A stretch of DNA of 30,667 nucleotides from a virus, in the IMG/VR virus record IMGVR_UViG_3300034082_000159, positions 1 through 30,667 of that record; one strand, given 5' to 3'. The notes below the pieces were generated by a model. The model was not told where the DNA came from. It searched no databases and saw only the letters and a list, made by a program, of their open reading frames with translations. The position numbers were made by a program, and so were the translations under genes. The first letter of the stretch is position 1. Each line of letters opens with the position of its first letter. This document shows, one piece after another, positions 1 through 30,667 of this stretch.

Positions 1-2
1 AT

Positions 3-152
3 TTAACTTTTCAAATGTTCCGATGCTATTAAGTACATCTTTTGCATTTTCTTAATTTCACCTATATTACGTGGTAGGTTTATATTCACTTCTTTACCTG
101 TAGTGTGATGAATATAACATTGTATTGCTGCTATCATTTGCCCGTAAGTCAT
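3..152 (-). CDS. Conserved small phage protein downstream of terL (49 aa)
   Basis: A 49-residue frame begins MTYGQMIAAIQCYIHHTTGK and ends IASEHLKS. I do not recognise its family. It lies just after terL in the same direction. A second allele at 29548-29697 differs at four bases but only one residue (Ala9 to Thr), so three of the four changes are synonymous; this is the best evidence that it is a real gene under selection. The sequence is mixed, with a predicted amphipathic C-terminal helix and no membrane segment. A TAnnTTTG box within a palindrome lies about 40 bases upstream of the start. Confidence 0.75.
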   Translation of the reverse strand: MTYGQMIAAIQCYIHHTTGKEVNINLPRNIGEIKKMQKMYLIASEHLKS

Positions 153-188
153 AGTTTAATTTGTCAAGTTTCCGACATCATTTACTTT

Positions 189-215
189 GTCGCAAAAATA
201 GTATTAATTTGCGAC
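189..215 (-). promoter_or_regulatory. Palindrome over a candidate promoter, between terL and the 49-aa gene
   Basis: Arms GTCGCAAA (189-196) and TTTGCGAC (208-215) form a perfect 8-bp inverted repeat with an 11-base spacer, starting two bases past the terL stop. On the minus strand, bases 200-193 read TATTTTTG, a full match to the Bacteroidota -7 box TAnnTTTG, 41 bases before the ATG at 152. The palindrome is kept in the right-hand allele (29735-29761) with 7-bp arms, although the box there has one mismatch. No T-run follows, so it is not an intrinsic terminator. It could be an operator or a packaging recognition site. Confidence 0.45.
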
Positions 216-216
216 A

Positions 217-1425
217 TTAATATATAAAATAGTTCCCTTTGTTTGGATTCTCTAATTGGTGACTAACAGCATATCTTAAAGCATCTAACAAGTGATTGTG
301 ATTATCTATTGGCGTACTTGATTTCTTTTCTAACCAACAGTAATTATTTAATTCTTTAATTAGATTAATTGATTCAGGTGATACTATCAAATCGTAATCT
401 TGTAATAAAGATATTCCATAAGTTACAGAACCTTGCCCTTTAATTGCAGGTACAATATTTAACCCTGCTGTTTGTAGTTCATTAATCAATCTTGGTTCTG
501 CACTATCAGCTATAATTAAACTATCAAAACAATGTTGTTTGTTTAAGTTGTATATCTGCGATGTTGTTAATGCTTGTAGATAGTAACGTTCATTTATATA
601 AATTCGTTTGTTAGAAGTATCTATATTGCATTCTACTAATGTTGTTGGGTCATTACTAAAACCAAAATCTTGACCAAATACAGATTTACCTACCTGTTTA
701 TATTCTCCTATAGTCCAATTAGTAAATATAACTCCTTCTGCTTTGTCTAACCAACCACCAAGTATTTGATGCTTATACTTTTCAGGTCTGCGTTGTTTTA
801 TATTCTCTATTTGATTTATAAATGATTCAGATAGGTTTTCTATATTATCTTGGTACGTTGTATGTATGTAGGTAGTATCACCTTTAATTAAATTGCTTCC
901 TGCTTCTACACCTTTATCTTCAAAGAACTTCTTATATATAAAGTGTTCTTTTGTTGCAGGATTTAATATTAATAAAATTCTATTATGTATTCCTTTAGTA
1001 CGAATACTTAAATCTATTTTATCAAATATATCTTCATCTGTTAATTCTTCTGCCTCATCTAAAACGAATGTTGTAACACCTGCTAAAGATTTTAAAGAAG
1101 CTGTTTGTGTACCACTACTTGTTTTAATACCTTTAAATAAGATTTTAGACCCTGTTTTAAGATTTACTATTTCATCTTTGGTTATATAAAAATCGTTGCT
1201 TAAATCGGCTGTATCAATCTTATCTATAAATTCAGGTATAATAGAAACAGATGCAGAAGTTAAAGTGTATCTTGTGAATAATATTACGTGACCTGCTTCA
1301 TAAGTTAAAAGCAAAAGAAACGAGTTCAAAGAATAAGATTTTCCTGAACCACGCCCTCCTGTTATTACAAAGTAACGACTATCTGAACCTAATAGATTAT
1401 ATTTCTCGTTTATTGCTATTCCCAA
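217..1425 (-). CDS. terL: Terminase large subunit (ATPase-nuclease), complete copy
   Basis: This 402-aa protein is the DNA-packaging motor. The N-terminal ATPase has a Walker A motif GGRGSGKS at residues 23-30 and a Walker B with catalytic acid, VLDEAEE at 121-127. The C-terminal RNase H-like nuclease shows three acidic sites in order: GQDFGF (Asp253), ADSAEP (Asp307) and HLLDALRY (Asp381). The length is typical of compact TerL proteins. Its start overlaps the terS stop by 29 bases, which suggests translational coupling. The last 300 residues exist again as a divergent allele at the right end of the window, about 79% identical over the nuclease domain. Confidence 0.96.
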   Translation of the reverse strand: MGIAINEKYNLLGSDSRYFVITGGRGSGKSYSLNSFLLLLTYEAGHVILFTRYTLTSASVSIIPEFIDKIDTADLSNDFYITKDEIVNLKTGSKILFKGIKTSSGTQTASLKSLAGVTTFVLDEAEELTDEDIFDKIDLSIRTKGIHNRILLILNPATKEHFIYKKFFEDKGVEAGSNLIKGDTTYIHTTYQDNIENLSESFINQIENIKQRRPEKYKHQILGGWLDKAEGVIFTNWTIGEYKQVGKSVFGQDFGFSNDPTTLVECNIDTSNKRIYINERYYLQALTTSQIYNLNKQHCFDSLIIADSAEPRLINELQTAGLNIVPAIKGQGSVTYGISLLQDYDLIVSPESINLIKELNNYCWLEKKSSTPIDNHNHLLDALRYAVSHQLENPNKGNYFIY

Positions 1426-1696
1426 CTTTGAAGATATCTTTAATATTAAAATCGTTTACGTTGTGTGTAGCTTCTATAATTTCTTTTGGTTTACCAAATA
1501 TATGTTCTGCAATAAATAGCTGTCCTCTTTGTGATTCCATTAATGTACCTTTAACAAAAGCTATCTTTGTTTCTTCTTCTGTTTCTTTATTGTACAGTTC
1601 ACCTAAAGCTTTTAAGAATACGTTGTTTACCTTTTGTTCTTCTACTTTTGATTTACGACCTGCGTTTGGTCTTGCACCACCCCTTGATTTTTCCAT
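1397..1696 (-). CDS. terS: Terminase small subunit-like protein
   Basis: A 99-residue protein starting MEKSRGGARPNAGRKSK, a motif common at the N-terminus of small terminase-type and related DNA-binding phage proteins. The remaining sequence is helical (ELYNKETEEETKIAFVKGTL, then IAEHIFGKPKE), as expected for a DNA-recognition and oligomerisation unit. The role rests mostly on position: it sits directly before terL and overlaps its start. I chose the ATG at 1696; an upstream TTG at 1720 would add eight residues but is a poorer start. Confidence 0.8.
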   Translation of the reverse strand: MEKSRGGARPNAGRKSKVEEQKVNNVFLKALGELYNKETEEETKIAFVKGTLMESQRGQLFIAEHIFGKPKEIIEATHNVNDFNIKDIFKVGNSNKREI

Positions 1697-1743
1697 TTGA
1701 AATAAATAATGATTATTCAATTTTAAATAATAATAAATAAAAT

Positions 1744-2142
1744 CTATAGTTGTTTAAGATTATCAATAACTAAAGTAAATACTTCGTGTGTTTCTTTTTC
1801 TGCCCAAGTTATTATTTCTTCTTCTAATTCGATATTATAATTATGAATTTCAAAAGAGTGATGCAATAGTTCGTGAAATACACCACCAAAAGTTTCATAA
1901 TCATTACTACATCTTTGTAGATTTATAAATACAAAAGTATCATCGCCATTATTATAAATATTATTTTCTTTTGGTACATAGTTTGCCAAACCCCATATAT
2001 AAGCATCGTGTTTTGTGTTTTGATATTTTTCGCAATCATAACAATTCAATCCGTGCATTTCTTTAACTGAATAATAATAAAATATTTCGCAAGGGTTTTC
2101 ACCTAATAATAAAGTATAAGTATTTCTTTTTATTGCTATCAT
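1744..2142 (-). CDS. Putative HExxH zinc metallopeptidase
   Basis: A 132-residue protein with the zinc-peptidase motif VFHELLHHSFEIH: His90, Glu91 and His94 form HExxH, and acidic residues at 107-109 could supply the third ligand. A preceding strand, TFVFINLQR, fits the edge strand usually found beside the active site in gluzincin-like folds. Cys34 and Cys37 form a possible extra CxxC pair. The start at 2142 makes an ATGA overlap with the previous gene; an upstream ATG at 2172 would overlap by 34 bases. The substrate is unknown. It could be an ImmA/IrrE-like protease or a structural relative without activity. Confidence 0.6.
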   Translation of the reverse strand: MIAIKRNTYTLLLGENPCEIFYYYSVKEMHGLNCYDCEKYQNTKHDAYIWGLANYVPKENNIYNNGDDTFVFINLQRCSNDYETFGGVFHELLHHSFEIHNYNIELEEEIITWAEKETHEVFTLVIDNLKQL

Positions 2143-2360
2143 AAGTTTACCTGTATCTTCATTGTTGCACAACTTAATTTATGTTTACCATTTTCTTGGT
2201 TACAATATTCACATACTTCCCAATAGTAATCACATTGATTATTTATATTAGGTGGTTTTACAAAGTATGATTGATTATACTTACTTGGTTCTGCTTTATA
2301 TCTGTAGCAGGTCTTTGCTAATTCGCAATAGTTACCATTACACATTGTTATATCTGCCAT
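2139..2360 (-). CDS. Cysteine-rich small protein, likely metal-binding
   Basis: A 73-residue protein with eight cysteines in the pattern C-x4-C-x5-C near the N-terminus (MCNGNYCELAKTCYRYKAE) and CDYYWEVCEYC further on. The spacing suggests one or two zinc sites. Similar small proteins are common in Bacteroidota phages, but I know no function. It is coupled by ATGA to the putative metallopeptidase that follows, which may hint at a shared role. Confidence 0.75.
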   Translation of the reverse strand: MADITMCNGNYCELAKTCYRYKAEPSKYNQSYFVKPPNINNQCDYYWEVCEYCNQENGKHKLSCATMKIQVNL

Positions 2361-2362
2361 AG

Positions 2363-2563
2363 TTATTTATTATTAAATGTTTCTTTGTAGTATTGTTTTG
2401 CATTAATTGTAGGAAATGAATTTTGACCATCTTCCCAAGCATCCATTATTTGTTGCTTGTGTATTTCTTTAGCTTGTTTAATTTTATTTCTAAAATCAGG
2501 AGTACAATTTTCAATACTTCCAAAATGTTTTTCAATTAACCATTCTACTGCTGTTTGTTTCAT
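2363..2563 (-). CDS. Conserved small phage protein of unknown function (66 aa)
   Basis: It starts MKQTAVEWLIEKHFG and continues as two predicted helices (NKIKQAKEIHKQQIMDAWED), ending AKQYYKETFNNK. The MKQTAVEWL opening followed by an amphipathic helix is a pattern I associate with short early proteins of many Bacteroidota phages. No catalytic motif is visible. It is packed two bases from the next gene, in the early operon. Confidence 0.7.
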   Translation of the reverse strand: MKQTAVEWLIEKHFGSIENCTPDFRNKIKQAKEIHKQQIMDAWEDGQNSFPTINAKQYYKETFNNK

Positions 2564-2566
2564 ATC

Positions 2567-2650
2567 TTATTTGTTTTTAAATTGTTTAATAATAAATTTT
2601 ATAATTGTTTGTGCGAATAAACCTAATATTAAAAATATAACTATATTCAT
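2567..2650 (-). CDS. Very small single-pass membrane protein (27 aa)
   Basis: The frame MNIVIFLILGLFAQTIIKFI is followed by a short basic tail (IKQFKNK). The first 20 residues form one hydrophobic helix, and the C-terminal Lys residues suggest a cytoplasmic end. It fills the gap between two clear genes with spacings of two and three bases, which supports it despite its length. Its function is unknown. Confidence 0.5.
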   Translation of the reverse strand: MNIVIFLILGLFAQTIIKFIIKQFKNK

Positions 2651-2652
2651 AA

Positions 2653-2811
2653 TTATTGTTTATAAAGTTTTGCTAATTCTTTTGTTACTTCTTTCCAATG
2701 TTCTGTCTGTTGCATTGTACCCATACATACTCGCCTGTTATATTCTTTAGTGTATTTATTAAATAACATTTCTGCACGTTCTTTAGCTGTTATTGGTTCT
2801 ATTGTATTCAT
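2653..2811 (-). CDS. Small unknown protein (52 aa)
   Basis: The frame begins MNTIEPITAKERAEMLFNKY and ends KELAKLYKQ. It is charged and helical, with no membrane segment and no known motif. It fits exactly between the membrane protein ending at 2818 and the 27-aa frame starting at 2650, so the whole interval is coding. It is one of several short genes of the early operon. Confidence 0.6.
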   Translation of the reverse strand: MNTIEPITAKERAEMLFNKYTKEYNRRVCMGTMQQTEHWKEVTKELAKLYKQ

Positions 2812-2817
2812 ATCTTG

Positions 2818-3093
2818 CTAAATAAAATAAGGTCTTATTGTTAATACTCCTAAACTAAATCCTAATGCAAACGCTAAAGCTATTAAGAATCTTCCGTAAA
2901 ATGTTTTTACTTCTATTGTAAAGTGATTCATTGGTAAACAAAGAAAAGGATTTATAAATACCATTCCAACCATACCATACCAATTTTTTTCCATTAAAAA
3001 TGTGAAACTTGCTATACTGTTTGCTTCTAAAACTATTGCAGATATAAATACTATTAATAGTTTCCACCAAGTAATTTTATCTTTTACTATCAT
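2818..3093 (-). CDS. Three-pass membrane protein of unknown function
   Basis: A 91-residue protein with hydrophobic segments at about residues 11-31 (LLIVFISAIVLEANSIASF), 38-57 (YGMVGMVFINPFLCLP) and 68-86 (FLIALAFALGFSLGVLT). It starts with an ATGA overlap with the DnaA-like gene. Early phage membrane proteins often act in superinfection exclusion or host takeover, but nothing here shows that directly. The gene is far from the lysis cassette, so a holin role is less likely. Confidence 0.75.
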   Translation of the reverse strand: MIVKDKITWWKLLIVFISAIVLEANSIASFTFLMEKNWYGMVGMVFINPFLCLPMNHFTIEVKTFYGRFLIALAFALGFSLGVLTIRPYFI

Positions 3094-3614
3094 ATCTTAA
3101 TATTGTTATTCATTTTATAAAATGCTTCTAATCTATCGTTAATAAGTGTGTGTTGTATTGTACCTTTTGTGTTGCTTAATAGGTTGTTTAAATTATCTAT
3201 TATTTGGTATTCGTATCTTGGTCTATTTATTTGTTCTTGTAATTCTTTTTTTAGTTTATCATTTTCAAATGTTAATTTATAAAGCTGTTGTTTTACTTTT
3301 TCAATTTCAGATAGTTCTTTTAATTCTTGTTCATTATCTATTGTAAAATAACTTAATACAGTTGTTCTAAACTTTTTTAATTCAGGGTTATATTCTTCAT
3401 ACATTTTATAGTTCTTTAATGCGTGTATAACAGTAGCGTGATTTAATTCTAATGTATCACCTATTGCTTGAAGTGTTTTATTTGGCTTTAATTGTTTTAA
3501 TACATTACAATATAGTGAACGTAATTCAATAACTTCTCTTTTGCGTGTTCTAATATCTATATCTGTATTAGTTTCTTGCTTAATTATATCTTTTAATCTT
3601 TGTGTTATTTCCAT
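3090..3614 (-). CDS. DnaA domain IV-like DNA-binding protein with coiled-coil tail
   Basis: Residues 25-70 (KREVIELRSLYCNVLK, then LQAIGDTLELNHATVIHALK) match the helix-turn-helix of bacterial DnaA domain IV, including the counterpart of its DHSTVxHA signature at 58-66. There is no AAA+ domain. Residues 95-130 form a strongly charged coiled coil (EKVKQQLYKLTFENDKLKKE), likely for dimerisation. By homology to DnaA it may bind DnaA-box-like sites, at a phage origin or to redirect the host initiator; that role is inferred. It is coupled to neighbouring nuclease and membrane protein genes. Confidence 0.72.
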   Translation of the reverse strand: MEITQRLKDIIKQETNTDIDIRTRKREVIELRSLYCNVLKQLKPNKTLQAIGDTLELNHATVIHALKNYKMYEEYNPELKKFRTTVLSYFTIDNEQELKELSEIEKVKQQLYKLTFENDKLKKELQEQINRPRYEYQIIDNLNNLLSNTKGTIQHTLINDRLEAFYKMNNNIKI

Positions 3615-3973
3615 TTTAATATTTCTGTTATTGGTATTAATATTGCTTTTGATGTGTTATTATCACCCATCGATTTAACATTTCCTTTTTTGTAATATTC
3701 CCTGCATATTTCTTTTAATCTATTTGCTTTTATAATTAATATTACTTCATCTTTATAATCACCTGAAAATATAATCGCCCAGTATTCTGCTTCTGATTTA
3801 GAAATTCCTGATGGTTTATTTCTACTTTCATATTCTATTGCTATATTTCCACTTTTATATATCCAACTATCTCTTTTAACTTCTATTGTTTTAAAAGATA
3901 ATATTTCATTTAATAGTTGCTCACCAACTTGACCTACTTTTAAATCGTATTTAAAATCATTACAATATTCCAC
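3605..3973 (-). CDS. PD-(D/E)XK-like nuclease-fold protein
   Basis: This 122-aa protein has the arrangement expected of a small PD-(D/E)XK nuclease: an N-terminal helix (GQVGEQLLNEIL), a strand with EVKRD, then NIAIEYESRN and the motif SGISKSEAEYW. The last three elements recall small phage nucleases of the Vsr or Holliday-resolvase-like group, where an acidic strand and a KSEA helix complete the site. The target is unknown. It overlaps the RecE-like exonuclease gene by 14 bases, so a joint role in DNA processing is plausible. Confidence 0.62.
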   Translation of the reverse strand: MEYCNDFKYDLKVGQVGEQLLNEILSFKTIEVKRDSWIYKSGNIAIEYESRNKPSGISKSEAEYWAIIFSGDYKDEVILIIKANRLKEICREYYKKGNVKSMGDNNTSKAILIPITEILKWK

Positions 3974-4733
3974 GTAATACGTACTGGTTTAAATCTACTT
4001 CTTCTTCACCAAAGAAATATTTATAGTTTGCAATACCTTGTTCTAATTTCCTTTTACCACTTTCATAAAATTCATCACTACATTCAAATATCCCTATATC
4101 TAAACTACCTTTATCTATTGCAACAAATACAAAATTATCTACACCAAACATTTCACGATATAAATACGCTTGTAAATCATAACTATATTTAGATGCAGAA
4201 TATCTAAATTCATTTAAACCTGTAGTAGTTTTTAAATCTACAATAGTATTACCTTTTAATATATCTGCTTTTGCTCTAAATGGTATTCCATCTATCATAG
4301 ATATTGCAGGTACTTCAAAATGTGCTTTGTTCATATAACTAACAGCTTCATCATTTCGTAATAGTGCATCTGCTAATCTTTCAGCATCTTTTAATTCTTT
4401 TGAAGTATAAACATCCAAACCTTGTTCTTTAGCTTCTTTGTATGCTTTTCCTGCCTTTGTTGCTACATCTACAATTACTAAATCATCTATCTTATGTGGT
4501 TCTAAAATCATAGTGTGAAATAATTTACCATCACGTAACGCTTGTGATTCACCTGAACCATATTTAGTAACATACTTATATGTTTTAGGCGATTGTATTA
4601 ACATTTTTAAACTTGAACTACTTAATGCGTTTTTACCTAAATACCCATAGTAAAAATCATCTTCATACATATTATCTAATAGTTCTTGTTTGTCCCAAAT
4701 CTTGTTGTCGAAAGTTTTAATTGTTGTTTCCAT
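3960..4733 (-). CDS. RecE/lambda-exonuclease-like PD-(D/E)XK nuclease
   Basis: A 257-aa protein with the order expected of phage recombination exonucleases: LSSSSLKMLIQSPKTYKY at 38-54, a GKLFHTMILEP motif with His73, the catalytic strand FRAKADILKG with Asp157 and IVDLKTT with Asp166-x-Lys168, and a helix DLQAYLY with Gln188. Such enzymes resect double-stranded DNA and hand 3' tails to an annealing protein; the ERF protein at 9839-10399 would be the partner, though the two genes are about 5 kb apart. The start at 4733 overlaps the previous gene by 17 bases. Confidence 0.8.
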   Translation of the reverse strand: METTIKTFDNKIWDKQELLDNMYEDDFYYGYLGKNALSSSSLKMLIQSPKTYKYVTKYGSGESQALRDGKLFHTMILEPHKIDDLVIVDVATKAGKAYKEAKEQGLDVYTSKELKDAERLADALLRNDEAVSYMNKAHFEVPAISMIDGIPFRAKADILKGNTIVDLKTTTGLNEFRYSASKYSYDLQAYLYREMFGVDNFVFVAIDKGSLDIGIFECSDEFYESGKRKLEQGIANYKYFFGEEEVDLNQYVLRGIL

Positions 4734-4920
4734 TTATTATTATTAATTTTAAAATATAGTTATAAATACTTAATTCTCTTGTTGTACTGTTAATCATCTT
4801 GCTTAATTGGTCTTCATTCAATAAAGTTTTGCCTGATATTAATTCATCTACATATCCTTTTAGTTCTCTATCTAAACCAAGTATTATAGATTGTACTTTG
4901 ATTAATGCTAATTCATTCAT
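4717..4920 (-). CDS. Small helical protein of unknown function (67 aa)
   Basis: It begins MNELALIKVQSIILGLDREL and ends LIIINGNNN, predicted as two or three helices without a transmembrane run. It starts one base after the stop of the previous gene and overlaps the exonuclease gene, so it is probably translated with it. I see no motif that suggests a function. Confidence 0.65.
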   Translation of the reverse strand: MNELALIKVQSIILGLDRELKGYVDELISGKTLLNEDQLSKMINSTTRELSIYNYILKLIIINGNNN

Positions 4921-4921
4921 A

Positions 4922-5125
4922 TTAAAATAGGTTGTTTAAATTATTCATTGTTTCATCATAATTTAATACATCTTTTACTTCTTGTTCGTACGTATCAGAA
5001 TTATTAAATTCAGTTCTTAATGCTTCTGTAATTTCTTCTAATTCGTGTTTTACATAAGTGTTTTCTACTTCTGCCATTAACCAAGTAATGTTTTCTAATC
5101 GTTCAATAATTTCTTGCTTTGTCAT
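4922..5125 (-). CDS. Small helical protein, first gene of an operon (67 aa)
   Basis: It begins MTKQEIIERLENITWLMAEV and is acidic and helical throughout. I do not recognise it. It is the first gene after a terminator and a candidate promoter, so it likely heads the operon that runs through the nucleases to the terminase genes. The leader between box and ATG carries the A-rich element AATTAAAAACAAA seen at other operon starts. Confidence 0.68.
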   Translation of the reverse strand: MTKQEIIERLENITWLMAEVENTYVKHELEEITEALRTEFNNSDTYEQEVKDVLNYDETMNNLNNLF

Positions 5126-5126
5126 A

Positions 5127-5165
5127 GTGTTTGTTTTTAATTGTTAATTTATATATGCAAATATA
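5127..5165 (-). promoter_or_regulatory. Promoter and A-rich leader before the 5125 gene
   Basis: On the minus strand, bases 5165-5158 read TATATTTG, a full match to the Bacteroidota -7 box TAnnTTTG. No clear TTG lies at the expected -33 distance. The box falls between a terminator (5212-5243) and the first gene of the next operon, 33 bases before its ATG. Bases 5143-5127 read CAATTAAAAACAAACAC, an A-rich leader that probably aids translation in place of a Shine-Dalgarno site. Confidence 0.55.
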
Positions 5166-5211
5166 AACAAGTTATTAATATAAAATACATTTTTTAACAA
5201 AAATTTAAGAT

Positions 5212-5243
5212 AAAAAAAAAGCTACCTTTTATTAGATAGCTTT
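5212..5243 (-). terminator. Intrinsic terminator
   Basis: The minus-strand transcript folds AAAGCUAUC (5243-5235) against GGUAGCUUU (5226-5218) with an 8-base loop and one G-U pair, followed by a run of nine U. It ends the operon whose last frame is the 44-aa gene at 5222-5356, whose stop codon lies within the hairpin. Confidence 0.85.
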
Positions 5244-5356
5244 TGAGTTATAATTTTTCTATAGACTTCATTAACGGATTCTTTATTGTTTCCACGTTTC
5301 CAAAGAAAATCCATTATTCTATTTATTCTTTGCAGGGGTGATTGTTTACTTTTCAT
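5222..5356 (-). CDS. Small basic protein at an operon end (44 aa)
   Basis: The frame MKSKQSPLQRINRIMDFLWK continues with RGNNKESVNEVYRKIITQKL and ends SNKR. It is rich in Lys and Arg and could bind nucleic acid. It starts with an 11-base overlap with the preceding gene and stops inside the terminator hairpin. It is not a sequence I recognise, and could be chance, but without it the 100 bases between the gene and the hairpin would be empty. Confidence 0.5.
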   Translation of the reverse strand: MKSKQSPLQRINRIMDFLWKRGNNKESVNEVYRKIITQKLSNKR

Positions 5357-5531
5357 ATTGTTTTAATTTTTCTAAATATAAGATTAAATCCATAGCTTCT
5401 TCCTGAGCGTGTTGTAACCATTCTAAGCGTGTTAAATCTGTTCTATCTAATGTTGTATTATATTTCTTTATTCCTGTTTCAGAACGATGTTTAAATTGTT
5501 CTATAACTGATTCTACTATTGTATCTTTCAT
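5346..5531 (-). CDS. MazG-like small helical protein
   Basis: A 61-residue protein with the pattern FKHRSETGIKKYNTTLDRTD then WLQHAQEEAMDLILYLEKL. The EExxD motif (EEAMD) following a helix is the hallmark of MazG-type all-alpha nucleotide pyrophosphohydrolases, and short phage proteins of this exact layout are widespread. The usual second ExxD motif is not visible, so it may need a dimer partner or lack activity. It overlaps the previous gene by four bases (ATGA). Confidence 0.62.
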   Translation of the reverse strand: MKDTIVESVIEQFKHRSETGIKKYNTTLDRTDLTRLEWLQHAQEEAMDLILYLEKLKQYEK

Positions 5532-5788
5532 TTAAATCTTTTTGAGTGTAATGTATATAATTCCATTGTTTTTTTTAAAGCATCGTGTTCTGTAAATTCA
5601 ACATCAATATTATTTTCTTTGTAATTGTGTACTTCTAACCTGTTTGATATTTGAAATTTAACTACTTTATATTTCTTTGTATATTGTATTGGTTGTATTA
5701 CGTATGCTAAATCATTTCTATTGCAAATATACATTGATTGTATTTCTGATTCTGTAGGTGAATAACTTGCTTCTTGCTTTTTAGTCAT
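5528..5788 (-). CDS. Unknown protein (86 aa)
   Basis: It begins MTKKQEASYSPTESEIQSMY and looks mixed alpha/beta, with strands such as KYKVVKFQIS and a final helix DALKKTMELYTLHSKRFK. I recognise no family. It overlaps both neighbours by a few bases and is cotranscribed with the MazG-like protein. Confidence 0.65.
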   Translation of the reverse strand: MTKKQEASYSPTESEIQSMYICNRNDLAYVIQPIQYTKKYKVVKFQISNRLEVHNYKENNIDVEFTEHDALKKTMELYTLHSKRFK

Positions 5789-6140
5789 TTAATTTTAAAA
5801 ATTCTGTTTCACCATATTCTTTAAACCATTCTTTGTTTTCTTTATATTTATCAATTACTGCATTTATAAATACTAATTCATCTATTGAACTTGTTTGAAG
5901 CTTCTTAATAATTGTTTCAATACTGTTTAAAATATTAGTTGTAGTTTCAGGGTCGGTATTGTAGATTATTTTATATTCGTTTCTTACTACTTCTTCTAAA
6001 TCTTTATTTAAGCTATTTATCTTGTGTTTTATTTGCTGTTTGTATTGTGTTGTAAAAAATAAACTTTCGTTTGCTTCTAAAAGTAATTGACTTAATAAAA
6101 CGCTTTTTAAATATTCTTGTTGTATTATATTGTTTTCCAT
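5781..6140 (-). CDS. Unknown all-helical protein (119 aa)
   Basis: It begins MENNIIQQEYLKSVLLSQLL, with long amphipathic helices (KHKINSLNKDLEEVVRNEYK, then ILNSIETIIKKLQTSSIDEL). No catalytic motif is seen. It overlaps the nuclease-like gene upstream by 16 bases and the 86-aa gene downstream by eight. It may be an oligomerising accessory factor, but nothing in the sequence says for what. Confidence 0.65.
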   Translation of the reverse strand: MENNIIQQEYLKSVLLSQLLLEANESLFFTTQYKQQIKHKINSLNKDLEEVVRNEYKIIYNTDPETTTNILNSIETIIKKLQTSSIDELVFINAVIDKYKENKEWFKEYGETEFLKLND

Positions 6141-6526
6141 TGTTTCGCTTTTGTTATTTCTAAATATGCTACTTCTTTTTCTATTTTGTTTGTATTGTAA
6201 AATTGTGTTGTTGCAGGGTTTTTAAAATTAGTTTCCCATTCTGGTATAATAATATTTAAATTAAAAGAATAAATACCTTTAGGAGTTGAGTTAAAATACA
6301 TTGGCGTATCTAAATGTTTTTCACATTCTTCTTTCATCGCATCGTACTTTTTCTTTTCTAGCAATAAAGTATTATAATGTGTTTTTCTGCATTTAAGTTC
6401 TAAGCGATGTCCTGAGGCGGGACTATAACAATCCCACCTTGACATTTGGTTTTTCGCTTTAACTAAATCAGGGTAAACATTTTCCTTTAACCAGTTAAAT
6501 AAATCAGATTCTTTCCAATTAATCAT
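6125..6526 (-). CDS. Possible PD-(D/E)XK nuclease-fold protein
   Basis: A 133-residue protein whose first half reads SRWDCYSPASGHRLELKCR: Asp32 and the Glu-Leu-Lys strand at about 43-45 match the D...ExK core of the PD-(D/E)XK fold. A basic helix (LLLEKKKYDAMKEECEKH) and a strand with IYSFNL follow, as in small resolvase- or VRR-like nucleases. Activity is inferred from the motif only. It overlaps neighbours on both sides in the early operon. Confidence 0.5.
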   Translation of the reverse strand: MINWKESDLFNWLKENVYPDLVKAKNQMSRWDCYSPASGHRLELKCRKTHYNTLLLEKKKYDAMKEECEKHLDTPMYFNSTPKGIYSFNLNIIIPEWETNFKNPATTQFYNTNKIEKEVAYLEITKAKQWKTI

Positions 6527-6896
6527 TAATTTTATATTCGTTGTAAACTTTTCTTAATTCTTGAATTTTACCTGCCCAACAAGAACCGCAAGAACTTAAC
6601 TGTAACCTGTAATTAAATACATTGTAATAAATTTCAGCTATTGTATTCTGTTCTTCTATTGTTAATGTATTTTTTTTAGGGTCTATTAATTCAGTTAAAG
6701 AATTATAATCTTTTTCGGTTAAACAATTAATGTTTCTGTTATAAGAAAATAATTGATTTAATTTTTCTTTACGTTCATCGCATCCACAATCTAAACCTGT
6801 TGCTTTGCTAAACATTTCTACTGCTTTTTTAATTCCTGTTGCTTCTGTGATTTGTTCAATAGTATCACCTAAACCTTTTGCTTTTTTTGTAGCCAT
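6519..6896 (-). CDS. Conserved phage protein with CGC and CGSC cysteine pairs
   Basis: A 125-residue protein starting MATKKAKGLGDTIEQITEAT, with DCGCDERKEKLNQLF at about 36-50 and SSCGSCWAGKIQELRK at about 101-116. The two cysteine pairs could jointly bind zinc. I recall this GLGDTxExITxATGIK plus CGCxERKxxLN pattern from other Bacteroidota phages, without a known function. It ends in an eight-base overlap with the nuclease-like gene and follows the sigma-like gene by 11 bases. Confidence 0.72.
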   Translation of the reverse strand: MATKKAKGLGDTIEQITEATGIKKAVEMFSKATGLDCGCDERKEKLNQLFSYNRNINCLTEKDYNSLTELIDPKKNTLTIEEQNTIAEIYYNVFNYRLQLSSCGSCWAGKIQELRKVYNEYKIND

Positions 6897-6907
6897 AATT
6901 TTAAATT

Positions 6908-7450
6908 TTAATAAATGTTATTGTAATCGTTTGTTATATAATCTTGATAATCTTTTTCAAATTTGTTTTTAAGTATTTCTTTGTAGTTTTTAATGCTATG
7001 GAATATTGATATTAAACTAATGTTTGTTTCACTTGCAATATCACGCATACTCATATCAGTATCACGATATAATTTAAATAGCTTTTTATCGTACCAGTGC
7101 CAATTATCTATTTCTTCATCAATCATTAAACAGATATCATTGTAGGCGTTTTGTTCTTCTATGTTTGAATCATCAAATAATTCCCAACATCCATCAAAAG
7201 GCACTTTATTTACAAGTTTCTTTTTATTGTAATATTGGTAGTATAAAGAACGTAATGTAAAAAACATATATCCTTTACGTACATTTCCTTTATCATCTAT
7301 TAACTTTTCTGCATTTGCATACTTCATTAAAGCAATATAAGATTCTTGTACTATATCTTCTGCATAGTCATATTCACCAAGTTTTTGAATAGTTTTAACC
7401 CATTCTTTGTGGTGCTTTGCTACTTGTTCAAGCCATTTGAAGTTGTCCAT
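6908..7450 (-). CDS. Sigma-70-family-like transcription factor
   Basis: A 180-aa protein with a region 2-like helix at 27-45 (EYDYAEDIVQESYIALMKYA) and a region 4-like helix-turn-helix at 133-160 (MSMRDIASETNISLISIFHS). The layout resembles short phage and ECF-type sigma factors. It could redirect host RNA polymerase to phage late promoters; no standard -7 box precedes the tail and head operons, which would fit. An alternative is a sigma-like DNA-binding regulator. Its start overlaps the membrane protein gene by 31 bases. Confidence 0.7.
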   Translation of the reverse strand: MDNFKWLEQVAKHHKEWVKTIQKLGEYDYAEDIVQESYIALMKYANAEKLIDDKGNVRKGYMFFTLRSLYYQYYNKKKLVNKVPFDGCWELFDDSNIEEQNAYNDICLMIDEEIDNWHWYDKKLFKLYRDTDMSMRDIASETNISLISIFHSIKNYKEILKNKFEKDYQDYITNDYNNIY

Positions 7451-7644
7451 AAAAAGTTGAATGATATAAATAATATTACTATTTGAATTGTATGGTCTGT
7501 TTCAATATCATATACATCATCGTTATATAAAGCACCAAACATTACTCCTTTAATTGGCGTTATAATAACATCGCATTCAAAAAAACTTGTTGCTAAAAAT
7601 ACTAATGCTAAAATAATTACTAATGCTACTGTAAATAATTCCAT
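7420..7644 (-). CDS. Small two-pass membrane protein
   Basis: A 74-residue protein with hydrophobic segments at about 3-22 (LFTVALVIILALVFLATSFF) and 51-66 (HTIQIVILFISFNFLW), separated by an acidic loop (NDDVYDIETD). No motif identifies it. It starts one base after the gene before and overlaps the sigma-like gene by 31 bases, so the two are probably coupled. Confidence 0.68.
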   Translation of the reverse strand: MELFTVALVIILALVFLATSFFECDVIITPIKGVMFGALYNDDVYDIETDHTIQIVILFISFNFLWTTSNGLNK

Positions 7645-7645
7645 A

Positions 7646-7942
7646 CTATAAACTTTTAATTGTTAAAAATGCTTCTTTTTTTTCTGTTGTTACTTCTTTA
7701 ATTTTAAAATTTACATTAATGTTAGTTAGTTCTGAATCTTGATTTTTTAACAGGTTCATTATATTTTCTATTTCTAACCAATTATACTTTGAATCCATTT
7801 CAACTAACTGCTGTAAATATATTAACTTTTCTGTTAAGTCTTTAAAATAACTTATTAACATTTTATTATCTGAATTTAATACTAACATTCTTGTAGCAGA
7901 AGTATGTAATTCATCCAAGTGGGTTTTGATTGTTGTTGTCAT
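7646..7942 (-). CDS. Unknown helical protein (98 aa)
   Basis: It begins MTTTIKTHLDELHTSATRML and contains helical stretches (KDLTEKLIYLQQLVEM and NWLEIENIMNLLKNQ) ending in a possible strand region. I do not recognise it. Its start makes an ATGA overlap with the DNA methyltransferase gene, so it is translated with it and may assist or counter it, but this is only context. Confidence 0.65.
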   Translation of the reverse strand: MTTTIKTHLDELHTSATRMLVLNSDNKMLISYFKDLTEKLIYLQQLVEMDSKYNWLEIENIMNLLKNQDSELTNINVNFKIKEVTTEKKEAFLTIKSL

Positions 7943-8592
7943 AATAATTCTAATTGGTTTGTTTTTGGTTTTTCAAATATATTTCTTGCAATATTAAAAA
8001 TAGTTAAACCTGCTTCATAATCTACTAAATTTCTTGCCATTTTTAAAACTGATTGTTTGCCTTTATATTTATTAAAATCATAATTATGAAATTCACACAA
8101 ACCTTTTAATTCTTGTTTAGCAGAAGATATAGCAAATCTTCTATCATTTAAATCATTAGGTAATTTAAAATTTGTCCAATATAAATGACGCCCTCTCTTT
8201 TCTGCTTTAATTAATGGTTCATAATAGGGAATAACATTTTCAACTACAAACTTACCTGTTTTATAATAATGTTGTAAAAACAAAATTTCTTCATATAATT
8301 TCATATCTGGATAAATTGCTTCTGTTGTTGTATCATAATTTGAACTATTCCAATATCTTGCTCTTGAATGACTTGGGCAAGGTGGCGAACTCCATATAAA
8401 ATCAAATTCTTTATAATGGTCTAATAAATATTGGTGTGCATCTGCTACTATTACAGTATCATTTGGGAAACGCTCTTGGTAAAGCCTTGCAGCTTCTTCA
8501 TCTAATTCAACTGCTGTTACTTCGCAATCTGTCCATTTGTACCTATTACCACCTAAACAGGCATATAGATTTAAAACTTTGTATTTTTCCAT
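7939..8592 (-). CDS. C5 cytosine DNA methyltransferase, compact
   Basis: Motif I is present as VLNLYACLGGN (6-16), motif IV as SSPPCPS with catalytic Cys72, motif VI as FVVENV (115-120) and motif VIII as GRHLYWTNF. The enzyme would transfer a methyl group from S-adenosylmethionine to C5 of cytosine in a short DNA site, most likely to protect phage DNA from host restriction. At 217 aa it is much shorter than the usual 300 or more, so the target-recognition region is small. No cognate restriction enzyme gene is adjacent. Confidence 0.82.
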   Translation of the reverse strand: MEKYKVLNLYACLGGNRYKWTDCEVTAVELDEEAARLYQERFPNDTVIVADAHQYLLDHYKEFDFIWSSPPCPSHSRARYWNSSNYDTTTEAIYPDMKLYEEILFLQHYYKTGKFVVENVIPYYEPLIKAEKRGRHLYWTNFKLPNDLNDRRFAISSAKQELKGLCEFHNYDFNKYKGKQSVLKMARNLVDYEAGLTIFNIARNIFEKPKTNQLELL

Positions 8593-8593
8593 A

Positions 8594-9436
8594 TTAAAAT
8601 ATATCTTTTAGTGGGTCGTAAAAAGCACCTTCAACTTGTGGTAAACCAAAACTATTAACTTTAAATGAAAAGTTTTCAAATGGTGCGTTTCTACTTCGTT
8701 TGCAAGATACTGTTACTAAACCCTTGTTTACTGTATTTAATTCTAATTGTATTTGTGTTTCTGCTTTCTTTTCTAAAAAACTACCTAAATGACCAGTAGG
8801 TTTATCTGAACCAAAGTTACTATGAATAACTGTTACTATATGGCAATTTAATTCTTTACTCCACTTCATTAATTTTTGTACTACTGCATTTGATTCTTCA
8901 ATATTATTTACATCAGAACATAAATCTGCAATACCATCAATAATAACTAAACCTATTTCTTTACCTTCCAATTTGTCATAAAGGTAATATTCTATAAAAT
9001 CTACTCTCTCTTTAAATGATAATTGCCTTAATGCTAATGTATGGTATTTATCAGTTTTTAAAGCTGTCATATCTAAAGGGCGTTTAAATACCATTTGTGC
9101 GTGAAAATTACCCTGTTCTGTATCAAAATGTATTATATGCTTGTTTTCCCTATTTGCTTTTAATTCACCACAAAATGATTCTAAATGTTCTGCTAGATAA
9201 ATAGCAGATAATAAACTAACAAAAAATGTTTTCTTTGATTTTGGCGGTGCTTGTACAAAGCTAAAATTTCCATAAGTTCCTAAAGGCACTGGGTATTCTT
9301 TTGAACCATCTTTTGTATCATAACTTTTTGTGCCAAATGATATTGCAGGTTTAGGATATTCTATTTTTTCTAATGGATTGATTAAGCAATCTTCCTCGAA
9401 CATTTGCATTAATAATCTTTGTGCTTCTTTATCCAT
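8594..9436 (-). CDS. RecA-fold ATPase (RepA/AAA_25-like), replication or recombination
   Basis: A 280-aa RecA-like ATPase. The Walker A region is a variant, QAPPKSKKTFF at 62-72, a catalytic Glu follows in HFDTEQG (103-109), and the Walker B strand is GLVIIDGIADL (162-172). A polar motif VIHSN is near 200-204. This is the layout of RepA-type helicases and of short RecA-like phage ATPases lying beside SSB and annealing genes. It probably acts as a helicase, helicase loader or recombinase; the sequence does not decide. It follows SSB after a terminator. Confidence 0.75.
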   Translation of the reverse strand: MDKEAQRLLMQMFEEDCLINPLEKIEYPKPAISFGTKSYDTKDGSKEYPVPLGTYGNFSFVQAPPKSKKTFFVSLLSAIYLAEHLESFCGELKANRENKHIIHFDTEQGNFHAQMVFKRPLDMTALKTDKYHTLALRQLSFKERVDFIEYYLYDKLEGKEIGLVIIDGIADLCSDVNNIEESNAVVQKLMKWSKELNCHIVTVIHSNFGSDKPTGHLGSFLEKKAETQIQLELNTVNKGLVTVSCKRSRNAPFENFSFKVNSFGLPQVEGAFYDPLKDIF

Positions 9437-9456
9437 ATTATTATTTTCTTGTTTTT

Positions 9457-9485
9457 AAAAAAAGGGTAGCTTTTACACTACCCAA
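9457..9485 (-). terminator. Intrinsic terminator after ssb
   Basis: The minus-strand transcript pairs GGGUAG (9483-9478) with CUACCC (9469-9464) around an 8-base loop, then runs into seven U. It lies seven bases past the ssb stop and would leave ssb and erf transcripts more abundant than those of the ATPase and methyltransferase genes. Confidence 0.85.
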
Positions 9486-9491
9486 TTAAAT

Positions 9492-9791
9492 TTAGAAAGG
9501 CAAATCATCACCTACTACTTCTTTAGTAGCAACGCCTTCTTTTTTCTCTGCTAATTGGATAGTTCCATTAGTCCAAATTACGTTACCATTACCCAAGTAT
9601 GATTTAGGTTTTTTAGCTTCACGTTCTTCTTTAGTTTGTGAATCTGTTAAAGAAACATTTTGCCCCCATTGGTTAGATTCATCATTTACTGCAACTGTAA
9701 AGTTGTAATAAACAGCACCATCTTTACCTTGTACAAATTTTTCTTTTGGTAATTTGTCAACTCTTAAACTTACATTAATTAATGCACTCAT
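9492..9791 (-). CDS. ssb: Single-stranded DNA-binding protein
   Basis: A 99-aa short OB-fold protein with the SSB-type C-terminal acidic tip, DDLPF, which in bacteria recruits partner proteins. The N-terminal strands (INVSLRVDKLP, VYYNFTVAVNDE, VIWTNGTIQLAEKK) fit a reduced SSB fold, shorter than the approximately 110-residue bacterial core. It sits after the ERF annealing gene and before a terminator, with an A-rich leader TTTTAAAAACAAATAAT before its ATG. It should coat replication and recombination intermediates. Confidence 0.85.
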   Translation of the reverse strand: MSALINVSLRVDKLPKEKFVQGKDGAVYYNFTVAVNDESNQWGQNVSLTDSQTKEEREAKKPKSYLGNGNVIWTNGTIQLAEKKEGVATKEVVGDDLPF

Positions 9792-9838
9792 ATTATTTGT
9801 TTTTAAAATTTGCCTACTCTATATAGTTTTCAGCTTCC

Positions 9839-10399
9839 CTATTTTACTTTTAATAATTCATCTTTGACTACTTTAGTCATTTTATATTTTGATTCTATTG
9901 TTGCAATATTACCACCATTTTTTAAATATTCAATAGCTTTATTAAATTCAGGCGTATTTTTATTTAACCATTTTAAATCATCTGTAGCAGGTTCTTTGTC
10001 GTGCTTATTAATTGCATCTGAATCTTGTGTATCATCAATTAAAAGTAAATTACCTAATGCGTATTTTTTTGCGTAACTTGATGCAGAACCAAACTTTTGT
10101 GGCATTTGCATTCCTTTTTGTTCTAAATCAATACCTACTATAGCTGTTGCAGAAATAGAATCTAAATCATCATTAATAGAAGCTGTAGAACGTAACATTG
10201 GGAATTGTAAAAATTGTGATTCTTCTATTTGTTCTGTAATTGTAAAATTCACTTTGTACTTTTCGTTAAATGGTTTAAGTGCTTCTAATATATCTTCTGC
10301 ACTTCTAAAATTGTATTTTCCAAAGCTGTTAAACTTTGATTTACTTGCTTTAAATTCTTTTTGAATTAAAGATAATTTTTGGTTTAATGTTAATTCCAT
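9839..10399 (-). CDS. erf: ERF-family single-strand annealing protein
   Basis: A 186-aa protein with the ERF signature at 103-129: FGSASSYAKKYALGNLLLID followed by DTQDSD. The N-terminal part (LSLIQKEFKASKSKF, YNFRSAEDILEALKP) also follows the family. ERF proteins anneal complementary single strands and are used for recombination and genome circularisation, usually with a 5'-3' exonuclease; the RecE-like gene at 3960-4733 is the likely partner. The C-terminal 50 residues contain a helical module (NKAIEYLKNGGNIATIESKY) common in such proteins. Confidence 0.85.
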   Translation of the reverse strand: MELTLNQKLSLIQKEFKASKSKFNSFGKYNFRSAEDILEALKPFNEKYKVNFTITEQIEESQFLQFPMLRSTASINDDLDSISATAIVGIDLEQKGMQMPQKFGSASSYAKKYALGNLLLIDDTQDSDAINKHDKEPATDDLKWLNKNTPEFNKAIEYLKNGGNIATIESKYKMTKVVKDELLKVK

Positions 10400-10416
10400 T
10401 TTATTTTTTTTTAAAG

Positions 10417-10515
10417 TTAATCTTCTATTTCTATAAATTCAGCGTGTTCTTTACACTGACCACATATTCCTGTACCTTCAATCCATTCGTATGAACCACA
10501 ACATTCGCTTTCCAT
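10417..10515 (-). CDS. Tiny zinc-ribbon-like protein (32 aa)
   Basis: The frame MESECCGSYEWIEGTGICGQ ends CKEHAEFIEIED. Two cysteine pairs (CC and CGQC) could hold one zinc ion. Tiny proteins with the pattern CCG...IC..CKEHxxF are frequent in phages, which supports it despite its length. It starts two bases before the stop of the 59-aa gene upstream and lies 17 bases before erf. Confidence 0.6.
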   Translation of the reverse strand: MESECCGSYEWIEGTGICGQCKEHAEFIEIED

Positions 10516-10516
10516 A

Positions 10517-10696
10517 TTAATTATTTTTTGAATTATAAATTTCTTGTTTAACTACTCTTTTGTATTCTTCAGGACATTCTAAATCAGCAAGTTCAAAAAC
10601 ATAAGTTTCTAATACTGAAATATGATGTTCTAATTTGCAAATTTGTGCCTGTAATGCTTCCATTCTAAATCTGTTGTAATCTAATAAATCTTTCAT
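10517..10696 (-). CDS. Small coiled-coil protein (59 aa)
   Basis: The frame MKDLLDYNRFRMEALQAQIC continues with KLEHHISVLETYVFELADLE, a heptad-like coiled coil, then CPEEYKRVVKQEIYNSKNN. I do not recognise it. It is packed between two short frames with no wasted bases, and its codons fit the A/T-ending usage of the rest of the genome. Confidence 0.6.
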   Translation of the reverse strand: MKDLLDYNRFRMEALQAQICKLEHHISVLETYVFELADLECPEEYKRVVKQEIYNSKNN

Positions 10697-10697
10697 C

Positions 10698-10787
10698 TTA
10701 AATAAAGTTACTAATTAATAATTGCATTGTAAATAAACCTGCCCATAATAAAAGAGCTAATCCGAAATTTTTTAATGTTTGTTTCAT
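10698..10787 (-). CDS. Very small membrane protein (29 aa)
   Basis: MKQTLKNFGLALLLWAGLFT is followed by MQLLISNFI: one hydrophobic helix after a short basic N-terminus. It has the A-rich leader CAATTAAAACAAACATT just before its ATG, as at operon starts elsewhere, which supports it as a translated gene. Its function is unknown. Confidence 0.48.
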   Translation of the reverse strand: MKQTLKNFGLALLLWAGLFTMQLLISNFI

Positions 10788-10842
10788 AATGTTTGTTTTA
10801 ATTGTTAATGCAGTTTATAGTATGCTGCTCCACTTTGTTTTT

Positions 10843-11055
10843 TTATTTTACTTCTATAATATCTTCAGGTTTAACTTGCTCATAATAATTACCACTTCCT
10901 GTAGTTCTAACATTATAACCACTAATTTTACCTGTGTGATGAACAACTACATCTTGAACTTTTCTTGTAACAATTTTTGAAATTGCAGGAGTCATTCTCC
11001 AATCAGTTACTTTAAATGTAATTTTGTCTCCTCTTTTAATTTCTTGTGTGTTCAT
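10843..11055 (-). CDS. Small beta-rich protein, SH3/KOW-like (70 aa)
   Basis: It begins MNTQEIKRGDKITFKVTDWR and continues with strands VQDVVVHHTG and YNVRTTGSGNYYEQVKPEDI. The IKRGDKITFKV opening and final PEDIIEV are typical of small SH3-like barrels in phage genes. It is the first gene after a terminator and a candidate promoter. A nucleic-acid or protein-binding role is plausible but not shown. Confidence 0.65.
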   Translation of the reverse strand: MNTQEIKRGDKITFKVTDWRMTPAISKIVTRKVQDVVVHHTGKISGYNVRTTGSGNYYEQVKPEDIIEVK

Positions 11056-11100
11056 AATTTTTGTTTTTTAAATTGTTATTGTTTGTTGAGTACAAATGTA
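11056..11100 (-). promoter_or_regulatory. Promoter and A-rich leader before the 11055 gene
   Basis: Minus-strand bases 11100-11093 read TACATTTG, a full match to TAnnTTTG, 38 bases before the ATG at 11055. A clear -33 TTG is not seen. The leader CAATTTAAAAAACAAAAATT (11075-11056) matches the A-rich leaders at 5127, 9792 and 29481. The terminator at 11165-11196 lies just upstream, so this begins a new transcription unit. Confidence 0.55.
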
Positions 11101-11164
11101 TAAATGTTTTTGATATAAAAAACTATCATTTAAAATTTTAACATTTTTTTATGATAATTTTAAC

Positions 11165-11196
11165 AAATAAAAAACCCTGCACTATTAATACAGGGT
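11165..11196 (-). terminator. Intrinsic terminator after ninG
   Basis: The minus-strand transcript pairs ACCCUG (11196-11191) with CAGGGU (11179-11174) around an 11-base loop, followed by UUUUU and a further AU-rich stretch. It lies about 30 bases past the ninG stop. Confidence 0.82.
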
Positions 11197-11224
11197 CTTT
11201 AGAAACAAAGAAAAACAAGAAACT

Positions 11225-11614
11225 TTACAAAGTGTTTATTTTTTCGGTATAATAATCTATTAACTCAATCAAATCTGATTCTGTAAATTTAACTATTTCT
11301 TTTGATTTTAACATTAAATCTTCAGCAAAGTTATCACCATATTTTAAACAAAGTTTTTTACCAAATTCAAATTGCATACCTTGATTACAAATATTACAGG
11401 AATAACATTGTACTTGTACATTATATTCATTCCATCTTGTTGAATAATGCCTTCTTGATGCGAAATGACCTGCTTGTTGTTTTTTATAATCATTTTTAAC
11501 TCCACAAGTAAAACATTCAGATATATTATTAATAGCATATCTTCTACGTATATATTGACTAAAAATTGTGTCAAGTTTTTTTATTAAAACGCTTTTTTTT
11601 ATTTTTGTAGCCAT
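11225..11614 (-). CDS. ninG: NinG/Rap-like recombination endonuclease
   Basis: A 129-aa protein with the NinG pattern: LIKKLDTIFSQYIRRRYA at 10-27, a zinc pair CFTCG (Cys34, Cys37), the core QAGHFASRRHYSTRWNEYN at 47-65, and CYSCNICNQG (Cys70, 73, 76). In lambda, NinG (Rap) cleaves branched DNA such as D-loops and Holliday junctions during recombination. This copy lacks part of the lambda N-terminal extension but keeps all cysteine and histidine sites. It works naturally with ERF, SSB and the exonuclease of this genome. Confidence 0.85.
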   Translation of the reverse strand: MATKIKKSVLIKKLDTIFSQYIRRRYAINNISECFTCGVKNDYKKQQAGHFASRRHYSTRWNEYNVQVQCYSCNICNQGMQFEFGKKLCLKYGDNFAEDLMLKSKEIVKFTESDLIELIDYYTEKINTL

Positions 11615-12121
11615 TTATATTTTATTTCCTTTTCTTATGTTATCTTTTGCCCATAATGGTTGAAAATTTGTGTAATGATTTAGTTTTATTAATTCATCTT
11701 CATCTTTAGCAAGTGATACAGGGTAAATATGGTCTAAATGCCACTTACCTTGATTTTCCCAAGTCATACCTTCCGTAAATTTATTTTCTAAATATTCTTT
11801 AAAATATTCATAAGAACAACCTAATATTTTAAAAGATTTTGTTTTTTTACTATAATTATTATTTTTTATAGAATTACCAATTAAAGTTCTAATGTTAGAT
11901 TTTAATTTAAATAAATTATCTGTTAATCTTCTTTTTTTATTATAAATTCTATTGTTTTTTCTTTTTCTTTCAATATTATTTACACTATATTTTTTATGAT
12001 ATTCTATTTGATATAATGTTATACAAACTTTACAAGTTCCTCTTAAACCATCTTTATTTTCTTTGGCTTTTGAAAAATCTTCTAAATTTTTTTCTATATT
12101 ACATTTTACACATTTTTTCAT
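11615..12121 (-). CDS. HNH endonuclease with N-terminal zinc knuckle
   Basis: A 168-aa protein with CVKCNIEK (Cys4, Cys7) and CKVC (30-33) forming an N-terminal zinc site, a very basic middle (KRKNNRIYNKKRRL), and an HNH domain near the C-terminus: WHLDHIYPVSLAKDEDE then HYTNFQPLWAKDNIRKGNK. This is the layout of free-standing phage HNH endonucleases, often mobile. It is placed directly before ninG, one base apart. A role as homing endonuclease or general DNA cutter cannot be told apart here. Its ATG lies only a few bases past a TAnnTTTG box. Confidence 0.8.
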   Translation of the reverse strand: MKKCVKCNIEKNLEDFSKAKENKDGLRGTCKVCITLYQIEYHKKYSVNNIERKRKNNRIYNKKRRLTDNLFKLKSNIRTLIGNSIKNNNYSKKTKSFKILGCSYEYFKEYLENKFTEGMTWENQGKWHLDHIYPVSLAKDEDELIKLNHYTNFQPLWAKDNIRKGNKI

Positions 12122-12125
12122 ATTT

Positions 12126-12133
12126 CAAATGTA
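12126..12133 (-). promoter_or_regulatory. Candidate promoter box before the HNH gene
   Basis: The minus strand reads TACATTTG, matching TAnnTTTG, but only five bases before the ATG at 12121, so the message would be nearly leaderless. It faces a plus-strand gene across about 100 bases. The short leader makes this weaker than the boxes at 5158 and 11093. Confidence 0.33.
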
Positions 12134-12193
12134 AATTTAAGATATAAACAATCTTGTTAAAAACTTTTAAAATTAATGTATCTTTTTTTTATA

Positions 12194-12201
12194 TACCTTC
12201 G
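12194..12201 (+). promoter_or_regulatory. Candidate plus-strand promoter box
   Basis: TACCTTCG differs from TAnnTTTG at one position and lies 20 bases before the ATG of the only plus-strand gene. No clean -33 TTG at standard spacing. Together with the minus-strand box at 12126 it would make a divergent promoter region. Confidence 0.38.
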
Positions 12202-12221
12202 TGGAATCAAAAACGATATAT

Positions 12222-12368
12222 ATGAAAGTTAAATTTAAAATAAAAAATGAAAAAGATAGATTAAGAGAATTTATAAAAGAATTTGAAAATATTGAACATT
12301 TAAATAATTATAGAAATAGTTTAATAAAAACAAATTGCTTTATATTTAAAGAAACTTATCTTCCCTGA
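12222..12368 (+). CDS. Small plus-strand protein (48 aa), the only gene in this direction
   Basis: The frame begins MKVKFKIKNEKDRLREFIKE and ends FIFKETYLP. It is basic and predicted as a strand plus long helix. Divergent from the HNH gene and convergent with the 44-aa gene at 12356, it overlaps the latter by 13 bases. I do not recognise it. Its place at the junction between the early operon and the end of the late operon would suit a regulator or an antisense transcript, but it has no visible helix-turn-helix. Confidence 0.5.
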   Translation: MKVKFKIKNEKDRLREFIKEFENIEHLNNYRNSLIKTNCFIFKETYLP

Positions 12369-12490
12369 CCTTTATAGATTTTTTTATAGTTCTTTGAAGA
12401 TTTTAATTTAGAACTTTTACTTTTGCTATGTATGTTGGGTCTTGAAATATGTTTATCTTCTTTTACAAGAACAATCGTTTGCTTCGCCAT
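12356..12490 (-). CDS. Very basic small protein at the end of the late operon (44 aa)
   Basis: The frame MAKQTIVLVKEDKHISRPNI continues HSKSKSSKLKSSKNYKKIYK and ends GQGR. It is rich in Lys and Ser. I recall a similar SKxKxSKxKSSKNYKKxYxGQGR tail in other Bacteroidota phages, so it is probably a conserved family, function unknown; this is memory and should be searched. It overlaps the spanin gene stop by 28 bases. DNA or RNA binding is plausible from charge alone. Confidence 0.65.
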   Translation of the reverse strand: MAKQTIVLVKEDKHISRPNIHSKSKSSKLKSSKNYKKIYKGQGR

Positions 12491-12945
12491 ATTAAATATA
12501 AAATTATTATTCCTAAAATAAACCACAAATAAATAAAATAATTAGCTTTTTTATCTATTTGCTTTTCTTTAATGTTTTCTTTAGTTGATGTTTTTATCTT
12601 ACTATCAGTTTTAATGCGTTTTAAAGTGTTTTCTGATACTTTTATCTTATTGTTATATAAAGTATTAGTTTTAGTTTTTTTGTAGCTTAAAATAGCATTT
12701 TTATATGTTTTACCTTCTACAATAAATTCTTTTAAACTATCAATAGGTTTAATTATAATTTCATCAAAGTAAACAATTTTGTTTATATTAGTTTCTGCAA
12801 TAGAATCTTTAACTTTATTTTCAGTTAAATCTATTTTTGTTTCTACTAAACTATCTTTTTTAATTTCTACTTTTTTAACATCTACTTTACGTGATGCACA
12901 AGAAAATAAAAATGCACTACATATGATATATAATATATATTTCAT
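12463..12945 (-). CDS. Putative unimolecular spanin (lipoprotein with C-terminal membrane anchor)
   Basis: A 160-aa protein with an N-terminal lipoprotein signal (MKYILYIICSAFLFSC, lipobox LFSC with Cys16), a long charged periplasmic stretch rich in Lys, Asp and Glu, and one C-terminal membrane helix at about 135-153 (NYFIYLWFILGIIILYLIW) followed by RSKR. Lipid anchor in the outer membrane and helix in the inner membrane is the topology of u-spanins, which fuse the two membranes in the last lysis step. It directly follows the lysin candidate with a TAATG overlap, as expected in a lysis cassette. Confidence 0.78.
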   Translation of the reverse strand: MKYILYIICSAFLFSCASRKVDVKKVEIKKDSLVETKIDLTENKVKDSIAETNINKIVYFDEIIIKPIDSLKEFIVEGKTYKNAILSYKKTKTNTLYNNKIKVSENTLKRIKTDSKIKTSTKENIKEKQIDKKANYFIYLWFILGIIILYLIWRSKRLFL

Positions 12946-13328
12946 TAAGATATAATTAAAGTTATTTCTTTTGCTTTTTGCATTTTAGCAAATAAAGAAT
13001 CAAACGCTTTACGTGATTGACCTATAAAATCTTTTGAACGTGTTCTACCAACTAAAATACAACCTTCTGTATTATGATTAGTGTTACCTGAGTGTATGCG
13101 TACACCTTCAAAATTAGGTACATTTAATAATAAAGGTAATAATCTTTTAAATCTATTAGACTGGTTAATTATAACTTTATAAGTACCTCTTGGAATTGCA
13201 GTTTCGTTTTTAATTTTTACATCACGTTCAACATCTTCTAATGTATAGCATTCCCAAACACCATCAATTAATAATTCACCAATAGTAGAATTTTCTGTTC
13301 TATGTAACCTTTTAACTTCTATCTTCAT
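12945..13328 (-). CDS. DUF5675-type, L,D-transpeptidase-like protein; lysin candidate
   Basis: A 127-aa protein with YTLEDVERD at 28-36, IPRGTYKVIIN at 45-55 and the active-site-like motif VRIHSGNTNHNTEGCILVG at 76-94 (His79 and Cys90). The H-x-G...GC order resembles the L,D-transpeptidase (YkuD) core, and this family (DUF5675 as I recall it) is common in lysis regions of Bacteroidota phages. It may act on peptidoglycan cross-links; direct muralytic activity is not established by sequence. No other endolysin candidate is visible in the window. Confidence 0.7.
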   Translation of the reverse strand: MKIEVKRLHRTENSTIGELLIDGVWECYTLEDVERDVKIKNETAIPRGTYKVIINQSNRFKRLLPLLLNVPNFEGVRIHSGNTNHNTEGCILVGRTRSKDFIGQSRKAFDSLFAKMQKAKEITLIIS

Positions 13329-13488
13329 TATTTTTGTTTTTTTCCATTAAATACCATCTTCTAGCTGTGTAACCTGTTGCTATTATAAATGCTACTACTT
13401 TCATAACTACATCAACATTAGCAAATGTAAAAATGAAATAACTCCCTGTTATTAATGATTGCCTCAAATCTAAAATATATTGTTTCAT
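13312..13488 (-). CDS. Small membrane protein of the lysis cassette (58 aa)
   Basis: The frame MKQYILDLRQSLITGSYFIF continues TFANVDVVMKVVAFIIATGY and ends TARRWYLMEKNKNNEDRS. One hydrophobic stretch (about 25-42) is followed by a basic and polar tail. Its start makes an ATGA overlap with the holin candidate and it overlaps the lysin gene by 17 bases, so the three are translationally linked. It may be a second holin subunit, antiholin or pinholin-like protein. Confidence 0.65.
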   Translation of the reverse strand: MKQYILDLRQSLITGSYFIFTFANVDVVMKVVAFIIATGYTARRWYLMEKNKNNEDRS

Positions 13489-13667
13489 TTTCTTAATCTT
13501 TCAACTATATTAGTTATACCTTCAATACCGATATAAGCAGTTGCAATAACAACCCAATCGGATGAAGTTAAACTATGATTAAACAAACCAAAACAAGCAA
13601 TAACAAAAACTGATAATTTTCTGCTAATTAACTTGTTTAATATAGAATCAAATTGTTGCCTGCTCAT
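13485..13667 (-). CDS. Putative holin (two membrane segments)
   Basis: A 60-residue protein with hydrophobic segments at about 18-31 (LSVFVIACFGLFN) and 37-52 (DWVVIATAYIGIEGIT), a short polar turn between them and a charged C-terminus (VERLRK). Size, hairpin topology and position before the lysin and spanin match a class II holin. It opens the inner membrane in the usual lysis scheme. It starts with a TAATG overlap. Confidence 0.66.
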   Translation of the reverse strand: MSRQQFDSILNKLISRKLSVFVIACFGLFNHSLTSSDWVVIATAYIGIEGITNIVERLRK

Positions 13668-13861
13668 TATTTGATAGCTTCAATAAGTGATTCAATAGTT
13701 TCAAATGATTTACCATTTACAGTAATGCTTGTATCAAATAAAATAATTCCTTTATTTGTAAAAACATCCGCTTGTGATTCATTTAATATTTCAGCAGGTG
13801 CTGTAAAAATATATTCTTCACCTTGAAATAAATATCCGTTTTGTATTTTTTCTATATTCAT
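13667..13861 (-). CDS. Unknown small protein between fibre and lysis genes (64 aa)
   Basis: It starts MNIEKIQNGYLFQGEEYIFT and contains beta-like strands (GIILFDTSITVNGKSFET) and a C-terminal helix (IESLIEAIK). I do not recognise a function. It follows the fibre gene by 13 bases and is coupled to the holin candidate, so it belongs to the late operon. Confidence 0.66.
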   Translation of the reverse strand: MNIEKIQNGYLFQGEEYIFTAPAEILNESQADVFTNKGIILFDTSITVNGKSFETIESLIEAIK

Positions 13862-13873
13862 AATTTTTATTTT

Positions 13874-14687
<814 letters not shown>

Positions 14688-14691
14688 AATA

Positions 14692-15438
14692 TTATTCTTT
14701 TGTAATTAATATTAAAGGTACGTTTCCTGCTATATATGTTAATGAACCACCAAACGATGTAGGCGTTCCACTTGCATAAGATATATTTTTAAATAAATAG
14801 TTTGCACTTGTATTTATGGTTGAATATCTTAACGGAATCATTTGTGCAACTAATAATTGATTAACAGAAGCTGCAGTTCCACCGTGAAAAGCTAACCAAT
14901 ATGTTGTACCTGCTACAAATGAAATTGAAGCATTTGCAGTTTTTAATCCATTTGTTGAACAATCTAAATTAGAACTTATAAAAATACTCGTATCAGGTAC
15001 ACCATTTAAATCAGTGTAAACACCTATTCTGCAAGAAGCACCTAAACCTAATACAGTTACATTAATTTGTAAATTTGAACTTGTAAAACTTTTGCTTGGA
15101 ATAAATGGATATGCTAATAATCTATTCGACAAAAAATTACTTCCTGTTCCACTTGTTGCACCTTGCATTATTGATGAAGTTTGACTTCCACTACCTAAAG
15201 TAATTAAAGCGTGAACACCACTATTACTTCCACCACCACCACTACTTATTTCTAAATCACCACTACCTAATAAAGAGTTTCCATTTATTGTTTTTATACT
15301 TGAACCACTAACTAATGTATCTTGCTTTTCAGCATAAATATCATCAATATTTTCATTTACTTTAGCAATAACTATTTTTAAATTATCACCTGTTCCATCG
15401 TTTGGCGTTCTACCTATTTCAATATTCTTTTTAGGCAT
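14692..15438 (-). CDS. Tail fibre or receptor-binding-type protein A
   Basis: A 248-aa protein with the same N-terminal module as the next fibre gene (IEIGRTPNDGTGDNLK, then KVNENIDDIY), then SSIKTINGNSLLGSGDLEI, a short motif frequent in phage fibre and side-tail proteins, a glycine-serine linker at about 66-73, and a beta-rich C-terminal domain. The linker suggests a hinge between a virion-attachment part and a distal binding part. Together with the 221-aa paralogue it may form two kinds of fibre. Confidence 0.72.
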   Translation of the reverse strand: MPKKNIEIGRTPNDGTGDNLKIVIAKVNENIDDIYAEKQDTLVSGSSIKTINGNSLLGSGDLEISSGGGGSNSGVHALITLGSGSQTSSIMQGATSGTGSNFLSNRLLAYPFIPSKSFTSSNLQINVTVLGLGASCRIGVYTDLNGVPDTSIFISSNLDCSTNGLKTANASISFVAGTTYWLAFHGGTAASVNQLLVAQMIPLRYSTINTSANYLFKNISYASGTPTSFGGSLTYIAGNVPLILITKE

Positions 15439-15439
15439 C

Positions 15440-15655
15440 TTAAATCAATGTTTGGTCTGCTTTAATTAATGTTGAATCTGCTTTATAAGCCGTTGAATCT
15501 ACTGTTAAAGGTACTTGTGCAACTATTTCTAATAATGTTTCACCTGAATAAGATACAGAATAACTTGAACCCCAATCAATAGAATTATTAGTTGAACCTT
15601 GACCCCAACCAATGTTATTATCTACTCCTTCGCCCCAATATATATTATTTGCCAT
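15440..15655 (-). CDS. Small WG-repeat virion-type protein (71 aa)
   Basis: It starts MANNIYWGEGVDNNIGWGQG and has three copies of a 10-residue unit N-N-(x)-I-x-W-G at about 3-8, 13-18 and 23-29, then a degenerate repeat (ADSTLIKADQTLI) at the end. Such N-x-I-x-W-G units recur in short proteins beside fibre genes of Bacteroidota phages. It may be a fibre-attachment or decoration protein; the function is not known. It ends one base from the next fibre gene. Confidence 0.68.
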   Translation of the reverse strand: MANNIYWGEGVDNNIGWGQGSTNNSIDWGSSYSVSYSGETLLEIVAQVPLTVDSTAYKADSTLIKADQTLI

Positions 15656-15731
15656 TCTTTAATTTATTTAAAAAGATTTCTAATTTCTTTACATTAGTTT
15701 CTTTTGGTTTATACGTTTCTTTTGTAGCCAT
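15645..15731 (-). CDS. Very short frame after the HNH gene (28 aa), doubtful
   Basis: MATKETYKPKETNVKKLEIF is followed by LNKLKNGK. It overlaps the HNH stop by 23 bases and the next gene's start by 11. It is basic and may be a real leader-like peptide or remnant beside the inserted HNH gene, but length and overlap make chance quite possible. Confidence 0.3.
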   Translation of the reverse strand: MATKETYKPKETNVKKLEIFLNKLKNGK

Positions 15732-16131
15732 CTTTTTTTTGATAATGTAATAAACCATTTTCTACAGCGTGCAAATGATTTTCATAATTTGTAACCCACT
15801 CTAAATTTTCAAGTCTATTATCTGTTTTTATACAATTAATATGATTAACTTGTTTTTTATTTTCTGCATTATCTATAAAAGATTTTGCCACTAATTGATG
15901 TACTAAATGATTCTTTTTAATTCCATCAATATTTAATGTACATCTACAATATCCTTTAGGAGTTATCCAAAAAGGAATTAACTTTCCTTTGTAGGTATAT
16001 AAAGTTTTTTGTGTAGGAATAAAAGGGTTTGTCCTTTCTATTTTTCTTGTTACACTTCTTACTCTACCTAAATCACTTACTTCATAATAGCCATTGTATC
16101 CACTTATTGGCTTCCAAATTTCTGTTTGCAT
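15709..16131 (-). CDS. NUMOD4-HNH homing endonuclease
   Basis: A 140-aa protein with an N-terminal NUMOD4 module (IWKPISGYNGYYEVSDLGRV at 5-24) and an HNH_3 domain (HLVHQLVAKSF, then VNHINCIKTDNRLENLEWVT). The histidine-asparagine-histidine type active site lies around residues 75-113. This family is made of mobile free-standing endonucleases. It is located between the connector and fibre genes and is not required for virion assembly, so it is likely an insertion that does not interrupt a gene. Confidence 0.88.
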   Translation of the reverse strand: MQTEIWKPISGYNGYYEVSDLGRVRSVTRKIERTNPFIPTQKTLYTYKGKLIPFWITPKGYCRCTLNIDGIKKNHLVHQLVAKSFIDNAENKKQVNHINCIKTDNRLENLEWVTNYENHLHAVENGLLHYQKKDGYKRNV

Positions 16132-16166
16132 ACGCTTTTTTATTTATGTTAATTATTAATTTTTTC

Positions 16167-16667
16167 TTATAATATCCAACCCGTAAAATTTGCATCTTTA
16201 TCAGGATATACATCTGCATTTGAATTTAGATTATATTCAGGAAATAAAGACTGGTTAAAAGTCATATAGTCAATAAATCTATTTGTATAGCTTTGTGCTG
16301 TATCGCGTGATTTTTCAATCAAATAATCTATTTCTGTTTTATCTACTACTGTACTATTTTCAGAATTATGTTTAAATACACCTTTCTCGCTTATTTTAAT
16401 AGATGCATAAGGTAAAAACTCTACCATAGTCCAATGCACTACCATCATTTTAATATAATCGCTTAAAAGCGTTGTATAAGGTGATGCTAAATTACCCGCT
16501 ACAATTCCATCGTTAATTTTATTATATAATTTAGTGCCTAAATAATTTTGTATGTGAACCTGTTGTGCTTGAAAAATATATTGTGTATATGTATCAGGGT
16601 CTACATTACCATTTAAAATAGTATATTTAACTAAATCGTTTGTTGTTATAAATAATGCTTTTGCCAT
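16167..16667 (-). CDS. Head-tail connector (adaptor)-like protein
   Basis: A 166-aa mostly helical protein: DLVKYTILNGNVDPDTYTQY, IQNYLGTKLYNKINDGI, TLLSDYIKMMVVHWTMVEFL and a late helix RDTAQSYTNRFIDY. Size, helix order and position right after the portal match the adaptor proteins of Bacteroidota siphophages (gp6/gp15-like fold). It would bind below the portal ring and receive the tail. Identification is by pattern and context, not by a catalytic motif. Confidence 0.7.
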   Translation of the reverse strand: MAKALFITTNDLVKYTILNGNVDPDTYTQYIFQAQQVHIQNYLGTKLYNKINDGIVAGNLASPYTTLLSDYIKMMVVHWTMVEFLPYASIKISEKGVFKHNSENSTVVDKTEIDYLIEKSRDTAQSYTNRFIDYMTFNQSLFPEYNLNSNADVYPDKDANFTGWIL

Positions 16668-16677
16668 TTGTTATTAA

Positions 16678-18408
16678 TTATTTAGGTAAAAATCCTTGAT
16701 TAGGCATATTAATTGGTTTTTGATATACTAATGGATTGTTAGTTGGTAATATTTCACCTTCTTTTCTTGCTTTTGCAGGGCTAATTTCTTCCGCATTAGG
16801 ATTGTTTACATCAGCACGTTTTCTGTATGTTTCACGAGTCCAAAAATGATGACAAGCACCTCCACCTTTATATAAAAATACATCGTAATTATCAGCACCT
16901 TCAGGACCCCAACCTGCATTAACAGAACTTAAACTCATTCTTTGTATATCTTCTTTGCGATATAATTTATCTGCATTTAACATTTTTTTACAAAATGGTC
17001 TACTATTATTTGATATTGTACCACTATATCTGTAACGTGATTTAAATAATTCGCCATCTTGCTCACTTCTTGCATTAGGATTAGCAATGCCTGTACTTAC
17101 AAAGTTCCAAATTTTACTTAATGTAGATTGTTTAGGGTTGTTTAATGCTTCAAGTTCTTTATCTAATATTTCTTCTTCATTATAATCAACTTGGCGTGAA
17201 TCAATTAATTCCCATTCGTTTAAATCTATATCTTCACCAAAGGAATCTAAATCAATATCATCTAAATGCTTTGACATTTTAACACCTGTTTCTTCTTCTT
17301 TTGTTTGTGCATCTAAACCTTCAACATCAACAAATTCTAAAGGTTGTATTGTTTTAAAATATAATTTTAATGATATGCTATTAACAGCTAATATTTCATC
17401 TAAAGCATCAATTATTTCTAATTGGTATGGTTTAATAACTATATTATCAAATAATAAAGTAGCAGTTTTAATTTCATCTGCATTGTTACCAAGTCCACCA
17501 TCACCTGTTCTAATTCCTAAAAGCATTGGAGAAGTAACTCTATGACCTACAATTAATTTATCAAAACATTCTTTAGATAAATATTCGTAATGTGCAGGTG
17601 CATCGTTTAATGGTAAATCTTCAACTGTAGTTTTACTTTCTGCATTAGCGTTAAAAGCAATAATAACTTTTTCGCCTCTTGCACCTGTTAATTTACCCAT
17701 TACATCACGCTTCATTTTATCACGCATTTCTTCTGAAGGAATACCATTATTGAAGTTAATTACTTTTGTACCACTAAAACCATTTTGTACATCGTTTATT
17801 TGATAATCAGCAATATTTTCTTCTAATAAAGCATAAGGTAAAGAACCTGAATAATCTATTGGTGAATAATAATCAAAACCACTTACATAAGGTTGTATTA
17901 CATATATTTCTACTTCATTCCCGTTACCAAAACCAAAAGCAGGAATACGTTTAACATCTTCACTTGGCTTCTTTTTAGTCCAATCGTGATGATAATACCA
18001 CGCTTCAATTTGCCCTTTATCATTACATTTTTCAGCACGTAAAGTTTGCATAGGAAAATGTAGAACTTGTTTAACTAAATTCTTTTCCTTTACTACCTGC
18101 ATAGCAGCCATTCCTAATAACTTACGTTCTAAAGCTATTTTACGCAAATCTGAATCTTTAATTATAGATTTCATTTGTGCATATTCATTTGGCTTTTTGT
18201 TAGAATCTAAAGCATCTAAACCTTTACCATAAATCATATTTGCAATACCTGTAATAATTGCACCATTGGTAGCAGAATATAAATATCTATCAATTAAATA
18301 TTGAAAGTAATTATTATCACTTCCATATTCAATATAACTATTCTTTTTATTTTCCTGAATTACAGGGCTTGTATAAGCACTTAAATTTACTATTGATATA
18401 TTACTCAT
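16678..18408 (-). CDS. Portal protein with C-terminal MuF-like extension
   Basis: A 576-aa protein. Residues 1 to about 420 have the portal features of Bacteroidota phages (YIEYGSDNNYFQYLIDRYLY, ANMIYGKGLD, then LIVGHRVTSPMLLGIRTGDG and ATLLFDNIVIKP). The last 130 residues differ: RSEQDGELFKSRYRYSG, PFCKKMLNADKLY and GGGACHHFW at 515-523, recalling the GGPNCRHxW part of Mu gpF-like head morphogenesis domains. So one chain may act as the portal ring and as a minor head protein. It starts with an eight-base overlap and ends nine bases before the connector gene. Confidence 0.85.
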   Translation of the reverse strand: MSNISIVNLSAYTSPVIQENKKNSYIEYGSDNNYFQYLIDRYLYSATNGAIITGIANMIYGKGLDALDSNKKPNEYAQMKSIIKDSDLRKIALERKLLGMAAMQVVKEKNLVKQVLHFPMQTLRAEKCNDKGQIEAWYYHHDWTKKKPSEDVKRIPAFGFGNGNEVEIYVIQPYVSGFDYYSPIDYSGSLPYALLEENIADYQINDVQNGFSGTKVINFNNGIPSEEMRDKMKRDVMGKLTGARGEKVIIAFNANAESKTTVEDLPLNDAPAHYEYLSKECFDKLIVGHRVTSPMLLGIRTGDGGLGNNADEIKTATLLFDNIVIKPYQLEIIDALDEILAVNSISLKLYFKTIQPLEFVDVEGLDAQTKEEETGVKMSKHLDDIDLDSFGEDIDLNEWELIDSRQVDYNEEEILDKELEALNNPKQSTLSKIWNFVSTGIANPNARSEQDGELFKSRYRYSGTISNNSRPFCKKMLNADKLYRKEDIQRMSLSSVNAGWGPEGADNYDVFLYKGGGACHHFWTRETYRKRADVNNPNAEEISPAKARKEGEILPTNNPLVYQKPINMPNQGFLPK

Positions 18409-18730
18409 AAATTATAAATTCGTTGTTTGTTACGTTTGCCACGTATTGATTTTTGTTTACTGTATATGTATCGTTTGGTTGGTTTGTACAAAAGATAATA
18501 TCTTTGTAAACTATATTTGCACCATTTTTAATAGTTAAATTATAAAATGTATTTTCTTTTAAATCAAAAATAGTTGTAGTAGTTAAATAATAACTTGATA
18601 AAGCAAATGTAGCACTAATTGTAGTTTCTTCATTTGTAGTTTCATTTCTTAATACAATAGTTGTAGCACTCATAACTCTTGGTATAAATGTTAATGTTTG
18701 TGCTGTAGCTTGTTCTCTTAAAATTATCAT
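18401..18730 (-). CDS. Small beta-rich structural-type protein (109 aa)
   Basis: It starts MIILREQATAQTLTFIPRVM and is rich in Thr, Ser and Asn with alternating strands (TTIVLRNETTNEETTISATF, FYNLTIKNGANIVYKDIIFC). It looks like an Ig- or decoration-type fold, possibly a head or tail accessory protein. It heads the portal operon right after a terminator, and overlaps the portal start by eight bases. Not assigned to a family. Confidence 0.65.
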   Translation of the reverse strand: MIILREQATAQTLTFIPRVMSATTIVLRNETTNEETTISATFALSSYYLTTTTIFDLKENTFYNLTIKNGANIVYKDIIFCTNQPNDTYTVNKNQYVANVTNNEFIIYE

Positions 18731-18742
18731 AAACTATTTTTA

Positions 18743-18753
18743 TATATTAATAA
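18743..18753 (-). promoter_or_regulatory. Weak candidate late promoter element
   Basis: The minus strand reads TTATTAATATA, which ends 12 bases before the ATG at 18730. The same 11 bases occur at 29178-29188 with the same spacing before the ATG at 29165. Both follow a terminator and head a structural operon. In DNA this AT-rich the match could be chance. Confidence 0.28.
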
Positions 18754-18778
18754 TTTAAATTCAAAATTGTTTTAAAAC

Positions 18779-18812
18779 AAAAAAGGATGCTAAATAAATA
18801 GCACCCCTTTTA
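18779..18812 (-). terminator. Intrinsic terminator after the tail tube gene
   Basis: The minus-strand transcript folds AAAAGGGGUGCUA (18811-18799) against UAGCAUCCUUUUU with two G-U pairs and a six-base loop, ending in a run of U. It separates the tail tube gene from the portal operon. Confidence 0.85.
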
Positions 18813-18831
18813 AAAAAAACAAATAATAATA

Positions 18832-19374
18832 TTATGCTACAGTACCTTCAATAATAGAAGCTAAAATACTTGTAGTTAATGGACCTGTTACAAAGTTTGC
18901 AGGTACAGGTTCCATTCCTTGAAATTCCATAGAATAACCTGATTTATCAGCCATAGCTGCACCACTTGAAATAGTTGCAGTAACTAAATCCATTCCTTTT
19001 GTTAAACCTGCCATAAAGAAGTTTCCGTTGTTATCTTCTATAATAATTTGAGGTCTACCGTAAGCTAATAATTTCAATTGCTTGTGGTCTGCAATAGTTA
19101 ATTTATTAATGCTTAAAGTTAATTTTTGGTCTACAAATGTAGTACCATTTTCTCTTGATGAAGTTACAGTTTGTTCAAATGTTGAAGTTCCCTTCAATTC
19201 ATATTTGTACCCAACAGGCGTTCCACCTAAAGCTGTAATTACATCTTCTTGTCCTGCAGTTGCAGAATAAGTTACCGTTGTAGCATCACCCCAATTAATG
19301 AAGTATGCTGCTCTCAATCCACCGATGCTATTTTTGCATTGTTCGGCTCTTCCTAATGATATATCGCAAGGCAT
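18832..19374 (-). CDS. Major tail (tail tube) protein
   Basis: A 180-aa protein: MPCDISLGRAEQCKNSIGGL, YKYELKGTSTFEQTVTSSRE, then AYGRPQIIIEDNNGNFFMAG and GYSMEFQGMEPVPANFV. The SG..MEFxGME.xPANF ending and the beta-rich body match tail tube proteins of Bacteroidota siphophages. It would form the hexameric rings around the tape measure. The gene stands alone between two terminators (after capsid and after itself), as expected for a protein needed in high copy. Confidence 0.72.
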   Translation of the reverse strand: MPCDISLGRAEQCKNSIGGLRAAYFINWGDATTVTYSATAGQEDVITALGGTPVGYKYELKGTSTFEQTVTSSRENGTTFVDQKLTLSINKLTIADHKQLKLLAYGRPQIIIEDNNGNFFMAGLTKGMDLVTATISSGAAMADKSGYSMEFQGMEPVPANFVTGPLTTSILASIIEGTVA

Positions 19375-19394
19375 AGTTTTATATTTTAAAAGTT

Positions 19395-19426
19395 AAAAAA
19401 AAGGGAAGGCATTTTACCTCCCCTTA
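19395..19426 (-). terminator. Intrinsic terminator after the capsid gene
   Basis: The minus-strand transcript pairs AAGGGGAGG (19425-19417) with CCUUCCCUU around a seven-base loop, followed by eight U. It lies between the capsid stop and the tail tube start only 21 bases on, so tail tube expression needs read-through or a promoter inside the capsid gene. Confidence 0.85.
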
Positions 19427-19447
19427 TTTAAGTAAACTAAATTAGTA

Positions 19448-20401
19448 TTAGTTAGCAGCGTTTGTAATTCCGTATGTTACAATATCTTCTACAGCAGAAT
19501 ATTGAACACCTGCAGTAAAACGCATAACAACTCTTACATTTTCAGAACCATCAATATCAGCCATATCAATAACTTTTACTTCATTGTAATCAGATAATAA
19601 ACCTGTACCAAAGTATAAGTTAGATTTTTGTGCTGCAATAGCAACGTTAGAAGCTAAACCATTTGCAACAAAGATTTTAACACCATCAAAAGATAAACTT
19701 CCGTTGTTAAACCATTGAGTACCCATAGCATTAGAACCATTAGCACCTAAACCTGATGCACCAAATCCACCTAAAGCACGTACATATGCTCTTGCGATGT
19801 TTTGTGATACATAGATATATAAATCTTCTTTTCCGTAAAGTGAAGCAGGAATAGCATCAACGATTTTTCCTAATTCAGTAATTACGTTTGCAGCAGTTAC
19901 AGTAGTTCCTGCAACTTCATTAGCAGTAGGTAAAGCAGCATCTAAAGTTAACAATCTTGTAAATCCGTTAAACTCACCTGCATTAGCAGTTACACCTCTC
20001 CAAATGTTTTGTTCTGTTTTTTCAGCAACTTTAGAAGCAACGTGTGCTAATAAGAAATCTGCAAAAGCAGGAGGCAAAGAATCAAATGCAGAATAACCCA
20101 TTTGTACAGCTTCCCAATCAGATTTAAAATCTTTTTTACAAAGTTGTAAATTTACTTGGAATTCTTCAGGTTGAAGGATTTTTTCAGTTAAAGTTAAAGT
20201 AGAAGTAGCATCGAAATCACAAGTAGCATCTTTAACGATTGCATCTGTAGAAACTTTTTTAAGTACTTCTTTGAATTTTACGTTTGGTTTAACTTCGATT
20301 CCACCATTTGCAATAGTAGAACCTGATAATAATGCAGCAGAAACATATTTCCCTGCGAACTCACCTGCATAGGTAGTAGTGATACTTGTTGTAGTAGCCA
20401 T
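19448..20401 (-). CDS. Major capsid protein, HK97-fold type
   Basis: A 317-aa protein: N-terminal VKPNVKFKEVLKKVSTDAIV, a central helix with LPPAFADFLLAHVASKVAEK (long spine helix), EQNIWRG, YGKEDLYIYVSQNIARAYVR and the C-terminal VRVVMRFTAGVQYSAVEDIV. Low cysteine, Ala-rich content, and the order protease, scaffold-like, capsid support the assignment. Codons and size fit an abundant protein of about 33 kDa. No long N-terminal delta domain is seen, which fits a separate scaffold gene upstream. Confidence 0.86.
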   Translation of the reverse strand: MATTTSITTTYAGEFAGKYVSAALLSGSTIANGGIEVKPNVKFKEVLKKVSTDAIVKDATCDFDATSTLTLTEKILQPEEFQVNLQLCKKDFKSDWEAVQMGYSAFDSLPPAFADFLLAHVASKVAEKTEQNIWRGVTANAGEFNGFTRLLTLDAALPTANEVAGTTVTAANVITELGKIVDAIPASLYGKEDLYIYVSQNIARAYVRALGGFGASGLGANGSNAMGTQWFNNGSLSFDGVKIFVANGLASNVAIAAQKSNLYFGTGLLSDYNEVKVIDMADIDGSENVRVVMRFTAGVQYSAVEDIVTYGITNAAN

Positions 20402-20407
20402 AATTTA

Positions 20408-20959
20408 TTAATTAAAAAGTTTTGACATAACTATATCTTGTGTAGTTAATTGTCGATTAGATGAAAATTTATTTAGTTTTACTTCGTTTTTAACTTCAGG
20501 TGAGTGTGTTAATGGTTCAACAACTACATCTGAACTTAATTCTTCTTTAACAACTTCTTTTACTGATTTTAATTCAGCAATTTCTGTTCTTAATTTTTCA
20601 ATTTCTGCAAAAAACATTTCTTTAGAAACTGATTCTACAATTCTTTTTGGAGTAGCTACTGTTTCAGCTTGTGCTTCAACTTCAACTTCTACTTCAGCTT
20701 CAGGTGCTTCTTCTACTTCTACAGCAGGTTCTTTAATTTCAGCAATAATACCTTCAACGGATACTACTAAAATCATACCATCTTCTAATTCGTATTCTCC
20801 AACAGGCATAGGAATTCTTTCCTCGCCATTAACAATAAAAACAGCATTATCCATTTCAAAAGCATCTGCCTCTAAAACAGTAACGCCATCCATTAGTTTC
20901 ATTTGAGCAAGATTTACATCCATACCCAAAAGAGTTTTAATTTCATTGATTACATTCAT
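20408..20959 (-). CDS. Scaffold-like capsid assembly protein
   Basis: A 183-aa acidic protein. Residues 1-75 form a beta-rich module (VLEADAFEMDNAVFIVNGEE, then PVGEYELEDGMILVVS), followed by a Glu/Val-rich low-complexity linker (VEVEEAPEAEVEVEVEAQAE) and a coiled coil at about 115-140 (EMFFAEIEKLRTEIAELKSV). Acidic, helical and directly before the capsid gene, it has the look of a scaffold or delta-domain substitute that the protease nearby could remove. It starts 50 bases after the previous gene. Confidence 0.65.
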   Translation of the reverse strand: MNVINEIKTLLGMDVNLAQMKLMDGVTVLEADAFEMDNAVFIVNGEERIPMPVGEYELEDGMILVVSVEGIIAEIKEPAVEVEEAPEAEVEVEVEAQAETVATPKRIVESVSKEMFFAEIEKLRTEIAELKSVKEVVKEELSSDVVVEPLTHSPEVKNEVKLNKFSSNRQLTTQDIVMSKLFN

Positions 20960-21009
20960 ATTAATAAGTATTTATAGTTTAAATTATTATTATTTATTTT
21001 TGTTATAAA

Positions 21010-21195
21010 TTAGCCATTAGAACGCACCATAGTTCTTTCAGTATTTACATTTGTAACTGAACTTGATTGTTGTGATACAGTTGAACCAATACCTTGTTCT
21101 TGTAATTCACCTTGGCAACATTCAGAACTATATTTTCCATCTTTACAAAGGCATCCACGTTTTCCACCTTTTGGCGAACTTGTTTTATTTCCCAT
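21010..21195 (-). CDS. Conserved small Cys-rich head-region protein (61 aa)
   Basis: From the ATG at 21195 the protein reads MGNKTSSPKGGKRGCLCKDG, then KYSSECCQGELQEQGIGSTV. I recall this GGKRGCLCxDGxYxxECCxGxLxxQGIG pattern from other Bacteroidota phages, next to capsid genes, without a known function. The four cysteines could bind a metal or sit in the particle. An upstream in-frame ATG at 21219 overlaps the protease gene and would add eight residues. Confidence 0.7.
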   Translation of the reverse strand: MGNKTSSPKGGKRGCLCKDGKYSSECCQGELQEQGIGSTVSQQSSSVTNVNTERTMVRSNG

Positions 21196-21199
21196 AATT

Positions 21200-21790
21200 T
21201 TATTTATTAATTTCAGCATTACTTATTATTGATTTAATTTTTTCAATTAATTCTAATTCTTTTTCTTGTTGTAAAGACATTTCTAATTTATCAGCAAAGT
21301 AACCTTCGATTGAAAAACCTTTTACTTTACCTGTTTTAACAAAGTCATTCCAAATAGTATCGTTATTAACTTTCATTGAAACTACCCAAGAGCCTACTGG
21401 TGCATCTAAACCATATTTTTTAGATTTATCCATTTCTGCATCTTCAACAATCCAAGATTCTACAATACTTAAATCTTTTAATTCTTTTTGATGTTCTAAT
21501 GTAGCGTTGTTTTGATTTGAGTTCATTAAAAACAATTCACTTGCTTTGCGTACTGTTTCATCTGAAAAGAAAATGTAATATTCATCGTTACCATTTCTTC
21601 TATAAATGTGCTTGTTAGGAATTAAAGCGGCACCCATTAAAATACGTTTTTCATCATCAACTTTTGCTAAAGCTAATTGTTGATTTAATGAAACAAAGTT
21701 AGATTCTATTGCAGGAAATTCTACTATTGAAACAGCATCTACCCCTGAAAGTTCTTCGTTTTCGTCTATTATTAGTTCTATTATCTTCAT
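21200..21790 (-). CDS. XkdF-like prohead protease
   Basis: A 196-aa protein whose core, SIVESWIVED (108-117), PVGSWVVSMKVNND (131-144) and GKVKGFSIEGYF (154-165), matches the XkdF family of putative phage serine proteases. A possible catalytic His100 (ATLEHQ) and Ser160 (GFSIEG) fit the herpes-like prohead protease arrangement. It would process the scaffold and capsid during maturation. It is the first gene after a 215-base non-coding stretch and lies before the scaffold-like and capsid genes. Confidence 0.8.
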   Translation of the reverse strand: MKIIELIIDENEELSGVDAVSIVEFPAIESNFVSLNQQLALAKVDDEKRILMGAALIPNKHIYRRNGNDEYYIFFSDETVRKASELFLMNSNQNNATLEHQKELKDLSIVESWIVEDAEMDKSKKYGLDAPVGSWVVSMKVNNDTIWNDFVKTGKVKGFSIEGYFADKLEMSLQQEKELELIEKIKSIISNAEINK

Positions 21791-22005
21791 ATTATTAAAA
21801 TAAATTAAGTTTTGTTTTGTTTTTTTAACTTTTAATTTAAAGCTATTTTTATTGCATTTAAGCTATTATAATTGTTTTTAATATACTATATTGTTTTTTT
21901 AAAGTTTTTTAATTTAACGTAAAACCCTAATAAAATCAATACTTTACAACGCAAGTTTTTATTTATAGTATATTATTGTTTTAATAGTTTTTATTTATAG
22001 TTATA
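21791..22005. other. Non-coding 215-base stretch with repeats before the head genes
   Basis: No plausible frame on either strand. It holds two direct repeats of ACTATAAATAAAAACT (minus strand, 21969-21954 and 22001-21986) 32 bases apart, and an inverted pair TAATATACTATA (21879-21890) and TATAGTATATTA (21964-21975). The first direct repeat overlaps the inverted arm. No TAnnTTTG box is seen. It could hold a promoter or operator for the head operon. Confidence 0.6.
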
Positions 22006-23913
22006 TTAACCCATTGAAGCGTTGTTAATGATATTTCTGTTCAATGCTTGCCCTGTTGTAACCGCACCTGCCACTACATATGCTTGAACTGGTTGCATAT
22101 TTTGTTCTGCCATACCTTGTGCTATTTGATTTGCACCACCTTGACCTATTACATTAAAAGAAGGGGCTGAACCTGCACCTGCACCACCACCCGTTCCTGC
22201 ACCTGCACCACTCGGAGCACCACCACCACCTAAAGCAGAAAGTGCTTTTGATGTAGCTGCTATATTCGCTGCAATACCAATACCTGCAGAAATTTGATTC
22301 ATTACTTTTTTAGTAGCTAAATAAGGTACACCTGCAGGACCCATTAAAGCTGCTGCTGCTGTATCGGCTGCATTGGCTGCTTGTGTACCAATTATAATTC
22401 TTGCAATACCCATAGCACTTTCAGCAATAATTAAACCTTTTTGTATATCTTCATTTCCTTCAAATAAACCTTTTAATAAACTTAAACCACCTTCTATATT
22501 TGATAATGTGGCTTCCTGTATTGCTTTTTTACCTTCTAAAGTTGCTTTTTCTTGTTCTAATATTTTTTCTTTAGTTTGTGTTGCATTAAGAATTAAAGCA
22601 TTGTCAATTTCTTGTTTTTTAGTTTTATATTCTAATTCAGCATCTACCCTTGCTTGTGTTCCTAAAGCTGCAATATTTATATTATTTTGTAACCTTGTTA
22701 GTTCAATGTTTTTTTCTTCTTCTAAATTTGCTCTTTGCTGTTGTAATTTTTTAACCTCATCTTTTTCTAATTCTTCATTAAATTTCTTTTGTTCAATAGC
22801 TAAAGCATTTATACCTTCTATTTCGGTTTTATTTAAATCAACCTTTTCTTTTTGTAATGAAATACTATTTGCAATTTGCTCACTTCGTAAACCTTCAACT
22901 TGTGCTAATACTCCTTGTTTATTACCTAAAGCATTTGTTAATTCTACTTGGCTTTCAATAGTTTTATTTGCAGCATTAGTAGCAGCAGCCGCTTGAACTT
23001 GTAAATCAGCTTGCCTAATCATAGCTTGCTGTTGTTTTTCTAAAACACTTTTTAATTCATCATTTGCTTTAACTCTATCATCAATGCTTAATAAATCATT
23101 ATCCCTAATTTGTCTTAATTTTTCAGCTTGCCTATCATATTGTTCAACTAAACGTGCTTGTTCTGCAGCAGCTAATTTCGCATTGTTTTGTAGTGCTACA
23201 TTTGCTTTTGCTTGTTCATAAGCAGCTTTAACAGATATTTTAGAAACTCCATCAATAGTTCCTTCTACTACAGCACCTACCTCTTTTACAGCACCAACAA
23301 AATTTGTAACTACTTTTTTTCCTGCATCTAAAGCATCTTTACCAACTTGAACAATACTCTCCTTAGTTCCTGAAATTCTTTTATTTAATTCTGCAATTAC
23401 TTTAGGGTCGCCATCACCAAAGAAACTTTGTTCCCAAGCAAGTTTTGCTTCATCAATAGCTAATGAAATACCATAAAAAGCTAATTTTAAAGGAGTTAAA
23501 CCTAAAGTTAATAAACCACTTATTACTTTACCTAAAGAAGAAAAACCATTAGAAGATTTACCAACTTTTTCAATTACTGAAACTAATACATTTACTACTT
23601 GTGTAAATACATTTGTGATAGTTCCCATTACAGCACCAAAAGTATCAGCTACTTTTTGGTTACTCATAAATATTTCTTTTAATGTAGAAAAAGCAGAAAT
23701 TAATAAACCAATTCCCATAGCTTTAATAGCCACACCTGTAGCTTTAAAACCATCCGCTAAAGATTTAGTAGCATCTTGTGTTTTTTCAACATTTTTTTCT
23801 ACTTTTTTAATTTCTTTAGTAGATTCTTCTAAACCTGTATTTAGTTTTTTTACATCTTTAACTAATTCATCAAAATTATTTTTAACTTCTAAATTTACTA
23901 TTTTATTTTCCAT
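22006..23913 (-). CDS. Tail tape measure protein
   Basis: A 635-aa protein: an N-terminal coiled coil (LNTGLEESTKEIKKVEKNVE), a hydrophobic stretch at about 57-84 (GVAIKAMGIGLLISAFSTL), a long Gln/Glu/Ala-rich helical middle from about 235 to 460 (KLAAAEQARLVEQYDRQAEK), a second hydrophobic part near 495-555, and a Gly/Ala-rich tail ending GQGGANQIAQGMAEQN. This is the layout of tape measure proteins. By the usual 0.15 nm per residue, it implies a tail of roughly 95 nm. It overlaps the 48-aa gene before it by 16 bases. Confidence 0.87.
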   Translation of the reverse strand: MENKIVNLEVKNNFDELVKDVKKLNTGLEESTKEIKKVEKNVEKTQDATKSLADGFKATGVAIKAMGIGLLISAFSTLKEIFMSNQKVADTFGAVMGTITNVFTQVVNVLVSVIEKVGKSSNGFSSLGKVISGLLTLGLTPLKLAFYGISLAIDEAKLAWEQSFFGDGDPKVIAELNKRISGTKESIVQVGKDALDAGKKVVTNFVGAVKEVGAVVEGTIDGVSKISVKAAYEQAKANVALQNNAKLAAAEQARLVEQYDRQAEKLRQIRDNDLLSIDDRVKANDELKSVLEKQQQAMIRQADLQVQAAAATNAANKTIESQVELTNALGNKQGVLAQVEGLRSEQIANSISLQKEKVDLNKTEIEGINALAIEQKKFNEELEKDEVKKLQQQRANLEEEKNIELTRLQNNINIAALGTQARVDAELEYKTKKQEIDNALILNATQTKEKILEQEKATLEGKKAIQEATLSNIEGGLSLLKGLFEGNEDIQKGLIIAESAMGIARIIIGTQAANAADTAAAALMGPAGVPYLATKKVMNQISAGIGIAANIAATSKALSALGGGGAPSGAGAGTGGGAGAGSAPSFNVIGQGGANQIAQGMAEQNMQPVQAYVVAGAVTTGQALNRNIINNASMG

Positions 23914-24044
23914 TGTCTTTTTACTTGTTCAAAGCCTTGTTTCCAAGAAGTTACTAATTTATATTTTCCTTTTGCTATTTCTATTACTTCACTTTGTCCG
24001 TAATGTTCGTGTAGTGATAATAATTCTAAAATGTTTTTTATCAT
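23898..24044 (-). CDS. Small protein between tail tip and tape measure genes (48 aa)
   Basis: The frame MIKNILELLSLHEHYGQSEV continues IEIAKGKYKLVTSWKQGFEQ and ends VKRQWKIK. It starts with an ATGA overlap with the 776-aa tail gene and runs into the tape measure gene by 16 bases, so the interval is fully coding. I do not recognise it. A tail-assembly helper is plausible from position. Confidence 0.65.
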   Translation of the reverse strand: MIKNILELLSLHEHYGQSEVIEIAKGKYKLVTSWKQGFEQVKRQWKIK

Positions 24045-26371
24045 ATTGCAGTTTGTAAAAAATTAATGTATTCTGTTTTTTGTAATACACCATCAATGTA
24101 ATATTCAATTCCTATTCTATCAGTTCTATCTGCACCTGAATTAGCAGGTATAGTAACTGTTAGTGTTATATCGTTTACATTATCTAATGTTGGCGTATAA
24201 ACTAAAAAGTTTTCTGCACCTTTTAATGAAAAACTATCATAGTCATTCAAATAAATAACTTCATCTACTACTTGTGCTGTTTTATCTACTTGTACTGTAT
24301 CATAACTTGCGTATCTATAACCTACAGAACTTGCAGCGTTTACACCCCTATAATCTGTAATTAATTCTAAATTAGCTTCGCCTGTAGTTAAATCAATAGT
24401 CATATTATTAATAATATACCTTTTGTTTCTAATTACTAATCTATCATTTAAAGCAATACCTAATGACCTACCTGAACCATTTGTAACAGATGAATTCAAT
24501 AAACTTGTAGGAAACAACGCTTTACATTTAATAACTCTTGTTTTAATATTGTATAAATTATCAATATAGTTTTTATAGTGTCTAAAATACAATCCTTTTG
24601 GTGCTAAAACATTATACCAAGGCGATTGTTCATCACCAAAATTCATAGTCATTAAATGTGAAAATGTTGCATCTGTTGGCAAACTATTATATTCATTTGA
24701 AAATCTAATGTAATTATTTTGATGCGAGTGTCCCGATTCTGTTGTAATATATATTCTATTTGAACCTGTTAAATCAGTAGGCAATTCACCATTGTTATAA
24801 ATCAACATTGGTTTAGGCGTATATGGTTTTAAATCTTTATCTATAATAGTTGCAGTTTCAAAATTATAACCTACAGCACGTTCAAATAAAACATTTTCAA
24901 ATGGTAGTTTAATTTCATAATTTGAACTTTCACTAGAATTAGTATTTGTATAAATTAAATCACCATATTCAGTATTATATAAACCTCTATAAGCGTTGTT
25001 TAAAATGTTATTGCTTTTTTCATATTGAAAATTTATCGCCTTAAATAATTTAGGGCGTTCTATTTCCATTTCATCTGCATAAGTGTATTTTGTTATATCT
25101 AATATTTTACCTGCATTGTAATACATTTCTAAAGGTAGAAATTCAAATGTATTTATATCTTTAGGAATAATCATTAAATTAAACGCCTTTATAATACCAG
25201 TAATAAAATCATTAACAGTAATATCAGGAACATAGTTTTTAATTGCAATATTTGAAACAACTGTTTGGCTCGGGCTTGTGGCTTGTACTAAAATAACTTT
25301 TGAAAAAGCAACAATACCTTCATATTTAACATAAGAAGTAAAACTTGATGAAGTTTCAGAACTAAAGTAAAATCTAAAATTATTTGTTGCAGGATTATCA
25401 GCAAAAGTAGTATTTAAAATATTTAAAGTAGTGTTGCCACTTAAATTGTCATAAGTTGCAAATGGTAAATTATTATCAGTTACAGTTATTCTATAATTAG
25501 TTGATGTTGTAGTAATTACCAATTCAACATAATTTCTTCTAATGCTTGAAGTTGAAAAATCCCAAGTTGTAGATAAAACATTTGTTGTTAAATCTAATAA
25601 AGCAGGTTGTACCCCTGATTTAGCTGTAAAGTCAATTAATAATGGTTCTGATTTATATTGTAATACATCTGCATTTTTAAGATACAAATATAATTTACTC
25701 CATTGGTCTAAGCTAAAGAAACTACCTGTAAAAGTAACACCGTATTTATTTTGTATAAGTTCAAATACTTTACTTGTTGTTATTGCAGGAAATAATTCAT
25801 TCCATTGAATAGCGCCAGCAGTTTGAGTAATATCCTCGTGTGATGCACCTGATTTATAATAAAATTTTCTACGTGAACCAATTAAAGGGTAACTAACTAA
25901 ATAACTAGTTCCTGTAGGGTTTATTCTATTAATTACATTAGTTGAATTATAAGTGTGATTTAAACTACTAAAATCTAAAGTGTTTAATTTATCATCTTTA
26001 AATTTATCTTTTAATTGTGTTAAGTTACCATAAAAAGTAACTGTATAACTTTCAATAAATCCGTTCTTCTTATTTGCTTTTTCTAGTTGTATATTACCTT
26101 TCTTAAATAGAACTGAATTTACTTCTATATAGGCATCATATCTTTTTCTATGGTCGTAACCATTATCTATAGAGCTTTCGTACCAATGTGAAAGTATTTT
26201 ATTATTCTTTTTAGATGCAGGTATTGTAAACGATTGTGTAAAGTCTGTATAGATTTTTCCTAAATCATTAAAATTAGAAACAGCACTTGTAACAGATATT
26301 TTTTCATCGTTAAATAATTCTAATCTTTTTGAAGTTGTGTCTGTATAAATATAAAGTGAAACTACATTCAT
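24041..26371 (-). CDS. Large distal tail protein (tail-tip or Tal-like)
   Basis: A 776-aa beta-rich protein. It starts MNVVSLYIYTDTTSKRLELF, followed by KIYTDFTQSFTIPASKKNNK at about 38-57 and ESYTVTFYGNLTQLKDKFKD. The DFTQSFTxPASKxNNK pattern is one I associate with the large distal tail protein of Bacteroidota siphophages. The middle is rich in Thr and Asn, and the C-terminus ends in a small beta domain (TVTIPANSGADRTDRIGIEY). It probably forms the tail tip or baseplate hub. A membrane-piercing or enzyme domain is not evident. Confidence 0.75.
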   Translation of the reverse strand: MNVVSLYIYTDTTSKRLELFNDEKISVTSAVSNFNDLGKIYTDFTQSFTIPASKKNNKILSHWYESSIDNGYDHRKRYDAYIEVNSVLFKKGNIQLEKANKKNGFIESYTVTFYGNLTQLKDKFKDDKLNTLDFSSLNHTYNSTNVINRINPTGTSYLVSYPLIGSRRKFYYKSGASHEDITQTAGAIQWNELFPAITTSKVFELIQNKYGVTFTGSFFSLDQWSKLYLYLKNADVLQYKSEPLLIDFTAKSGVQPALLDLTTNVLSTTWDFSTSSIRRNYVELVITTTSTNYRITVTDNNLPFATYDNLSGNTTLNILNTTFADNPATNNFRFYFSSETSSSFTSYVKYEGIVAFSKVILVQATSPSQTVVSNIAIKNYVPDITVNDFITGIIKAFNLMIIPKDINTFEFLPLEMYYNAGKILDITKYTYADEMEIERPKLFKAINFQYEKSNNILNNAYRGLYNTEYGDLIYTNTNSSESSNYEIKLPFENVLFERAVGYNFETATIIDKDLKPYTPKPMLIYNNGELPTDLTGSNRIYITTESGHSHQNNYIRFSNEYNSLPTDATFSHLMTMNFGDEQSPWYNVLAPKGLYFRHYKNYIDNLYNIKTRVIKCKALFPTSLLNSSVTNGSGRSLGIALNDRLVIRNKRYIINNMTIDLTTGEANLELITDYRGVNAASSVGYRYASYDTVQVDKTAQVVDEVIYLNDYDSFSLKGAENFLVYTPTLDNVNDITLTVTIPANSGADRTDRIGIEYYIDGVLQKTEYINFLQTAI

Positions 26372-27441
26372 TATAATACGTTGTTAATTAAACTATCTGA
26401 ATATTCAAAATCAATAGTAAAGTTTATATTTTTATCTAATAAATTAGTTTTGTATTGTAACGATTGTGTTTTAATTGTTACAGGTTTTGCATCCAATAAA
26501 ATAGTTTCACTTAACATTAATTCTTTTATAAAAGTATTATACCCTTCAGTTACCCAACCTGTATTACAAGTTATAGTCTGCTTTCCGTTTATGTTAAACG
26601 ATTTATTTGTTCCTTCGTGAGGATTGTAATATATAGCAGAAGGCATTAAATTATATTTACTACCTTGCACATCAATTTTATTAGTTTGTGCCTTAAAGAA
26701 CGTTATTTGTTGCCATCCACCAAGTTTGTTTACATACGTACAATTTACAGGCGTATATTTACATTCTTCTAACTTTTCTGTATAAACTCTATAAATAACA
26801 CTTGCGACATCACTTTCAATTTCACAAAAAGCAGAATTATTAAAAGCTAATGGAACTTTATAATTAAAATAATCTGTTGAACCACCACTTAAAATAACAG
26901 TTGAATTTAATAAAGTACCTGCGGCATTAAAATAGCTAATTACATAATCATTTGCAGGTTCACGTTTTACTAAAAAATTTAAAGATGGTATATTATTGTA
27001 ATATTGTATTTTATTATTTAAGTTGTTTGAAGCACCTAATAATATATAATCTTCATCATCGGTAGTGTTGAAATTGAAACCATCTACAACTTCTGAATAA
27101 GCATTAATACCAAGATATAATTGAGTATCTAATAAAGTAAATGCACCTGATACATTTTTATATGTTTTTACTTTTACAAAACACCATTCGTTATTACCTG
27201 CTACAGCAGGCGTTGTTCCATAAACAGGTACAATATGATTAACATATTCTAATATATAAGGCGATATATTATAGTTAGTTTCTATTTGTGATGCAGAAGG
27301 AATATTAGAACTTAAAATATAAGTTGGCGTTGTAGGTTCTGTTGTACCTTTATTCCAAATAAACAATTCTACTTTACTACCTGTTTGCCCTGCTTCAGAT
27401 ATTATTATTTGATATGGACTTCTTGCACTTATTACTTTCAT
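26371..27441 (-). CDS. Distal tail protein (Dit-position)
   Basis: A 356-aa beta-rich protein: MKVISARSPYQIIISEAGQT, VVDGFNFNT, then CKYTPVNCTYVNKLGGWQQI followed by TFFKAQTNKID. The CKYxPVxxxYVNKxGxxQxxxFFK segment near 228-250 recalls a conserved core of tail proteins in Bacteroidota phages. By position, between the tail terminator/gp10 genes and the large tip protein, it could be the Dit ring. It overlaps the next start by one base. Confidence 0.7.
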   Translation of the reverse strand: MKVISARSPYQIIISEAGQTGSKVELFIWNKGTTEPTTPTYILSSNIPSASQIETNYNISPYILEYVNHIVPVYGTTPAVAGNNEWCFVKVKTYKNVSGAFTLLDTQLYLGINAYSEVVDGFNFNTTDDEDYILLGASNNLNNKIQYYNNIPSLNFLVKREPANDYVISYFNAAGTLLNSTVILSGGSTDYFNYKVPLAFNNSAFCEIESDVASVIYRVYTEKLEECKYTPVNCTYVNKLGGWQQITFFKAQTNKIDVQGSKYNLMPSAIYYNPHEGTNKSFNINGKQTITCNTGWVTEGYNTFIKELMLSETILLDAKPVTIKTQSLQYKTNLLDKNINFTIDFEYSDSLINNVL

Positions 27442-27971
27442 TATTTTCTATCTTTTAAATTATAATCTACTATTGTTTCAACATCTTGTCCGAACGCTTT
27501 TATTAAATCTACTTCTATATATTTTTTATATCCTGCTTCAAATGGTTTAGTAAAAAACAAACTTGGTTTAATACCTTTATGAAATATAGAACGAGTAATT
27601 AAATAAGCTGTAGATTCGTAACTTAAAAATCTACCTGTTTTTTTATCTCTAAATTGAAATCCTTTTTGTTTAACCCACTTATTTATTCCTTTTGTTAAAC
27701 CACCTTTTTGACCTGAACCACTGCCAAATTTATAAGGGCTGTTAGGTGCTTTATTAGAACTTGTTTTACCTTTAACACCTAAATCTACAAATGTTCCGTA
27801 ATCGTTCATTTGGAATCCTACAATAGTAAAATTCTTTTCTGTTACTACTTCACCATTTAAACTTTTATATAATGAACTTGTGTTATTGTGTTTTGTTCTC
27901 GTTAAATTGCTTCTTGATTGTTGTATTACATAATCACGAAAGCGTGTAATAACTTTTTCAACTTCTAACAT
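27441..27971 (-). CDS. HK97 gp10-like head-tail or neck protein
   Basis: A 176-aa basic protein: VITRFRDYVIQQSRSNLTRT at 7-26, MNDYGTFVDLGVKGKTSS at 55-72, and the C-terminal PSLFFTKPFEAGYKK. The YGxFVDxGxxG motif plus a terminal P-FF-xxxF helix is characteristic of the HK97 gp10/minor tail group that completes the neck. It overlaps the upstream tail terminator by seven bases. Confidence 0.75.
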   Translation of the reverse strand: MLEVEKVITRFRDYVIQQSRSNLTRTKHNNTSSLYKSLNGEVVTEKNFTIVGFQMNDYGTFVDLGVKGKTSSNKAPNSPYKFGSGSGQKGGLTKGINKWVKQKGFQFRDKKTGRFLSYESTAYLITRSIFHKGIKPSLFFTKPFEAGYKKYIEVDLIKAFGQDVETIVDYNLKDRK

Positions 27972-28420
27972 TTTGTCATTTTGTTTTCAATAGCAATATC
28001 AAAAGTAAATGTAACACCTGCTATTTTGTTTTCAAATCTTTCAGTAAAAAATTCAATGTTTGCAGTACCATTAACCAGTTCATAATCTTCTGCTAATGCA
28101 CCCCTATTTAATACTTCTAAAAATCTATTTGCTACAGCTAATTGTGTGTTTAATACATCCTGTTCATTATCGTTACCCAAAAATATATCTGTAACTTTTG
28201 ATTTACTTTCATCTACAATATCCATACATAAAATAGATATATTATAATTTAATACAGGACCCTGATACGATACTGAATTAACTATAATATGACTTAATGG
28301 AAATATAGTTTGCTTATTTAAATCTACTTTAAATATATCACCTGTAGTTACTGTATTTACAAATATATCTTCTTGTAACTTATTCTTTATTACTTGTGTT
28401 ATTTCGTAAAATGTGCTCAT
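27965..28420 (-). CDS. Tail terminator/completion-like protein
   Basis: A 151-aa protein: MSTFYEITQVIKNKLQEDIF, FPLSHIIVNSVSYQGPVLNY, ISILCMDIVDESKSKVTDI, then LAVANRFLEVLNRG and VTFTFDIAIEN. The helix, four-strand, helix, two-strand order is that of the lambda gpU/SPP1 gp17 tail-terminator fold. Its ATG overlaps the stop of the frameshift product of the preceding gene (TAATG), strong evidence that this product is real. Confidence 0.7.
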   Translation of the reverse strand: MSTFYEITQVIKNKLQEDIFVNTVTTGDIFKVDLNKQTIFPLSHIIVNSVSYQGPVLNYNISILCMDIVDESKSKVTDIFLGNDNEQDVLNTQLAVANRFLEVLNRGALAEDYELVNGTANIEFFTERFENKIAGVTFTFDIAIENKMTKC

Positions 28421-29165
28421 TATCTTTTTTTAATTAAATCCGATTCTATTTTGTTTTTTTGTTTTTCAAATGTTAGGTATGTTAAACACTGGTTAATTGG
28501 TAATTCTGTGATTGTGTCAAATCTTGTAATATCTCCTTGAGCAAGTCCATAGATTGAACTATACCAACCCCATCGTTTTCCGAATTGTGCTGTTGCAGAA
28601 TAGTCTGCATCTGCGTGTTGTTCTCCAAATAGTTCATCGTACTTTTCAATAATTCGTTGCCTAAATTGTAAAAAAAAACATTAGCACCAAATACAACATC
28701 TAAAGGTGCGTGTTTCATTACATCACTATACGTTATACTACCATTGTATTTTTCTATTTCGTATGTATTATTTAAACCCTTCTTTGTAATTGGTCTAAAT
28801 AAAACAGCCATAGCTTTGTGCATATTATCCCAATCACCAATGTATGAATCTAAATCTGTATATTCACCAAAAGTCATATCATCCAAATCAGGAATAAAAC
28901 CAAATTCAACTCCACCAAGTTTAAATCTGTTTATAAACCTATGTGATTTAACATCAAACATTTTACCAAGTGATGCAGTTATTTGTAACACATCCTTATA
29001 TTTAATTTCAGCTACATCTTTTAAATCTATATTGCAGAACGTTTGAACCATTTTCTGATTCATAAATTCAACATCATCATTATCTTTAGCTATCTTTAAG
29101 AACGCTTGGTATTGTGATAACTTAATTTCATTTAATTCTGTTGGTACGCTAATTTCTAATTTCAT
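28420..29165 (-). CDS. Tail assembly chaperone, -1 frameshift product (248 aa)
   Basis: Ribosomes slipping back one base in the T9 run (28678-28670) would join residues 1-165 of the 0 frame to an 83-aa segment starting LQFRQRIIEKYDELFGEQHA, continuing FGKRWGWYSSIYGLAQGD and ending ESDLIKKR. That frame has no ATG, begins right after a stop at 28683-28681, uses the A/T-ending codons typical of the genome, and stops exactly on the next gene's start (TAATG). The paired short and long products resemble lambda G and GT, which coat the tape measure before tube assembly. A sequencing error in the homopolymer would instead make this the only product. Confidence 0.75.
28482..29165 (-). CDS. Tail assembly chaperone, 0-frame product (227 aa)
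   Basis: Starting at MKLEISVPTELNEIKLSQYQ (ATG at 29165; an ATG at 29225 lies beyond a terminator and is rejected), this protein has MVQTFCNIDLKDVAEIKYKD, FGFIPDLDDMTFGEYTDLDS and DNMHKAMAVLFRPITKKG. Past the slippery site it continues YNLGNELLKSTMNYLENN to a stop at 28482. It probably binds the tape measure protein during tail assembly. The last 62 codons share their DNA with the -1 frame and have unusually many G-ending codons, as expected of dual coding or of a non-functional frame. Confidence 0.72.
   Translation of the reverse strand: MKLEISVPTELNEIKLSQYQAFLKIAKDNDDVEFMNQKMVQTFCNIDLKDVAEIKYKDVLQITASLGKMFDVKSHRFINRFKLGGVEFGFIPDLDDMTFGEYTDLDSYIGDWDNMHKAMAVLFRPITKKGLNNTYEIEKYNGSITYSDVMKHAPLDVVFGANVFFYNLGNELLKSTMNYLENNTQMQTILQQHNSENDGVGIVQSMDLLKEILQDLTQSQNYQLTSV
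28670..28678 (-). promoter_or_regulatory. Slippery run (U9) for -1 frameshifting
   Basis: The minus strand reads GTTTTTTTTTAC; the 0-frame codons are GTT TTT TTT TAC. This contains the heptamer U UUU UUU, on which P- and A-site tRNAs can re-pair one base back and continue TTA CAA TTT. RNA polymerase slippage adding one U would give the same frame. Confidence 0.7.
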
Positions 29166-29177
29166 ATTATTGTTTTT

Positions 29178-29188
29178 TATATTAATAA
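29178..29188 (-). promoter_or_regulatory. Weak candidate late promoter element
   Basis: TTATTAATATA on the minus strand, 12 bases from the ATG of the tail chaperone, matching the element at 18743-18753 in sequence and spacing. The A-rich leader AAAAAACAATAAT lies between element and ATG. No TAnnTTTG box is present, so a phage sigma factor could be involved. Confidence 0.28.
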
Positions 29189-29212
29189 CTATTTTGTGAT
29201 ATTGTATTAAAC

Positions 29213-29240
29213 AAAAAAAAGGCACATATTTCTATGCACC
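29213..29240 (-). terminator. Intrinsic terminator after the 68-aa gene
   Basis: The minus-strand transcript pairs GGUGCAU (29240-29234) with AUGUGCC (29227-29221) using two G-U pairs, a six-base loop, then eight U. The G-U pairs make the hairpin stable only in the minus-strand RNA, which gives its direction. Confidence 0.83.
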
Positions 29241-29273
29241 TTAATTAACCAAATTAACTAATCTAAACAAAAT

Positions 29274-29480
29274 TTAATTTTCTATTTCTTCTATTGCTAA
29301 ATCTATTATATCGTTGTATTGTTTTGTAGATAGTATTTCATAAACATCTACACCCTGTATTGATATTATTTCATCTTCAATACAGCTTCCTGTATAATCA
29401 TAATCAGAACCTTCTATATAGAATCCTTTAACTTCAAATTCTATATCACAATAATTAACTGTTACTTTTACTTTTTTCAT
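29274..29480 (-). CDS. Conserved small acidic phage protein (68 aa)
   Basis: It starts MKKVKVTVNYCDIEFEVKGF and contains EIISIQGVDVYEILSTKQYN, then an acidic helix LAIEEIEN. A strand-rich start with an ISxxGVDVxxxLS core is a pattern I have seen in small phage proteins of several hosts, function unknown. It is a single-gene transcription unit between a candidate promoter and a terminator, directly before the tail genes. Confidence 0.72.
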   Translation of the reverse strand: MKKVKVTVNYCDIEFEVKGFYIEGSDYDYTGSCIEDEIISIQGVDVYEILSTKQYNDIIDLAIEEIEN

Positions 29481-29523
29481 TTTTCTTTGTTTTAAATTTT
29501 AACAAATATAATATAAATTTGTT
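29481..29523 (-). promoter_or_regulatory. Promoter with overlapping palindrome and A-rich leader
   Basis: Minus-strand bases 29510-29503 read TATATTTG (TAnnTTTG), 23 bases before the ATG at 29480. The box is part of a 23-base palindrome with arms AACAAAT (29501-29507) and ATTTGTT (29517-29523); the plus strand carries TAAATTTG at 29514-29521, so the site could fire both ways. The leader AAATTTAAAACAAAG matches other A-rich leaders. Confidence 0.48.
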
Positions 29524-29547
29524 ACATAAATTAGTTTTAACAATTAT

Positions 29548-29697
29548 TTAACTTTTCAAATGTTCCGATGCTATTAAGTACATCTTTTGCATTTTCTTAA
29601 TTTCACCTATATTACGTGGTAGGTTTATATTCACTTCTTTACCTGTAGTGTGATGAATATAACATTGTATTGTGGCTATCATTTGTCCGTATGTCAT
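29548..29697 (-). CDS. 49-aa gene, second allele
   Basis: Starts MTYGQMIATIQCYIHHTTGK; differs from the copy at 3-152 by one residue and three silent changes. It is followed downstream by the promoter and 68-aa gene, which shows what lies beyond the left edge of the window if the genome is circular. Confidence 0.75.
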   Translation of the reverse strand: MTYGQMIATIQCYIHHTTGKEVNINLPRNIGEIKKMQKMYLIASEHLKS

Positions 29698-29734
29698 AGT
29701 TAAAAAAAGTCAAGTTTTTTCCATCATTTACTTT

Positions 29735-29761
29735 GTCGCAAGTATAGTATTAATTTGCGAC
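29735..29761 (-). promoter_or_regulatory. Palindrome between terL and 49-aa gene, second allele
   Basis: Arms GTCGCAA (29735-29741) and TTGCGAC (29755-29761), the counterpart of 189-215. The arms are kept although nearby bases have changed; the -7 box here is TATACTTG, one mismatch from the consensus. Confidence 0.4.
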
Positions 29762-29762
29762 A

Positions 29763-30667
29763 TTAATATATAAAATAGTTTCCTTTGTTAGAATTACCTA
29801 ATTGATATGTAACAGCGTAACGCAATGGGTCAAGTAAATGGTTGTGGGCATCCTGTGGCGTTTTTGACTTTTTTTCTAACCAACAGTAATTGTTTAATTC
29901 CCTAATTAAGTTTATTGAATCAGGCGATACTATTAAATCATAATCTTGCAATACACTAATACCATAAGTAACAGAATCAGGCCCTTTAATTGCAGGAACT
30001 ATATTTAAACCTAATGTAGCTAATTCAGATATTAATCTTGGTTCAGCACTATCTGCAACTATTAAAGCATCGTTTGCGTGTTGCTTGTTTAATTGATATA
30101 TCTGACTTGTTGTTAAACCTTTTAAATAAAACCTTTCATTAATATAAATTCGTTTGTTAGAACTATCTATATTACATTCTAATAAAGTTGATTCATCTGA
30201 AGCAAAACCATAATCTTGGCCAAAGATAGATTTACCTATTTGTTTATATTCTCCTATAGTCCAATTAGTAAATATAACTCCTTCTGCTTTATCTAACCAA
30301 CCACCTAATATTTGATGCTTATACTTTTCAGGTCTGCGTTGTTTTATATTCTCAATTTGATTTATAAATGATTCAGATAGGTTTTCTATATTATCTTGGT
30401 ACGTTGTATGTATGTATGTAGTATCACCTTTAATTAAATTGCTTCCTGCTTCAACACCTTTATCTTCAAAGAATTTCTTATATATAAAGTGTTCTTTTGT
30501 TGCAGGATTTAATATTAATAAAATTCTATTATGTATTCCTTTAGTACGAATACTTAAATCTATTTTATCAAATATATCTTCATCTGTTAGTTCTTCTGCC
30601 TCATCTAAAACGAATGTTGTAACACCTGCTAAAGATTTTAAAGAAGCTGTTTGTGTACCACTACTTG
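29763..30667 (-). CDS. terL: Terminase large subunit, divergent partial copy (C-terminal 300 aa)
   Basis: The frame is open from the stop at 29763 to the window edge and aligns gaplessly to residues 103-402 of the complete TerL. Walker B and all three nuclease acids are kept (GQDYGF, ADSAEP, HLLDPLRY). About 31 of 151 residues differ in the nuclease domain, while the ATPase part is almost identical in DNA. So this is a functional allele, not a decayed copy; it is partial only because the window ends. Confidence 0.92.
   Translation of the reverse strand, partial: SSGTQTASLKSLAGVTTFVLDEAEELTDEDIFDKIDLSIRTKGIHNRILLILNPATKEHFIYKKFFEDKGVEAGSNLIKGDTTYIHTTYQDNIENLSESFINQIENIKQRRPEKYKHQILGGWLDKAEGVIFTNWTIGEYKQIGKSIFGQDYGFASDESTLLECNIDSSNKRIYINERFYLKGLTTSQIYQLNKQHANDALIVADSAEPRLISELATLGLNIVPAIKGPDSVTYGISVLQDYDLIVSPDSINLIRELNNYCWLEKKSKTPQDAHNHLLDPLRYAVTYQLGNSNKGNYFIY

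Follow-up and report, generated by a model that had tools for sequence, protein, structure and literature searches.

What does an uninterrupted run of nine T's (T9) do in a phage gene when two different reading frames remain open downstream of it? The question is raised by one gene on the - strand of the window, by which we mean the whole 30,667-nucleotide stretch of viral DNA that was analyzed; a sequence-only reading had taken this gene for a tail assembly chaperone gene with a probable programmed -1 frameshift, comparable to lambda G/GT. The frames are as that reading described them (0 frame open for 62 codons after the run, to 28482; -1 frame open for 83 codons, without any ATG in the window, ending as TAATG), and the stop that it had noted just 5′ of the run (28683-28681) is a -1-frame TAA, so that in this genome -1 entry must happen at the run (Table 1). 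Specifically, i) the site reads GTT TTT TTT TAC in the 0 frame and, one base back, TTT TTT TTA CAA, the open -1 frame beginning with TTA at 28671-28669; ii) the first 165 residues of the gene are common to both products, and the slipped product would have 248 residues in all with a predicted junction ...VFFLQFR; iii) the TAA that closes the -1 frame (28422-28420) contributes its last A as the first base of the next gene's ATG; and iv) the dual-coded length is 186 nt (about 190 bases), the two C-termini being exemplified by the peptides WGWYSSIYGLAQGDITR in the -1 frame and EILQDLTQSQNYQLTSV in the 0 frame. A second T9 on the - strand, at 5212-5220 of the window, lies between one ORF that ends at 5346 and another whose start is at 5125, and is apparently intergenic.

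Table 1. Features of the slippage gene and its neighborhood, in window coordinates
Feature	Position	Strand	Remarks
0-frame product, 227 aa	28482..29165	-	ATG 29165, stop 28484-28482; homologues keep the whole frame
Candidate slippage site T9	28670..28678	-	G 28679 before, AC after; invariant in relatives
-1-frame domain, 83 codons TTA..CGA/AGA plus TAA 28422-28420	28420..28671	-	predicted in slipped product only
Dual-coding stretch, 62 codons of 0-frame tail over -1 domain	28485..28670	-	selection on both frames
-1-frame stop TAA directly 5′ of run	28681..28683	-	5′ bound of shift site in this genome
Next gene, 151 aa	27965..28420	-	ATG 28420 overlaps -1-frame stop as TAATG; synteny
Tape measure candidate, 635 aa	22006..23913	-	weak phrog_1538 match; coiled-coil and hydrophobic segments

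Viral relatives were sought with the -1 domain and with the 0-frame product; hundreds were found with each query, and the 80 best matches per query were retained. In 153/153 of the closer loci (many of the loci compared are kin to one another) the run is T9 and its phase is unchanged, and the 0-frame tail is identical in length in 146 of these, stops nine codons earlier in five, and ends at a contig edge in two. A distant set, obtained by a search from the protein of Nonlabens phage P12024S and consisting of loci 25-57% identical to that protein plus two near-identical ones, has at least nine T's in the same phase in 58/58 loci; the run is T10 in one (L183) because the preceding codon is TTT, leaving the phase unchanged, and the cultured phage P12024S has T9 too. 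The collection was also scanned with a pattern that accepted TTC in either Phe codon and any base upstream; the run, free at the tested positions, was T9 in all of at least 120 loci. The sampling patterns favor relatives with a conserved F-F-Y-x-L-G-N motif. The Tyr codon after the run becomes Cys or Trp in relatives, yet its first base is always T, and in a match from a bacterial genome, probably a prophage, the site is CTT TTT TTT TGG, with Trp in place of Tyr and the T retained. This conservation supports the programmed -1 frameshift proposed from the window alone, and comparison of the sequences makes it very likely that slippage on T9 gives two products with alternative C-termini.

Across relatives the -1 frame encodes a conserved helical domain of 80-93 residues, and the 0-frame tail, 62 codons in the window, varies elsewhere from 16 to 90. 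In two loci (L250:10122-10882 and L280:798-1564) the 0-frame tails of 88 and 90 codons face -1 domains of 91 and 93, the -1 domain thus being dual-coding over nearly its whole length; a genome match to the 0-frame profile (L357) has four in-frame stops and is possibly a decayed prophage.

Is the 0-frame tail then a coding sequence in its own right? When the -1 protein was kept and its codons were redrawn from the window's own usage, the 0 frame stayed open for at least 62 codons in 0.9% of trials, and the corresponding figure was 0-3% in five distant lineages with at least 55 codons after the run; openness was not unusual in L150 (8.6%) or in the short Nonlabens-type tails (22% and 4%). Among 40 representatives less than 95% identical, 0-frame third-position diversity falls from 0.352 in the upstream single-coded part to 0.175 in the overlap, and -1-frame third-position diversity is 0.184 in the overlap versus 0.237 after it. 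In a recoding test on 36 lineages less than 72% identical, each -1 frame was recoded synonymously with the 0 frame held open: cross-lineage identity of the 0 frame in the overlap is 0.395, compared with 0.260 ± 0.005 after recoding. The same comparison for the alternative frames of the single-coded N-terminus is essentially flat (0.244 versus 0.234, and 0.228 versus 0.219), indicating that common ancestry accounts for little of the 0-frame identity. The excess resides in an L-G-N-x-L patch right after the run and an L-K-E patch near the end. We conclude from these comparisons that the 0-frame tail is under selection of its own, beyond the constraint of the -1 protein. The roughly 200 shared dual-coding bases and differing C-termini of the sequence-only reading correspond to an overlap of 186 nt with selection on both frames, and the homologue alignments it had called for show that hundreds of relatives keep both frames beyond the run.

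These data also bear on three other accounts of the locus. Were only the -1 frame to matter after the run, the 0-frame tail would be a by-product and the 0-frame product a truncated chaperone; indeed, the -1 frame dictates certain 0-frame residues (G-x-G, columns 41 and 43, under W-G-W), and Nonlabens-type phages have a tail of no more than 16-25 codons, but the recoding test with its flat control leads us to reject this account, and the 0-frame-specific patches, together with a -1-frame third-position diversity that is lower inside the overlap than after it, likewise make it improbable. Two separate overlapping genes, the second with an internal start and no frameshift, are what the Nonlabens phage annotations describe; in 185/200 distinct sequences, however, the -1 frame lacks ATG, GTG, and TTG throughout its first 45 codons, for which reason we reject separate initiation, and with -1-frame conservation beginning exactly at the run and the invariance of T9 left unexplained, such an arrangement is very unlikely. 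Homopolymers are error-prone and the two frames lie edge to edge, as they might if sequencing or assembly had altered a true T10 (or T8) in one ordinary gene, or in a decayed one; but hundreds of independent assemblies, and cultured phages too, agree in the length and phase of the run, which together with selection on the 0-frame tail renders an error hardly credible, and the T10 single gene, which the sequence-only reading had named as its own potential refutation, is rejected by conservation of the run, none of the relatives having a run length that would join the frames.

Whether the RNA polymerase or the ribosome slips is less easily decided. The eighth T of the run closes the second Phe codon in the 0 frame and opens the Leu codon in the -1 frame, and T>C there would be silent in both proteins (TTT>TTC, TTA>CTA), yet this T is never C in 200 distinct sequences or in 36 diverse ones. 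Elsewhere in the same genes Phe is TTC in 25-30% of cases, and one nearly invariant Phe is TTC in 55/174; given each sequence's own usage and assuming independence, all 36 diverse sequences would have TTT at one and the same Phe codon with a probability of about 1e-7. Outside this gene, the coding sequences of these phages have about ten times fewer runs of T8 and longer than codon shuffles do, whichever of the three phases is considered, and no conserved local RNA structure was detected downstream of the run in 36 lineages (mean z -0.31 and -0.20). The run is uninterrupted and as long as transcriptional slippage calls for, which is roughly nine A's or T's or more; it is kept where neither protein needs it and is of a kind avoided elsewhere. 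In bacteria, runs of nine A or T are prone to slip, and nine is also the length at which slippage avoidance becomes evident in many bacterial genomes (PMC1088944; see also PMC5009743). Canonical ribosomal -1 frameshifting is nonetheless a reasonable if less probable explanation; as in P2-like phages, the ribosome would slip at a T TTT TTT within the run, and the remaining run would be incidental or fixed by the encoded residues. A perfect heptamer of the form X XXY YYZ is in 0-frame phase in all sequences, and it is the ribosome that has been described as shifting frame in tail chaperone genes, among others at the translational U-run sites T6G, T7G, and T7C of P2-like phages (PMC3931495); a stimulatory structure downstream is frequent at ribosomal sites but not required. 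An A-site preference for UUU could also fix the eighth T, and avoidance of long T runs could come from replication slippage. A heptamer T TTT TTZ, however, requires only six T's and any last base, and the actual run is longer and more rigid, extending to the T-initial codon that follows even where Tyr gives way to Cys or Trp. The invariance of a silent eighth T, the phase-independent avoidance of T8 and longer, and the want of conserved downstream structure together lead us to favor polymerase slippage as probable on the sequences compared. For the lambda-like -1 frameshift first suggested for this gene, the comparison supports the two products and refines the mechanism, slippage by the polymerase explaining the run at least as well as slippage by the ribosome. 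A single T that is silent in both proteins and yet invariant also provides a clean natural test between slippage of the polymerase and of the ribosome.

In the mechanism we propose, RNA polymerase would add one extra U at the run, U10 placing the message in the -1 frame, and slippage would yield two proteins sharing 165 N-terminal residues, the 227-residue 0-frame product and a 248-residue product carrying the -1 domain, the latter presumably made in only some rounds of expression. If the pair resembles lambda gpG/gpGT, the common part might hold on to the tape measure protein while the -1 domain recruits the tail tube protein, with the slip rate setting the product ratio. We advance only tentatively, as quite possible, the fuller reading that in a large phage group the two tail chaperones arise because the polymerase, and not the ribosome, slips on an invariant T9, that the C-terminal domain of the unslipped product is separately selected although encoded on top of that of the slipped one, and that the two products are alternative-ended partners, not a protein and its extension. 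The phages carrying the T9 gene are probably phages of Bacteroidota.

Translation of a transcript that had lost one T (U8) would terminate within four codons, as a stop lies no more than four codons on in 200/200 sequences (window 28658-28679 is an example); this could give a third, truncated product, and the encoded Y-x-L-G and F-R residues may force the early stop of the U8 frame.

What, then, is the gene? Profile searches with 37 diverse members returned phrog_32199, of unknown function, for 37/37, and no curated chaperone family above its cut-off; tail-related matches were weak, comprising PF10109 Phage_TAC_7 in 1/37 members (E 0.01) and phrog_166, a tail protein (best E 0.005). Pfam assigned no family to the gene; NCBIfam, queried with the -1 domain, gave no assignment and two weak matches that we take as chance. 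Against annotated phages, tblastn of the -1 domain found no match, and Nonlabens phages were the only matches to the 0-frame query. The two parts were modelled separately: AlphaFold is confident over most of residues 1-165 of the 0-frame product and poor over its tail, and the -1 domain model is helical. No structural match for the predicted models was found in the PDB, and BFVD matches were mostly uncharacterized viral proteins, a "tail assembly chaperone" label appearing at E 0.33 only. Several viral proteins in which one chain resembles the models of the two parts, 0-frame product and -1 domain alike (A0A516L611, A0A516L5A8, A0A6J5N0W0, and others), suggest in-frame fusions of the two parts in other phages. 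Low sequence similarity is usual among tail assembly chaperones.

Most relatives with long enough loci have the order terL, sometimes small genes, the slippage gene, genes for proteins of about 151, 176, 350, and 780 residues, and a tape measure candidate; L259 has one additional gene. In the window the 635-residue protein is the probable tape measure protein, and the slippage gene lies upstream of it on the same strand and in the same cluster, with four larger genes between. Chaperones of the lambda type bind the tape measure and tail tube proteins, do not occur in the virion, and are encoded between the genes for the major tail protein and the tape measure. On architecture and tail-cluster synteny, a tail assembly chaperone function is likely; the name given to the gene in the sequence-only reading can be kept to that extent, homology not having been found. 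As the gene does not adjoin the tape measure gene either, we prefer to say that it would work like G/GT, and not that it is a member of that family.

That tail chaperone genes shift frame in a programmed manner is textbook knowledge, mostly from ribosomal sites close to the 0-frame stop. In the training set that PRFect took from SEA-PHAGES, site and 0-frame stop are on average 26 nt apart (PMC10885494), and a phage morphogenesis gene with 186 nt of dual coding, both frames selected, contrasts with this usual short distance. Like lambda gpG/gpGT, a ribosomal -1 frameshift (PMC5009743), the present gene lies upstream of the tape measure candidate and would make two products that begin alike, the -1 frame being entered toward the 3′ end and the second product having an extra domain; unlike it, the unslipped product has its own selected 62-residue C-terminus over about 190 dual-coding bases, the site is T9, the tape measure gene is several genes away, and no sequence homology was found. 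Gene E/E′ of P2 and P2-like phages is likewise a tail assembly gene with a -1 shift on a T run and a -1 frame that ends at the next gene, but there the runs are of 6-7 with a variable next base and an overlap of 37 nt, as against nine invariant T's and 186 nt here (PMC3931495). Thermus dnaX (A9), IS elements, and the Shigella mxiE/spa genes share nine A or T within a coding region, conservation of both frames, and avoidance of such runs elsewhere (PMC1088944, PMC5009743); those are cellular or IS genes, whereas here slippage is predicted from sequence in a phage gene. The Nonlabens (Persicivirga) phages P12024S and P12024L carry the homologous gene directly after terL (genes 38/39 and 40/41), with T9 and the same -1 domain but a 0-frame tail of about 25 codons, and their records list two hypothetical genes with no frameshift annotated. 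For annotators, the T9 gene is a missed fusion gene in hundreds of contigs.

Two further observations concern a distant fold match and the ends of the window. The fold match is Flavobacterium phage 6H gp10 (L358:10352-10927), whose gene precedes an annotated tape measure gene; its last residues are CFFYSTR, encoded at T6C, and another open frame comes next. We dropped it as supporting evidence, as slipping into the -1 frame there would allow only one more codon before a stop. Positions 1-832 and 29546-30378 of the window form a repeat of 80-97% identity, 29.5 kb apart, and terL is found at both window ends (217-1425 and 29763-30665); the genome is probably circular or permuted, of about 29.5 kb, with window ends from two related strains.
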